A stretch of DNA of 64,000 nucleotides from Akkermansia muciniphila (GTDB lineage: Bacteria > Verrucomicrobiota > Verrucomicrobiia > Verrucomicrobiales > Akkermansiaceae): contig CAMCUY010000005.1 in the NCBI GenBank assembly GCA_945879075.1, forward strand, positions 1 to 64,000, given 5' to 3'. The notes beneath the pieces are model-generated. The model had not been told where the DNA came from. It was given only the letters and a program-made list of their open reading frames with translations, and did no database searches. The translations under genes and the position numbers were made by a program. Shown one piece after another: positions 1 through 64,000 of the stretch (positions are counted from its first letter, which is position 1; every line of letters begins with the position of its first letter).

Positions 1-86
1 CGTTCCCGCTGCCATTGGATGACGATCAGCACGCTGAGGATCAGGCAGCCGATGGCGTTGAGAATGGGCAGAACGCGGGATTTCAC
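1..86 (-). CDS. Partial CDS (N-terminus only) of a membrane-anchored protein downstream of exbD
   Basis: Minus-strand GTG start at 86 reads VKSRVLPILNAIGCLILSVLIVIQWQRER..., one hydrophobic TM segment; runs off the window edge. Confidence 0.5.
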   Translation of the reverse strand, partial: MKSRVLPILNAIGCLILSVLIVIQWQRE

Positions 87-89
87 GCT

Positions 90-515
90 TCAGGGATTGG
101 GAGTTTTGGATTCGAAGCTGACCTTTTCGACGCCGGCGTCGCGGACGGCGTTGAGCACGCCGAGGACTTGCTTGTGGCGTGCTTCGGCGTCGGCGGCGAT
201 GAGGACGCGGGTTTCGTCCGGTTTCGCCCCGGCTTTCAGGCGGGCGGTGATTTCAGTCAGGGTGACGATCTTGCCGTCCCAGGTGGTCACGCCGCTGGCG
301 TCGATGGCGATTTGGAACGGCGGCGTCTTGGTGTCGGCGATGCCGGTGGAGGCTTCCGGCAGGTTGATCGGCACGCGGTGGAGCTGGGTCATGCTCAGGC
401 TCACTAACATGAAGGCGGCGAGCAGGAAGAACATGATGTCGATGAGCGGGATGATTTCAATCCGCGCTTCATCGCCCTCGTCGTCGGAGGAGCGGCTATG
501 GAGTTGGACGGGCAT
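90..515 (-). CDS. exbD: Biopolymer transport protein ExbD/TolR family
   Basis: IEIIPLIDIMFFLLAAFMLVSLSM is the typical ExbD/TolR N-terminal TM; adjacent to ExbB and TonB genes. Confidence 0.9.
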   Translation of the reverse strand: MPVQLHSRSSDDEGDEARIEIIPLIDIMFFLLAAFMLVSLSMTQLHRVPINLPEASTGIADTKTPPFQIAIDASGVTTWDGKIVTLTEITARLKAGAKPDETRVLIAADAEARHKQVLGVLNAVRDAGVEKVSFESKTPNP

Positions 516-1174
516 CAGCGCGGGGTGCGGTTGGCGGCGAAGGCTTCCAGGTCGTGGCCGTGTTCCTTGGCGGATTTCACCAGCAGCTCGGTGTGATTGA
601 TCCAGCGTTCCAAGGAGCCGCGCAGCACGGCGACGCGCTTGCGGAAAAAGTTATAAGGCAGCAGGCAGAGGATGGCGATGGCGATGCCGCAGGCGGTGGC
701 GATGAGCGCCTCGCCGATGCCGCCGGAGACCTTGCTGGCGGCGAGTTGCTCGTCTCCGACGAAGGAGAACGAGCCCATGATGCCGACGACGGTACCGAAC
801 AATCCGAGCAGCGGCGCGAGCGTGATGAGCGTGCTGATGACCCACATGCGGGCTTCGGATTTCTCGATGAGATGGGTGGCGTGGAGTTGCATGGCGGCGA
901 GCATCGAGGTGTGCGCGTGGGTCATGCCCTCGTTGAGGTTGGTCAGAAACGGTTCGCGGGAGTTTTTCCCGAGCTCCCACGCGGTGGCGAAATCGCCGGT
1001 GCCGATGGCGACTCGGGCTTGTTCCTGTTTGTCCGGCTGGAGCGTGGCTTGCAGGCGGAGCCACCAGACGGCGCGGTCGAGGACGACGCAGAGGGCGAGG
1101 AAAAAGGTGGCGAGGATGGGCCACATGACCCAGCCACCTTCAATGAATGTTTCGACGACGATATTGGCGAGCAC
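515..1174 (-). CDS. exbB: MotA/TolQ/ExbB proton channel family protein
   Basis: TM pattern and LAPLLGLFGTVVGIMGSF motif; overlaps exbD. Confidence 0.9.
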   Translation of the reverse strand: MLANIVVETFIEGGWVMWPILATFFLALCVVLDRAVWWLRLQATLQPDKQEQARVAIGTGDFATAWELGKNSREPFLTNLNEGMTHAHTSMLAAMQLHATHLIEKSEARMWVISTLITLAPLLGLFGTVVGIMGSFSFVGDEQLAASKVSGGIGEALIATACGIAIAILCLLPYNFFRKRVAVLRGSLERWINHTELLVKSAKEHGHDLEAFAANRTPR

Positions 1175-1181
1175 GGTGATG

Positions 1182-1877
1182 TTAGCGGAGTTGGAAAACG
1201 ATGGGGCGCTGGAGCTTCATGATCCCGCCGGCGGGGAATGTCCAGCGGCGGACGGTGCGGACGGCTTCGGAATCGAGCAGTGGCCAGCCGGACGAGGATT
1301 TCGGATAGGCGGAGATGACGCGGCCGGAGGCGTCGACGGTGAACTCGATGACGACGGTGCCGGTCTGGCCGGCGCGCTTGGCCTGCGCGGGGTAGCTGGG
1401 TTTCGCCATGCGGCCTTGGGCGAGGCGGGAGGAATCGGACACGCCGGGGCTTGCGGTGCCCGGGGCTCCACCGGGCTTGGTTGGCTTGGCGGTGGAAGCG
1501 GATTTCCCGGCTTGGGTCGGCCGGGGCTTGGCAATCACTTGGACCGGAGCGGGGGATGGTTTCGCCGCGACCGGGGAAATTTCCGGAATCTCGGGCAAGG
1601 GCTCGAACTCCGCGATTTGCGGCAATTCGGGTGGCGCGGGCAGGATTTCCGCCGGAGCTTCGGTGGCTGCGACCGCGACGGTTGTGGGGATTTCCTCGGC
1701 GGTTTCCGCTTCGTCGAGGGTGAAATCTTCCGCGACCGGGTGGAGTTCTTCTTCCGTTTTCACGGCGACGGGCGCGCCCGGGAAACTCGGAACCACCAGC
1801 GCCACGATGCCGAACGCCGCCACGCTCAGCCACCAGGCGAGCGTGCCGATATTGAGGGCGTGGAAGAGGGCGTTCAT
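1182..1877 (-). CDS. tonB: TonB-family energy transducer
   Basis: Pro-rich spacer and C-terminal PSYPAQAKRAGQTGTVVIEFTVDASGRV...AVRTVRRWTFPAG TonB domain. Confidence 0.9.
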   Translation of the reverse strand: MNALFHALNIGTLAWWLSVAAFGIVALVVPSFPGAPVAVKTEEELHPVAEDFTLDEAETAEEIPTTVAVAATEAPAEILPAPPELPQIAEFEPLPEIPEISPVAAKPSPAPVQVIAKPRPTQAGKSASTAKPTKPGGAPGTASPGVSDSSRLAQGRMAKPSYPAQAKRAGQTGTVVIEFTVDASGRVISAYPKSSSGWPLLDSEAVRTVRRWTFPAGGIMKLQRPIVFQLR

Positions 1878-1948
1878 GGAAGCGGGCGGAAACTAGGGCG
1901 GGTCCGGCAAGAAAACAATCGCCGTGGCGGACCCCGTCAAGGGCCGGA

Positions 1949-4003
1949 TCAGAACTCGAAGGAGGTGCCGATATAGCAGTTGCGACCGTTGGCGGGATCG
2001 ATCCCGTCGTTGCGGACGCGGGCGAAATAGCTCTCGTCGAAGAGGTTGTTGATGCCGCCGATCAGGCGGACGTTGTCATGGATTTTGTATTCCGCGGTGA
2101 GGTCCCAGACCATGTAGGCGGGGACTTTGAAATTGGCGGTGTTGTTGTCGTTGGCGAAATGGTCGCCCAGGAAGGTGCCGCCGAAGGTGACTTTCAGTTT
2201 GTCCTGATAGTTGTAGTTCAGGCCGGTGCGGAGGATGTAATCCGGGGCGTATTGAGGCGTGTTGCCGTCTGCGTCGCCGCTGGTGAACTCTGCGTCCAGC
2301 AGGGTGGCGTTCACATACCAGTCCAGAGCTCCATAGCTGTCAGCTCCCGTGACTAATTCCAGCAGGTCGGTGCTGGCGGAAAGATCGATGCCTTTGTGAA
2401 TGGAATCGCCGACGTTGGCGGTGGTGTTGCCGAGCGTGCCGATCTGGTCCTTGAAGGAGAGCAGGAAAGCGCTAGCGTCAAGTGTCAACCAGTCCTGTGG
2501 ACGGGTGCGGTAACCGAGTTCGTATTCGAGCGCTTTTCCTTCCTCAAGATCGTCCGGAACATCGCTGAGAGCATCGGAAGGAACTGCTTCGGTGTATATC
2601 TTCGGGCGGTAGGACTGTGAGATGTTGCCATAAATGGAGGACCGCGCGTCGGTGGCGTATTCGGCTCCCAAGCCGCCGAGAAGGATGTGGTTTTCGTCAT
2701 CGTCCTTCGCCCCGGTGCCGAGTCTTTCGACATCCTGCCAGACGTTTTCCACGCGGAGTCCCGGCGTGATGAAGAATTTACCGAAGCTGAATTTGTTTTC
2801 CGCAAAGACCGGGAGATAAAACACCTGGCGCTCCGATTTCTTCACCGTCGGGGAGTTGGAAATGGAGTCGGTGCGCGGGGAGTCCACATGATAGATCTGC
2901 ACACCTGTCGTGAAGGTGTGCTGCGAATCCGAACCCCAGTTCACGCGATAGCGCGAGTCGATGCCAAGCGTGTCGAATTGCTGCTCTTCGGTCTTGAACG
3001 GCTTGTTTGGAGCGGGGGGCACGCCGAAGCCGCCGTCGTCCTGCCGGTAGCTGGAACGCCTGTAATCGACCCACCAGGCGCTGGTGGTGAAGAATGAATC
3101 GGGCGTTGGTTCGACTTCGTAGGTCAGCGAGACCGAATCGCGGTCGAGCGATAATTCATCGTTGAGGCGGGTGGCTTTGAGGCTGCCGGAGTTGAAATCG
3201 GCGATGGAGAGGCCGCCGGGTTCGCCGTGGTTTTCCTCGTAGGTGTCGGCGTTGAGTATGATTTTCCCGCCGTTATCGAGCGAGTAGAGGAGTTTGATCG
3301 CGGCGTTGTTGAGGTCGTAGTCGCTGTTGGCGGAGCGGAACCCGTCGCTCTCGCGGTGGTTGAAATAGAGGTAGTAGCCGAGTTTATCGACGGTGCCGTC
3401 CGCGGAGGAGAAGGTGGAGTAGAGATCGTCGCTGCCGATGATATGCTGGGTGCGGGCCGAAAACGGTTTGTCGGTGCGTGGGCGGTGGGTGATGTAATTG
3501 AGCGCGCCGCCGGGTTGCGGTCCGTGTTGGAGGGCGGCGCCGCCGTGCAGGAATTCGATCCGGTCCACGGTGTCGAGCGGCGGGGTGTAGTAGGCCTCCG
3601 GATAGCCGAATTGGTCGGCGTGAATCGGGATTCCGTCGCGCAGGACTTGGGTGAATTGGGCACGGTGCGGATTGAGCCCGCGGTAGCCGAGGCTCACCAG
3701 CGGCGAGGATTCTTCGGCGAGCAGCAGGCCGGGAGTCTGGGAAAGCGCTTGGCGGTAGTTGTTGCCAACAATCCGCGCCTGGGCATCCAGATCAATCACC
3801 GCGGTTTTTTTGCCAGCGAAGATCGCGGCCCCGACCACATCGGGAAGCCAGCCCTGCTGGTTCGTTTCATCGGCTTCCGACTCGGCGGTCACCACCATGG
3901 ATTCGAGCGTGGTCACCGCGTCCTGAGCCGTGGTCAGGCTGGCGTCGGAGAGGGTTGCCATCAGGCAGACGGCGGTGGAGCGGGCAATGGAGTTCTGTTT
4001 CAT
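1949..4003 (-). CDS. TonB-dependent outer-membrane receptor (siderophore/Fe type)
   Basis: Signal peptide from MKQNSIARS, plug domain, GGINNLFDESYFARVRNDGIDPANGRNCYIGTSFEF C-terminus; internal ATG chosen over the longer ORF. Confidence 0.9.
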   Translation of the reverse strand: MKQNSIARSTAVCLMATLSDASLTTAQDAVTTLESMVVTAESEADETNQQGWLPDVVGAAIFAGKKTAVIDLDAQARIVGNNYRQALSQTPGLLLAEESSPLVSLGYRGLNPHRAQFTQVLRDGIPIHADQFGYPEAYYTPPLDTVDRIEFLHGGAALQHGPQPGGALNYITHRPRTDKPFSARTQHIIGSDDLYSTFSSADGTVDKLGYYLYFNHRESDGFRSANSDYDLNNAAIKLLYSLDNGGKIILNADTYEENHGEPGGLSIADFNSGSLKATRLNDELSLDRDSVSLTYEVEPTPDSFFTTSAWWVDYRRSSYRQDDGGFGVPPAPNKPFKTEEQQFDTLGIDSRYRVNWGSDSQHTFTTGVQIYHVDSPRTDSISNSPTVKKSERQVFYLPVFAENKFSFGKFFITPGLRVENVWQDVERLGTGAKDDDENHILLGGLGAEYATDARSSIYGNISQSYRPKIYTEAVPSDALSDVPDDLEEGKALEYELGYRTRPQDWLTLDASAFLLSFKDQIGTLGNTTANVGDSIHKGIDLSASTDLLELVTGADSYGALDWYVNATLLDAEFTSGDADGNTPQYAPDYILRTGLNYNYQDKLKVTFGGTFLGDHFANDNNTANFKVPAYMVWDLTAEYKIHDNVRLIGGINNLFDESYFARVRNDGIDPANGRNCYIGTSFEF

Positions 4004-4018
4004 TGAGATCGGTTTCTC

Positions 4019-4035
4019 TTGAGACTGAGTCTCAA
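4019..4035. promoter_or_regulatory. Fur-box-like palindrome upstream of the TonB-dependent receptor
   Basis: TTGAGACTGAGTCTCAA, perfect 7-3-7 dyad about 15 bp upstream of the predicted start. Confidence 0.55.
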
Positions 4036-4148
4036 CAGCGCGAGGACACCATTTGGGGGTGGCTGCGTCAACCGGAAATTTGATTGGGTGATGGGGGTCG
4101 ATCCGCGATGGACGTTTCGCCCGCGATAGGCAACAAGCGCGCCGCTTC

Positions 4149-6059
4149 ATGTCCGCTCTCCTCTCTGCCAACGAAATTCGCCTGACCTACGGTTACCAAA
4201 CGCTGCTGGATGGGGTCACGCTTGCCATCGCCGCCGGGGAGAAAGCGGGCATGGTCGGCCGCAACGGCTGCGGCAAGACCTCGCTCCTCAAAATCCTCAC
4301 CGGCCAGCAAATGGCGGATTCCGGGGAAATCTCGCTGCGCCGCGCCCTCCGCGTCGGCTATTTGCCGCAGGAGTTCGAGTTGGATTCCGAGCTCACCGTG
4401 CAGGAAAACATCGCCTCGGGCGCGGCCGACATCGTCGAGGCCATCCGTCGCTATGAAAACGGCGAGGGCAGCGACGCCGAGCTCAACGACCTGCTCCACC
4501 TCATCGACCACGCCGACGGCTGGAACCTCGACTCCCGGATCAAGGCCGCCTCCACCGCGCTGGGCACGCCGCCGCTCGACGCGATGGTCGGCCCGCTTTC
4601 CGGCGGCGAGAAACGCCGGGTCGCGCTTTGCCGTGCGCTCGCCTGCCAGCCGGATCTGCTGCTGCTCGACGAGCCGACCAACCATCTCGACGCCGAGTCG
4701 ATCCGCTGGCTGGAGGATTATCTGAAGACCTTCCCCGGCGCGGTGATTTTCGTGACGCACGACCGTTACTTCCTCGACGTCATCGCCACGCGGATCATCG
4801 AGATCGACCAGGGCCGGGCGTTTTCGCATCCGGGGAATTACACCGCGTTCCTGGAATCCAAGGCGATCCGCCAGCAGATTGCCAGCCAGACCGAGCGCCG
4901 CCGCCAGCGGTTCCTGCGCGAGGAGTTAGAGTGGGTTAGGTCCGGCGTCAAGGCGCGGGGCACCAAGCAGCGCACCCGGCTCGACAAGTATTACGAAATC
5001 GAAGGCCTCGAAGCGCCGCCCGAGGAGCGGGAAATGGACCTGCTCATCCCGCCGGCTCCGGACTTGGGAAACATCGTCGTCGAGCTGGAAGGCGCGGGCG
5101 TGAACGTCGGCTCCGAGAAATCGCCGCGCTGGTTGTTCCGCAATCTAACCTTGAGCCTGCGTCCCGGCCAGTGCACCGGCATCGTCGGGAAAAACGGCGT
5201 GGGCAAGACGACTTTGCTCAAGCTCTGCCTCGGCCAGCTCGATCCGACCGAAGGCACCGCCGTCACCGGCAAGCGGGTGAAGGTGAACTACATCGACCAG
5301 ACGCGGATGGTGCTCGACGGCACCGGCTCGCTGCTCGACGAGATTTCCGACGGCAACGAGAAGCTGATGTTCGGCAACCAGCCGCTCGGCGCGCGGAACT
5401 ATCTGCGGCGTTTCCTCTTCGATGACAAGCGCATCAACGAGCGCGTCGATCTTCTATCCGGCGGCGAGCGCGCGCGGTTGATGTTGGCCAAGGTTTTGAA
5501 AAACGGCGGCAACGTCATCGTGCTCGACGAACCGACCAACGACCTCGACCTGCCCTCGCTGCGGATGCTCGAGGAAGCGCTTGCGGTGTTCGACGGCTCG
5601 GTGATCGTCGTTTCCCACGACCGCTATTTCCTCGACCGGATCTGCGACCAGATCATCGCCTTCGAGGACGACGGCATCGCGGTGCAGACGGGAAATTACT
5701 CCTACTATCTGGAAAAACGCCAGGCTCGCGAGGCCGCCCAGCGGATCCAGGCGCAAGCCGTCGCCCGCGAGGCCGCCGCCCGGCACAAGGCATCCACCGC
5801 CGCGCCCGCCGCGAAAAAAGGCCGCAAGCTCACCTTCAACGAGAAGAACGAGCTCGAAGGCATGGAGACCGCCATCCTCGCCATCGAGCAGGAAACCGAG
5901 GCGCTGGAAGCCATGCTGCACGATCCGGATTTCCAGGTAAAACGCTTCGCCGAAATCCCCGAACTCGTCGCGAGACTGGACGCGGACAAAGCCAAGGTCG
6001 CCAAGCTCTACACCCGCTGGGAAGAACTCGAAGCAATCCGCGAAGCCGCAGGGGCTTGA
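4149..6059 (+). CDS. ABC-F family ATP-binding protein (Uup/EttA-like)
   Basis: Two Walker A (GRNGCGKTS, GKNGVGKTT), two LSGGE signatures, DEPTNHLD/DEPTNDLD, coiled-coil C-terminus. Confidence 0.93.
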   Translation: MSALLSANEIRLTYGYQTLLDGVTLAIAAGEKAGMVGRNGCGKTSLLKILTGQQMADSGEISLRRALRVGYLPQEFELDSELTVQENIASGAADIVEAIRRYENGEGSDAELNDLLHLIDHADGWNLDSRIKAASTALGTPPLDAMVGPLSGGEKRRVALCRALACQPDLLLLDEPTNHLDAESIRWLEDYLKTFPGAVIFVTHDRYFLDVIATRIIEIDQGRAFSHPGNYTAFLESKAIRQQIASQTERRRQRFLREELEWVRSGVKARGTKQRTRLDKYYEIEGLEAPPEEREMDLLIPPAPDLGNIVVELEGAGVNVGSEKSPRWLFRNLTLSLRPGQCTGIVGKNGVGKTTLLKLCLGQLDPTEGTAVTGKRVKVNYIDQTRMVLDGTGSLLDEISDGNEKLMFGNQPLGARNYLRRFLFDDKRINERVDLLSGGERARLMLAKVLKNGGNVIVLDEPTNDLDLPSLRMLEEALAVFDGSVIVVSHDRYFLDRICDQIIAFEDDGIAVQTGNYSYYLEKRQAREAAQRIQAQAVAREAAARHKASTAAPAAKKGRKLTFNEKNELEGMETAILAIEQETEALEAMLHDPDFQVKRFAEIPELVARLDADKAKVAKLYTRWEELEAIREAAGA

Positions 6060-6158
6060 TCCGACCCGGCGACGACGTCTGCTTTGATTTGACAGGCTAA
6101 TTGATCGCCAGTGCGGCCTGCATGGATTCCTTGGCGGGTCTTGGGTTTCTGCTGGGAC

Positions 6159-6683
6159 CTACACTTGATTCCCGCTGCCGAAAATCTCCTCGGCGTAGTT
6201 CTCGCGGAGGAATTGGAGATCGGCGCGGTCTTTTTCGCGATGGGTCTTTTCCTTCATCCGGTAGAGCAGGCGCGGGGAGGCGAAGGGGATCGGGACGCCA
6301 TCGACCACGCGGATGATCTGGTCTTTCGAGGCTTCCTCGTAACCGATGCCGCTGGCGGAGGCCATGAGGTCCACGCAGATTTCATCGCCGACACGGACGA
6401 CGGTGTATTTCGCGATCTCACCGGGCTCGAGTTCGAGGACGGCTTTGTCGGGGAGGGATTCGAGAGCTTTATAGACCTTGGCCTCGTTTTCGGGGTCGGT
6501 GGCGACGACGAGATCGAGGTCCATGGTGGATCTTGCGTAGCCGGAGAGGATGATCGCGAAGCCGCCGATGACGATGTAGTCGGCCCCCAAACGATTCAGC
6601 TCACTGGCGAGCGCGGCCAGATCTTTCTGTCGCGGGGCGCGCGATGTTAGTCCTTCTTCGGTCGTATTGAATTCCTCATCCAT
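6159..6683 (-). CDS. Nucleotidyltransferase (AbiEii/DUF6036-like)
   Basis: YIVIGGFAIILSGYARSTMDLDLVVATDPEN: GG-x-DxD nucleotidyltransferase core. Confidence 0.75.
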   Translation of the reverse strand: MDEEFNTTEEGLTSRAPRQKDLAALASELNRLGADYIVIGGFAIILSGYARSTMDLDLVVATDPENEAKVYKALESLPDKAVLELEPGEIAKYTVVRVGDEICVDLMASASGIGYEEASKDQIIRVVDGVPIPFASPRLLYRMKEKTHREKDRADLQFLRENYAEEIFGSGNQV

Positions 6684-6874
6684 GCGTCTGCCTCCTCGTG
6701 GGAATGGAAACGGAAGATCCCCCTGGGTGTCAGGCGGTGTCCGCTTTCCTTGAATTGCTCGTTAATGAATTCCTGAAGGCCATCGGCTGTCGCGAGCGGG
6801 TTGATCGGACGCCTGCGGCGACCGACGGTCTTGCCGGCGGGATCGTCCAGATTGATGACGCTGACCTGTTTCAT
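6647..6874 (-). CDS. Small protein overlapping the nucleotidyltransferase start; candidate antitoxin partner
   Basis: 75 aa ORF overlapping the next gene by 37 nt in the same direction. Confidence 0.55.
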   Translation of the reverse strand: MKQVSVINLDDPAGKTVGRRRRPINPLATADGLQEFINEQFKESGHRLTPRGIFRFHSHEEADAWMRNSIRPKKD

Positions 6875-6889
6875 TGAATCAAGATTAGT

Positions 6890-8191
6890 TCAGGCGGCGG
6901 AAATAGGAAGCTTTGAAAATTGTGCGCAATTTCGTGACTGCCAGCGCTCGATGGCGAGGCGGATGCCGGCGGCTTTGTGGAGGGTCTCCTCGTATTCCTT
7001 GTCTGGATCGGAATCGGCGACGATGCCGGATCCAACTTGATAGACGAGCTCGTTACTCGTGCGGACGAGGGTGCGGATGGCGATGCTGAGCGAGCTCTCG
7101 CCATTGTAGCCGAGCCAGCCGATGGCCCCGCAATAGACGCCGCGCGGGGCTCGTTCGAGCTCGCGGATGATTTCCATGGCGCGCTTCTTGGGCGCGCCGG
7201 TGATGCTGCCGCCGGGGAAACAGGCGGCGAGCGCGGTGAGGGCGTCGGTCTCGGGGCGGAGGGTGCCGGTGACCGTGGAGACGAGGTGGTGGACTTGGGC
7301 GAGGGTTTCGAGCTGGAGCATCTCGGTGACTTCGACGCTGCCAAATTCGCAGACCTGGCCGAGGTCGTTGCGGAGGAGGTCGGTGATCATGACGAGCTCG
7401 GCGATTTCCTTGGCGGAGGTCTGGAGTTCGTAAGCGGAGCGGCGGTCCTCGTCGGGATCGGCGAAGCGCGGGCGGGTGCCTTTGATCGGGCGGGTCTCGA
7501 TGCCGCGGCCGGAGATTTTGAGAAACGTCTCGGGCGAGGAGCTGAGGATTTCGCGGCCGTCGAGATTGAGATAGGCGGCCATCGGGGCAGGGGAGGCGTC
7601 GCGCAGGGTTTCGTAGAGGCTGAAAAGGTCACCGGTGACGGTGACGGTGGCGGTAAAGGCTTGGGAGAGATTCGCCTGGTAGATGTGGCCGGCGGCGATC
7701 CATTCCTTGATGCGGGCGACGCCGGAGGTGAATGTTCCGCGGCTGGCGAGCGGGGTGAAGGGGGAAATTTCGGCGGAGCCGGAGCTGTCGCGGAGCCGGG
7801 TGGAGAGGTCGCCGATTTCCCACCAGGTGGCGTCGCGGTGGCTGTAAACGAGCATTTCCGGGTAGTCGCCAAAGACGAAGTCGCCCTCGTAATCGACCCA
7901 CCCGCAAAGCCCGCCGACGGGCAAGCCGTGGTCGCCGGAGATTTCCGGACCATCTGCGAGAGCGGCGCGAAGGATTTCCAGATCGGCGGAAACGTGGATG
8001 TTTCCCCGCAGCACTTGTCGCGGATTGGCCGCGATCACCGAGACCGGTCGCGAGCTGCCTGTGGGAAAATTTCCGGCGGTGTCGAAAAACACCAGCCCAT
8101 CCAGATGCCGCAGCTGGCCCGCCACCTCGACGGGAGACAGTCCATCGAGCCGGACCGGACTCGCCACGGGTCGCATCAGGGAATCCGCCAT
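6890..8191 (-). CDS. pabB: Anthranilate/aminodeoxychorismate synthase component I
   Basis: Chorismate-binding motifs [62 protein letters not shown]. Confidence 0.88.
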
Positions 8192-8346
8192 TGCGGCACG
8201 AAACAATGCCGGGCGTCGGGCCGTGGCAAGCCAGAAGCACGAAAAACCCCACCAAATCGACTCTAGGATTGCCAAAGTCCGATCCTCGACTAGGAATCTG
8301 CCCCCGCGCGAAACCGTCGCCCGCCAACCAGAAGCCATTATCCGTT

Positions 8347-10443
8347 ATGAAGGACCTCAGCAAATACCGCAACATCGGCATTTTCGCCCACGTTGATGCG
8401 GGCAAAACGACCACCACCGAACGCATTCTCAAGCTCACCGGCAAGATTCACAAAATCGGCGAAGTGCACGATGGCGCATCCACCATGGATTTCATGGATC
8501 AGGAAGCCGAACGCGGAATCACCATCCAATCCGCCGCCACCACTTGCTTCTGGGCCGACCACCAATTTAACATCATCGACACCCCCGGCCACGTGGACTT
8601 CACCATCGAAGTTTACCGCTCGCTCAAGGTACTCGACGGCGGCGTCGGCGTGTTTTGCGGTTCCGGCGGCGTCGAACCTCAGTCGGAAACGAACTGGCGC
8701 TACGCCAATGATTCCGGCGTTTCCCGTGTCATTTACGTCAACAAGCTCGACCGCATCGGCGCAGATTTCTACCGCGTCGTCGCCCAGGTTAAAAAAATCC
8801 TCGGCGCGCAACCGCTCGTCATGGTTCTGCCAATCGGCACCGAATCCGAGTTCTCCGGCGTCGTCGATCTTCTCACCATGAAGGCCCATATCTGGGACGA
8901 ATCCGGCCAACCCGAAAATTTCACAATCGAGGAAATCCCCGCCGACATGGTGGACAAGGCGAAGGAATACCGCGCCCAACTCATCGAGACCGCCGTCGAA
9001 CAGGACGACGCGATTATGGAAGCCTACCTCGAAGGCACCGAGCCAACGATCGAGCAAGTCAAGAAGTGCATCCGCAAGGGCACCATCGACCTCGCATTCT
9101 TCCCGACCTACTGCGGTTCCTCCTTCAAAAACAAGGGCCTCCAGCTCGTGCTTGACGCCGTCGTCGATTACCTCCCTTCCCCGACCGACGTGAAGCCGCT
9201 TCCCGAAGTGGACGAAGAAGGCAATCCAACCGGCAAGTTCGCCGTCATCGATCCGACTGCTCCTTTCCGCGGTCTGGCGTTCAAAATCATGGACGACAAG
9301 TTCGGTGCGCTCACCTTCACCCGCATTTATTCGGGCACCATCAAGAAGGGCGACACCGTCCTCAACTCCTTCACCGGCAAGACCGAGCGCATCAGCCGCA
9401 TGGTCGAGATGCACGCCGACGACCGCAAGGAAATCGACTCCGCCCAAGCCGGTGACATCATCGCTATCGTCGGACTCAAGAACGTCCAGACCGGTCACAC
9501 CCTCTGCGACGAGAAAAACCCGGCCACTCTCGAGCCGATGGTTTTCCCGGATCCCGTCATCTCCATCGCCGTCGCGCCGAAGGACAAGGCCAACGCTGAA
9601 AAGCTCGCCAACGCCATCGGCAAGATGATCCAGGAAGATCCATCGTTCCGCGTCGAAACCGACGACGAAACCAACGAAATGATCCTCAAAGGGATGGGCG
9701 AGCTCCACCTCGATATCAAAATCGACATCCTCAAGCGCACCCACAAGGTCGAGGTCACCGTCGGCGCCCCGCAGGTCGCCTATCGCGAAACCATCACCAA
9801 GATGGTCAACGACAGTTACACTCACAAGAAGCAGTCCGGTGGTTCCGGTCAGTTCGCGAAAATCGATTACACCATCGAGCCAGGTGAAGTCGGCTCTGGG
9901 TTCATCTTCGAGTCCAAAGTCACCGGCGGCAGCATCCCGAAAGAGTTCATCCCCGCCGTTGAAAAAGGCTTCAAGACCTGCGTCAATAAAGGACCACTTG
10001 CGGGTTACCCCTGCTTGGACTTCAAAGTCGTGCTCAACGAAGGTGGTTTCCACGCAGTGGACTCCAGCAACATTGCCTTCGAAATCGCTGCCAAAGCCGC
10101 GTATCGCCAGACCATGGTCAAATGCGCCCCGCAGATCCTCGAACCCATGATGAAACTCGACGTCTTCGCCCCCGAAGAAAAAGTCGGTGACGTCATCGGC
10201 GACCTCAACCGCCGCCGTGGCATCATCCAAGGCCAAGAACCGACACCAGGCGGCATCCGCGTCAAAGCAGAAGCCCCGCTCAGTGCCATGTTCGGCTACA
10301 TCGGCGACCTCCGCACCATGACCTCCGGCCGTGGCCAGTTCTCCATGGAGTTCAGCCACTACGCCCCCTGCCCGAAAAACGTCTCCGACGACGTCATCGC
10401 CAAGTCCAAGGCCAAGGAAGAAGCCCTCCGCGCCGCGAAGTAA
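8347..10443 (+). CDS. fusA: Elongation factor G
   Basis: [28 protein letters not shown], full-length EF-G of 698 aa. Confidence 0.97.
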
Positions 10444-10466
10444 CGGCGATCACCGGTCGCCGCGAC
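10444..10466. repeat. REP-like motif CGGCGATCACCGGTCGCCGCGAC, also seen twice at 39.07-39.13 kb
   Basis: Core GGCGATCACCGGTCGCCG identical to 39069..39086 and inverted at 39108..39125. Confidence 0.7.
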
Positions 10467-10476
10467 CCGTTTCATC

Positions 10477-10513
10477 AAACCCGCCGTCCCACCAGGGTCG
10501 GCGGGTCTTTTAT
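10477..10513 (+). terminator. Rho-independent terminator after fusA
   Basis: ACCCGCCG-N-TCGGCGGGT stem followed by CTTTTAT. Confidence 0.75.
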
Positions 10514-10556
10514 TTCGCTAGAAAAGCACCGGAACCGTTTTAGCCAAAGCGGGGAG

Positions 10557-10805
10557 TCAACGCTTATCCGCATTCTTGCCGGATCGATCAACGGCCATTC
10601 GTAGTTCGATCGCGTGCCGGATCTCGTGAGACATCACCGCCAGCCAGGCCAGTAGCGCCAAAACCAGCGACCCGGCCACGATCCAGCCGGCGGTCACCGA
10701 GGCGCCTTCAGACCACGTCACCGCTAACGAAATCACGCCGATCCATAACGGGTAAGACGCGAGAAGAACGATCAACACTTTCGTTGGCTGGATAGCGGTC
10801 ATCAA
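10557..10805 (-). CDS. Small hypothetical membrane protein
   Basis: 82 aa with two hydrophobic segments. Confidence 0.45.
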   Translation of the reverse strand: MMTAIQPTKVLIVLLASYPLWIGVISLAVTWSEGASVTAGWIVAGSLVLALLAWLAVMSHEIRHAIELRMAVDRSGKNADKR

Positions 10806-11040
10806 GGATTATTGAATATCAATTCGCGTTCGCTTTGGCGAACACTGAAATCGCGCGTCATCGCGTAGTGTTCGGATGAGTCATGGCAACGGTCATCCAA
10901 GGCGCTTCGCCCGTGGCGCGGAGATCCGCCATTTTCCCTTGTTGTGGCTTGACCCGGACTTTTCATCCCGCCAGTGTGCCGCCCCGCCGCAGCCCCGATG
11001 GCCGCGGCGCGCTCTAATAGAACCAACCTAACGATCAGCC

Positions 11041-12087
11041 ATGGCCGCGAAGATCTACACCACCAAGGACGCCCCGATTGCTCCTCTCAAGAAGAAAACA
11101 CTCGCCGTGATCGGCTTCGGCTCGCAAGGCCACGCCCACGCGCTCAACCTCAAGGACAGCGGCCTCAAGGTCATCATCGGCCTCTATCCGAAGTCGAAGT
11201 CCCGCGAAGTCGCCAAGAAGCTTGGCTTCGAGGTCATGGACACCGCCGAGGCCGTCAAGGCTGCCGACGTGATCTTCGTCGCCACCCCGGACACCGTGAT
11301 TCCTTCCGTCTATAGCAAGGACATCGCGCCGCACCTCAAGAAGGGCAAGACCCTGCTTTTCTCGCACGGTTTCGCCGTTCACTTCAAGACCATCACCTGC
11401 CCCAAGGACGTTGACGTGATCCTCGTCGCGCCGAAAGGCCCGGGCCACACCGTCCGCTCGCAGTTCGTCGCCGGCAAAGGCGTTCCCGGCCTCATCGCCA
11501 TCCATCAGGACGTGTCCGGCAAGGCCAAGCAAACCGCGCTCGCTTGGGCCGGTGGTGTCGGCTGCGCCCGTGCCGGCGTGTTCGAAACCAACTTCCGCGA
11601 GGAAACCGTCACCGACCTCTTCGGCGAACAAGTCGTCCTTTGCGGCGGCACCACGGCACTGGTGAAAGCCGGTTTCGAAGTGCTCGTCGAGGCTGGCTAT
11701 CAGCCCGAGATGGCCTACTTCGAGTGCCTCCACGAACTCAAGCTCATCGTCGACCTCATGAACGAGCAAGGCATCGCCGGCATGCGTTTCTCGATCTCCG
11801 AGACCGCGGAATACGGCGACGTCACCGTCGGTCCGAAGATCATCGACGGCTCCGTCAAGAAGCGGATGGTCGCCCAGCTCAAGAACATCGAGAACGGCAA
11901 GTTCGCCAAGGAGTGGACCGCCGAATACGCGGCCGGCAATAAGAACTTCAACGCGATCCGCAAGTCCGAGGCGCAGCACCCGATCGAGAAAGTCGGCGAA
12001 AAGCTCCGCTCCACGATGAGCTGGATCAAGTCTTCCAAGATCAAGAAGGGCGCCAGCCAGGCGAGCTTCACTTCGTCCTCGAAGTAA
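11041..12087 (+). CDS. ilvC: Ketol-acid reductoisomerase
   Basis: [45 protein letters not shown]. Confidence 0.96.
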
Positions 12088-12104
12088 TCCGCGACCCCGA
12101 TTTG

Positions 12105-12142
12105 AAAACGCCCGTCGCCCGCAAGGGAGGCGGGCGTTTTTT
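12105..12142 (+). terminator. Rho-independent terminator after ilvC
   Basis: AAACGCCCG...CGGGCGTTTTTT. Confidence 0.8.
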
Positions 12143-12286
12143 ATGTCGCTTGAATCACGGCAACTCCGCGAGTGCGGCTTGCGCGCTGATGGCGGAGTTC
12201 CAGCCCGCGTCCCCACCCCGCGCAGGTATGGGGTTGCAATCGCGGGAAATCTGTCCTAACTCCACCTCTTCAACGCCTCCATTCTC

Positions 12287-12928
12287 ATGATCCCGCTCCG
12301 AATCATCGCCCGGTTTGTCACTGTCGCCGCCACGCTTTGGCTGGCGAGTTGCGCCAACCAGAAGCCGGCCATCACTTACGCCAAAGACGGCAAGCCGGTG
12401 AATCCCTATCCGGCCGGCACCTATGATCATTTCAAGGCCGAGCCCACCTATCCGAAAACCTACTCGGTCTGGAAAAACGAGGAACTGCTCTCGCGCACGG
12501 ATGCCGAGAACTCGTCGATCGTCATCAGCCTCGCCAAGCAGCGCGGCTTCCTCATGAACGGCGAGGAGGTGGTCTTGGACTACCCGATTTGCTCCGGCAT
12601 CCCGAGTCGGCCGACTCCTCCAGGGACTTTCTACATCCTCGAAAAAGTCGTGGATAAAAGATCCAACAAGTATGGCAAAATCTACGACGTCGCCGGCGAA
12701 ATCGTGAACGGCGACGCCGATTCCACGCTCGACGCGATTCCCGAAGGCGGGAAATTCGAAGGCGCCTCGATGCGTTACTGGATGCGGCTGACCAATGACG
12801 GCGTCGGCCACCACATCGGGCCGGTCAAGCGCCGCCCTGCCTCCCACGCCTGCATCCGCGGGCCGAGCGCCACGATGCCGGTCGTCTATTCGAAGGTCAA
12901 ACCGGGCACCCGCGTCATCGTCGAGTGA
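12287..12928 (+). CDS. L,D-transpeptidase (YkuD-type) lipoprotein
   Basis: Lipobox LWLASC; C-terminal RPASHACIRGPSATMPVVYSKVKPGTRV. Confidence 0.85.
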   Translation: MIPLRIIARFVTVAATLWLASCANQKPAITYAKDGKPVNPYPAGTYDHFKAEPTYPKTYSVWKNEELLSRTDAENSSIVISLAKQRGFLMNGEEVVLDYPICSGIPSRPTPPGTFYILEKVVDKRSNKYGKIYDVAGEIVNGDADSTLDAIPEGGKFEGASMRYWMRLTNDGVGHHIGPVKRRPASHACIRGPSATMPVVYSKVKPGTRVIVE

Positions 12929-12955
12929 CCGCGGATCGATCGCGTTTCCTCTCAC

Positions 12956-12992
12956 CAAAAAGGCCCGGACGCTTTCGCATCCGGGCCTTTTG
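12956..12992. terminator. Bidirectional terminator between convergent genes
   Basis: AAAAAGGCCCGGA-cgctttcgca-TCCGGGCCTTTT. Confidence 0.8.
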
Positions 12993-13004
12993 CTAGAAAA
13001 CTCA

Positions 13005-13424
13005 TTACTCCTCTTCTTCCATGAACTTGTCGTGGCCCGCCTTTTTCATCTCCTTGATCGCGGCGACGATCTTCTCGACCTCGTCCATTTTCCCGTTCAG
13101 GAAGGCTTCCTCCACCTCGCAAAAAGTCACGAACAGCTTGCCAAGCATCTTTCGGTATTCGAGCAGCGCCTTCACTTTCGCCGGGCCCTCCGGCATCGCC
13201 TTGAGCATTTCCGGGGTTTCCAACGCGCTCTTCAGCGCCGCCTGCTGGGCCTCGCGGGCTTGAGCGGCGCCCTTCACCGGATCGGTCTCGCGACGGAAGC
13301 CTTTGTAGGCGTCGTTCATGGATTCCATTTGCTTGGCTAGCGGCGACTCTTCTTTCTCCGCGGCACCCGCAGGCATCAGCATCAGACCCGCCGCGCAGCT
13401 CCATAGAAACAGTTGTTTTTTCAT
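13005..13424 (-). CDS. Exported small helical protein, cytochrome b562-like
   Basis: Signal peptide MKKQLFLWSCAAGLMLMPAGA; LAKQMESMNDAYK near N-terminus and AGHDKF near C-terminus match the Met/His spacing of the b562 fold. Confidence 0.5.
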   Translation of the reverse strand: MKKQLFLWSCAAGLMLMPAGAAEKEESPLAKQMESMNDAYKGFRRETDPVKGAAQAREAQQAALKSALETPEMLKAMPEGPAKVKALLEYRKMLGKLFVTFCEVEEAFLNGKMDEVEKIVAAIKEMKKAGHDKFMEEEE

Positions 13425-13499
13425 GTGCTGCGGATACGAGCGAAATTCAGCCGCCTTTCCAACCGTAAATTTTTCGTTTATTTTCCCCGCTTCTCCGGC

Positions 13500-15767
13500 A
13501 TGGTGGCGCGCTTGAAATCGAAATCCAAATGGCAGCGGCGGATCATCCGCACTGCTGGTGCGGCCGTGCCGGTCCTGCTCGGCTGGTTCGCGCTGCCATT
13601 CGCCGTTCCGCTGCCCGAAGGCCTGCTCGAAAATCCCGCCGCCTCGCCGCAGCTGCTCGACCGCCATGGCGCGCCGATCTTGCACCTCACGCTGTCGGAT
13701 TCATCGCGCGCCACGCCGGTCGCGCTGGAGGAAATTCCCGCCGATCTCGTCGCCTGCACGATCGCCGCGGAGGACAAGCGGTTTTACCGGCACGGCGGGA
13801 TCGACGCGCTCGCCACGCTGCGGGCGGGCCGTGATTTCCTCGCCCAGCGGCGGGTGGTTTCCGGCGCGTCCACCATCACCCAGCAGCTGGTGAAAATCTC
13901 TGCGCCGCCCACGAAACGCAGTCCGTTCACTAAACTCTACGAAGCTCTCGCCGCCCGCCGTCTGGAAATGACTTGGTCGAAAGACCAGATTCTCAGCGCC
14001 TACCTGAACCGCCTCGACTACGGAAATCTCCGCACCGGCGCCGCCGTAGCCGCGCGGTTTTATTTCCAAAAACCCCTCGCCGACCTCTCGCTCGCCGAGT
14101 GCGCCCTGCTTGCAGGGCTCCCGCAAGCCCCGTCGCGGCTCAATCCCGTCCGCCATCCGCAGCGCGCGCTGGTCCGGCGCAACACCGTCCTCTCGCGCCT
14201 TGCCGCCGCGGGAAATCAAGGCGCTAGCCGCATCGCCGCCGCCCTCGCCGAGCCGCTCACCCTCCGCCCGCTCGCCGAATCCCAGCCCGCCCCGTGGCTC
14301 GCCGCCCAATCCAAAATTTCAAATCCTAAATCTCCAATCCGCACCACCCTCGACCTTCCGCTCCAGCGCGACCTCGAAGCCATCGTCCGCGAGGAAACCG
14401 CCAAACTCCGCGAGGCGAACCTCCGCCACGCCGCCGTCGTCGTCATCCACAACCCGACCGGGGAAATCCTCGCCCTCGTTTCCTCCGCCGACTGGACCGA
14501 CCCGCGCGGCGGCCAGCTCAACGGCGCGCTCGCCCCGCGTTCGCCCGGGTCCACGCTCAAGCCCTTCACCTACCTGCTCGCCATCGAGCGCGATCACCGC
14601 ATTCCCGCCTCGATCCTCGCCGACATTCCCAGCCCGTTCCGCACCCCGCATGGCCTCGACCTGCCGGAAAACTACGACCGCAACTACCGCGGCCCGGTCA
14701 CCCTCCGCACCGCGCTCGCCTGCTCGCTCAACGTCCCCGCCCTCCGCGAGCTCAATTCCATTGGCGGCCCGCAGCCGCTCCAGCAGCTTCTCGAAAACCT
14801 CGGAATCGCCACCCTCGGCGGCGATTCCTCCATCCACGGCCTCGGCCTCACGCTCGGCAACGCCCCCGTCCGCCTGCTCGAACTCACCAACGCCTACGCC
14901 ACCCTCGCCCGCCAAGGCCGCCACTTCCCGCCCGTCCTCTTCGCTTCAACGTCCAATGTTGGAAGTTCGATGTTCGACGTTCGCAGCGCCTATCTCATCA
15001 CCGACATCCTCGCCGACACCGCCGCCCGCGCCCCGTCGTTTCCGCCCGGCGGCCCGCTGGATCTTCCCTTCCAGTGCGCCGTGAAAACCGGCACATCTTC
15101 CGATTTCCACGACAACTGGTGCATCGGCTTCACCCCCGAATTCACCGTCGGCGTGTGGGCGGGAAATTTCGAGCAGCAGCCGATGAAGGGTCTTTCCGGG
15201 ATCGCCGGAGCCGGCCCTATTTTCAACCGCGCCATGCTCCGCCTCCACCGCGATGTCCAGCCCACTTGGTTTACCCGCCCCGTCGGATTGGTGGAAATCA
15301 CCATCGACCCGCGAACCGGCAAACGCGTCCCCGCCGATGCTGAGAACGCCCGCCGCGATCTTGTCCCGGCCGACCAGGTTCCACCCGCCGCCACTCCCGC
15401 CGACTACGACGCCAACGGCCGCGCCCTGCTCGATTCCAGCTACGCCGAGTGGTTCGCCAGCCACCATAATTTCCGCCGCAACGAGCTCGTGTTAGGCGCC
15501 GCCCTAACCCAGGAAAAACTCCGCATCATCAGTCCGGCCGACAACGCCACCTTCCTCCTCGACCCGGAAATCCCCTCCGGCTCCGCCAAGCTCCGCCCCG
15601 TCACCAACCTCCCCGGCACCGCCCGCTGGGAATCCGCCACCCTCCGCATCGAGCCCGCCAGACCCGAGCCGATCATCCATCTCACCCCCGGCACCCACAC
15701 ACTCACCGCGACCGATCCCGCCACCGGCGTCGTCCACAACCTCACGCTGCGGGTGAAGTCGCTTTGA
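13500..15767 (+). CDS. pbpC: Penicillin-binding protein 1C
   Basis: GT51 motifs (AAEDKRFYRHGGID, GASTITQQLVK), transpeptidase SPGSTLKPF, VKTGTSSDFHDNW, C-terminal BiPBP_C-like domain. Confidence 0.92.
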   Translation: MVARLKSKSKWQRRIIRTAGAAVPVLLGWFALPFAVPLPEGLLENPAASPQLLDRHGAPILHLTLSDSSRATPVALEEIPADLVACTIAAEDKRFYRHGGIDALATLRAGRDFLAQRRVVSGASTITQQLVKISAPPTKRSPFTKLYEALAARRLEMTWSKDQILSAYLNRLDYGNLRTGAAVAARFYFQKPLADLSLAECALLAGLPQAPSRLNPVRHPQRALVRRNTVLSRLAAAGNQGASRIAAALAEPLTLRPLAESQPAPWLAAQSKISNPKSPIRTTLDLPLQRDLEAIVREETAKLREANLRHAAVVVIHNPTGEILALVSSADWTDPRGGQLNGALAPRSPGSTLKPFTYLLAIERDHRIPASILADIPSPFRTPHGLDLPENYDRNYRGPVTLRTALACSLNVPALRELNSIGGPQPLQQLLENLGIATLGGDSSIHGLGLTLGNAPVRLLELTNAYATLARQGRHFPPVLFASTSNVGSSMFDVRSAYLITDILADTAARAPSFPPGGPLDLPFQCAVKTGTSSDFHDNWCIGFTPEFTVGVWAGNFEQQPMKGLSGIAGAGPIFNRAMLRLHRDVQPTWFTRPVGLVEITIDPRTGKRVPADAENARRDLVPADQVPPAATPADYDANGRALLDSSYAEWFASHHNFRRNELVLGAALTQEKLRIISPADNATFLLDPEIPSGSAKLRPVTNLPGTARWESATLRIEPARPEPIIHLTPGTHTLTATDPATGVVHNLTLRVKSL
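14309..14341. repeat. AT-rich tandem-like repeat CCAAAATTTCAAATCCTAAATCTCCAATCC inside pbpC, in frame
   Basis: Abrupt AT-rich block coding SKISNPKSPI between the transglycosylase and transpeptidase domains. Confidence 0.65.
14945..14983. repeat. Repeat TTCAACGTCCAATGTTGGAAGTTCGATGTTCGACGTTCG inside pbpC, in frame
   Basis: Internally repetitive GTTCGA/ATGTT words coding STSNVGSSMFDVR within a GC-rich gene. Confidence 0.65.
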
Positions 15768-15987
15768 TAAAAAGGCCTTATCCGCCAAATGTGTGGGTGG
15801 TGACATCCAACGCGGAAAACTGTTGTTGTACGATCAGTCGCCTCTGGCAGGCTCCAGTTGCAAAGACAAAAATCTTACCCCCAACTTGCGCGCGTTTCCG
15901 GCGGGAAATGGTTCTTGACGCATGGCCCGTGGGTTTCTGTTCTCTTGCCTTTCGTTTGCCGATCCAATCCTGCCGCCATTTTACCCG

Positions 15988-16308
15988 ATGTCTCAAACCC
16001 CGCCCGAAGAAACCGATTTCATCCACAGTGAGGAATTTCTCCACGGTTTGATGAAGCACCAGCTCAAACTCTCCATCTCGTGTGCCGCGGCGTTTCTGCT
16101 GCTGTTGTTCGGAATGCCGCTGCTCAACTACTTCGCGCCGGAACTCATGGCGCGCCGTGTCGGCGGCTTCACCGTGAGCTGGCTGGTGCTGGGCGTGCTG
16201 TTCTTTCCCTACGTCTGGATCATCGCCCGCATCTTCATCACCCGCTCGATGGCCTTGGAAGACGCCGAGGTCCGCAACGCGGCCGAAGGCAACAAGCGTA
16301 AATCCTAA
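15988..16308 (+). CDS. DUF485 family membrane protein
   Basis: Two TMs; immediately upstream of an ActP-like symporter, the usual DUF485-actP arrangement. Confidence 0.8.
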   Translation: MSQTPPEETDFIHSEEFLHGLMKHQLKLSISCAAAFLLLLFGMPLLNYFAPELMARRVGGFTVSWLVLGVLFFPYVWIIARIFITRSMALEDAEVRNAAEGNKRKS

Positions 16309-16321
16309 CATTTTTTGACCC

Positions 16322-18133
16322 ATGAATTTCTCACAAATTGATCCCTGGATTCTCGCCTTCGCCGGCATCACCGTCGTCGTCACGCTGTGGATGGGCTTCC
16401 GTTCCTCGAAGGGTTCCAAGTCCGCCTCGGACTTTTTCGTCGCTGGCCGCTCGGTGTCCGTCGGCTGGAACGCGTCCGCCATCTCGGGCGAGTATCTCAG
16501 CGCCGCGAGTTTCATGGGCATCGCCGGGATGGTGATGTCCTCGGGCTATGATGCGCTGTGGTATCCGGTCTGTTATGCTTGCGGCTATTTATTCCTGCTA
16601 TTGTTCATCGCCGGGCCGCTGCGGAGATTCGGCGCTTATACGATTCCGGACTTCGCCGAAGGCCGCTTTGATTCGCCGTTGTTCCGCCGCATCGCCGTGT
16701 GCTTCGTGCTCTTCATCGGTTTCTTCTACACCATGCCGCAGATGAAAGGCGCTGGCACCGCGCTTTCCTACATCCTGCCGGGGCTGCCGTATTGGGTCGG
16801 CGTTGTCGTCGTCGGTGCGGTCATCACGCTGAATGTCGCGCTCGGCGGGATGAAGGGCATCACCCTGATCCAGGCGGTCCAGTATTGGATCAAAATGTTC
16901 GCCATTTCCACGCCCGTGTTCGTTCTTCTATCCGTCTATGGCGGCTACGGGAAAAATCTCTCGCTGAACCAATCCGCTGCCGAAGCCGCTTCGAAGCCCG
17001 CCATTGTCCAGCCGGCCGATCCTGCGGAAATGCAACGCAAGGCGCTGCCGGAAAAAGCTCCCAAGGACGACGCCTGGCTCGCGCCCTTCGGCCCGCTCAC
17101 CACCAAGGCCGTGAAGTCCGCCGCCGCCGCGCTGCCGGTCGAGGAACGCGCGCCGTTCCTGGCGAAAAACGAGAAGCCCTTCTCGCTCATCTACACCTTC
17201 TCGCTCATCGTCGCGCTCGTCTGCGGCACCGCCGGCCTGCCGCACATCCTCGTCCGCTTCTATACCAATCCGGACGGTGTGGCCGCCAAGAAGACGACCA
17301 TGTGGGTGATGATCCTCATCGGCGTGTTCTATGTTTTCCCGCCGGTCTTCGGCGTGCTGGGTAGAAACCTGATGCCTGAGCTCTACACCGGACTCGCCGG
17401 CGTCAAGGGCACCGACGCGGTGGTGCTCCGTCTTCCCACCTTGATCTCACAGAAATACGGCGTCGTCGGCTCGATCCTCAGCGGCATCACCTGCGCGGGC
17501 GCCTTCGCGGCCTTCATGAGCACCTTCTCCGGCCTGCTGGTTTCCATGACCGGCGCCCTTGCCCACGACGTTTACGGCCGGATGCTCCGACCTAACTCCA
17601 CGCCCGGCCAGCGCATGCGGATGTTCAAATGGTGCGCCGTTCTCATCGGCAGCATTTCCGTGGTCCTCGGCTGCTTCGTCGAACCGTTGGAAATCAACTT
17701 CATGGTCGGCCAGGCATTCGCCATCGCCGCCGCCAGCTATTTCCCGCTGTTGTTCATGAGCGTCTGGTGGCGCGGCATGACCATGAAGGGCGCCGCCGCC
17801 GGGATGCTGACCGGCGGGCTTTGCGCACTCTTCGCGGCCACCGCGACGAACGTCAGCAACCTCTCGCTCGACAAGGGCGCGATGGGCAAGATTTTCTCCG
17901 GCTTCGCTCCGCTCAATGATTTCTGGGCCGCCCATCCGTTGCTCCGCATCCTCTGCGAGCAACCCGCGATCTGGACGGTGCCGCTGGCGATCTTCCTCAT
18001 GGTCGTCGTCTCCAAGGCCACCCGCTCCAGCGTGCCCAAGGACGTGCGGATGAAAATGCTCGTGCTCCACGCCCCCGAGGCGCTCGGACTCAAGCAGGAA
18101 TACATCCAGGAGCAGCAAGGCCCGGCGCATTGA
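16322..18133 (+). CDS. actP: Sodium:solute symporter, cation/acetate symporter ActP-like
   Basis: SSS-family motifs FFVAGRSVSVGWNASAISGEYLSAASFMGIAGMV and multiple TMs. Confidence 0.88.
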   Translation: MNFSQIDPWILAFAGITVVVTLWMGFRSSKGSKSASDFFVAGRSVSVGWNASAISGEYLSAASFMGIAGMVMSSGYDALWYPVCYACGYLFLLLFIAGPLRRFGAYTIPDFAEGRFDSPLFRRIAVCFVLFIGFFYTMPQMKGAGTALSYILPGLPYWVGVVVVGAVITLNVALGGMKGITLIQAVQYWIKMFAISTPVFVLLSVYGGYGKNLSLNQSAAEAASKPAIVQPADPAEMQRKALPEKAPKDDAWLAPFGPLTTKAVKSAAAALPVEERAPFLAKNEKPFSLIYTFSLIVALVCGTAGLPHILVRFYTNPDGVAAKKTTMWVMILIGVFYVFPPVFGVLGRNLMPELYTGLAGVKGTDAVVLRLPTLISQKYGVVGSILSGITCAGAFAAFMSTFSGLLVSMTGALAHDVYGRMLRPNSTPGQRMRMFKWCAVLIGSISVVLGCFVEPLEINFMVGQAFAIAAASYFPLLFMSVWWRGMTMKGAAAGMLTGGLCALFAATATNVSNLSLDKGAMGKIFSGFAPLNDFWAAHPLLRILCEQPAIWTVPLAIFLMVVVSKATRSSVPKDVRMKMLVLHAPEALGLKQEYIQEQQGPAH

Positions 18134-18263
18134 AAATCCAGTTCATCAGAAACACCGCCGCAGGCCGGACTTCCGGGTCCAGCCGTCGTAATCGGCACCG
18201 GTCCTGCATGTCGGCGCGCCGTGCCGGTTGACACGGGCGGAACGGCGGCGTTTGCTTGCGCCG

Positions 18264-19217
18264 ATGTCGCCCGATTCCCAGCAGGACTTTGCGCTCGCCT
18301 TCCTGAGCATCCTTTTTGAAGGCGCGCCGTTCATTTTGCTCGGCACACTGATCAGCGGATTCATCGACATCTACCTCCCGGCGGGGATCATGGACCGCTT
18401 CCTGCCGAGAAATAAATTTTTCGCGGTACTGACCGCCGGGCTGCTAGGCGCGGTGTTTCCCGTTTGCGAATGCGCGGTCGTGCCGGTGATCCGGCGGCTG
18501 GTGAAAAAAGGCCTGCCCGTCTCCTGTGCGCTCACCTACATGCTGGCCGCGCCCATCGTGAATCCCATCACCGCCCTGAGCACCTGGAAAGCCTTCCAAG
18601 GCCAGGGGGCGGCGATGATGACCAGCTCGCGGCTGCTGCTGGGTTTCCTGATCGCTGCGGCCGTGGGAATCATCGTTTCCAAGCTATCGCTCGCCTCGGT
18701 GTTGAAGCCCTCGCTGGTAGAGAGCTTGGAAAAAGACCAGGCAAAGGCCGACCACGACCACTCCTGCTGCGGCCACGATCACGGCGAACCGGCCGAAGAC
18801 AACCGCTTGGTCGCCGCTTTCCGCTCGGCGATGAAGGACTTCGTGGACGTCGCCGTCTATTTCGCCATCGGCGTGTCGATCACCGCGCTGTTCAACACCG
18901 GCATCGCCCCCGGTGCGCAATGGCTCGACGGCCTCGCACAAAACCCGACCGCCGCGCCGGCCGCGCTGATGGCCCTCGCGTTCATCCTCAGCCTGTGCAG
19001 CACCTCCGACGCGTTCATCGCTGCGACTCTGGATAAATTCTCGTGGGGCGCGAAACTCGCCTTCCTCACCTTCGGGCCGATGATGGACGTGAAACTTCTC
19101 TTCCTCTATCAAACGGTGCTGCGCAAGCGCTTCATCGTCCTTCTCGCGATCGGCCTCTTTCTCGCCATCGGCGGGATCTCGATCTACTGGCAACAACTCG
19201 TTTTCACGGCGAAATGA
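18264..19217 (+). CDS. Permease (DUF318/UPF0718 family) with His/Cys-rich loop
   Basis: FPVCECAVVPVIRRLVKKGLPVSCALTYMLAAPIVNPI motif; loop DHDHSCCGHDHGE. Confidence 0.85.
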   Translation: MSPDSQQDFALAFLSILFEGAPFILLGTLISGFIDIYLPAGIMDRFLPRNKFFAVLTAGLLGAVFPVCECAVVPVIRRLVKKGLPVSCALTYMLAAPIVNPITALSTWKAFQGQGAAMMTSSRLLLGFLIAAAVGIIVSKLSLASVLKPSLVESLEKDQAKADHDHSCCGHDHGEPAEDNRLVAAFRSAMKDFVDVAVYFAIGVSITALFNTGIAPGAQWLDGLAQNPTAAPAALMALAFILSLCSTSDAFIAATLDKFSWGAKLAFLTFGPMMDVKLLFLYQTVLRKRFIVLLAIGLFLAIGGISIYWQQLVFTAK

Positions 19218-20035
19218 ATCCCCGGAACCGGCGCATCCTGTTTTCCCTCGCGGTGCTCGTCTGGAGCGCGGTGCTGTTATATTTCTACGCCAGCGGGCGG
19301 ATCACCAAATACCTCGCGCCGGACTTCCGGATCATCTCTTTCGCGGGCGGACTGGGGCTTGCGGTGCTCGGGCTTTTCAACCTGCTCACCGCGGGGCAAA
19401 ACGCCGGCGGCTGTTGCGACCACGGCGGCGAGGAACACACGCACGACCACGAAAGCGGCGACATGCACCCGCTCACCGCGGTGCTGCTGATGATCGTGCC
19501 GGTTGTTCTATCAGTCGCGTGGACCAAGGACGAGTACTCCGTGGCGGCGCTCTCGCGCAAGGGACTCTACGACGCGCCCTCGGCGGTTTCCTCGCCGTTT
19601 CTCGCCTCGTCGCTGCCCGCGCTGACCCGTGAGGAAATCGAAAGAAGCCACCGCAAGACGCCGGACGGATTTCTCGAGTTCAACCTGATGGAGTTGTTTT
19701 TCTCCAGCGGCGACCGCGAAATGCAAGGCCTGCTTGACGGCCTCAAGGTGGAAACCGAAGGCCGCTGGATGGACGAGAAGGTCCGCAATCCGCACGGCTC
19801 GCGCAAGCGCCTCTATCGGCTCTTCATCACCTGTTGCGCCGCCGACAGCCGGGCAATCCCGATCATCCTCGAGTTCGGCAAGACGCCGCCCGAGTTCCCG
19901 GAAAACGGCTGGGTGAAAGTCGCGGGCACCATGCGCTTTCCGTTGGAAGAAGGCGTCATCCAGCCGGTGCTGACCGTGGATCGCGTGCTCGCCGCGGAGC
20001 CTCCCTACGAGGAGAGTTTCATGCGGAAAAAGTGA
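19214..20035 (+). CDS. TIGR03943/DUF1980 family permease-associated protein
   Basis: ATGA overlap with permease; His-rich GGCCDHGGEEHTHDHESGDMH; FITCCAADSRAIPIILE. Confidence 0.8.
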   Translation: MNPRNRRILFSLAVLVWSAVLLYFYASGRITKYLAPDFRIISFAGGLGLAVLGLFNLLTAGQNAGGCCDHGGEEHTHDHESGDMHPLTAVLLMIVPVVLSVAWTKDEYSVAALSRKGLYDAPSAVSSPFLASSLPALTREEIERSHRKTPDGFLEFNLMELFFSSGDREMQGLLDGLKVETEGRWMDEKVRNPHGSRKRLYRLFITCCAADSRAIPIILEFGKTPPEFPENGWVKVAGTMRFPLEEGVIQPVLTVDRVLAAEPPYEESFMRKK

Positions 20036-20037
20036 CC

Positions 20038-20505
20038 ATGGGAAAATCCTCACATCCTCGACCGGAAGGTCACGTGTTAGTTCCGGCCGCCGTCATCGGT
20101 TCGCTCTCGATCCTGCTCGCCGTCGGACTGAGCGTTCTCCGCATTCTGGACCGCGTGGACCTGGCGATCGGGAAGTGGATGTCGCAGGGGAAACCGGCAG
20201 GTTTCCCCAAGGCCCTGCCCGAGTGGGCGGTGTGGCTGGCGGTGGTTTTGTTAACCTTCGGGCTGGCCTCCGCGATCCTCAGCGTGGCCGCCAGCTGGCG
20301 ACGTGTCGTGTTGTGGATCACCACGGCGGCTCTGGTCGCGGCGTGGGCTCCGGTGCTGGCGCTGGCAGCGCACGCGCCTGACATCGCCGCGCCCTTCATC
20401 GCCGTGATCTGGTCCGGAGTCTGCGCCTTGGTTTACGCGGGAAACCACCAGATGGCCTGTGACGAACCAGTAGATTTATCTAAAGCAACTGATGAAGCGC
20501 GTTGA
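20038..20505 (+). CDS. Hypothetical multi-TM membrane protein
   Basis: 155 aa, hydrophobic, 2 nt after the previous stop, overlaps recR start. Confidence 0.55.
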   Translation: MGKSSHPRPEGHVLVPAAVIGSLSILLAVGLSVLRILDRVDLAIGKWMSQGKPAGFPKALPEWAVWLAVVLLTFGLASAILSVAASWRRVVLWITTAALVAAWAPVLALAAHAPDIAAPFIAVIWSGVCALVYAGNHQMACDEPVDLSKATDEAR

Positions 20506-21100
20506 TTTCCCGGAACCCGTCAAAGCACTCGTCGGCGAGCTCAAGCGGTTGCCGGGGATCGGCCCGCGCAGCGCCGAGCGCATCGCGGTGTGGCTTTTGC
20601 AAAGTCCGAAGGCCGATCCCGCGACGCTCGCCGGGGCTTTGTTAGCTGCGAAGGAGGCGGTCCGGCCCTGCCCGGTTTGCGGGTTCTTCGCGACCGAAGC
20701 CGGCTGCGATGTCTGCGACGACCCGGCGCGCGACGACAAGATTCTCTGCGTCGTCGAGCAGGCGACCGACGTCCTTCCGCTCGAGCGCTCCGGCGCGTTC
20801 CGCGGCCGCTACCACTGCCTCGGCGGCAAGCTCTCGCCGCTCGACCGCGTTTCGCCCGAGGACTTGCGCATTCCGCCGCTGGTCCGGCGGATCGAGGCCG
20901 CGCCCGAGGAAATCGAGGTCATCCTCGCGCTCGGCTCCGATGTGGAAGGCGAGGCGACTGCGAACTATCTGGCAGAGCTGCTGCGCGGCCGGAACTGCAG
21001 ACTCACCCGCATCGCCCAAGGCCTGCCCGCGGGCGGCGGTCTCGAGCACGCGGACGAGCTCACCCTCATGCGCGCGCTGCAAGGCCGGCGCAGCGTTTAG
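20492..21100 (+). CDS. recR: Recombination protein RecR
   Basis: LPGIGPRSAERIAVWLL, zinc finger CPVCGFFATEAGCDVC, C-terminal EHADELTLMRALQGRRSV. Confidence 0.95.
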   Translation: MKRVDFPEPVKALVGELKRLPGIGPRSAERIAVWLLQSPKADPATLAGALLAAKEAVRPCPVCGFFATEAGCDVCDDPARDDKILCVVEQATDVLPLERSGAFRGRYHCLGGKLSPLDRVSPEDLRIPPLVRRIEAAPEEIEVILALGSDVEGEATANYLAELLRGRNCRLTRIAQGLPAGGGLEHADELTLMRALQGRRSV

Positions 21101-21147
21101 GAATCCGCGTGAAATTCCATTTCGCGTTTCGGCGCGGCATCCGTAGC
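21047..21147. repeat. Repeat R, copy 1: recR 3' end plus ORF6N 3' end
   Basis: ~100 bp; direct repeat of 23849..23948. Minus strand reads ATDAAPKREMEFHADS*, matching the ORF6N C-terminus AADASPKREVGFHADS*. Confidence 0.8.
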
Positions 21148-21260
21148 GAATTCCGACCTCGATCTCGTCGTCTTCGCCCCCCCGCCCAGCGCCCGCAAGT
21201 CTCCGAACTCAAGGACGCCCTCGATCAAAATGGCGCTTGATGCTTGTTAGTTGGGACACC
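21148..21260 (+). pseudogene. Repeat M, copy 1: MNT nucleotidyltransferase fragment
   Basis: NSDLDLVVFAP then a frameshift in a C-run to PAQRPQVSELKDALDQ; direct repeat of 23734..23848. Confidence 0.75.
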
Positions 21261-21378
21261 ACTGACGAGAACCCTAGGTAGTACTAGGGGCAGTCTCCAA
21301 GGCTTAGGAGCATTTCTGGCGGTTCAATGGAAAGAGAAGTTGAAATGACCTCCGATTGAGGCGAGGTTCCCCGATGCC

Positions 21379-22560
21379 ATGGACGCGAAGATTCTACATT
21401 CCGGCATCGCAGCTGGCTCGCCTTCCGCGCTGCTCGGGCTCGGTTTGATAGGTGCCGGAGGATTCGGGCGATTTTGTCTGGATCAATACCGGGGGGTGGA
21501 AGATGTCCGGGCTGTGGCGGTGGTGGATGTGGCGGATGAGGCGGCGGCAGCCGCGGCGGAGGAGTTCGGTATTTCCCATGTGTCCACGCCGGAGGAGCTG
21601 ATTCGGCGGAAGGAGGTGGACATCATTCACATCGCCACGCCACCGTCCACGCACATGCAGCTGGCGGTGGCCGCGCTGAATGCGGGCAAGCACGTGCTGA
21701 CTGAGAAGCCGTTGGCGACGCGGCTGGAGGATGGCCGGGCGATGCTGGAGGCGGCCTCCGCAAACCAACGGGTCCTCGGGGTGAACCTGATCATGCGCTA
21801 TAACCCGCTGTGCCAGTGCGCCCGCAAGATTCTCGAGCAGGGGTTGCTGGGACCGCCGATCCATGCGTTTCACGAAAACTATGCGAGCGATGACACGCTT
21901 CCGCCGGAGCATTGGTTCTGGGACCCGAAGAAGAGCGGGGGAATCTTCATCGAGCACGTGGTTCATTTTTTCGATTTGTTCGAAATGTTCTTCGGCGAGG
22001 GCGAGGTGGTGTCCGCTCAGGAAGGAGTCCGCCCCGGCGGCACGGGGGCTGCCGAAGTGATCGAGCAGGTCCAGTGCGCGGTCCGCTACGGGGACGGGGT
22101 ACTCGCTAATTTCTATCATGGATTCCACCAGTGCGGGCAGCTGGACCGGCAGGAAATCCGGATCGTCTGCGAGCGCGGCGACATCCGCTTGTTCGGCTGG
22201 GTTCCTACGAGCCTGGTGGTCAACGCGATCGTCTCCACCGATGAACGCGAGATGCTGGAGGATCTGATCCCTAACGTCGAGACCACCACGGTTGAGATGC
22301 TGGGGAATGAACACACGATCACGAACCGGCATGGGACGCACGAGGTTGACGGGGTTTTCCGTCTCCGCGGTGACTTGGGAATGAAGAAGCAGGAAGTCTA
22401 TGGATTCGTGCTTCGTGAATTACTGAAGGATCAGATCGCCTCGATCCGGGATCCCGCCCATATCAGGAGGGTTGATCAAGGAAATGGATACCGGTCATTG
22501 GCAATGGCCGTGGCTGCCGACCGGAAGGCTCGACAGTCCCGACTGGAGCCGGAGCGATGA
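21379..22560 (+). CDS. Gfo/Idh/MocA family oxidoreductase
   Basis: GLGLIGAGGFGRFCLDQY Rossmann; DIIHIATPPSTHMQLAVAALNAGKHVLTEKPLA. Confidence 0.9.
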   Translation: MDAKILHSGIAAGSPSALLGLGLIGAGGFGRFCLDQYRGVEDVRAVAVVDVADEAAAAAAEEFGISHVSTPEELIRRKEVDIIHIATPPSTHMQLAVAALNAGKHVLTEKPLATRLEDGRAMLEAASANQRVLGVNLIMRYNPLCQCARKILEQGLLGPPIHAFHENYASDDTLPPEHWFWDPKKSGGIFIEHVVHFFDLFEMFFGEGEVVSAQEGVRPGGTGAAEVIEQVQCAVRYGDGVLANFYHGFHQCGQLDRQEIRIVCERGDIRLFGWVPTSLVVNAIVSTDEREMLEDLIPNVETTTVEMLGNEHTITNRHGTHEVDGVFRLRGDLGMKKQEVYGFVLRELLKDQIASIRDPAHIRRVDQGNGYRSLAMAVAADRKARQSRLEPER

Positions 22561-22572
22561 AACGCCCCTCCG

Positions 22573-22612
22573 CCGCCGAGCCGCCTTGTAGCGGCGGTCT
22601 GCGACCGTCGAT
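22573..22612. repeat. REP-like dyad GCCGCCTTGTAGCGGCGGTCTGCGACCGTCG
   Basis: GCCGCC/GGCGGT-type dyads in intergenic DNA; single copy seen in this window. Confidence 0.35.
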
Positions 22613-22698
22613 GCCAATGAGACGTCCCAGTCCCGACCTCCGGCCTTGTCATCCCAGGTCTTCTGATCTTGCCCGCTTCACACCCCACAGGCCTATCC

Positions 22699-22950
22699 AT
22701 GATCGATCAGGAGAAACTCGAAAAATTTCTCAAACGCCTGGAACTTAAATACGCGAACTGCCAGCACGCCCGGGATCGCCCCGAACTCACCGAGATCGAC
22801 CGCGAGGCCGTTGCCGAGTCTGTCCTCCAGCGCTTCAAGACCGCCTACGACGCCCTCGGCCTCCCCTTCCGCGTCGATCTCCACGTCTGGGACGAGGTCC
22901 CGGAACGGTTTTATGAAATCATCCGGGGCGAGTATCTCGCCCTATCATAA
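22699..22950 (+). pseudogene. Chimera: HEPN (HI0074-like) N-terminus fused to MNT nucleotidyltransferase C-terminus
   Basis: DREAVAESVLQRFKTAYD (HEPN) joined to LPFRVDLHVWDEVPERFYEIIRGEYLAL (MNT tail). Confidence 0.65.
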
Positions 22951-23013
22951 TGCTCTCGGCCCGATGGGAACGACCCACCGACAAGTTGCCTCTCGTAGCC
23001 GAATGTCTGTTAC

Positions 23014-23349
23014 TTAGGTCTTTTGACCCCGAGGCAGCCCGCGAATCACTATTGCCCTCCGAATTCCGAACGATGGCCGGCGGTGATCGTGCCGAACGAC
23101 CGTCACCCGGATATGATCCGGGAATACCCTGAACAAAAAATGAATCGGAAAGTCCGTCAGGTTGACGCGTCTGAGGCCCACACCCAGCGAGTCGAAATGG
23201 TGTCTTGTGGGATGGCGCTTGGTGTAATTAAGGGCAGTGGAAAGTTCCGACCAGAACCGGTCTCCCAATTCGCGGGAAATCCCATCGTAATACTCCAGAA
23301 GCTCGCGGACCTCTGCAGGCACTTTGGGATTGTAGAAAATCTTTCTCAC
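23014..23349 (-). CDS. RelE/ParE family toxin
   Basis: YYDGISRELGDRFWSELSTALNYTKRHPTRHHFDSLGVGLRRVNLTDFPIHFLFRV. Confidence 0.85.
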   Translation of the reverse strand: MRKIFYNPKVPAEVRELLEYYDGISRELGDRFWSELSTALNYTKRHPTRHHFDSLGVGLRRVNLTDFPIHFLFRVFPDHIRVTVVRHDHRRPSFGIRRAIVIRGLPRGQKT

Positions 23350-23558
23350 ACCGACCGCCCCACTCGATTCAGAAACTCCTCGTGGGAAATGGCTGCAACC
23401 GCGCCGGAATCCATTTCTTCTTCGCGGCGCAGGACTTCCTCATCATCGGCTCTTGAGAGGGGCCCGGGAAGTTCATGGATCAGGAATGCGAGCAAGCCCT
23501 CCTTTTCTTCAAAAGAAAGTTCCGCAGCCTGCTTCTGAACGTCCGCGAGTTTGACCAT
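23346..23558 (-). CDS. Addiction-module antitoxin upstream of ParE-type toxin
   Basis: MVKLADVQKQAAELSFEEKEGLLAFLIHEL; 4-nt overlap with toxin. Confidence 0.8.
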   Translation of the reverse strand: MVKLADVQKQAAELSFEEKEGLLAFLIHELPGPLSRADDEEVLRREEEMDSGAVAAISHEEFLNRVGRSV

Positions 23559-23652
23559 CCCCGACTTTAGCAAGGTCAGCTGCCGTTGCAAGTGTCCGCT
23601 TGGAAATCGATGAGAGTCAGCAAATCCCTTCGCTGGATTCGCCGGATTCGCG

Positions 23653-23848
23653 TTGCCACAATCTCCTTGGTCCACCCCCCCCGGCGTCACCGTCTGGGCC
23701 TACGGCTCCCGCGTCAAAGGCACCGTCCGCCCGAATTCCGACCTCGATCTCGTCGTCTTCGCCCCCCGCCCAGCGCCCGCAAGTCTACGTACGCAAGGAC
23801 GCTCACGACCACAATGGGACTTGCTTCTTGTTAGTCGGGAACCCACCG
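23653..23848 (+). pseudogene. Repeat M, copy 2: MNT nucleotidyltransferase N-terminal fragment
   Basis: PPGVTVWAYGSRVKGTVRPNSDLDLVVFAPRP; the C-terminal half is missing. Confidence 0.75.
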
Positions 23849-23948
23849 ACGCGGACGAGCTCACGCTGATGCGCGCGTTGCAAGCCGGCGCAGCGTTTAG
23901 GAATCCGCGTGAAATCCCACCTCGCGTTTCGGCGAGGCATCCGCAGCG
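23849..23948. repeat. Repeat R, copy 2: recR 3'-end fragment joined to ORF6N 3' end
   Basis: gcggacgagctcacgctgatgcgcgcgttgcaagccggcgcagcgtttaggaatccgcgtgaaat...; aligns to 21047..21147. Confidence 0.8.
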
Positions 23949-24538
23949 ATGATCTGCCGGATGGCGTCAAAGACGAGTTTGAACTGCTGGTCGTGATCGG
24001 CGTATTTGGCTTCGAGCGACTGGAGCTTCTCGGCGAGCAGGGCATTGGAGTCCATCAGGCGGCGGAGTTGGACGAAGGTGCGCATGATGGCGATGTTCAC
24101 CTCCACGGCGCGGGGGGCGCGGGGGGAGCGGAGGACGCTGGAAAGCATGGCGACGCCTTGCTCGGTGAAGGCGTAGTGGAGGTATTTCCGGTGCTACCCG
24201 CGCTTTAAGGTCACAGTTTGTGACCTCAAGATTTCCATCTCATCCTGCGTGAGTTGGAACATGAAATCCTCAGGGAAACGGTCGAGGTTTCGCTGGATGG
24301 CTTGGTTGAGAACTTTGTTGGGGACGCCGTAAAGCTCCGCGAGATCGGAATCCAGCAGGACTTTCTCATGGCGCAGGACATGGACGAGCGGCGCGATTTT
24401 TTCGGGAATGAAAAGGACCGTGCCTTTCCGGGGAGGGAATTTATTATTGTTAGGCGTGGTAATAGCTGGATGAAGCCAACTCGGTTTGCGCCGGGCGTGC
24501 AATGTCCCAGTTCGCATGCGGCATGACTGAAAAATCAT
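23897..24538 (-). pseudogene. ORF6N/KilA-N domain protein interrupted by one in-frame amber codon
   Basis: LVHVLRHEKVLLDSDLAELYGVPNKVLNQAIQRNLDRFPEDFMFQLTQDEMEILRSQTVTLKRG * HRKYLHYAFTEQGVAMLSSVLRSPRA; stop at 24194-24196, frame continues. Confidence 0.75.
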
Positions 24539-24607
24539 GTCCTGCGAGACTAGCCGGGAAGTAAATTTTGACAGAACGCGCGATCCTGAATAACCCTGAT
24601 TTCACCC

Positions 24608-26695
24608 ATGCACCCGTTCCTCGCTCCCGATTTCCAAATCCGCTGGTCCACGCTCGTTCCCGAAGCCATCGAGCCGGACATCCGCCACGCGCTTGCTCTC
24701 GCGAAGCAAAACATCGAGGCGATCTGCGCGCAGGATCCCGCTGCGGCGACCTATGAATCCACTTTCCTTACCTTCGAAAACGCCGCCGAGCAGCTCAACG
24801 ATGGCTGGGGACGCCTCAATCACCTCGACTCGGTGTGCGACTCGCCCGCCCAGCGCGAGGCGCTCGGCAAGATGCTGCCGGAGGTTACTGATTTCTACTC
24901 GTCGCTCGCCCTGAACGACCGCTTGTGGGCGATGATCAAGGCGGTGGGTGCGCGTCAGGAAATCGCCTCGCTTCCCGCAGTCCAGCAGCGCTTCGTCGAG
25001 GAGACCCTTGCGGACTTCCGCAACTCCGGAGCGGATCTGCCCGCCGGGCAAAAGGAACGCATCGCCGCCATCGAGGCCGAGCTTTCCAAGATCACCAAGG
25101 AGTATTCCGAGCACGTCCTCGACTCCACCAACGCGTGGGAACTCGTCATCACCGACGAGGCGAAGCTCGCCGGTCTGCCGGAATCCGCCATCGCCGGCGC
25201 GGCCTCTAACGCCCGCGCCAAGGGCCATAAAAACGCCTGGCGCTTCACGCTCCAGTTCCCATCGATGTTCCCGATCATGCAGCACCTGCACGACGACGCG
25301 ATCCGCCGCCAGGTCTGGGAGGCGTCCTCGAAAGTCGGGGCCACCGGCCAATTCGACAACACCGCGCTCGTCTGGCAGATCCTCAGCCTCCGCCACGAAA
25401 AGGCCGGTATCCTCGGCCACCAACATTTCGCCGATCTAACACTCATCCGCCGCATGGCGAAAGACGGCGGCACCGCTCTCGGCTTTATCGAGAATCTCCA
25501 CGCCCGCATTCATCCGTCGTTTCTGGCAGAGCACAAACAGCTCGCCCAATACAAGGCCGCGAAATCCGGCCAGCCCGTCGGCCCGCTCGAGCCGTGGGAA
25601 GTCGCCTACTGGGCGGAAAAGCAGCGCCAGGAGAACTACGACTTCGACGAGGAGGCGCTGCGCCCATATTTCCCGGTGGACGGCGTGATGGCCGGCATGT
25701 TTGAAATCGCCTCGCGGCTTTTCGGCATCACCATCCGCCAGCTCAAGACCGTCTTCTATCAATCCGGCGGCGGACCCGCCACGCTGCCGGAGGGCGTCGT
25801 GGAAGTCTGGCACCCGGAGTGCGCCTTCTACGAGATCCACGACTCGAAAACCGCCGCCCACCTCGGCTCGTTCTACGCCGACTGGCACCCGCGCGAGTCG
25901 AAGCGCGGCGGCGCGTGGATGAACTCGCTGCACACCGGCGCGCCCGGCGAGCCGCACCTCGGACTGATCATCGGCAACATGAGCCCGCCGGTGGACGGCA
26001 AGTCCGCGCTACTAACGCACAGCGAGGTAGAGACGATCTTCCACGAGTTCGGCCACCTGCTCCACGGCCTACTCAGCCAGGTCGCCGTCAAGTCCCTGGC
26101 CGGCACCAACGTGCCGTGGGACTTCGTCGAGCTGCCCTCGCAGATCATGGAAAATTTCTGTTGGGACCGCGAGTCGCTCGATCTCTTCGCGCGCCACTTC
26201 GAGACCGGCGGGCCGATCCCGGAGGCTCTTTTCATGAAAATGATCGCCGCGAAAAACTACCTCAGCGCCTCCGCCTTCATGCGCCAGCTTGCCCTCGCCA
26301 AGCTCGATCTCGAACTCCACACCCGCCTGGCGGATTTCCTCGGGAAAGACCTCGATGCAGTGGATCGCGAGGTCCTGGCCGACTACCTCGCGCCGCTCAA
26401 GACCCAGTCGCCCTCGATGATGCGGCGCTTCAGCCACCTCTTCAGCAGCCCCACCGGCTACGCTGCGGGCTACTATTCCTACAAGTGGGCGGAAGTGCTA
26501 GACGCCGACGCCTTCACCCGCTTCCAACAGGAGGGCGTTCTCAATCCCGAGACCGGCATGGCCTTCCGCGAGCACATCCTCAGCAAGGGAAATTCCGTCG
26601 CCCCGGACGAACTCTACCGCCGCTTCATGGGCCGCGATCCTGAGCTGGAGCCTCTGCTCGTTCGCGCGGGGCTTGCCGAACCGGTGCTGACTTAG
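24608..26695 (+). CDS. M3 family metallopeptidase (oligopeptidase A-like)
   Basis: HEFGHLLHGLLS zinc motif and full-length M3 architecture. Confidence 0.93.
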   Translation: MHPFLAPDFQIRWSTLVPEAIEPDIRHALALAKQNIEAICAQDPAAATYESTFLTFENAAEQLNDGWGRLNHLDSVCDSPAQREALGKMLPEVTDFYSSLALNDRLWAMIKAVGARQEIASLPAVQQRFVEETLADFRNSGADLPAGQKERIAAIEAELSKITKEYSEHVLDSTNAWELVITDEAKLAGLPESAIAGAASNARAKGHKNAWRFTLQFPSMFPIMQHLHDDAIRRQVWEASSKVGATGQFDNTALVWQILSLRHEKAGILGHQHFADLTLIRRMAKDGGTALGFIENLHARIHPSFLAEHKQLAQYKAAKSGQPVGPLEPWEVAYWAEKQRQENYDFDEEALRPYFPVDGVMAGMFEIASRLFGITIRQLKTVFYQSGGGPATLPEGVVEVWHPECAFYEIHDSKTAAHLGSFYADWHPRESKRGGAWMNSLHTGAPGEPHLGLIIGNMSPPVDGKSALLTHSEVETIFHEFGHLLHGLLSQVAVKSLAGTNVPWDFVELPSQIMENFCWDRESLDLFARHFETGGPIPEALFMKMIAAKNYLSASAFMRQLALAKLDLELHTRLADFLGKDLDAVDREVLADYLAPLKTQSPSMMRRFSHLFSSPTGYAAGYYSYKWAEVLDADAFTRFQQEGVLNPETGMAFREHILSKGNSVAPDELYRRFMGRDPELEPLLVRAGLAEPVLT

Positions 26696-26889
26696 AAATC
26701 CCGCAACGACCGCGCCCGGTCCAGCTTCATCTTTCCTCGCCTGGTGGCGACGGCAGGGTATCCAAAAAATGGCGCGGGGAGCACCTCTCGCAAGTCGCAA
26801 CTCTCGATCTTGACTCCGGATTCCGCTTTCCGCGAAATAGCGGTTGTTTTCCGCGCGCAACTTTCGATTTGCGACAGGGTTTACCGGTC

Positions 26890-28410
26890 ATGCTCCCACA
26901 AGCAGAAGAAACCTGGACGATTTTCGAAGCGGCGCACCTCCTCAACCGAGCGGGACTTGGCGGGAGTCCTTCTGAAATCAAGGCTTTCCACGCGCTCGGT
27001 CGGTCAAAGGCCGTGGATTCACTGGTCGCACCAGGCGAGCCTCTCGATGCGTTTCCTCCCCCGGCGTGGTGCGCCGACGAGCAGGCTCTCGCCGACACGC
27101 GCGCTCGCGTCGAACAGCGGAAGTCGCTGCGGCAGGCGATGCACACTCTCTCGCCCGAAGCCGCGGATATGGCCAAACGCGAGGCTCAGAATGAGGCCCA
27201 GAAAGAGGACCGCCAGCGCGCCCTCGAAGCACAGGGTTGGTGGTTCCGCCGGATGCTAAACACCCAGGCTCCGCTGCGCGAGAAGATGACATTGTTCTGG
27301 CACGACCACTTCGCCACCTCGATTCAAAAGGTGAAGCAGCCGGTCTTTATGATGCGCCAGAACGAGCTGTTCCGGCGGAGCGCTTTCGGCAGCTTCAAGG
27401 TCCTGACCCACGCGATTCTGATGGACCCGGCGATGATGCTATATCTCGACACCCAGAGTTCGAAGAAGAACAAGCCTAACGAAAACTTTGCCCGCGAGGT
27501 GATGGAGCTCTTCACCCTCGGCGAGGGCAACTACACCGAGCAGGACGTCCGCGAAGCCGCCCGCGCGTTCACCGGCTACTATCTGAATCAAGGCGAGGGG
27601 AAAGTCAGCCACGACAAGCGGCAATGGGACCCGGCGGATAAAACCCTTTTCGGTAAAACCGGCCCCTTCGCCGGCAAGGACGTCATCGACCTCATCTTCG
27701 GGAAAAAGCAGGCCGCCCGCTTCATGGCGAAAAAACTCTGGGAGTTCTTCGTTTACGAAAATCCGTCGGAGCCCGCGCTCGACGCTCTCGCCGAGAGTTA
27801 CCAGAAAGCGGATTTCCTGACCGGTTCCTTGCTGCGGGAAATTTTTCTATCCAAGGAATTCTACTCCGAGGCCGCCATCCGTTCGCAGATCAAATCGCCG
27901 GCCCAATACCTCATCGAGCTTCTCAAACAGCTTGAAATCACCGAGCCGCCCGTCGGATTTCCGGTCATCGCGCAGCAGCAGTTAGGGCAGGTGTTGTTCA
28001 TGCCGCCCAATGTCGCTGGCTGGGATTGGGGACAAGCATGGATTAACACCAACACCCTGCTCACCCGCTACAACCTCGCCGGATTTCTCACCAAGGGTGC
28101 CGGCGACACGGACAAATCCATGATGCCGGAACGGATGAAAACTCCCGGCATGGCGCCCGGCCCCAAGCGCATGGGCCGCGGCTGGGACGGCCCGGACTAC
28201 GAGAAAATCGCCCCGCGCCTGCTGCGGGAGAATCCCACCGATCTCGTCGATTCACTCGTCTTCCGCTTCTTCCAATGCCCGCTTCCCGACAAAGCCCGCA
28301 AGTCGTTCATCGAATACGCGGTCACCAAAAAAGGCGCCGTTTTCACCGACAAGGAAACCGCTGAGCTCTGCCATCTGATGCTCAGCACGCCATACTATCA
28401 GCTATTCTAA
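26890..28410 (+). CDS. DUF1800 domain-containing protein
   Basis: AHLLNRAGLGGSP..., NENFAREVMELFTLGEGNYTEQDVREAARAFTGY. Confidence 0.9.
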   Translation: MLPQAEETWTIFEAAHLLNRAGLGGSPSEIKAFHALGRSKAVDSLVAPGEPLDAFPPPAWCADEQALADTRARVEQRKSLRQAMHTLSPEAADMAKREAQNEAQKEDRQRALEAQGWWFRRMLNTQAPLREKMTLFWHDHFATSIQKVKQPVFMMRQNELFRRSAFGSFKVLTHAILMDPAMMLYLDTQSSKKNKPNENFAREVMELFTLGEGNYTEQDVREAARAFTGYYLNQGEGKVSHDKRQWDPADKTLFGKTGPFAGKDVIDLIFGKKQAARFMAKKLWEFFVYENPSEPALDALAESYQKADFLTGSLLREIFLSKEFYSEAAIRSQIKSPAQYLIELLKQLEITEPPVGFPVIAQQQLGQVLFMPPNVAGWDWGQAWINTNTLLTRYNLAGFLTKGAGDTDKSMMPERMKTPGMAPGPKRMGRGWDGPDYEKIAPRLLRENPTDLVDSLVFRFFQCPLPDKARKSFIEYAVTKKGAVFTDKETAELCHLMLSTPYYQLF

Positions 28411-28423
28411 CAACATTAATCCC

Positions 28424-29746
28424 ATGAAAACCCGCCGCGATTTCCTCCGCTCTACCGTCCTCGGCGTATCCGCCACCTGGACCGTCCCCATGTTCGTCGA
28501 GCGCACCTTCGGCCAGCTCCATGAAGGCGCCCGCGACCTTGCCGTCCAGCCGGTCACCGGCAAGGACGACACCATTCTAATCGTCCTCCAGCTCGCCGGC
28601 GGCAATGACGGGCTCAACACGCTCGTCCCCTTCGCCGATGACGCCTATCACAAGGCCCGCCCGCGCCTCGCCAAGAAGGAAAAGGAAATCATCAAGCTCA
28701 GCGACCACGTCGGCTTGAACGCCTCGATGCCTTTCCTCGGCTCGCTGTTCAAGGAAGGCGACCTCGGCATCGTCCAAGGCGTCGGCTATCCGAATCCGAA
28801 CCGCTCGCACTTCGTCTCCACCTCGATCTGGGAAACCGCCGACACCACCAATCATTCCAACACCGGCTGGCTCGGCCGCTACTTCGACAACGCCTGCCCG
28901 GGTGCCGACCCCACCGTCGGCATCAGCTTCAACAAGACCCAGCCCGAGAGTTTCGGAGCCTTGAAAAACCCCGGCGTCTGCCTCAACTCGCCCGAGCTCT
29001 ACCGCTGGATTCACAGCGGCGGCGACAAGGACCAGGCGGAACAATTCTTCGCCGACCTCAACAAGCCTAACATCGGAGTGGATCACGACGAGAACGAGCC
29101 CACCAGCGGCGGCTCCATCGCCATGGCCGCGGGCGGCAAGGTGGGCGGCATCACCGGCGAGGGAAATCTCGCCTTCCTCGAACGCGTCGCCCTCGACGCC
29201 CGCGTCAGCTCGAAGACCATCCTCGAACTCGCCGCCAAACACAAAACCACCGTCCGTTACGACGGCTCCCCGCTCGCCCGGAATCTCAATCTCGTCGCCC
29301 GCATGATCGCCGGTGGCATGCCCACCCGCGTTTACTACGTCAGCCACGGCGGCTTCGACACCCATAACCAGCAGGCCAACTCCCACGACCGCCTGCTAGG
29401 CCAGCTCGACAGCGGGCTCAAGTCCTTCTTCGCCGACCTCAAGCAGCAGGGCAATGACAAGCGCGTCGTGCTCATGACCTTCTCCGAGTTCGGCCGCCGC
29501 GTCTCGGAAAACGCCAGCGCCGGCACCGACCACGGCAAGGCCTCCTGTCTCTTCCTCGCCGGCCCCGGCATCAAGGGCGGCCTCCACGGCACCCACCCCA
29601 GCCTCACCGATCTATCGGAAGGCGACATCAAGCACACCGTGGACTTCCGCAGCGTTTACGGCACCTTGCTTGGCGACTGGCTCAAAGCCCCGAACCTGAA
29701 ACCCATCCTCGGCGCGAACTATTCGAAGATGGGGCTCATCGGGTGA
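28424..29746 (+). CDS. DUF1501 domain-containing protein with Tat-like signal
   Basis: MKTRRDFLRSTVLG; LQLAGGNDGLNTLVPFADDAYHKARP; pairs with DUF1800. Confidence 0.92.
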   Translation: MKTRRDFLRSTVLGVSATWTVPMFVERTFGQLHEGARDLAVQPVTGKDDTILIVLQLAGGNDGLNTLVPFADDAYHKARPRLAKKEKEIIKLSDHVGLNASMPFLGSLFKEGDLGIVQGVGYPNPNRSHFVSTSIWETADTTNHSNTGWLGRYFDNACPGADPTVGISFNKTQPESFGALKNPGVCLNSPELYRWIHSGGDKDQAEQFFADLNKPNIGVDHDENEPTSGGSIAMAAGGKVGGITGEGNLAFLERVALDARVSSKTILELAAKHKTTVRYDGSPLARNLNLVARMIAGGMPTRVYYVSHGGFDTHNQQANSHDRLLGQLDSGLKSFFADLKQQGNDKRVVLMTFSEFGRRVSENASAGTDHGKASCLFLAGPGIKGGLHGTHPSLTDLSEGDIKHTVDFRSVYGTLLGDWLKAPNLKPILGANYSKMGLIG

Positions 29747-29751
29747 ATGTG

Positions 29752-29809
29752 TTGCGGCTGTCTCAGTCGGATTCTGAGGCTCCGCTCCCGGCTGAAACAG
29801 CCGGGACAC
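29752..29809. repeat. Dyad repeat copy 1 (GCTGTCTCAGTCGGATTCTGAGGCTCC...CAGCCGGGACAC)
   Basis: Same sequence family as 30771..30831. Confidence 0.75.
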
Positions 29810-29909
29810 TTTCTTGGGCGATCGCGGAGGGGATCTTGACTCAATCCGCTTGGCCGGATTTTCGGCTAATGCACAGGGCCGCCCATTCCTCAGCCTTTCG
29901 CAGACTCTT

Positions 29910-30095
29910 TCATGGCTCAGGGATTTCCAGTGCGCGGCAGATCTTTCGGGCCAGCAGGTCCGGGACTTCGGCATGTCGGGCAACGGGTTCCCGGCGTCCG
30001 GTTTTTGGATTCCAGTAAATCGAATGGGAACCGCCCTCAAGTTTGAGTGGGCAACCATTGGCTTCGAGGTGGCGGATCAACTCCTTGCGCTTCAT
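29910..30095 (-). CDS. hicA: HicA-family toxin
   Basis: MKRKELIRHLEANGCPLKLEGGSHSIYWNPKTGRREPVARHAEVPDLLARKICRALEI. Confidence 0.85.
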   Translation of the reverse strand: MKRKELIRHLEANGCPLKLEGGSHSIYWNPKTGRREPVARHAEVPDLLARKICRALEIPEP

Positions 30096-30328
30096 GCAAG
30101 GGCGAGGGGAACCAGTTTCTCACCACTGCCCAAGCTGGCGCGGGCGTCCTCGCGGCGGTCCTCCAGCAGCAGCAGGATGGACTCGCGGAGCGAGTCGAGC
30201 GCCTCCTCCTCGGTGAGTCCCTGGCCGTTGCCCTCGGGAAACTCCGGGGAGAATGCAACGAACCATTCCCCATCGCGCAACACGCGGGCAGTGAACCTGG
30301 CTGGTGTTTTCATGCGCTCAATCTGCAT
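30092..30328 (-). CDS. hicB: HicB-family antitoxin
   Basis: FTARVLRDGEWFVAFSPEFPEGNGQGLTEEEALDSLRESILLLLED; 4-nt overlap with hicA. Confidence 0.85.
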   Translation of the reverse strand: MQIERMKTPARFTARVLRDGEWFVAFSPEFPEGNGQGLTEEEALDSLRESILLLLEDRREDARASLGSGEKLVPLALA

Positions 30329-30525
30329 CCGGCGGCAGCTTGCTGCAAGCGTGGATTGCCATCGCCAACGGGACGAGGATGGCGAGTAGCTGGGCGGGGA
30401 GCCGGGTCATCGGGGCGGCGGGAATCTGGAAAAATGATTGGGAAATGGCAGCACCAAATACCCCAGGGCCGAGCGGCCAAGTTCTTCAGCGGATTTTTAG
30501 AAGCGCCGGCCATGCCAAATCATCA

Positions 30526-30730
30526 GTAGCCGATGATCAGCACCGTCGCCTTCTTCACATCGTCCACCACGGCCTCGAACTTCTGCTCGTGGGTCTTCGC
30601 ATCGGTCATTCCCGCGCTGGCCTCGGGGACGGCTTCGAGAAAGCCGAGCAGATAGCTGCTCTTCACCGCGTAGTTCACGCTTTGCGCCAGGGTGTCACCG
30701 ATCCAGCCACCAATGCTTGTTAGTCGGAAC
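30526..30730 (-). pseudogene. C-terminal remnant of a trypsin-like serine protease
   Basis: SVNYAVKSSYLLGFLEAVPEASAGMTDAKTHEQKFEAVVDDVKKATVLIIGY*, catalytic domain absent. Confidence 0.5.
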
Positions 30731-30770
30731 AGACCCCAACGAGGCCTCGGCTTGGGCTGGATGGGGAATG

Positions 30771-30831
30771 GTGTCCCGACTGTCTCAGTCGGATTCTGAG
30801 GCTCCTCGTTCAGCGGAGACAGCCGGGACAC
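30771..30831. repeat. Dyad repeat copy 2, overlapping the acyltransferase 3' end
   Basis: GTGTCCCGACTGTCTCAGTCGG...GGAGACAGCCGGGACAC; termini complementary (TGTCCCGnCTGTCT / AGACAGnCGGGACA). Confidence 0.8.
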
Positions 30832-31882
30832 GCTTTCGGCCATGCGCCGGTCTCGTTTCCAGGTAGCGCCAGCACAGCCAAGCCAGCCCCCAGGAGGTCA
30901 GACCGAAGACTCCGAGGCGGAGGATTTGCCAATATCCGACGAAGAACGGCCCCCACAGCCACGGCAGCGCGAAGCCGAGAAACAACGGCACCGGCGTGTG
31001 AAACAGATAGAGCCCGAAGCTCAAGCGCCCGACGTGCTGCGCCGCCGGATGATCGAGAATTTTTCCAAGCCACCCGCCGAAGCCGGCCAAGGTGGATGAA
31101 ATGAGCCCCGCGAAAACCACCGAGACGAGTGTTTGCTGGAAGTAGCAAAGGCCACCGATGGGCCTGCCCATCTCATTGAAAACGTAGAGCGTGATGTATC
31201 CTGTGAACGCGAGTGCCGCTGCTAGAGTCAGCCTCCCGTCGCCGACCTTCATCCCACGCTCGATGGCCAGCGCGAGCAAGGCGCCCACGCCGAAATAATC
31301 CAGCGCCGTGGGAGTGATCGCCTGGCTGTGATGGATTTCAGGAAACCACTTTTCCAGAATCATCCGTGAAATGGGGGCCAGCGCGACGCAAAGCCCGAAC
31401 ACCCCCGCAAGGAGTTTGCGCGGCGTGAGGAAAACCACCAGCGGCCACACCAGATAGAACTGCACTTGGAGCGCCAGCGTCCAGTAGTGCGCCGTCCCGG
31501 ACGGCCAGCCCTCCATGAACGCCATATGGAAATTCGACCAATGCCCGAAGTAAGCCGGCCAATGCTGCCGGATGTCCGAAGCTCCCACGAGGATCGCGAA
31601 AAGCATCGCCGCGTAGCACGGCACCAGAATGCGCGCCATCCGCCGTTTCTGGAAATCCAGGTAAGCCTTGATGCGCCATTTCCCTCCGGCCTCCTCGCAA
31701 GCCGCCCGCTCGCGCAACAAGATCCGCGTGATCAGGAAGCCGGTCAGAGTCAGGAAAAAGAACAGCCCGATCTCAAACGGGAAATGCCCGCGCCATTCCG
31801 CCGGCGCCCAGTGAAGCCACATCACGCCAAGCACCGCGAAAGCCCGCCATCCGTCTAACTGGTAATTTCGAATCGCCGTCAA
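30785..31882 (-). CDS. Acyltransferase family 3 (OafA/YrhL-like)
   Basis: LDGWRAFAVLGVMWLHW motif, about 10 TMs. Confidence 0.88.
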   Translation of the reverse strand: MTAIRNYQLDGWRAFAVLGVMWLHWAPAEWRGHFPFEIGLFFFLTLTGFLITRILLRERAACEEAGGKWRIKAYLDFQKRRMARILVPCYAAMLFAILVGASDIRQHWPAYFGHWSNFHMAFMEGWPSGTAHYWTLALQVQFYLVWPLVVFLTPRKLLAGVFGLCVALAPISRMILEKWFPEIHHSQAITPTALDYFGVGALLALAIERGMKVGDGRLTLAAALAFTGYITLYVFNEMGRPIGGLCYFQQTLVSVVFAGLISSTLAGFGGWLGKILDHPAAQHVGRLSFGLYLFHTPVPLFLGFALPWLWGPFFVGYWQILRLGVFGLTSWGLAWLCWRYLETRPAHGRKRVPAVSAERGASESD

Positions 31883-34014
31883 ATCGACTGCCAGCTTTCA
31901 CGGCGGCTGCCCATCGAGCAAGGCCAATGGGCAAGGTCCTGGGCCCCGAGGATCCGGGCGATCCGGGCCGGGTCTGAGCCCCACACGCGGACGAGCGTGC
32001 GGTTACCGATTCCGCGGCCGCGTTCGGTGGCCATGAGCACACGGGTGCCGGCTTTTTCGACGTCCCAGGCGTCCGTTTCGCCCGCGGCATTCCAGCCTTG
32101 GCGGAGCAGGATCCCGAGGAAATGGTCGCGGTCTTCGCCTTCCGGGGAGTGGATCGCGAACTCTTCGGCTTGCCCGGGCACTTGGGCTTTCCTCGGCGAT
32201 TCCGGGCGAAGGAAAATCGTCCGGTTTCGCGCCCAGGCGCGGATCCGGGGTTGGAGGAATTTCACGGCTCGGAGCGCGAACCGGGATTGCAGGGAGTCGA
32301 AATTTTCCGCCAAGCCACGCAGCGGCGGCATCCGGTTGGTGATCGCCTGATAGCCGGCGTCGCCCATCGGGCCGTGATAGATGATAGAGTCGGACATCAC
32401 GCGGACAGGTCCGCCGCCATAGATGAAGCCGTGCCATCTCGCGTCGCCACGCTTCGAGAAGCGGGCGGGGTGTTTGGCTAACAGCAAGCGCTCGGCGCGG
32501 CCGTAGCCGAGTTGCTGGCCGAGGAATTTCGAGATCGACGGCCGTCGCCAGTGCCAGACGAAGGCACCGGGGACGAAGCCGAGGCGGAAGCCGGCGTCCC
32601 GCAGCCGCCAGCAGAAATCCACGTCGTCGCCCGCTGTGTGGAACTGCGGATCAAAGCCGCCGACGGTGTCGAACGCGGCCCGCGTCACGGCCAGGTTGCA
32701 TCCCGGCAGGTGCTCGGCCTCGTCGTCGTCGAGCATGACGTGGCTCGGTGCGCCGGGCGCGGCGCAGACAACCGCTTCCTCCCAGGTCTTCGGTTTCGGC
32801 GGTAAATTTGGTCCGCCCGCGGCGACGAATCGGCCCTCTTGAAATGTCCGCCGCAGTCTTGCGATCCATTCCCGGTCGGGCTCGCAATCGTCGTCGGTGA
32901 ACGCCAGCACCTCGCCTTTCGCAACCGCCGCGCCGTTGTTGCGGGCGTTGCTCAAGCCGCAGGGATCCAGCCGCACAAGCCGGGTCCACGGGAAATTTTT
33001 CTCCACGAAATCGGCGCTGCCGTCGGTCGAACCGTCATCCACGACGATCGTCTCGAAGCCGCCGTCGTCCATGTCGCGGATCGCTCTGAGGCAGGTGCCG
33101 ATACGGTCGCGGCCGTTTCGCGTGCAGACGATGACGCTGAAGAAATGAAAGTTAGATTTGAAATCTGAAATCTGAAATTTGAGATTCAAGAGCGCGGGTT
33201 TTGCATTGCCAGCGCGGTCGGTCAGGCCGAAGTCCCAGTCCAGCACCTCGGTGCCGACCCACCAGCGGTCGCTCCAGGCGTAAATGGTCATGCCGGCGGT
33301 CTCCAAATCGAGCGCGGCTTGGCTGGCCCAGCGGAGGATTTCCGCCTGCCGCTCCAAGCCATTGCGCCGCGAATCGACGCCGAATTCCGAGATCACCAGC
33401 GGCCGGTCGCCCGCGATGTGGTGCAGTCGCTTGAGGTAGCCGCGGAACTCCGGCTCGTTTTCCAGATAGATGTTGAAGGCGGTGAAATCGGCGTTTTCCG
33501 GTTCCAGATATTCGGTGCTGGGGTAGTTTGCGTAGGCGAATAACAGGCCGGGCGCGAGCTCCTTACCGAGGGCGATGAGATCTTCAAGCACGCGCCGCAC
33601 TTTGAGCGGGCCCATCCAGCGGGCCAGGTCGGCGGGAATCTCGTTGCCGATGTAAACGCCCGCCAGCGCCGGGTGGTCGGCGGTTTCCTTCAAGCCGTTG
33701 ACCAGCGAGACCGCCGCCGCTGAGTAAAGTCCGGGACGCTGGAAAAAATCCGCGCTCTGGCCCCATTCGAGCCCGCCGAAAACTTTCAAGCCGTGCTCCG
33801 CGGCGGCGTCCAGCAGGATCGCGGGTGGTATTTCATAAAGCCGGATCGCGTTGAACCCCGCCGCCGCCATTTGCGAGAAATCCGCCGCGAAGGACCTCGG
33901 CCAACCGCCGGGAAATGGCCCGTAAGTGACCGCGTTCATCCGCACGCGCTGGTTCCCGGCACGGAAAAATTTTCCGTCCGTCTGCCATCGTTGCGGGTCA
34001 TCTCCGTCTGCCAC
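31879..34014 (-). CDS. Glycoside-hydrolase-like TIM barrel fused to family 2 glycosyltransferase
   Basis: N-terminal AGFNAIRLYEIPP...VYIGNEIP...LVISEFG; C-terminal SVIVCTRNGRDRIGTCLRAI...VVDDGSTDGS...FTDDDCEPD. Confidence 0.85.
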   Translation of the reverse strand: MADGDDPQRWQTDGKFFRAGNQRVRMNAVTYGPFPGGWPRSFAADFSQMAAAGFNAIRLYEIPPAILLDAAAEHGLKVFGGLEWGQSADFFQRPGLYSAAAVSLVNGLKETADHPALAGVYIGNEIPADLARWMGPLKVRRVLEDLIALGKELAPGLLFAYANYPSTEYLEPENADFTAFNIYLENEPEFRGYLKRLHHIAGDRPLVISEFGVDSRRNGLERQAEILRWASQAALDLETAGMTIYAWSDRWWVGTEVLDWDFGLTDRAGNAKPALLNLKFQISDFKSNFHFFSVIVCTRNGRDRIGTCLRAIRDMDDGGFETIVVDDGSTDGSADFVEKNFPWTRLVRLDPCGLSNARNNGAAVAKGEVLAFTDDDCEPDREWIARLRRTFQEGRFVAAGGPNLPPKPKTWEEAVVCAAPGAPSHVMLDDDEAEHLPGCNLAVTRAAFDTVGGFDPQFHTAGDDVDFCWRLRDAGFRLGFVPGAFVWHWRRPSISKFLGQQLGYGRAERLLLAKHPARFSKRGDARWHGFIYGGGPVRVMSDSIIYHGPMGDAGYQAITNRMPPLRGLAENFDSLQSRFALRAVKFLQPRIRAWARNRTIFLRPESPRKAQVPGQAEEFAIHSPEGEDRDHFLGILLRQGWNAAGETDAWDVEKAGTRVLMATERGRGIGNRTLVRVWGSDPARIARILGAQDLAHWPCSMGSRRESWQSI
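33145..33190. repeat. AT-rich heptamer-like repeat in the inter-domain linker of the fusion protein
   Basis: GAAAGTTAGATTTGAAATCTGAAATCTGAAATTTGAGATTCAAG, codes LNLKFQISDFKSNFHF on the minus strand. Confidence 0.75.
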
Positions 34015-34237
34015 GGCGTGATCCTAGAGGCGGCGCACGGGATTCCCAATCCCAAATCGATCGTTGAAAACTGGTTTCTCTTGGGTGAAACCGTTGATCG
34101 GCTGTGGCAACCAAGTTCGGATTTCACCGGTTCTATCACCTACGTCCAGAAACAATCCACGCGTTTGGCGCCACCTGTCGCCACGCCGGGATCAAGCCGA
34201 CCGGAAAATCGTCCCATCCATCCCTCGCTCCTGGAGG

Positions 34238-36037
34238 TCAATCCCCACTCTTGAGCACCTTGATGAAGGCGTCCTGTGGGATGTTCACCTTGCCGAACAT
34301 CTTCATCTTCTTTTTACCTTCCTTCTGCTTTTCTAATAGCTTGCGCTTGCGGGTGATGTCGCCGCCGTAGCACTTGGCGGTGACGTTCTTGCGCATCGCG
34401 GAAATCGATTCGCGAGCGACGATCTTGCCGCCGACGGCGGCTTGGATGGCGACGACGAAAAGGTGCGACGGGATGACTTCCTTGAGCTTGCTGGCTAACA
34501 AACGGCCGTAGGACTCGGCCTTGTCGCGGTGGACGATGGTGGAAAACGCCTCGACCGGATCACCGGCGATGAGCATGTCCATCTTGACCATTTTCGCGGC
34601 GCGGTAGCCGGAGTGTTCATAGTCCATCGAGCCGTAGCCGCGGGTCATGGACTTGAGCTTGTCGTTGAAATCGACGAGGATTTCAGCGAGCGGAAGCACG
34701 CAGGAGAGCATGACGCGGGTGTCGTCGATGGTTTCGGTGTTAGTAACGTCGCCGCGTTTTTCGAGGACGAGTTGCATCATGTCGCCGATGTATTCGCCGG
34801 GGACCATGATATAGACGTTCACGACGGGCTCGCGGATTTCCTGGATGCCTTGCGGGTCGGGGAAAAGCGTTGGGTTGTCGATGATGCGCTCGGTGCCATC
34901 GGTCATCGTGACGTTATAAATAACGGACGGGTAGGTGGAGATGACGTCCATGTCGAACTCGCGGCGGAGACGCTCCTGAATGATTTCCATGTGGAGCAAG
35001 CCGAGGAAGCCGCAGCGGAAACCGAAGCCGAGCGCGGTGGAGCTTTCCGACGAATAGGTGAAGGCGGGGTCGTTGATCTGGAGCTTGCCCATCGCCATCT
35101 TGAGCGCCTCGTAGTCCGAGGAGTCCACCGGATAGATGCCGGAGAACACCATAGGCTGGATTTCCTTGTAGCCGGGAAGCGGCTCGGCGCAGGGGTGGGT
35201 GTTGTCGGTCATCGTGTCGCCGACCTTCACCTCGCTGGCCGACTTCATGTTGGCGATGACGTAGCCGACGTCGCCTGCGGAGAGGACGTCGCGCGGGCTC
35301 ATTTTCGGAGTGAAAACGCCGACTTCCTTGACCTCATAGGTTTTCCCCGTGGCCATGAGTTTCACGCGCTGGCCTTTCCTCACGGTGCCGGAGAAGACGC
35401 GGACGTAGGAGACGACGCCGCGGTAGGTGTCGTAGAGTGAGTCGAACACCGAGCAACGCAGCAGTTTGTCAGGATTTTCCTTCGGCGCGGGGACGCGGGC
35501 GATGATGGCTTCGAGAATGTCCTCGATCCCGATGCCGGCCTTGGCGGAGCAGGGGATACAATCTTCTGCGGGGATGCAGAGGATCTCCTCGAGCTGCTTC
35601 TTGCACTTCGGCACGTCGGCGGCGGGCAGGTCGATCTTGTTGAGGACCGGGATGATGAGCAGGTTCTGCTCGGTGGCGAGGTGGAGGTTGGCGACGGTCT
35701 GGGCTTCGACGCCTTGGGCGGCATCGACCATCAGGATCGCCCCTTCACAGGCAGCGAGGGCGCGGGAGACTTCATAGGAGAAATCGACGTGGCCGGGGGT
35801 GTCGAGCAGGTTGAGTTTGTAGGTTTTGCCGTCCTTCGCCGTGTATTCCATAGCGACCGGGTGGGACTTGATGGTAATGCCCTTTTCGCGCTCCAGATCC
35901 ATGGAATCGAGCTGCTGGGCGCTGCTTTCGCGCATCGTCACGGTGCTGGTCATTTCCATCAGTCGGTCGGAAAGCGTGGTCTTTCCGTGGTCGATGTGGG
36001 CGATGATGGAGAAATTACGGGTCAGCTCGGTGGACAT
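34238..36037 (-). CDS. lepA: Elongation factor 4 (LepA)
   Basis: MSTELTRNFSIIAHIDHGKTTLSDRLMEMT, full-length LepA with C-terminal KQKEGKKKMKMFGKVNIPQDAF. Confidence 0.96.
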   Translation of the reverse strand: MSTELTRNFSIIAHIDHGKTTLSDRLMEMTSTVTMRESSAQQLDSMDLEREKGITIKSHPVAMEYTAKDGKTYKLNLLDTPGHVDFSYEVSRALAACEGAILMVDAAQGVEAQTVANLHLATEQNLLIIPVLNKIDLPAADVPKCKKQLEEILCIPAEDCIPCSAKAGIGIEDILEAIIARVPAPKENPDKLLRCSVFDSLYDTYRGVVSYVRVFSGTVRKGQRVKLMATGKTYEVKEVGVFTPKMSPRDVLSAGDVGYVIANMKSASEVKVGDTMTDNTHPCAEPLPGYKEIQPMVFSGIYPVDSSDYEALKMAMGKLQINDPAFTYSSESSTALGFGFRCGFLGLLHMEIIQERLRREFDMDVISTYPSVIYNVTMTDGTERIIDNPTLFPDPQGIQEIREPVVNVYIMVPGEYIGDMMQLVLEKRGDVTNTETIDDTRVMLSCVLPLAEILVDFNDKLKSMTRGYGSMDYEHSGYRAAKMVKMDMLIAGDPVEAFSTIVHRDKAESYGRLLASKLKEVIPSHLFVVAIQAAVGGKIVARESISAMRKNVTAKCYGGDITRKRKLLEKQKEGKKKMKMFGKVNIPQDAFIKVLKSGD

Positions 36038-36112
36038 GGGCAAGGGAAAGTCGGCGGGGTCGGGGCGAGGGAAAGCAGGAAATCCGCGACAAGGCACGAA
36101 AAATAAAGGCTG

Positions 36113-36352
36113 TCACCCGAGCCGACAGCTGCGGCCTCTATCATTCAGCGCGCCGCAGATCGGGCAATCGACGGTTTTCGCGTGGCTGGTTTGCTCGAAC
36201 GCGTGCAGGCAGAGCCGGCAAATGACACGGTTCGCGAGCGAGCGCTTTTCCGCCCGCGCGTGCAAGGTGCGCGAGACCACCGCGAGAAACGGCACCAGCG
36301 CGAAGGTGCCGACCAGCACGAAGAGCACGAAATCAGCGAGCGTCAGGTCCAT
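36113..36352 (-). CDS. Small membrane protein with C-terminal zinc-ribbon motif
   Basis: N-terminal TM then CRLCLHAFEQTSHAKTVDCPICG. Confidence 0.6.
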   Translation of the reverse strand: MDLTLADFVLFVLVGTFALVPFLAVVSRTLHARAEKRSLANRVICRLCLHAFEQTSHAKTVDCPICGALNDRGRSCRLG

Positions 36353-37130
36353 CGGCGACGGGTTGGTTGGTGAAGCCGATGCCCACGGCGATCCAGCGGA
36401 AGGACGCTTTGAACTCCGGCTTGAAATGGATTTTATGCAGCCAAGCCTCCAGCTCCGGAGCCCCCGCCTCGCCACCTTTTTCGAGCGAAACGCACTCTGC
36501 CACGCCGCCATCGGGATTCAAACGCACGAGAAAGCGCCAGGACGCCGAGGACATCACGCCATCCACTGCGGCTTCAAACAGCGGGAGAACCGCAGGCAAC
36601 GTCGCGGCGGAAATCCCGGAAAGCGGATAAAGCAGGGGCGCGAGCTTCAACTTGGCGGACTCCGGCGGGTGCGCGGAAGGCGGGGTGCGCTTCGGGAAAA
36701 ACGACTGCCCCCTGGCCGCCAGCTCCACGCCCTGAACCCAATTTCCCGACGGCAAATCCGCCAGAGCGGGCACATAAGGCCGCTGCTGAAACCGGACGGC
36801 ATCCAGCGCGGCGTTTTCCAAGGCGGCCATGCCTTCCCACTGCGACGGCTCGAAGCGCGAAGGAAACGGCCCGCCCTCCCGCGCCCGCAGGGTCAGCGCC
36901 CGTCCTTCGGCATCGTTGCGCAGATGAATCACCGACGCCTTACGCGGGGCGGATTTCTCCATGGCCGTCACCCGGATCCGAACCGACGTGATCGAAAATG
37001 CGAATGCTGCGCCCACGAAAACCAGGGCGAATAACTTCGGCAGCAGCGGCGTCTTGCTCGCGCTCCAGCGAAACACCCACTCCGGAGTGCCCGCCAACTT
37101 GTGCGGTTTGACCCTGCCGTCCGCCATCAT
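36333..37130 (-). CDS. TonB-like/hypothetical periplasmic protein of a second Exb system
   Basis: N-terminal TM; WRFLVRLNPDGGVAECVSLEKGG...LEAWLHKIHFKP resembles a TonB C-terminal pattern; overlaps both neighbours. Confidence 0.55.
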   Translation of the reverse strand: MMADGRVKPHKLAGTPEWVFRWSASKTPLLPKLFALVFVGAAFAFSITSVRIRVTAMEKSAPRKASVIHLRNDAEGRALTLRAREGGPFPSRFEPSQWEGMAALENAALDAVRFQQRPYVPALADLPSGNWVQGVELAARGQSFFPKRTPPSAHPPESAKLKLAPLLYPLSGISAATLPAVLPLFEAAVDGVMSSASWRFLVRLNPDGGVAECVSLEKGGEAGAPELEAWLHKIHFKPEFKASFRWIAVGIGFTNQPVADGPDAR

Positions 37131-37579
37131 TCAGCCGCTTCTTTCGAACTTGGAACCACGGCGGCAGGCGGGTTCTTCCCGACCAGCGCCAAGCGAAACC
37201 CCTTGTCCAGCACCAGCTCCGTGACCTCGCGCTCGACTCCGACCGGCGTGCCCGTGTCGGTCTGAAGCAGCACGATCGACTTCGTCGGCGCGCCGTCCGC
37301 CCGCAACTTGTCGAGCCGCCCGGCAAGCTCCTCCAGTGTCACCGCGTCCCGCCCGAAATGAATCCGCAGTCCCGGTTCGCCCGGACCCAGCGTGACCACG
37401 ATCGAATCCTGGTAGCGCTCCATTTGAAACCGCGATGGCGTCAATTCCACCGCCACGCCCGATTGCAAAACCAGCGACGGCCCGAGCAGGAAAAACAACT
37501 GCACCAGCGCGAAAATATTGAGAATCGGCACCGCGTGCAGAAATCCCGGGCGCTCCGGCAGGGTCATTTCCAATTTCAT
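37127..37579 (-). CDS. ExbD/TolR family protein (second system)
   Basis: Single N-terminal TM VPILNIFALVQLFFLLG; overlaps the ExbB gene. Confidence 0.65.
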   Translation of the reverse strand: MKLEMTLPERPGFLHAVPILNIFALVQLFFLLGPSLVLQSGVAVELTPSRFQMERYQDSIVVTLGPGEPGLRIHFGRDAVTLEELAGRLDKLRADGAPTKSIVLLQTDTGTPVGVEREVTELVLDKGFRLALVGKNPPAAVVPSSKEAAE

Positions 37580-38286
37580 TTGGCGGGTTCCCGTTTGGCC
37601 TTCAGCGGCTTTTTCCCGGCCGTCACCTCGCCGCGGAACGGAGCGAATTCCTCCTCCTCCCGCGCGTCCGCGATGAGGTTGACCATTTCAATCCCCGCCC
37701 GCTCCAAGCGGTGCACCAGCCGTTTCGCCCGGCCGAGGAAATAGAGGTAAAACAAATACAGCGGGATCGCCACCGTCAGCCCCATCACCGAGGTGATCAA
37801 CGCGGTGAACACCCCCGCCGAGAGCTCCGCGGGGCCGGTGAAGCCGCCTTGCTCGCTGACATTTTGAAAGGTTTCGAGCATTCCCAACAAGGTCCCGAGC
37901 ATCCCGACCAAGGGTGCGAGCAAAGACACACCGAGGATCGCCCTGATGTTTTTCTCAATCCGCGGCACTTCCAGCTGGCCCGCTTCTTGCACCACGTCCC
38001 GCAAATCCGCACGCGGTAAATAATACCGCAGCAGCGCTGCATGCGCCACCCGCGCCACCGGCCCCGGCGCCCGCGCCGCCTCGTGCAGCGCCTCCGCGAA
38101 CGCCCGCCGCCGGATGTGGTGCGATAAGCCGACCAGCAAATCCCCGACGTTGATCCGCGCCCGGTGGAAGAAAAACAAACGCTCCACCACGCACACCGCG
38201 CCGATGAATGCCAGACCCAGCAGCACCCACACCAGCGGGCCGCCCTGCTCGATCAACCCGGAAGGTTCCATCAATCCTAAAATCAT
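37576..38286 (-). CDS. MotA/TolQ/ExbB proton channel family protein (second system)
   Basis: LGVSLLAPLVGMLGTLLGMLETFQNVSEQG; GVFTALITSVMGLTVAIPLYLFY. Confidence 0.88.
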   Translation of the reverse strand: MILGLMEPSGLIEQGGPLVWVLLGLAFIGAVCVVERLFFFHRARINVGDLLVGLSHHIRRRAFAEALHEAARAPGPVARVAHAALLRYYLPRADLRDVVQEAGQLEVPRIEKNIRAILGVSLLAPLVGMLGTLLGMLETFQNVSEQGGFTGPAELSAGVFTALITSVMGLTVAIPLYLFYLYFLGRAKRLVHRLERAGIEMVNLIADAREEEEFAPFRGEVTAGKKPLKAKREPAK

Positions 38287-38444
38287 CTGGCCGAAACTAT
38301 GCGCGGCTCCGACCCGCTGGCGAGCAACAAAAGTCGTTCAGGACTTCGGTCCGCTCTTCCATCGCGCCGCCCCATGAACCGACTGAAGTCTTGGACTGCT
38401 TTTTCCGCTTTCCACCATTTGCACTCCCACCCCATCATCCCGCC

Positions 38445-39014
38445 ATGCTCCAAACCGCGTCCGCCCTTAAAAAACTCCTCCTCCAGAAATCCGTCCGCAC
38501 CGGTAACTTCACCCTCGCCTCCGGTGCCCAAAGCGATCTCTACATCGACTGCCGCGTCACCGCGCTCGATCCCTTCGGAGCCCTTCTCATCGGCGACCTC
38601 GGTTGGCATGCAGTCCGTTCCAAGATCCATTCCGAGCACCTCAAGATCGACGCCATCGGCGGCATGACCCTCGGCGCCGACCCCATTTCCCTCGCCGTCG
38701 GCATGGCCTCCGCGATGAAAGCCCCCGCCGAAGCGCTTCAGGTTTTCACCGTCCGCAAGGAGCCCAAAGGCCATGGCGCGGGCAAACAAATCGAAGGCAA
38801 TTTCCAATCCGGCCACACCGTCATCGTCGTCGATGACGTCATCACCACCGGTGGCTCCACGCTCAAAGCCATCGACGCCATCGAGCGCGAGGGCGGAAAA
38901 GTCGCCTTCGCCTTCGTCCTCGTGGACCGCGAGGAAGGCGGCCGCCAAGCCATCGAAGCGCGCGGCATCCACGTCATCTCGCTCTTCACGCGCAGCTCGC
39001 TGCTCGACGAGTGA
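38445..39014 (+). CDS. pyrE: Orotate phosphoribosyltransferase
   Basis: VRTGNFTLASGAQSDLYIDCRVT, PRPP motif VIVVDDVITTGGSTL. Confidence 0.93.
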   Translation: MLQTASALKKLLLQKSVRTGNFTLASGAQSDLYIDCRVTALDPFGALLIGDLGWHAVRSKIHSEHLKIDAIGGMTLGADPISLAVGMASAMKAPAEALQVFTVRKEPKGHGAGKQIEGNFQSGHTVIVVDDVITTGGSTLKAIDAIEREGGKVAFAFVLVDREEGGRQAIEARGIHVISLFTRSSLLDE

Positions 39015-39066
39015 GCCCGCTGACGGCAGCCTCCTTATCTGCGGATATAGGCTTTGTTGAAAGTGG

Positions 39067-39132
39067 CGGCGATCACCGGTCGCCGTGTCTGGACTGTCGG
39101 ACGTCGCGGCGACCGGTGATCGCCGCGACGTG
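39067..39132. repeat. Inverted pair of REP-like units between convergent pyrE and purF
   Basis: CGGCGATCACCGGTCGCCG ... CGGCGACCGGTGATCGCCG with about 21 nt spacer; third copy at 10444. Confidence 0.8.
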
Positions 39133-39137
39133 CGGCC

Positions 39138-41063
39138 TCACAGCGGCAGGTCGTAACTCCGCCCACCAACGCCTTCATACCAGCGGATGTAGGCTTGGTT
39201 GACCATCGCATAGCCGCCGGCGGTCGGGTAGTTGCCGGTGAAATACCAGTCGCCGCAGTCGCCTTTGATCGAGGCGTGGAGGTTGTCGATGTTTTGGAAA
39301 ATCACCTGCACTTCGCCGTGCCACTCAATGCCCTCCGGATAGACCATCCGGCTGATTTCCGCGGAAACCTCCTCATCGGTGAACGCCTCGTAAACCGCCT
39401 GGACGCGGTTCCGGCGCTCGGCGGCGGGCCGCTTGAGCTCCGCCTGGCAGTCATCGTAAATGCGGTCGAGCAGCGATTGCCTGCCCGCCCGGCGGTGCAG
39501 CGCGACGGCGGCGGCGAAGGCGATGAACTTGCCGAGCTCCGACATGTCGATGCCGTAACAATCCGGATAACGGATCTGCGGCGCGGTGGAGCAGACGACG
39601 ATCTTCGACGGCTTGGTGCGGGCGAGGATTTTGAGAATCGACTGCTTGAGCGTGGTGCCGCGGACGATCGAGTCGTCCAGTGCGACGAGGAGATCCCCCG
39701 GTTTCACGACGCCGTAGGTGATGTCGTAAACGTGGGAGACCATCTGGTCGCGGCCCTTTTCCTGCGAGATGAAGGTCCGCATCTTGATGTCCTTGTGCGC
39801 GATTTTCTCGCCCCTCGGCCAGTTGCGGAGGATCAGATCATCGACCAGCTCGGGCGTGAGGGTCCCATCACTCGAAGCCTTGAGGATTTCCGCGCGCACT
39901 TCCTGGCGGCGGTAGAGGCGGAGGCCGTCCATCAGCCCGTAATACGCCGTTTCTGCGGTGTTAGGAATGAAGGAGAAGACCGTCTTGTCAAACGCGCCGC
40001 CGATGGACTCGACGACCTGCGATACGAGCGCGGCACCCATCGCCTTCCGCTCGCGATAAATCTGCGGGTCGTTGCCTCGGGAGAAATAGATCTTCTCAAA
40101 CGAGCACGGCGTGTAGCGCCGCGGCGGCGTGAAGGCCGAGTCGGATATCGAGCCGTCCGACTTGATGGTGATCATCGATCCGGGATCGACTGCTTTCACC
40201 TCGCTGGCGTCTGCTTCGAACACGGTCATCAGCGGCACCCGCTCGGAAGAGAAGGCGATGACCTCGTCGGTTACTAACATGTGACACGGGCGGATGCCGT
40301 GCGGATCGCGCATGACGAACATGTCGCCGTTGCCGATGACGCCGCAAATCGCGTAGCCGCCGTCCCACGCGGCGGCGGATTCCGCGACCAGCTTGGGCAC
40401 GTCCAGTCCGGCGGAAATCATCGCCGGGATTTCCGCGCCGGGCACTCCGGAGTCGCGCAGGTGACGGTAAAGGTCGGTGTGCGCCTCGTCGAGATGGTAG
40501 CCGATTTCCTCTAACACCGTCTGCGTGTCGGTGCCGAAAACCGGGTGCTGACCGCGGTCGATGAGCACCTCATTGAGCGCGCCGGCGTTGGTCATGTTGA
40601 AATTCCCCATCACCATCAGGGTGCGCGTCGGCCAGTTGCTGCGGCGCAAATACGGATGGCAGCAGCCGGCGTCGAATTCCCCGGAAGTCCCGTAGCGCAG
40701 GTGGCCGATGAGGATTTCCCCGCCGAAATCGAAGTGCTTTTTCACACTTTCCGGGTCCTTGGCGTTCAGCAGGCCCTTGCGGGACATTTTGTAGAAATCC
40801 TTGGTTTCCTTGCGGAAAATCTCGGACAGCGCGTCCTTTTCCACGCCCCGGCGGCGATGGACATAGGACTGGCCGATGGGCATGTCGATTTTCACGCAGC
40901 CGATCCCGGTGCCGTCCTGGCCGCGGTTGCGCTGCTTTTCCATCAGGAGAAACAGCTTGTTCAGCCCCCAGAGGCAGGTGCCGTAGCGGTCGTAATAATA
41001 AGCCAGCGGCTTGCGGAGTCGCACTGCGGCGATTCCGCATTCGTGGGTGAGGAAGTCGCTCAT
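39138..41063 (-). CDS. purF: Amidophosphoribosyltransferase (large Bacteroidetes-type)
   Basis: Class II amidotransferase start HECGIAAVRLRKPLAYYYDRYG..QRNRGQDGTG; PRPP motif DSIVRGTTL. Confidence 0.88.
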   Translation of the reverse strand: MSDFLTHECGIAAVRLRKPLAYYYDRYGTCLWGLNKLFLLMEKQRNRGQDGTGIGCVKIDMPIGQSYVHRRRGVEKDALSEIFRKETKDFYKMSRKGLLNAKDPESVKKHFDFGGEILIGHLRYGTSGEFDAGCCHPYLRRSNWPTRTLMVMGNFNMTNAGALNEVLIDRGQHPVFGTDTQTVLEEIGYHLDEAHTDLYRHLRDSGVPGAEIPAMISAGLDVPKLVAESAAAWDGGYAICGVIGNGDMFVMRDPHGIRPCHMLVTDEVIAFSSERVPLMTVFEADASEVKAVDPGSMITIKSDGSISDSAFTPPRRYTPCSFEKIYFSRGNDPQIYRERKAMGAALVSQVVESIGGAFDKTVFSFIPNTAETAYYGLMDGLRLYRRQEVRAEILKASSDGTLTPELVDDLILRNWPRGEKIAHKDIKMRTFISQEKGRDQMVSHVYDITYGVVKPGDLLVALDDSIVRGTTLKQSILKILARTKPSKIVVCSTAPQIRYPDCYGIDMSELGKFIAFAAAVALHRRAGRQSLLDRIYDDCQAELKRPAAERRNRVQAVYEAFTDEEVSAEISRMVYPEGIEWHGEVQVIFQNIDNLHASIKGDCGDWYFTGNYPTAGGYAMVNQAYIRWYEGVGGRSYDLPL

Positions 41064-41082
41064 TCGTGGGGAAATCTTAGTC

Positions 41083-42078
41083 TCACTCGCCGGTTACGCA
41101 AACGCGGACGCCTTCTTCAGGCACCATCCGGCCTAAAACCGTGCCGCCGTCGCCCGCTTGGAGCGCGGCTTCGACGTCTGCCTCGGCGACGATCGCCACC
41201 CAGCCGATGCCCATGTTGAAGGTGTGGAAGCGGTCTTCCGCGTCGACGTGGGAGAGAAGTTTTTCAATGCCGGGAAGATTCCATTTCGGGATTTCCAGAT
41301 CGGCGCCCATGCCGCGGAACAGGCGCTCGAGGTTTTCCGGCAGGCCGCCGCCGGTGATGTGCGACATCGCTTTCGGCTTCACGCCGGATTTCTTCAAATC
41401 GCGGGTGACGTCGTGATAGAGACGCGTCGGCTTGAGCCAGGCGTGGAGCTCCTCGTCGGTGACCTCGCCGGGAAACTCGTTGAGCACGCGGCGGACCAGC
41501 GACCAGCCGTTGGCGTGGATGCTGTCCGAAGCGTAGCCGATGAGCACGTCGCCGACAGCGACGGTGGTCGGGTCGATCAAGTCGGGTTTTTCCGCGCAGC
41601 CGATGCAGAAACCGGAAAGCTCGATCACGTCCACGGGAACGATGCCCGGCATTTCGGCGGTTTCGCCGCCGGCGAGAATGCAGTCGCAGGCTTCGAGGTA
41701 ATCCGCCATGCCTGAAATGAGCCGGGTGATTTTCTCCTCATGCAACGCAGCAATCCCGATGTAATCGAGGAAAAGCAGCGCATCGCCGCCGGTGGTGAGG
41801 ATGTCGTTCACGCTCATTGCGACGAGATCCTTGCCCGCCGTTTCGAGAAGATCGTGCTCCAGCAGCAGTTCCAACTTCGTTCCGACGCCGTCGCAACCGG
41901 TCATCATGACCGGCTCCTTGTAGCTGCTCAGGTCGTAACAGGCGGCGAAAAGCCCGAAGGCCCCCCACAACTTGCGTGTCTGTTGAGTCCTGCGCACGTG
42001 AGTGCCGATGTCGCCCACCAGAGCGGCCGCTTTGCGCGTGTCCACTCCTGCCTGTTGGTATGTTAACTTGCCCGCCAT
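41083..42078 (-). CDS. purM: Phosphoribosylformylglycinamidine cyclo-ligase
   Basis: MAGKLTYQQAGVDTRKAAALVGDI..., GCDGVGTKLELL, MSVNDILTTGGDALLFLDYI, HITGGGLPENLERLF. Confidence 0.93.
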   Translation of the reverse strand: MAGKLTYQQAGVDTRKAAALVGDIGTHVRRTQQTRKLWGAFGLFAACYDLSSYKEPVMMTGCDGVGTKLELLLEHDLLETAGKDLVAMSVNDILTTGGDALLFLDYIGIAALHEEKITRLISGMADYLEACDCILAGGETAEMPGIVPVDVIELSGFCIGCAEKPDLIDPTTVAVGDVLIGYASDSIHANGWSLVRRVLNEFPGEVTDEELHAWLKPTRLYHDVTRDLKKSGVKPKAMSHITGGGLPENLERLFRGMGADLEIPKWNLPGIEKLLSHVDAEDRFHTFNMGIGWVAIVAEADVEAALQAGDGGTVLGRMVPEEGVRVCVTGE

Positions 42079-42225
42079 ATTCCGCTGCGGGGCTTTTACC
42101 AGCCACCCTCTTCCCGTCACGAAGAAAAAATCTTTGGTTTTTTTATAGTCCCGCCAATCCGCAAAATCCTTTGTTTTACAAGGATTCGGGTCGTGGAAAA
42201 TCAGTTTTCAAAAAATCCGACACTT
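41783..42225. repeat. purM 5' region, copy 1 of duplicated segment (functional locus)
   Basis: Same-orientation match to 48070..48505. Confidence 0.9.
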
Positions 42226-42527
42226 GGGACCTTGAAATGTTCAAAAAAAAGATTACCAACCCAAAATGATTGTCCTAGCAGGCTGCCGGACTTGAATTTT
42301 TTTTCGGAGGCCGTGTCAACATGCGGCGCACGGTCGTTTGTGGATACCATTTGTTGTAGTCACCCCGCCGTGGTTCTCGCGACAATCCAAACGGACGTTT
42401 GGTTTCGGACTAACCAAAAAAGAGGGGTCTTGGAGGTTCGGCCGGCCGATGAGGTGGATGGTGGAATGGGGGACGCTTTTGGGCAATTCCGTGGATTTTC
42501 AGACTCTTAGCCCCCAACGGCCTTCGC

Positions 42528-43060
42528 TTAGGCTCTTTGCAGGTTCATCCCGAGGTTAAAGAGTCGCTTGAGGTTGTAACGGGTGGCCATCAGGGTCCAT
42601 TCAAGGCCGGCCTTCTCCGTGCCGCGCAGCAGGAAGCGGCGAAAACCAATGGCTTGCTTGATGATGCCGATCACGGGCTCCACGGTTTGCTTGCGCAGGC
42701 CGCAGAGTTGTTTGCCTTCCGCGGTTTCCAGACGGTGGGTCATGCGCTCGGCGACGGATGCGTTTTCCGGCGGTGCGGGCGGGTCGGCCCGCGCTTCGAG
42801 CTGGGCGACACTGCGGCCGTGGCGCTCGCGGGCCATGGCGGCGTAGATGGTGGGCGGGTTGTCGCCGGCTTCTGCCGTTAGGGCGGCCGCCCCGCTGTAA
42901 TAGCCGGTGTCGAAGAGGGCTTTTCCCTCCTGGCCGATGGCCGGGCTGGGGGCGGCGAGGTTGGGGATGAGTTGCTCTTTGTCGTTGGCTTGCTGGGTGA
43001 CGTGTTAGCCGACGATGAGCAGGGTGGTGACTTCCACAGCGGCTTGCTATTGGTCCTGGG
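42528..43060 (-). pseudogene. C-terminal remnant of IS1182-family transposase
   Basis: VTTLLIVG*HVTQQANDKEQLIPNLAAPSPAIGQEGKALFDTGYYSGAAALTAEAGDNPPTIYAAMARERHG...ETAEGKQLCGLRKQTVEPVIGIIKQAIGFRRFLLRG; in-frame stops, N-terminus absent. Confidence 0.8.
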
Positions 43061-43867
43061 AATGACTTTGGCGATGATTCGCCCATCGAATACCCCGTGC
43101 CACTCAAGCTGACAGAATGGTAAACGAAGCTCTTGATGCGGTGGACTTTGTTGAGCAGGGTCTTGAGAAGAATCGGCGGCCTCCTAGTTGGTTTGTTGTC
43201 GTCAACGGTATCTGCCATGGGCCGCCGGTTCATTAAGCACTCATGCCGTCGGCCGACCATCAACGCCAGGAAGAGAAAGTTGCCCACAATAGTCCGCTTG
43301 TCCGACGAGTTTCAGACCCATTCTCGAATCGGCCTATTGTGGACAACTTGCAAGAGAGGCCTGCCGCTTCGCGGCGGTTAGTCCATGGTCTCACCCACAG
43401 ATCTGGCGGAAGAGATATACAATCAAGATGGATGCCATGGCAGCCCCGAAGTGCATGAAAACCGCGACACCGGCCTGAAATCCAGCGATCCGCCTTCCCC
43501 GATCAAGCAACCGCAACGAATATCACGCCTTCAAGCCGCGAAAAGGTGATCTTTGGAAGTGCCCTTTAATCAGGAAGGTCTACCTGCCACGCTGTTCCGA
43601 ACGGAAGTGGATTGATCGATTTTCTGGTTCTCCCATCAGGAACTTTATTTCGATCAGGCATCGAAATACGTTGACTGATTTTTGATGCGCTGGTAAGCAC
43701 GCCACCGTTCGTTCAAATCATCCCCCCGATGCTGATGAGTCCCCCCATGACTCACAGCTGATGCGCTCACTATCTGCTAGGCCAATCTCCCCCAGAGACC
43801 GGCCCATCCATTGGTGAGGATTTAATGATGTCATTGAGCGAATGATTTTATCCCCCAATCCCCCCTC

Positions 43868-46800
43868 ATGAAACCGAAATATCGTTCCCTCCACGGCCTT
43901 CACCTCACCGCCATCGCGCTCTCGTTCGCAGGGCTTTCCTCTTATTCTGTCCACGCCGCCAGTCGCACTTGGGATGGTTCGTCCAGCGCTAACTGGGCAA
44001 CGAGCTCCAACTGGAACAACCTTCCTAATACCACAGATAATGCCGTATTCAGCTCGGCAGGCGGCGGCAATACCACGATCGATCTCGGTGTTTCTGGGGT
44101 GACGATCGCGGCCATCAATTTTACCACGAATACTTCAGCAGCCTACACAATTGGTGCGGGGGCTGTCGGGTCTCAGACGCTAACTTTGGGAAATTCAGGT
44201 GCTGTTTCGGTAGATTCAGTCGTGGTGAATGATCAGCTCTTCAATGCCAATTTGATTCTTGGCACGGCCACGGCCAGTAATTACACCCTTACCAATAGCA
44301 GCACCACAAAGGGACTGACCTTTGCCGGGACGATTCAAGGCGGCACCGGTGGCACTGCGGGCGCAAAAATCGTGGCGATCGCAGGGCTGGGTACTACCAC
44401 GGTAGAAGGCGTGATCAGTAACGGGGGAGCCAGCAGTTTGAGTCTTGAAGCCAGTTCGGGTCTTTTGATCCTTTCCGGTGTCAATACGTTCACGGGTAAT
44501 ACGACCATCAAGTCGGGAGTGCTGCAGCTTGCCAACTTGGGCAACTCCGGATCAACGACCAGCAATTTGGGTACGGGTAGCACTCTCAAAATCGGTTCGC
44601 TCACTAGCGGTGGCACCTTGAAATACGTCGGAACGGGTGAGACGAGCAATCGTGTTATCGATTTGTCCGGGACGACTGGGGGCACGACGCTTAATGCCTC
44701 CGGTTCCGGTCTTCTAAAGTTCACCAGCAATTTTACCGCCACTGGGGCAGGTGTTAAGACGCTCAGTCTTACTGGTTCCGGCGCAGGCGAGATTGCCGGG
44801 AGAATCATCAATAACAGTGGATCGAACACCACCGCACTGAACAAAAGTGGCGACAGCATCTGGACGCTCTCCGGAGCGAATACTTATACCGGCCTGACCG
44901 ACGTGCAGGCGGGTACGCTGGCCTACGGCGTGAACAACGCGATCGCCACTGGCGCGGTTCAGGTTTCCGGAGGTATTCTGGATCTTGATACCTACAGTGA
45001 TAGCGTAGGTGCCGTGACGCTGACCAGTGGCAGCATTGCAGGCTCCACGGGTGTCCTGACGGGCACTTCTTACGCCATGAAAAACGGTTCGGTCAGCGCG
45101 ATTCTTGCTGGCAGCGCCAGCCTCACTAAGACGACGTCCGGAACTGTCACGTTATCCAACTCCAATACCTACACGGGAATCACCACGATTTCGGCAGGGG
45201 TGCTGAGTGTCTCATCTTTGGCCAACGGCGGTTCTACCAGCAATCTTGGTCAATCGACGAATGCTGCGGCCAATTTGGTTCTCGGCGGCGGCACCCTTCA
45301 ATACACCGGCGGCACGGTAAGCATGAACCGCAACTTTACCCTCACGACGGGGACAACCAGTTCCGTCGATGTCACCAGCGCCGAAACCGACCTGACCCTA
45401 AGTGGTGCAAGCACCAACACCACCGGTGGCCTGAATAAAGCCGGCGCGGGCCAATTGGTTATCACCGGCGCGAATCTTCATACGGGCCTCACCAATGTGC
45501 AGGCCGGCACGCTTGCCTATGGCGCGAACAACGCACTCTCCAATGGTGCCGTTCAGGTGTCGGGCGGCGTCTTGGATCTGAAGACTTTCAACGACACCGT
45601 AGGTGCCGTGACACTGGCCAGTGGTTCCATCACCGGCAGCACCGGTGTTCTTACTGGGGCGTCTTATGCAGTTCAAAGTGGCTCGATCAGCGCCATTCTG
45701 GCCGGTGCAGTTGCTCTGAACAAGACGACCACGGGGACAGCAATACTGAGCGGCGCCAATACCTACACCGGGGTGACCACCGTAAGTGCAGGCACACTGC
45801 GCGCCACGACCAGCGATAATGCTTTGGGCGCAGGCGCAGCCTCGCTGACTCTGGCTGGCGGGATCTTGGAGTTGGCCAATGACACAGGCCTCGATTTCGC
45901 GCGCAACACGACACTCTCTGCGAATTCGACCGTCAATTCTGACGTGCTGACCCTTGGCGCGGCTGGTGTAACTCATTCGCTGGGCACTCTCACCATGACG
46001 GGGCAGACGCTGACGATCGGCTCGGGGTCAACCGTTGGTAGTGGCACGGCAGGCATCACTTTTGATGCTGTCGCGGTGAATGGTGGAGCGGTGACGACCA
46101 CCTTCAATGCTGATACAGGATCGCTGCTTACCTTGGGTAGTGTAACCCCAGCAGGGGCAGGGGCCAAGGTGATCGCCTTCGGTGGAAATGGTGACACGAC
46201 GGTCAGGGGTGTACTCAACGACGCCTCCGGGGCCAGCACGGCGAGTGTGACCAAGTCCGGCAACGGGACGCTGATTTTGGCGAACGCCAATCTTTATGAC
46301 GCCGCCACCACGATCAGCGCGGGTATCGTCAGGGCAAAGAACAACACGGCGCTTGGAACCACTGCTGCGGGATCGTCGGTCACTGGTGGCGCGACGCTCG
46401 AACTGGATGGTACTGCAGGCCCTCTGACCGTCGGTGCGGAAGCTTTAACCCTCAACGGTACCGGGATTCTAAGTGGCGGCTCCTTGCGAAATATCAAGGG
46501 CAACAACAGCTACGCCGGGATAATTACCCTAGGCAGTGCCAGTCGTATCAACTCGGATGCAGACACCCTCACCCTCGATTCCTCCGGAAGCATCACGGGC
46601 AACTTTGGTCTCACCTTGGGCGGCGCGGGCAACATCGTTCTTTCGGACGCGTTTGCGCCGGCCACGGTTGCCCAGACTCTCACCAAGGACGGCGCGGGCA
46701 AACTCACCTTGAATTCCGCAAACACTTACACCGGGCTGACGACGATCTCCGATGGAATCTTGGCATTAGGCAGCAGTGGAGCTCTGGGTATAACGGGCAC

Positions 46801-47590
46801 CATCGCTTTCGGCGGAGGCACCCTGCAATATTCCAGCAGTAACGCCACCGACTACTCGGGTCGCTTTGCAACCACCGCTGGCCAAACCTACAAAATCGAC
46901 ACCAATGGTCGCAATGTCACCATAGCCTCGGGCCTCATCAGCTCAGAAGCAACGCTGAATAAGAGCGGATCTGGAACTCTGACGATCAATGGTATCAGCA
47001 CCTACACCGGCAAAACGACGGTCAGCGGTGGCACCTTGGCCATTGGCTCCACGGGCTCCATTGCCAATACCTCTGAAATCTCACTCGCGGGTGGCAATTT
47101 CAACGTCTCGGCAGTGACGAGTTACGCTCTGGGCAATACTCAATTCCTGACGGGAAGCGGCTCGGTGACTGGCAATCTAGTAGTCAATGGCACACTCGCA
47201 ATCGGCGCTTCACCGGGAACCATCAGCTTCAACAACAACCTCACTCTGGGACTCGGCTCGGCATCGAACTTCGAGTTTACCTCGGGATCTTTTGGTGCGG
47301 GAAGTTTCGATCTCGCACAGGGCGGATTGGCCCAGACAGTATGCTTTGGCGGAGTTCTCAACCTGTTCTTTAAGCCCGACGAAACCTTCATCCACGAGAC
47401 GACTGTGAAAATCTTCGACTTTGGGCATTACGCGGGCAACTTCTCGGCAGTCAACATCAACGGTTTGAGCGGCGACAGTTCGGCCACTTTTGACTCGGGC
47501 ACGGGGATTGTCACCGTGGTGCCGGAGCCCGCTGCTGCATTGCTTGGCGGGCTCGGCTTGTTGGTCCTACTCCGCCGCCGCAATCGCTAA
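43868..47590 (+). CDS. Autotransporter-associated beta-strand (PATR) repeat protein with PEP-CTERM sorting signal
   Basis: Multiple SGANTYTGLT/TTVSAGTL repeats; C-terminal VVPEPAAALLGGLGLLVLLRRRNR. Confidence 0.92.
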   Translation: MKPKYRSLHGLHLTAIALSFAGLSSYSVHAASRTWDGSSSANWATSSNWNNLPNTTDNAVFSSAGGGNTTIDLGVSGVTIAAINFTTNTSAAYTIGAGAVGSQTLTLGNSGAVSVDSVVVNDQLFNANLILGTATASNYTLTNSSTTKGLTFAGTIQGGTGGTAGAKIVAIAGLGTTTVEGVISNGGASSLSLEASSGLLILSGVNTFTGNTTIKSGVLQLANLGNSGSTTSNLGTGSTLKIGSLTSGGTLKYVGTGETSNRVIDLSGTTGGTTLNASGSGLLKFTSNFTATGAGVKTLSLTGSGAGEIAGRIINNSGSNTTALNKSGDSIWTLSGANTYTGLTDVQAGTLAYGVNNAIATGAVQVSGGILDLDTYSDSVGAVTLTSGSIAGSTGVLTGTSYAMKNGSVSAILAGSASLTKTTSGTVTLSNSNTYTGITTISAGVLSVSSLANGGSTSNLGQSTNAAANLVLGGGTLQYTGGTVSMNRNFTLTTGTTSSVDVTSAETDLTLSGASTNTTGGLNKAGAGQLVITGANLHTGLTNVQAGTLAYGANNALSNGAVQVSGGVLDLKTFNDTVGAVTLASGSITGSTGVLTGASYAVQSGSISAILAGAVALNKTTTGTAILSGANTYTGVTTVSAGTLRATTSDNALGAGAASLTLAGGILELANDTGLDFARNTTLSANSTVNSDVLTLGAAGVTHSLGTLTMTGQTLTIGSGSTVGSGTAGITFDAVAVNGGAVTTTFNADTGSLLTLGSVTPAGAGAKVIAFGGNGDTTVRGVLNDASGASTASVTKSGNGTLILANANLYDAATTISAGIVRAKNNTALGTTAAGSSVTGGATLELDGTAGPLTVGAEALTLNGTGILSGGSLRNIKGNNSYAGIITLGSASRINSDADTLTLDSSGSITGNFGLTLGGAGNIVLSDAFAPATVAQTLTKDGAGKLTLNSANTYTGLTTISDGILALGSSGALGITGTIAFGGGTLQYSSSNATDYSGRFATTAGQTYKIDTNGRNVTIASGLISSEATLNKSGSGTLTINGISTYTGKTTVSGGTLAIGSTGSIANTSEISLAGGNFNVSAVTSYALGNTQFLTGSGSVTGNLVVNGTLAIGASPGTISFNNNLTLGLGSASNFEFTSGSFGAGSFDLAQGGLAQTVCFGGVLNLFFKPDETFIHETTVKIFDFGHYAGNFSAVNINGLSGDSSATFDSGTGIVTVVPEPAAALLGGLGLLVLLRRRNR
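44872..45590 (+). repeat. Internal long repeat of the beta-strand-repeat gene
   Basis: ~44870-45000 (GANTYTGLTDVQAGTLAYGVNNAI...GAVQVSGGILDL) mirrored at ~45460-45590 (GANLHTGLTNVQAGTLAYGANNAL...GAVQVSGGVLDL). Confidence 0.8.
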
Positions 47591-47617
47591 TTTTGTTTGA
47601 TCGGAGTCGGTATCGCC

Positions 47618-47640
47618 GCCTCCGTGTTCTGAGGCGGACC
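47618..47640 (+). terminator. Candidate hairpin after the PEP-CTERM gene
   Basis: CCGCCTC-cgtgttct-GAGGCGG; weak T-tract. Confidence 0.4.
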
Positions 47641-47809
47641 CCGAAACTCGGGCCAGGGGTTAAGCTTTGATTGTGGTGGTCGGGTGCGGGTCTTGAACCC
47701 AAACTAAACCACACAAAATGAAAGCAAAACGAAGAAGGCTCCTGATGGGATTCGGTGGAAATTCTTGCAGCAAGTCCCCGGAGCGACAAGGCTTTCCCGA
47801 TGACGGGCA

Positions 47810-47925
47810 CCGATTTTTACCGTCAGATTCTTGGGATTTCCTCTCCGTGGAAGATCGTGAGCGTGGAACTCGACATGGAGGCCAAGCGGGTTGTCATCAC
47901 GACCGAGGTGGACCAGACTAACAGG
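47810..47925 (+). pseudogene. N-terminal remnant of ISL3-like transposase
   Basis: FYRQILGISSPWKIVSVELDMEAKRVVITTEVDQTNR then truncated. Confidence 0.6.
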
Positions 47926-47931
47926 TGAGGG

Positions 47932-48075
47932 CACTCCAAAGCTCCTTGAGCCTGTTCACGGTGTTGGGCTCCGCTCCCACGTATTGCTCTTTCCAACGAA
48001 AATACGTCGGCGAACTCACTCCAAGTTTCTTGCAAACGTCCTCCACTTCGGAGCCTCCGGCCAGCAGCGTCGCCG
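47932..48075 (-). pseudogene. IS3-family OrfA (HTH) fragment
   Basis: LLAGGSEVEDVCKKLGVSSPTYFRWKEQYVGAEPNTVNRLKELWSALTC*. Confidence 0.65.
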
Positions 48076-48505
48076 CCGGTGGTGAGGATGTCGTTCACGC
48101 TCATGGCGACGAGATCCTTGCCCGCCGTTTCGAGGAGATCGTGCTCCAGCAGCAGTTCCAGCTTGGTCCCGACGCCGTCGCAACCGGTCATCATGACCGG
48201 CTCCTTGTAGCTGCTCAGGTCGTAACAAGCGGCGAAAAGCCCGAAAGCCCCCCACAATTTGCGTGTCTGTTGAGTTCTGCGCACGTGAGTGCCGATGTCG
48301 CCCACCAGAGCGGCCGCTTTGCGCGTGTCCACTCCTGCCTGTTGGTATGTTAACTTGCCCGCCATAATTCCGCTGCGGGCCTTTACCAGCCACTCCCTTC
48401 CCGTCACGAAGAAAAAATCTTTGGTTTTTTTATAGTCCCGCCAATCCGGGAAATCCTCTGTCTTACATGAATGCGAGTCCCCGAAAACAGTTTTAAAAAA
48501 TCCGC
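48070..48505 (-). pseudogene. purM promoter and first ~98 codons, truncated second copy
   Basis: Protein identical to PurM from MAGKLTYQQ to LTTGGDA, then fused to the IS3 OrfA fragment. Confidence 0.9.
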
Positions 48506-48610
48506 GCATCGCGCCAAGTAGAATGACACCGGCGAGGGGATGAGAAATCGGCTTTCGTCGGTCGTTACGCCAGAAAGAGTGACACCCGGATCAAAACACT
48601 ATCTGGGATC

Positions 48611-48757
48611 ATGAGCCATAAGAGCCAAGAAGAGTATCTGGAGAGCTGCCGCCAGCGTTATCCAAACCGGAACCGGGCGGGTAAAAGTGCGATGATCGAC
48701 GATGTCAGCGACACTCTCGGCTGGGACCGCAAGCACACCATCAAGGCCCTCAACAGG
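48611..48757 (+). pseudogene. N-terminal fragment of an integrase/transposase
   Basis: MSHKSQEEYLESCRQRYPNRNRAGKSAMIDDVSDTLGWDRKHTIKALNRQ then unrelated sequence. Confidence 0.6.
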
Positions 48758-48893
48758 CAAGACCACCCTCTGGCTCAGCGCCGACGCCGACCGCTTCCCT
48801 GTCGAGCTCCGCGCCACCGCTGACACCAAACCTTGACCAAAGGTCCAAGTGGCTGGAGCGTCCCAGCACCCTCTTCATCCTCCAAATCTTCCT

Positions 48894-49613
48894 ATGAAAT
48901 CCCTTCTCCTCACCCTCTTCACCCTCCTCCCCGCCGCCGCCTTCGAGCTCCCCGCCAGCTCCAGCCAATGCCTCGTCGGCACTGCCGACGGCTGGGACAG
49001 TTCGCACGTCACCCTCCGACTCTATCAGAAATCCGGCAGCAGCTGGAAACCTGTCAGCGCGCCTTGGCAAGGCCGCCTCGGAAAAAGCGGGCTCGTCTGG
49101 GGAAAAGGCCGCCACCCCGTCCCCGCCGGAGCAGTCACCAAAAAAGAAGGCGACAGCCGCTCGCCCGCCGGCGTTTTCTCCATCGGCGGCGCGTGGGGTT
49201 ACTCGCCCGCCATCGCCAAAAACCCCGACCTGCCCTACCGCCAGGTGACTTCCCGCGACCTCTGGGTGGAAGACCCCGCGTCACCCCAATATAACAGAAA
49301 CGTCATCCTCGACCACGAGCCCGCCAGCGCTTGGGAGAAAAAGCAGCAGATGAAACAGACCGATCCGGTCCACTCGCTCAAACTCTTCGTCGCCCACAAC
49401 GCCCCGCCGGACGTCACGCCCCACGCCGGCTCCTCCATCTTTTTCCACATCTGGCGGCGCGACGGAGCCGCCCCCACCGCCGGTTGCACCACCATGGAAA
49501 AGCCCAAACTCGAGTGGCTCATTTCCCAGATCGAACCGACCAAGCGCCCGCTCTACGTCCTGCTGCCGCAAGCCGAATACCAAAAATTCCGCGCCGCCTG
49601 GAAGCTGCCTTGA
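48894..49613 (+). CDS. Exported L,D-transpeptidase family protein
   Basis: Signal [69 protein letters not shown]. Confidence 0.82.
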
Positions 49614-49662
49614 GAAATCTCCCCTTGAATCACTCGGCATCCCGCCAAACACTGCCGCGTCC

Positions 49663-50871
49663 ATGGCCACCGCAACTTCTCCCACTTCCGCCCTTCCCGA
49701 CGCCACCGGCCACTTCGGCCAATTCGGCGGCATGTTCGTCCCGGAAACCCTGATGGCTCCGCTCCAGGAGCTGGCCACCGCCTACGCCGCCGCCAAGGCC
49801 GACCCGGCGTTCCAAGTGGAACTCGACGATCTCCTCCACAACTACTGTGGCCGTCCCACCCCGCTCTACTTTGCCGAGCGCTGGACGGAATTGCTCGGTG
49901 GCGCGAAAATTTACCTCAAACGCGAGGACCTGCTCCACACCGGAGCCCACAAGATCAACAACGCCATCGGCCAGATCCTGCTCGCCAAGCGCCTCGGAAA
50001 AAAACGCATCATCGCGGAAACCGGAGCCGGCCAACACGGCGTCGCCACCGCCACCGTCTGCGCCCGCTTCGGCATGGAATGCGTCGTTTACATGGGAAAA
50101 GTGGACATGGAGCGCCAAGCCCTCAACGTCGCCCGCATGCGGTTGATGGGTGCGGAGGTCCGCGCCGTCACCGCCGGCCAGGCGACCTTGAAAGAAGCGG
50201 TCAACGAAGCGATGCGCGACTGGGTCGCCACCGTCGATCACACGCACTACATCCTCGGTTCCGCGCTCGGTTCGCATCCGTTCCCGATGATCGTTAGGGA
50301 TTTCCACCGCGTCATCGGCGTGGAAGCCCGCCAACAGATTTTGGAAAAAGAAGGCCGCCTGCCCGATCTGCTCGTCGCCTGCGTCGGCGGGGGATCGAAC
50401 GCCATCGGCCTGTTCCATCCGTTTCTCGAAGATGAGAACGTCCGCATGGTCGGCGTCGAAGCCGGCGGCGACGGCATCATTCCCGAGCGCCACGCCGCCC
50501 GTTTCCAAGGCGGAAAACTCGGCGTCCTCCAAGGCACCAAAACCTGGTTGCTCGCCAACGACGACGGCCAGATCGAGCTCACCCACTCGGTTTCCGCCGG
50601 CCTCGACTACGCCGCCGTCGGCCCCGAGCATGCCTACCTCCAGGACATCGGCCGCGTCGAATACACCTACGCCACCGACGACGAAGCACTCGCCGCCTTC
50701 AAGGAGCTGGCTCACAGCGAGGGCATCATCCCTGCCCTCGAAAGCGCCCATGCCATGGCCTATATCTCGAAAATTGCCGGCAGCCTGCCCAAGGACTGCA
50801 TCCTCGTCGCCAACCTCTCCGGCCGTGGCGACAAGGATGTGGAACAGGCGTCGAAGTATCTGTTGGACTGA
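49663..50871 (+). CDS. trpB: Tryptophan synthase beta chain
   Basis: [51 protein letters not shown]. Confidence 0.96.
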
Positions 50872-50927
50872 GCTTTTCGGGGAATGGCGTTGACGCCCGT
50901 GTCCGGATTCCAAATTTTTTCAAGGAA

Positions 50928-51938
50928 ATGAAATTGCAAATCATGGCCGCCGGGCTGCAACTGGCATGCCTCGCCCCATCGAACGCCTTGGTGGTTTCGC
51001 TGAATCCGGCCGCCGGCATGGACCCCAATGCCTTGGCAGGCTTTCAAGCGGCGGCCAACTATTGGCAGTCGCAGCTCACTGACAACGTCACGGTCAATGT
51101 TAACGTGGGCTTCAGCGCTCTGGGCCCCGGGATCCTGGGCAGCGCGGGATCTACCAGCGCGGTTTTCAGTGTTGCAGACGTCCGTGCCGCTTTGATCGGA
51201 GACGCGACTTCTACTAACGACATGCTCGCGATTGGCAACCTGCCAACGCTTTCCGGTCTCGGAGGTATCAGTTTTCTTACTCAAGTGAACTCCGAGACGG
51301 GAAGCACCGCAGTCACTCTCGACAACGACAATTCCAATAACAACCGATTCCTCGATCTCAACACCGCCAACGCGAAAGCGCTCGGCTTGATGGGTGCCAA
51401 CGCCGCCGCCGATGCCTCGATCACTTTCAGCTCGTTGTTTTCCTGGGACTTCGATCAAAGCAACGGCGTCGGGGCCGGCCTGCAGGATTTTGTCGGCGTC
51501 GCCATCCACGAGATCGGCCATGCCCTCGGCTTTGTCAGCGGCGTGGATACCGTGGATTACTATATCGCCAATCCGTTGAATTTGGACATCTACGCGATCT
51601 ACAGCACGCTCGACATGTTCCGCTACTCCGCCGCAGGAACATTGAATCTGGCGGCCGGAAGCGCCGCGTATTTTTCCCTGGATGGCGGCACCACCAATCT
51701 CGGCAACTTCTCCACCGGCCGCATCTACGGAGACGAAGAGCAAGCCAGCCACTGGAAGGACAATCTCGGCCTCGGCATCATGGACCCTACCGCCCAACCC
51801 GCCGGCCAAATCAACATCCCGTCCACGCTCGATCTGGTCGCCTTCGACGTCATCGGCTGGAATCTCGTTCCCGAGCCATCGTCGGCTCTGCTAGGTTCCC
51901 TCAGCCTCCTGTTCGTGATGACTCGGCGCCGCCGCTGA
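50928..51938 (+). CDS. Putative metalloprotease (NF038122-like) with PEP-CTERM signal
   Basis: HEIGHALGFVSGVD zinc motif; C-terminal LVPEPSSALLGSLSLLFVMTRRRR. Confidence 0.82.
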   Translation: MKLQIMAAGLQLACLAPSNALVVSLNPAAGMDPNALAGFQAAANYWQSQLTDNVTVNVNVGFSALGPGILGSAGSTSAVFSVADVRAALIGDATSTNDMLAIGNLPTLSGLGGISFLTQVNSETGSTAVTLDNDNSNNNRFLDLNTANAKALGLMGANAAADASITFSSLFSWDFDQSNGVGAGLQDFVGVAIHEIGHALGFVSGVDTVDYYIANPLNLDIYAIYSTLDMFRYSAAGTLNLAAGSAAYFSLDGGTTNLGNFSTGRIYGDEEQASHWKDNLGLGIMDPTAQPAGQINIPSTLDLVAFDVIGWNLVPEPSSALLGSLSLLFVMTRRRR

Positions 51939-51950
51939 AACCACAGGCGA

Positions 51951-52754
51951 ATGGGACTCGGAAATCAAATCGATCCGGCCCAACGCCGGAGCAGCGGCCT
52001 GGAAAAGCTCATTATCGGAATCCTGCTACTCGCAGCTCTCGTCGTTGCACTCACGCTGCTGATCGGCGAGGGATTGATCCAGCGGACACCCAAGACGGAA
52101 CCCGCTATTCCCGAACAAGTCCGGACTCCCCCCGCGCGGATGGAACCCGCCGCGCTGGCCGCGTTAGAAGCGTTTTTCGAAGCGCCCGATCTCGCCGCCA
52201 AGACCGCGCTCGTTCGCGACGGCGCGCGCGTCCGGCCACTGATGGAAGACTTCCACGCACGCCGCGGCCACCCGTTTCCCACGCTCGGGCGGGCCTCACC
52301 AGGCCATTCCGCCAGACTCGGTGAAACGCCGATGGTGCTGTTTGAAGTCGAGCCGTTCTCCGGCCCGCGCTACTTCGTCGCGGTGGTGTGGGATGGCCAC
52401 CGTTTCGCGGTCGATTGGGAAAGCCTGACCTGTTACGGAACCATGGACTGGAGCGAATTCATCGACAGCCAGCCCACAGCCCCCCAGACGCTGCGCGTAT
52501 TCATTCGGCAAGCGGCGGAAACCACCCGCCAGCCGGGCACCCCCGATCCGATTCGGTTCTTCCAAATCGAGCACCGGGACCATCCGCAGCCTCTCATCGC
52601 CGCCGCCAACGCCGCAGTCGCGGCGACGCTCCAGCCGCTGGTCGAAAACCGACGGGCACCCGTCACTCTGGAGATCCTCTGGAAACCGCCGCTCCCCGGC
52701 GCGGCACCCGTTCCATGGATTGAGCGGATGGTCGCCGAAAAATGGAGTCCCTGA
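51951..52754 (+). CDS. Hypothetical membrane-anchored protein
   Basis: N-terminal TM, 267 aa, co-directional with next gene (13-nt overlap). Confidence 0.6.
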   Translation: MGLGNQIDPAQRRSSGLEKLIIGILLLAALVVALTLLIGEGLIQRTPKTEPAIPEQVRTPPARMEPAALAALEAFFEAPDLAAKTALVRDGARVRPLMEDFHARRGHPFPTLGRASPGHSARLGETPMVLFEVEPFSGPRYFVAVVWDGHRFAVDWESLTCYGTMDWSEFIDSQPTAPQTLRVFIRQAAETTRQPGTPDPIRFFQIEHRDHPQPLIAAANAAVAATLQPLVENRRAPVTLEILWKPPLPGAAPVPWIERMVAEKWSP

Positions 52755-53926
52755 AAATGACAGTCATCCTCATCATCATTCTGGCAATCCCGCTGCTGTC
52801 GCTGGCGTGGTGGATATGGGCGGACCGGCGCTTGAGTAAACTGGGCGCGGGCCGCGTCGCGCGGTTGGTCTTGTCCGTCTCGGTCCTGCTGGTCTTGGCT
52901 GGATTTGTGTGGGTCATTTGCGCGCGGCGGGACCTAGTGACGATGCCGATCCCGGCCGCGCTTTACTCGATGGTCCTGCTCTGGGGCTTGATTTTCATGC
53001 CGATGCTCGGCTTGCCGACCATGATGAGTTGGTCGCTTTGGTCGATCGGCCGGCGCTTGACCCGGAAGAGTCCCGCCGCGCCGCCGACGGGCCGGAACTG
53101 GACGCGGCGCGAGTGGCTGGGAGCGGCGGCGGTGACGATGCCGGTGATGGCGACCTTTGGCGCAACCGCTTACGGTATCCCGCAAATGACGCGGTTCCGG
53201 ATTCGGGAAATGACGCTTTCTCTCAAGGATTTGCCGCAGGCCCTCGATGGCATGCGGATCGCGCACGTGACGGACACCCACGTCGGGAAATTCACGCGCG
53301 GGCGGGTGCTGGATGAAATCGTGGCGGCGACCAACCGGCTCGAGGCGGATTTGGTGTTGTTCACCGGCGACTTGATCGACAACACGATCCGCGATCTGCC
53401 GGACGGCGTGAGAATGCTCCAACAGATGCAGGCGAAGTCGGGCGTGTTCGTGGTGGAGGGAAACCACGACCTGTTCGACGACCCGGCTGAGTTCGTGAGA
53501 GGCCTGCGGGACGGCGGCATTGCGCTGCTCCGGAACCAGGTCGCGACCGTGGAAGTGCGGGGCGTGCCGGTGCAGATTCTCGGGATTGTTTGGAATCGCA
53601 GTGAGCAGGAAATGGCGCGGAGCGTGGAAGCCGTGGCCGGCCTGCGCGATCCGGACGCGTTCCCGATCCTGCTGGCGCACCATCCGCACGCCTTCGACTT
53701 CGCGGCCGAGCTCGGCCTCCCGCTGACGCTGGCCGGCCACACCCACGGCGGGCAGTTGATGCTCACACCCGAGCTCGGTGCGGGCTCGGCGATGTTCCGC
53801 TACTGGTCCGGGATCTATCAACAAAACAGCCGCGCGGTGGTGGTGAGCAACGGCACCGGCAACTGGTTTCCCGTGCGGGTGAACGCCCCGGCGGAAATCA
53901 TCCACCTCACGCTGCGGCGGGCGTGA
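52742..53926 (+). CDS. Membrane-bound metallophosphoesterase (YkuE-like)
   Basis: IAHVTDTHVGKFT...VLFTGDLIDN...VEGNHDLFDD...LAGHTHGGQL. Confidence 0.9.
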   Translation: MESLKMTVILIIILAIPLLSLAWWIWADRRLSKLGAGRVARLVLSVSVLLVLAGFVWVICARRDLVTMPIPAALYSMVLLWGLIFMPMLGLPTMMSWSLWSIGRRLTRKSPAAPPTGRNWTRREWLGAAAVTMPVMATFGATAYGIPQMTRFRIREMTLSLKDLPQALDGMRIAHVTDTHVGKFTRGRVLDEIVAATNRLEADLVLFTGDLIDNTIRDLPDGVRMLQQMQAKSGVFVVEGNHDLFDDPAEFVRGLRDGGIALLRNQVATVEVRGVPVQILGIVWNRSEQEMARSVEAVAGLRDPDAFPILLAHHPHAFDFAAELGLPLTLAGHTHGGQLMLTPELGAGSAMFRYWSGIYQQNSRAVVVSNGTGNWFPVRVNAPAEIIHLTLRRA

Positions 53927-53935
53927 CCCGACTGC

Positions 53936-54586
53936 TCACCGCCGCGCAGTCCACGCGGCCAGCGCATACCGCCCGCGGACCTTCACGGAAATCACCTCTG
54001 CCGGCGGATGGAATTCATGCGTCTCCCAGTTTTCCGCCAGACTCGCAGCCAGGCGCGCCGGATCGCAAACCGCCGCCACCGAGCCTTGGTGCAGCAATCC
54101 GTGCTTGGTCCTGCGCTGCCCCGCACCGGCGATTTTCCGACCCGCGGCATCGACGATGTCATGGCTGACGGGGTTTTCAAAACAAGCGGCCGCTCCGGTT
54201 TCCGCAGCACCGGAGCTGAGGCGGGCGGCGATCCCCTCATCCGCCAGCGCCTCCGCCAGCGCCGCGTGCAGCAGCCGGTAGCTTTCGGCGCCGCGCGCGT
54301 CGGCCAGCGTTTCCCCGGCAGGCGCGACCACCGTGTAAGTCCAGTCCGCCCGATGATCCACCGTGCCCCCGCCGGTCCAGCGCCGCACCCACTCCAGACC
54401 GGGAAACGCCGACTGCGCGTCTGCCAGATTTCCGAAATACCCCACACTGCCCCATGCTCCCAGCCAGCCGTAAACCCGCAGCACCGGCATTTCCGCCGTC
54501 GCCAGCAGCCACTCGTCCACCGCCATCGCCTCCGGTCCGGAGCGTTTCACCGGATCTATCCACAACCGCAAGCGCCCGAAAATCAC
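53936..54586 (-). CDS. Lipoate/biotin--protein ligase family protein
   Basis: RLWIDPVKRSGPEAMAVDEWLL, VRRWTGGGTVDHRADWTYTVV, KIAGAGQRRTKHGLLHQGSV; GTG start is a guess. Confidence 0.75.
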   Translation of the reverse strand: MIFGRLRLWIDPVKRSGPEAMAVDEWLLATAEMPVLRVYGWLGAWGSVGYFGNLADAQSAFPGLEWVRRWTGGGTVDHRADWTYTVVAPAGETLADARGAESYRLLHAALAEALADEGIAARLSSGAAETGAAACFENPVSHDIVDAAGRKIAGAGQRRTKHGLLHQGSVAAVCDPARLAASLAENWETHEFHPPAEVISVKVRGRYALAAWTARR

Positions 54587-54621
54587 CCGCCCGTGATAAA
54601 TGCCGAGCGAGCGGATGAGAA

Positions 54622-54663
54622 AGAAAAATCCGCCGGCGGGACGGACCCGGCGGCGGATTTGAG
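54622..54663 (-). terminator. Rho-independent terminator of the aminotransferase gene
   Basis: Minus strand AAATCCGCCGCCGGG-tccgt-CCCGCCGGCGGATTTTTCTTTC. Confidence 0.75.
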
Positions 54664-54699
54664 AAACGGGAAGAACGACGGTCACAGACCGACTACAGA

Positions 54700-55866
54700 T
54701 CAATGCTCGCGGCAGAACTGCTCGAAGCGGGTCAGTCCTTCGTTGAGGATGTCCAGTGTGGTGCAGTAGCTGAGGCGGATGCCCTCGTCGTAGCCGAAGG
54801 CGATGCCGGGAACGGCGGCGACCTTGTAGCGGGAGAGCAGTTTGTCGCAGAGGTTCATCGATTTCAGGCCGGTGTTGCCGGTGTAAACGAAGAAGTAGAA
54901 CGCGCCGAGTGGCTCGACCACGCGGATGTTGTTGATCGCCTTGAGACGGGCGAGCATGAACTGGCGCTTGACGTCGTATTCGCCGCGCATGTCGTCGATG
55001 AACGACTGGTCGCCTTCGAGGGCGGCGAGCGCGCCGTATTGGGCGAAGCTGTTGGCGTTGGAGGTGGTGTGGTTCTGGATCTTCTCGATCGCGTCCGCCA
55101 AAGCCTTCGGCGCGGCGGTGTAGCCGAGACGCCAGCCGGTCATCGAGTAGGCTTTGGAGAAGCCGTTGACGGTGATGGTCAGGTCGTAAAGTTCCTTGCT
55201 GAGCGAGGCGATGGAAACGTGCTTCGCTTCGCCGTAAACGAGCTTTTCGTAGATTTCGTCGGAAAGGATGACGATGTCTTCGCCGAGGGCGATTTCACCG
55301 AGGGCGCGGAGTTCGTCGGCGGTGTAAATGGCGCCGGTCGGATTGCCGGGGGTATTGATGATGACCATCTTGGTGGCCGGAGTCATCGCTTCCTCGAATT
55401 GCTCGGGAGTCATTTTCCAACCGGTCGATTCCTTGGTCTCGACGATAACGGGGACGCCGCCGGCGAGGCGGACCATTTCCGGGTAGGAAACCCAGAACGG
55501 AGAAGGAATGATGACTTCGTCGCCTTCCTCGATGACGGCGAGGATGGCGTTGTAGCAGGCCATTTTGGCTCCGCCGGTCACGCAGATTTGGCTCGGCGGG
55601 TAGTCGAGGTTGTTGTCGACCTTGAACTTGTTGGAAAGCGCGGCGCGGAGTTCGGGGATGCCGCCGGCCGGGGTGTATTTGGTTTTGCCGGACTGGAGGG
55701 CCTCGATGGCGGCGTCCTTGATGAACTGCGGGGTATCAACTTCAGGCTCACCACCGGCGAGCGCGTAAACTTCTTCGCCCTTGGCGATCATCGCTTTGGC
55801 CTGTGCGGTGACGGCAAGCGTGAGTGACGGGGAAACCTTGGCAATACGGGATGAGATGCTTTCCAT
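54700..55866 (-). CDS. Pyridoxal-phosphate-dependent aminotransferase (AspC class I)
   Basis: MESISSRIAKVSPSLTLAVTAQAKAMIAKGEEVYALAGGEPEVDTP; TVNGFSKAYSMTGWRLGY. Confidence 0.93.
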   Translation of the reverse strand: MESISSRIAKVSPSLTLAVTAQAKAMIAKGEEVYALAGGEPEVDTPQFIKDAAIEALQSGKTKYTPAGGIPELRAALSNKFKVDNNLDYPPSQICVTGGAKMACYNAILAVIEEGDEVIIPSPFWVSYPEMVRLAGGVPVIVETKESTGWKMTPEQFEEAMTPATKMVIINTPGNPTGAIYTADELRALGEIALGEDIVILSDEIYEKLVYGEAKHVSIASLSKELYDLTITVNGFSKAYSMTGWRLGYTAAPKALADAIEKIQNHTTSNANSFAQYGALAALEGDQSFIDDMRGEYDVKRQFMLARLKAINNIRVVEPLGAFYFFVYTGNTGLKSMNLCDKLLSRYKVAAVPGIAFGYDEGIRLSYCTTLDILNEGLTRFEQFCREH

Positions 55867-56047
55867 TTGAGCGCGCGATTGAGGATTGGGCCGCCATCCC
55901 GGGCGGAGCAACAGAATGTGCGCGACCCCGGCATGGGCGGAGGGCTTTTCTGAGGCTTCGCCCATGGGGTGGCAAGCGAAATGGTGAGCCAATTCTAACC
56001 CGAAAACTCCGCTTGTCGGCGTGTGACGAAATCGTCGCCTTCCCGCT

Positions 56048-56677
56048 GTGATCTCTCTCGCGAAGCTATTTGGAAAGTCGGACCGGTTCTTTGAACTCCT
56101 CGCCTCCAGCGCCAAATCGGCGCACCAGAGCATCGAGGCCCTCGCCCGGTTGTTGAAGGAATCCAACGGAAACGTCTCGCTCGCCGAGCTGGCCGTGGCC
56201 CGCCGCAACGAGAAAAGGAACGCGGAAATCATCAGCGAGGAGCTGGTCAAGGTGTTCATCACCGCCCTTGAGCGGGAGGACATCGAGGCGCTGTCGAAGG
56301 CGCTTTACCGGATTCCCAAAACGGTCGAGAAATTCGGCGAGCGCTACGAAATCATGAACCATCTGGTGAAAGCCGAGGATTTTGCCCCGCAAATGGCCAT
56401 CGCCCAGGAGGCCGCGCTGGTGGTCGTCCGGATGGTGGACATGCTCGCCAAGAGCCCGAAACTCGAGGACATCAAGGCGGAAAACGACAAGATGCAGGAG
56501 CTCGAGGGCCGCGCCGACCAACTGGTGCTCGGCTATTTGAAGGAAATTTACTCCGGCTCGATGGACCCGATCAAGGCCATGGCCATGCGCGATCTCTACG
56601 ATCTGCTGGAAAAGGTCATCGACCGCTGCCGCGACGCCGCCAACGTCGTTTCACAGATCGTCCTGAAAAACTCCTGA
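56048..56677 (+). CDS. DUF47/PhoU-like phosphate transport regulator
   Basis: All-helical ~210 aa, LYDLLEKVIDRCRDAANVVSQIVLKNS; adjacent to Pit. Confidence 0.85.
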   Translation: MISLAKLFGKSDRFFELLASSAKSAHQSIEALARLLKESNGNVSLAELAVARRNEKRNAEIISEELVKVFITALEREDIEALSKALYRIPKTVEKFGERYEIMNHLVKAEDFAPQMAIAQEAALVVVRMVDMLAKSPKLEDIKAENDKMQELEGRADQLVLGYLKEIYSGSMDPIKAMAMRDLYDLLEKVIDRCRDAANVVSQIVLKNS

Positions 56678-56689
56678 GTCTGAAACCGC

Positions 56690-58168
56690 ATGAGTCTCGG
56701 AATTATCTTTTTGGTGATCTTCATCGCCCTGGTGTTCGAATACATCAACGGCTTCCACGACACCGCGAACTCGATCGCCACCGTCGTCGGCACGAAGGTG
56801 ATGACCCCGCGGCAAGCCATCGCGATGGCCGCGATGACCAACCTGATCGGCGCGCTCGCCGGCCATGCGGTGGCGAAAACCGTCTCCTCCGGACTCGTGG
56901 ACGCGCAGTTCATTTCGCCGATGGTTCTCGTCTGTGCGCTGCTGGGCGGCATCGTCTGGAACCTGATCACCTGGTGGTTCGGTCTTCCTTCCAGCTCCAC
57001 TCACGCCCTCGTCGGCGGCCTCTGCGGCGCGGCCGTCGCCAGCGCCCATGACAACTGGCACGCCATCATCTGGTCGGTGAAAAAAGTGAAGGACGGCAAG
57101 GAAGTCATGGAAGGCGTCCTGCACAAGGTCGTTGTGCCGATGGTCACCTCGCCCATCATCGGCTTGGTCGGCGGATTCCTTTTCATGGGCCTGCTCTATT
57201 TCCTTTTCCAAAATGCCCGCCCACGCTTCGTCAGCCGTTTCTTCGGCAAAGCGCAGATTGTCAGCGCCAGCTTCATGGGATTCGCCCACGGCCTGGCGGA
57301 CGCACAGAAAACCATGGGTGTCATCACCCTCGCGCTGGTGACCGCCACCGCGACCGGCAGTTTCCAGAACACTCCTGACTGGCTCGACTTCCTGCGCATG
57401 GACAAGTCGATGCAGGCCGACCAAAGCATCAAGACGCTCCAAGACCCCAAGTCCACCCCCGACCAGCTGCGCCAAGCCGCCGTCGTCCTGGAAACCGAGA
57501 GCACCCGCTTGAAGCCCGGCGAATTCCGCGAAGCCTTCCAAACCCTCTCCGCCAAAACCCACGCCACCATCGGCAACGCGGAAACAGCCCAACGCCTCGC
57601 CGCGATGGCCGCCGCCACCCACCGGGAAATCCTCGCCGCCGAGGACGCCCGCTTCCTGCCGAAGCTGCCCGTCATCGGAAAAATGGTCGCCGGAAAATTC
57701 ACTGACTGGGAGAAAGTCCTCGGAAAGGAAATGAAAGCCGCGGAAGCCGCAGGCAAGTCCCCTCTCGTCGTCGCCGCCGGCAAAGTCCGCGACTTGTCTC
57801 CCGACGTGCCGATGTGGATCAAAATCATCTGCTCTCTGACCATGGCCGCGGGCACGGCGGCTGGCGGGTGGCGGATCATCAAAACCCTCGGCCACAAGAT
57901 GGTGAAGCTGCAACCCGTCCACGGTTTCGCCGCGGAAGCCACCGCCGCCACCCTGCTGGCCGTCACCGGCAGCTTCGGCATGACGGTTTCCACCACCCAC
58001 AGCATCACCACCTCGATCATGGGCGTGGGCTGCGCCAAACGCTTCAGCGCCCTCAAGTTCTCGCTCATCGAGCGCATCCTCTGGGCCTGGGTGCTCACCC
58101 TGCCCGCTGCTGGCGGCGTCGCCTATCTGCTCGTCAAAGCCTTCCGCTTCTGCGGTTGGATTCCCTGA
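56690..58168 (+). CDS. pit: Inorganic phosphate transporter (Pit family)
   Basis: EYINGFHDTANSIATVVGTKVMTPRQA and GFAAEATAATLLAVTGSFGMTVSTTHSITTSIMGVG. Confidence 0.93.
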   Translation: MSLGIIFLVIFIALVFEYINGFHDTANSIATVVGTKVMTPRQAIAMAAMTNLIGALAGHAVAKTVSSGLVDAQFISPMVLVCALLGGIVWNLITWWFGLPSSSTHALVGGLCGAAVASAHDNWHAIIWSVKKVKDGKEVMEGVLHKVVVPMVTSPIIGLVGGFLFMGLLYFLFQNARPRFVSRFFGKAQIVSASFMGFAHGLADAQKTMGVITLALVTATATGSFQNTPDWLDFLRMDKSMQADQSIKTLQDPKSTPDQLRQAAVVLETESTRLKPGEFREAFQTLSAKTHATIGNAETAQRLAAMAAATHREILAAEDARFLPKLPVIGKMVAGKFTDWEKVLGKEMKAAEAAGKSPLVVAAGKVRDLSPDVPMWIKIICSLTMAAGTAAGGWRIIKTLGHKMVKLQPVHGFAAEATAATLLAVTGSFGMTVSTTHSITTSIMGVGCAKRFSALKFSLIERILWAWVLTLPAAGGVAYLLVKAFRFCGWIP

Positions 58169-58214
58169 TCGATTGTCGCTGGAAAATCCCGCCGGATCGT
58201 GACAGGTTCCGGCG

Positions 58215-58970
58215 ATGCCACCAGCCACCCCCATTCTTGAGGCGGATCGTCTCGTCAAGGTCTTCGGTGAATTCACCGCCCTCGGCGGACTCTCGTTCAC
58301 CGTGGCGGAGGGCGAGTCGCTCGGCCTGCTAGGCGTCAACGGCGCGGGCAAGACCACCGCCATGAACCTCCTGCTCGGCCTGACCACCCCGACTTCCGGC
58401 ACGGTCCGCATCTTCGGCCTCGACCTCTGGAAGCACCGTATCGAAATCCTGCGGCAGGTCAATTTCTCCTCCGCCTACACCGCCCTGCCGTCCAACCTCC
58501 TCGTCTGGCAGAACCTGCTTGTTTTCGCGAAACTCTACCGGGTGCCGCGCCCCAAGCAGCGCATCGACGAGCTCCTCGAACTCCTCGACATCAGCCACCT
58601 CCGCAAGTCCGTCACCGGCACGCTCTCCGCAGGCGAATCCACCCGCGTCAACCTCGCCAAGGCCCTGCTCAACAAGCCGCGGCTTCTCATGCTCGACGAA
58701 CCGACCGCCTCGCTCGATCCCGACATCGCCGACCGCGTGCGCAAGTTGCTCCGCCACCTCCAACAGGAAACCGGCCTTTCCATCCTCTACACCTCGCACA
58801 ACATGCGCGACATCGAGGAAGTCTGCGACCGGCTCGTCTTTCTCCACGGCGGCAGGGTCCTCGCCGAAGGCACGCCAGACGAGGTCAAGACGCGCTTCAA
58901 CCAAACATCGCTGGAAGACTTCTTCATCGGCGTGGCCCGCGGCGAGATCGACGCGATCGGCCTCAAATGA
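58215..58970 (+). CDS. ABC transporter ATP-binding protein
   Basis: GVNGAGKTTAMNLLLGL, LSAGESTRVNLAKALL, LLMLDEPTASLD. Confidence 0.92.
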   Translation: MPPATPILEADRLVKVFGEFTALGGLSFTVAEGESLGLLGVNGAGKTTAMNLLLGLTTPTSGTVRIFGLDLWKHRIEILRQVNFSSAYTALPSNLLVWQNLLVFAKLYRVPRPKQRIDELLELLDISHLRKSVTGTLSAGESTRVNLAKALLNKPRLLMLDEPTASLDPDIADRVRKLLRHLQQETGLSILYTSHNMRDIEEVCDRLVFLHGGRVLAEGTPDEVKTRFNQTSLEDFFIGVARGEIDAIGLK

Positions 58971-59791
58971 TTTTCCACACCACTCCCATGCCGTTCTCCT
59001 TCCAAACCGTCAGCGCGCTTGTCCTCCGCTACGTGTTCCTCTACACGCGCCATCCGGTGCGCTTCGTGGAACTGATCTTCTGGCCGCTGGTCGATCTGCT
59101 CGTCTGGGGATTCCTAACGATTTACCTCCAGAAGCACGCGGCTGCCGGATTTCCCGCCACCATCACCTTCCTCATCGGCGGGATGATCCTTTGGGACGTC
59201 TTGTTCCGCTCCCAGCAAGGCGTCGCCATTTCCTTCCTGGAGGACGTGTGGACGCGCAACCTGCTCAACGTCTTCGTCGCCCCCGTGCGGACCGTCGAAT
59301 ACGTGGCCGCGACCTGTCTGGTAGGCGTGCTGCGCGTCTGCGTGACCCTGGTCATCCTCACGGTGGTGGCGGCGCTCGCCTACCGATTCCACCTCGCGGA
59401 TCTCGGTCTCGCGCTGATTCCCTTCCTCGGAAACCTCATGCTGTTCGGCTGGTTCCTCGGCATGGTCTCGACCGCGCTGATCATGCGCTGGGGGCAGGCC
59501 GCCGAGAGCTTGGCATGGGCGGTGCCGTTCTTCATCCAGCCGCTCGCCGCGGTTTTCTATCCGGTCTCGGTGCTGCCATGGTGGCTCCAGCCGGTCGCCA
59601 AAGCCCTGCCCTGCACGCCGATCTTCGAAGGCATGCGCGCCGTGCTATCAGGCCAAGCCGCGCCGTGGGGCCAGCTCCAGTCCGCGTTCCTGCTCAACCT
59701 CGTCTGGGGAGGACTCGCCGCCTGGTTCTTCGCCGCAAACCTCCGCCATGTCCGCAAGACCGGCCTGCTGGTCAAGGTGGCCACGCAGTGA
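58967..59791 (+). CDS. ABC-2 type transporter permease
   Basis: Six-TM membrane protein overlapping the ATPase stop codon. Confidence 0.85.
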   Translation: MIFHTTPMPFSFQTVSALVLRYVFLYTRHPVRFVELIFWPLVDLLVWGFLTIYLQKHAAAGFPATITFLIGGMILWDVLFRSQQGVAISFLEDVWTRNLLNVFVAPVRTVEYVAATCLVGVLRVCVTLVILTVVAALAYRFHLADLGLALIPFLGNLMLFGWFLGMVSTALIMRWGQAAESLAWAVPFFIQPLAAVFYPVSVLPWWLQPVAKALPCTPIFEGMRAVLSGQAAPWGQLQSAFLLNLVWGGLAAWFFAANLRHVRKTGLLVKVATQ

Positions 59792-62453
59792 CGCATTGCT
59801 TATCGACGCGCACCGCCACGACCTTGTATTCCGGCGTCATCACCTGCTTGTCCCGACCCTGCCCGGTGAGGCGGTTCAGTCCGATTTCCCTGTCGTGAAA
59901 AGTCGCGAAAAGCCCGCCCGCCTTGACTCTCGGATCGATGTGCAGCGGCATTTCCACCACGCCGTGACGGCTGAAAACCCGCACGCATTCGCCCTCTTCG
60001 AGTCCGAGCCGCGCGGCGTCGGCGGGGGAAATGTCGAGCGTGTCGGTGAGGCGCAGTTCGCGGTTCGGCGTGCGCATGGTCATGGTGCCGGCGTTGAATT
60101 GATAGAGCGTGCGTCCGGTGGTGAGCAAAAACGGATAGTCCGGCGAAGTCGCCTCGGTCGATTCCTGGAAACCGACGCATTGCAACGGCGCGGTCTTGCT
60201 GCCGGCGAAGGATTCCGTGTGCAGAATCGAAGTGCCGGGATGCGACTCGTCAGGACACGGCCACTGCAATCCGCCGTGCTCGAGACGCGCGTAACTGATG
60301 CCCGCGCCCGCCTTCCACACGCTGCGGATTTCATTCCAAACCTCCTCGGCGGAGTGAAATACGAACGCCGCGCCGAAACCCATCTCCCGCGCCACACCGC
60401 AAACGATTTGCCAATCCGCCCGCGCCTGGCCCGGAGCCGTCACCGCTCGCCGCACGCGCTGGATGCGCCGCTCGGAGTTCATGAATGTGCCTTCCTTCTC
60501 AAATGGCGACGCCGCTGGTAGGAACACGTGCCCAAACTCGCGCGCGAGCTCGTTGAAAAACAAATCCTGCACGATGACGAGTTGGACGGAGCCGAGTGCG
60601 TCATGGGTCCGGATCGTGTCGGGATTGGTGAAAGCGACGTCATAACCGATCGCCCACAGCGCCTTGAGCTCGCAGCGTCCCGCGGCGTCGATCATTTCCA
60701 TCAGATTCAAGCCGCGGGCTGTGGGCAGCGGCGCATTCCACGCGGCGGCGAACACATCGCGGCCCTGCTCGATGGGAACATAGCCCGTCAGATGACCCGG
60801 CTCGCAGCCCATGTGCGCGGAGCCTTGCACGTTGTTCTGCCCGCGCAACGGATTCACGCCGCTGCCGGGTTTGCCGAAATTCCCCGTGAGCAGCGCGAGA
60901 TTCACCAGCGCCATCACGCCCTCCGTGCCCTGCACCTGCTCGGTCATGCCGAGTCCGTGGAAGGCCATCGCCGGTGTGCTCGTGCCGTAAATCCTCGCCG
61001 CCGCGCGGATGTCTTCCGCTTTCACGCCGCAGATTTCCGCCGCCCGCTCCGGTGTCCAGTCGCGGATGAATTCGCGGAACTCCCCGCCGCCGCTTACCCG
61101 CTCGCGGAGCGCGGTTTCATCCGCCAGCGACTCGTCGAGAATGACGTGCGCCAAGGCGTTGAGCAGTGGAATGTTAGTTCCGGGTCGCAGCGCGAGATGG
61201 ACGTCGGCGTGAAGCGTCAGCTCGGTGGCCCGCGGGTCGATGACAACCAACCCGGCCCCGCGCAGCACCGCCTGCTTGATGCGCGCGCCGACGATCGGAT
61301 GCCCCTCGGTCGGGTTGCAGCCGCAGATGAGGAACGCGGCGGAGTGCTCGATGTCGTCGAATGAATTGGTCGCCGCGCCGGTGCCGAGCATCCGCCTCAT
61401 CGCCGCCGCGGTCGGAGCGTGGCAGACGCGCGCGCAGCAATCCACGTTGTTGGTGCCGAGCACGACTCGAGCGAATTTCTGCGCCACGTAATTTTCCTCG
61501 TTCGTCCCGCGCGCTGAGCCGAGCATGCCGACACTCTGCGGTCCGTGCGCGTCGAGGGTTTCCTGCAACCGCGTCGCCACGAACCGCGTCGCCTCTTCCC
61601 ACGTCACCGTCCGCCATTCCGAGCCTTCGCGGATCATCGGCTCGCGCACGCGTTCCGGCGAGTGCGTGAAGCCGAACGCATAGCGCCCTTTCACGCAGAG
61701 GTGCCCCTTGCTGACGGGCGCATCGGCCACCGGCTTCACCTGCACGATCCGTTCATCCCGCGTGCCGACAAGCATCTCGCAGCCAGTGCCGCAATACGGA
61801 CAAACCGTCCGCGTCCACGCGTCCGGCCTGCCGTGTTCGAGCACCGAGCGGTCTTCGATCGCGCCGGTCGGGCAGGTGTCCGCGCAAGCACCGCAGCTCA
61901 CGCAATCGCTCTCTAGCAAGCTGCCGCCGCGGTTCGGCAGGATGCGCGTGGCGTCGCCGCGGCCCCACGCCCGCCAAGCGAACTGGCCCTGCACTTCATC
62001 GCAAATCCGGATGCAGCGCGAGCAGGTGATGCACTGCGCCATGTCAACGTGCAGGTAGGGATGCGTGGTGTCGGTGAAATGCTCGCCATCTCCGTCCCCA
62101 GTCGTGACGCCGTAATGCCGCAGCCAGTGATGGAAGGGTTTGTCGGGCGCTTGTAGGACGGCTGCAGCCGGATAGCCAGCGGCTTGCAAGCGCAGCAAAG
62201 TGCGCCGCGCGTCTTCCACCGCGGGCGGATGCGTCTCGATTTCCATGCCGTCTAGCAGCGGCGTGTTGCAGGCGGTGGCGTGACGGCTCCAACCTTTCAC
62301 CGCGACCACGCAAAGGCGGCACGCGCCACTCGGCTGCAGTCGCTCGTCGTGGCAAAGCGTCGGCACATCCGCATCGTGGGCGCGCAGGGCGTCGAGGATC
62401 GTCACTTCCTCGGGTGCCTCGCACGGCTTGCCGTTGATTGTTACGCGAAGCAT
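59772..62453 (-). CDS. Formate dehydrogenase alpha subunit (molybdopterin oxidoreductase), Cys-type
   Basis: 2Fe-2S and 4Fe-4S ferredoxin domains, CPYCGTGCEMLVG, VDCCARVCHAPTAAAM. Confidence 0.92.
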   Translation of the reverse strand: MLRVTINGKPCEAPEEVTILDALRAHDADVPTLCHDERLQPSGACRLCVVAVKGWSRHATACNTPLLDGMEIETHPPAVEDARRTLLRLQAAGYPAAAVLQAPDKPFHHWLRHYGVTTGDGDGEHFTDTTHPYLHVDMAQCITCSRCIRICDEVQGQFAWRAWGRGDATRILPNRGGSLLESDCVSCGACADTCPTGAIEDRSVLEHGRPDAWTRTVCPYCGTGCEMLVGTRDERIVQVKPVADAPVSKGHLCVKGRYAFGFTHSPERVREPMIREGSEWRTVTWEEATRFVATRLQETLDAHGPQSVGMLGSARGTNEENYVAQKFARVVLGTNNVDCCARVCHAPTAAAMRRMLGTGAATNSFDDIEHSAAFLICGCNPTEGHPIVGARIKQAVLRGAGLVVIDPRATELTLHADVHLALRPGTNIPLLNALAHVILDESLADETALRERVSGGGEFREFIRDWTPERAAEICGVKAEDIRAAARIYGTSTPAMAFHGLGMTEQVQGTEGVMALVNLALLTGNFGKPGSGVNPLRGQNNVQGSAHMGCEPGHLTGYVPIEQGRDVFAAAWNAPLPTARGLNLMEMIDAAGRCELKALWAIGYDVAFTNPDTIRTHDALGSVQLVIVQDLFFNELAREFGHVFLPAASPFEKEGTFMNSERRIQRVRRAVTAPGQARADWQIVCGVAREMGFGAAFVFHSAEEVWNEIRSVWKAGAGISYARLEHGGLQWPCPDESHPGTSILHTESFAGSKTAPLQCVGFQESTEATSPDYPFLLTTGRTLYQFNAGTMTMRTPNRELRLTDTLDISPADAARLGLEEGECVRVFSRHGVVEMPLHIDPRVKAGGLFATFHDREIGLNRLTGQGRDKQVMTPEYKVVAVRVDKQCVTAWPP

Positions 62454-63862
62454 GACGCGACCTCCTCTCCGTAGTATCGCATCACGGATTCCGCGAACGC
62501 GGCGAGTCCCGTGCCGTGGCCGCAAAGGCTGGTCCATTTCAAGGCGTTCACGATTTCGCGCCACTCGCCGTCGTCCGCTTTCGCGAAAATTTCCTCAATG
62601 CGCCGGGTGCCGAGACGGCAGGGCGTGCATTTGCCGCACGACTCGTAAGCCCCGAACGAAAACACATGCCGCACCAGCGCCGCGATGGAAGTGCGCTCGT
62701 CAAAGGCGATGACCCCGCCATGACCGGCACTCGCGCCGATGGCCGCGAGCTCCTCGAAACCAAACATCGTATCCAACAAACCCGGCGGAATGATGCCTGC
62801 TAACGGACCACCGATGATCACGCCCTTGAGCGCGCCCTTTCGCAAACCGCCGCCGATTTCCTCCACGATCCGCCGCACTGAAATGCCGAACTCGACTTCA
62901 TAAAGACCGGGCCGCGCGAAGAGCGAGTTGAGCGACACCAGCTTCGTGCCGCGGCTCTTGGAAAAGCCGAGCGCCTGGTAGGCGTCGGCGCCGTGCTCGA
63001 TGATCCACGGCACGTTGGCGAAAGTCTCGACGTTGTTCGCCACCGTCGGCTGGCCGAAAATTCCGCGCTCCGTCAAATAGGGGGGCCTCGCCATCACTTC
63101 GGGACGCCGGCCCTCGATCGACAGCAGCAGCGCGCTTTCCTCACCGCAAATATAGCTGCCATGGCCGACGAAAACCTCGATGTCGAAACCACGCCCGAGA
63201 ATTCCCGCATCGCGTGCCTCCGCCAGCGCGCGCTCGAGCGACGAACGCGCGGCGGGGTATTCGTGGCGCAGATAGATCCAGCCGCGCTCCGCGCCAATGC
63301 CGTGGGCGGCGATCGCCATGCCTTCGATCAGCGCGTGCGGATCATCCTCCATCAAGAAGCGGTCACTGAACGCGCCCGCGTCGCCTTCGTCTGCATTGGC
63401 GACGACATACTTCGGCGAGGATTTCTGAGCCGCCGCCGTTAACCACTTTTGGCCGGTCGGAAACCCCGCGCCGCCGCGACCGCGCAGGCCGGACTTCTCG
63501 ACCGCATCGAGCACCGCCTCCGGCGGAGCGGCGCGCGCGATTTCCAACGCGTGATAGCCGCCGCCGCGCCAATACGTTTCGAGGGAGCGCGCCCCGCCTT
63601 CCGCCAACCGCTTGAGCACGACGGCTTCGCGCGAGTGGACTTCGATGCGGGGACGCCGTCCGGAAAGTCCAGTCACCGGGGATTCGAAGCAGCGCCCCAG
63701 GCAGTAAACCCGCGGGTCTTCGCACGGCTGAGCCTCGCCGCTGGAGTTCCGCGCGACGAAGCAAGCCGTGCCTTGGCACGCCCGTCCCGCGAGATCGCAG
63801 CCGCGCAAGTGATAGAACGAATCCACCTCCGGTCCCGGCTCGTAGCGGCGGCGCGCGTGCAT
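62441..63862 (-). CDS. NuoF-like NADH-binding subunit of formate dehydrogenase
   Basis: GLRGRGGAGFPTGQKW, VVANADEGDAGAFSDR, ESCGKCTPCRLGTRRIEE. Confidence 0.92.
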   Translation of the reverse strand: MHARRRYEPGPEVDSFYHLRGCDLAGRACQGTACFVARNSSGEAQPCEDPRVYCLGRCFESPVTGLSGRRPRIEVHSREAVVLKRLAEGGARSLETYWRGGGYHALEIARAAPPEAVLDAVEKSGLRGRGGAGFPTGQKWLTAAAQKSSPKYVVANADEGDAGAFSDRFLMEDDPHALIEGMAIAAHGIGAERGWIYLRHEYPAARSSLERALAEARDAGILGRGFDIEVFVGHGSYICGEESALLLSIEGRRPEVMARPPYLTERGIFGQPTVANNVETFANVPWIIEHGADAYQALGFSKSRGTKLVSLNSLFARPGLYEVEFGISVRRIVEEIGGGLRKGALKGVIIGGPLAGIIPPGLLDTMFGFEELAAIGASAGHGGVIAFDERTSIAALVRHVFSFGAYESCGKCTPCRLGTRRIEEIFAKADDGEWREIVNALKWTSLCGHGTGLAAFAESVMRYYGEEVASCFA

Positions 63863-63864
63863 GG

Positions 63865-64000
63865 CTAGAATTTCCCTCCCAGTTTCCGCTCCGTCTCCAG
63901 GATCGCGAGCGTTGTCTTGAGCACCGTGTCGGGATTGAGGGAAATGCTGTCGATCCCCTGTTCGACGAGGAATTGCGCGAACTCCGGATAGTCGCTCGGC
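63865..64000 (-). CDS. C-terminal end of a phosphoenolpyruvate synthase-like protein (partial)
   Basis: PSDYPEFAQFLVEQGIDSISLNPDTVLKTTLAILETERKLGGKF*, typical PpsA tail. Confidence 0.7.
   Translation of the reverse strand, partial: PSDYPEFAQFLVEQGIDSISLNPDTVLKTTLAILETERKLGGKF

Follow-up and report, generated by a model that had tools for sequence, protein, structure and literature searches.

The imperfect heptanucleotide array that encodes the linker of a putative glycoside hydrolase/glycosyltransferase fusion protein in Akkermansia muciniphila is very probably a dispersed repeat, held in frame and tolerated in a permissive linker of an ancient fusion, and this linker is one of several recurrent landing places of such arrays. 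The array was analysed in a window, meaning the whole stretch of 64,000 nucleotides under study, in its own genome and in related genomes. The features of the gene are the following:

31879..34014, minus strand: GH157-like/GT2 fusion gene of 711 aa, an open reading frame with orthologues of identical architecture
33190..34014, minus strand: N-terminal TIM-barrel domain (~residues 1-275), a predicted glycoside hydrolase, clan GH-A-like, with a fold match to GH157
33142..33190, minus strand: imperfect heptanucleotide array of unit YTCARAT, encoding the interdomain linker LNLKFQISDFKSNFHF, recognised by its lag-7 score and genome matches and predicted as coil
32440..33140, minus strand: GT2 glycosyltransferase (GT-A) domain (~residues 292-525), matched by PF00535

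A heptanucleotide array encodes the linker between the two domains

The best solved-fold match of the TIM-barrel domain was the GH157 structure 9fz9 (E 4.4e-15; phmmer 7.4e-6). Identity with solved GH157 is about 19%, and the orthologue alignment showed invariant columns at N124-E125 and E210. The fold match and the invariant E125 and E210 make the domain a putative, GH157-like glycoside hydrolase. The second domain scored 82.7 bits against PF00535 (Glycos_transf_2, cut-off 23.3), with the Pfam match beginning at residue 293; its DXD and catalytic Asp motifs are intact, with D327, D374-D376 and D463-D466 invariant among orthologues. Both domains resemble known families in fold and motifs; as far as seen here, the single-chain architecture is particular to this group. 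The gene probably acts on polysaccharides.

The array lies exactly between KPAL and FSVIVC, that is, between the TIM barrel and the GT2 domain. Read on the coding strand, it consists of the successive units CTTGAAT, CTCAAAT, TTCAGAT, TTCAGAT, TTCAAAT, CTAACTT and TCATTTC, encoding NLKFQISDFKSNFH; four good units occupy 33156-33183 and the ends of the array are decayed. In the protein, the linker LNLKFQISDFKSNFHF corresponds to residues 276-291 (positions 33142-33189), preceded by TDRAGNAKPAL and followed by FSVIVCTRNGRD. The array matched itself at lag 7 with a score of 0.64-0.66, where control blocks averaged 0.264 with a 99th percentile of 0.439, and it is therefore a 7-nt tandem repeat beyond chance. 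Tandem Repeats Finder, run with its default score, missed the array, and searching the window alone with a 16-nt pattern gave a marginal result, 7 of 100 shuffles being as good; both approaches were judged too insensitive for this array. An assembly artefact is unlikely, heptad arrays being present in many independent assemblies including the single-contig genome G082.

AlphaFold2 modelled the protein with a mean pLDDT of 88 (46-sequence alignment) and predicted coil at residues 278-291, with pLDDT falling to 61 in the block 281-290 from 87-96 in the adjoining blocks. The coil and this dip agree with a domain boundary at the linker. The open reading frame, the Pfam match and the modelled boundary thus confirm the sequence-only reading in placing an AT-rich repeat precisely between hydrolase and GT2 domains.

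Since the unit length of 7 is not divisible by 3, a YTCARAT array encodes one and the same cyclic heptapeptide, F-K/R-F-Q-I-S-N/D, in whichever of the three frames it is read. This strand contains stop codons in none of its frames, whereas the opposite strand carries TGA in every frame. Such stop asymmetry, combined with the 7-nt unit, limits tolerance inside genes by orientation, length and place: an array is tolerated there only when its open strand is the coding one, when its overall length leaves the reading frame undisturbed, and at a place to which the fold is indifferent.

The linker also stands out by composition. Its GC content is 25%, against 64% for the gene (the second-lowest 48-nt window of the gene), and its codon adaptation is 0.41, against 0.64. 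These values could suit a selected translational feature, either a rare-codon pause or an internal initiation site releasing free GT2, and arrays found elsewhere just upstream of start codons could help initiation. Such a role is highly improbable, since the linkers of other orthologues have gene-like GC (median difference 0.01), which led us to reject a conserved AT-rich or rare-codon linker. An internal GT2 start was likewise discarded: the next in-frame start codon past the linker lies about 22 codons inside the GT2 domain.

The fusion is far older than the repeat

To place the fusion in the phylogeny, we counted its occurrence at three levels. It was present in 54 of 73 genomes of the genus, in 113 of 145 of the family and in 120 of 188 of the class, the last belonging to 75 of 110 genera and about 50 families; these counts include a few GT2-only matches or fragments at contig ends. 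The match was nearly always single and crossed the linker in one open frame. Named relatives carrying the fusion are Akkermansiaceae and other Verrucomicrobiota, mainly metagenome-assembled genomes, with Luteolibacter and Haloferula as isolates. Most relatives in the class match the fusion only to about residue 560, within a longer frame of ~860 aa. For genus g3 of the same family, there was no full-length fusion match among the matches listed.

About 100 orthologues were aligned. Their linkers are of nearly constant length, mostly 16-22 aa after KPA, and unconserved in sequence; none contains a stop codon, the few stops encountered being C-terminal. Nearly all orthologues examined lack the YTCARAT repeat. 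As the fusion extends through the class and the repeat is absent from nearly all orthologues, the fusion is far older than the repeat, and the repeat did not make it. The sequence-only reading had left two options, a repeat that took part in fusing two reading frames or one simply tolerated as a linker. Repeat-mediated fusion is rejected by the age of the fusion and by the many fusions without the repeat, whereas tolerance is supported by a linker that is near-constant in length, unconserved in sequence and predicted to be unstructured. That reading would have been contradicted by homologous fusions sharing an unrelated, conserved linker of equal length: equal length was indeed found, conservation was not.

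A related scenario is that the repeat is a former intercistronic spacer, the GH and GT2 genes having been joined when a heptad-filled gap lost its stop and start. The linker array does look exactly like the arrays filling gaps elsewhere in the genome. However, the fusion is class-wide while the array is limited to single species or small groups with units varying between them, and no split GH/GT2 gene pair was seen among the ~100 orthologues. A spacer origin would then require that the gene was split and fused again locally, within this lineage, of which there is no sign, and we consider it almost certainly wrong.

Different heptad arrays occupy the same linker in other species

The lag-7 self-match of the linker exceeded the 99th control percentile in 10 of 102 distinct orthologues and the 99.9th in three. 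Each of the three clear arrays is built on a unit of its own, namely YTCARAT in the window, AAAATTC in G182 and GATGGYA in G039. When the whole reading frames of 119 fusion orthologues were scanned, all three strong lag-7 tracts fell in the linker, which represents ~2% of the gene. Strong arrays are thus confined to 3 of the 119 orthologues; those of the close relatives G147 (CTCAAATCTCCAATCCCCAATC) and G163 (CATCAACTCTCAACCCTCAATTATCAAC) have lower lag-7 scores, as does a weak CCATCAR array in G146, and a further close relative, G076, has no clear array. The linker-array families are dispersed in their host genomes, with 18 matches in G039, 15 in G163 and 19 in G182; that of G147 had one further match only. 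Mirror-pattern controls were near zero in these four genomes.

A unit length indivisible by 3, in a gene with a probable action on polysaccharides, speaks for a phase-variable contingency locus in which gain or loss of a 7-nt unit would shift the frame and turn the GT2 domain off or on. Heptamer contingency loci are known, for instance HMW1A of Haemophilus influenzae. This explanation is nevertheless very unlikely: the linker array has only about four imperfect units, none of the ~100 orthologues is frame-shifted, and like arrays occur in PolA and PurL (see below), whose switching off is implausible.

Heptad arrays are dispersed and mostly intergenic

In a 1.2-Mb sample of the genome carrying the window, lag 7 was the commonest short-period class: it gave 12 tracts, and the other lags 0-6. 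Five contigs, the last to enter this sample, were picked for holding arrays, which slightly favours the tract counts. Nine of the 12 lag-7 tracts were intergenic. Three-unit YTCARAT matches were found at several other places of this genome, against zero for the mirror-image control. They occupy the short stop-to-start gaps of co-directional genes, usually leaving 4-10 nt to the upstream stop and to the downstream start, distances that are approximate since genes were called with our own simple hexamer model. The gap preceding a groEL-like gene is one of those filled by a YTCARAT array. Across five genomes, 46 of 50 YTCARAT sites lay outside called genes, and all four in-gene arrays were on the stop-free strand. 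With tandem 7-nt units beyond chance and many mostly intergenic sites, the linker feature belongs to the class of dispersed heptanucleotide repeats. Several heptad families reach 15-80 matches within a single genome.

Other repeats were also observed. TAAACTC-type heptads, which made up the mirror-control pattern, are common in their own right in G090, G111 and G122, so yet more heptad families exist. Intergenic YNTCAAC heptads occur as inverted pairs, GTTGA-type on the left and TCAAC-type on the right of a ~30-nt core (L278, ~1500-1581; L282), and possibly form an RNA hairpin. In the window, a 78-nt repeat with a CGGCTG/CAGCCG-type inverted core is present at 29732-29809 and 30754-30831 (77% identical), its copies flanking a stretch around 29.8-30.8 kb. 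A 300-nt direct duplication is found at 41780-42079 and 48067-48366 (97% identical, 6.3 kb apart).

PolA and PurL loops are occupied by many unit families

In-gene array cases led to two further proteins, named by their characteristic motifs: PurL in the genome of the window and PolA in G127 and G117. In PolA, the turn VPR-EGFT-LLSCDYSQIE, which adjoins motif A, is replaced by an array in several species: YTCARAT arrays in G127, G135 and G053, a YNTCAAC array in G159 and a CYCCAAT array in G182 and G185. A second PolA loop carries YTCARAT arrays in several species. At the motif-A turn of G190 (L395), G175 (L400) and G181 (L403), a palindromic CGAGTCTC-n-GACTCG insert was seen with no heptad array, as if this turn accepted other small repeats too.

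In PurL, the hairpin SIDGRPEEE located before KNETHNH (site S1) is replaced by an array in 11 of 18 species, involving at least six unit families; the array is absent from the other seven, most of which still show a turn of recognisable SIDGRPEEE type. At the linker preceding the amidotransferase domain (site S2), most species have heptad arrays, which belong to several families. The PurL of the window's own genome (1247 aa; L346 9215-12958, contig C26) contains two different in-frame arrays, TCAATCC-type in the hairpin and ATCCAAA-type in the S2 linker.

Scans of whole reading frames, blind to position, placed 10 of 11 lag-7 tracts of PolA in the two loops. In the 18 PurL orthologues 30 tracts were found, 12 of them in the S2 linker and seven in S1. 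Control lags of 5, 8, 10, 11 and 13 gave 0-2 tracts per gene set for the fusion, PolA and PurL, and no more than 0-1 at any one of them in PurL and PolA. The reading frames of all three remain intact across species despite their in-frame arrays.

Origin and turnover of the arrays

Array states were scored by hand and mapped on a concatenated protein tree, several deep nodes of which are weakly supported. Fitch parsimony gave six changes at PurL S1, four at the fusion linker and six at the PolA turn; PurL S1 would require 10 gains if these were irreversible. Some of the array states may represent one ancestral array with unit turnover and not separate gains.

Units from different sites in different genomes were compared. 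Pairs within one base of each other made up 17.5%, five times the 3.5% obtained with composition-matched random heptamers. Units within one genome were slightly more alike (p = 0.03). On the coding strand the units contain hardly any G (9 of 252 letters), and this scarcity eliminates the majority of TGA and TAG stops, as well as of ATG, GTG and TTG starts.

One explanation dispenses with copying: each array would arise in place when replication slippage acts on a chance seed, loops being the only places to tolerate it. Among long simple repeats, heptanucleotides were reported to rank first in abundance in most prokaryotic genomes, with polymerase slippage put forward as a mechanism (Mrazek et al. 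2007, as summarised in PMC4679880). The similarity of units within genomes is weak enough that independent slippage stays compatible with it. On the other side, near-identical units occur at unrelated loci of different genomes at the fivefold excess given above, and several families are present at tens of matches in one genome. Slippage in place as the sole origin is unlikely, if still deserving some weight.

Copying and slippage with unit turnover both fit the data, and a mixture of them is favoured. Under the preferred reading of a dispersed array tolerated in a permissive linker, arrays in this group of Akkermansiaceae mostly fill short gaps between co-directional genes and also repeatedly colonise unstructured protein linkers and turns. 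They would spread by copying from other arrays of the same genome, by replication slippage and by unit turnover, and purifying selection would leave them mainly in loops and gaps. No linker function beyond spacing would be needed. A more daring proposal, which we regard as doubtful, is that an active process in Akkermansiaceae writes heptad arrays of the resident family into gene gaps and into protein linkers and turns, arrays at fixed sites being repeatedly replaced by, or homogenised to, the current unit of the host.

Comparison with known repeat systems

The closest described system is that of the TAACTGA heptamer repeats of Beggiatoaceae, Cyanobacteria and Bacteroidetes (MacGregor 2015, PMC4679880). 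These short direct arrays lie mostly a few nucleotides upstream of start codons, with a few in reading frames, one of which lies in an RpoC-like protein, at a surface loop. As in the YTCARAT arrays, one strand has stops in all frames and the other is open (PMC4679880). The TAACTGA system has a single dominant unit, and its in-gene cases mostly concern protein ends or hypothetical proteins; here, in contrast, the units are YTCARAT or other families, and from one species to another a given internal loop of an essential enzyme is filled by arrays of many different families. In Xanthomonas and Nostoc, G-rich heptanucleotide repeats are likewise dispersed, preferring gaps between aligned reading frames and being under-represented in coding regions (PMC4692102), but they form G-quadruplexes, whereas the present units are nearly G-free on the coding strand. 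The STRR heptads of Calothrix, of which three different ones are reported in one genome (as cited in PMC4692102), are also tandem heptanucleotides, in another organism.

Rickettsia palindromic elements are small dispersed DNA segments found in frame in unrelated genes and compatible with protein function (PMC10969869). Judged from their intact reading frames, the fusion, PolA and PurL appear to offer a similar case of in-frame presence in unrelated genes. The Rickettsia elements are ~150-bp palindromes encoding a conserved peptide, whereas the present arrays are simple repeats of 20-40 nt with many units; those at the sites compared are direct tandem repeats of 28-48 nt whose peptide varies between species. 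Heptanucleotide repeats as such are known, but in the open-access literature we found no description of heptad repeats in Verrucomicrobia, none of Verrucomicrobiota proteins that recurrently carry in-frame heptads of multiple families, and none of housekeeping proteins whose loops are occupied again and again by arrays of changing family.

A fusion created by the repeat gives way to a fusion joint which is one of several landing places. A simple repeat of non-triplet length here recurrently supplies new protein sequence to enzymes that are intact and conserved, at sites that include, in DNA polymerase I, the turn beside catalytic motif A. Since one site holds different units in different species, the spread of arrays and the limits on loop insertions become directly testable with strain collections. 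If arrays were actively written, the PurL and PolA loops would be fast-evolving recorders of repeat turnover in Akkermansiaceae.
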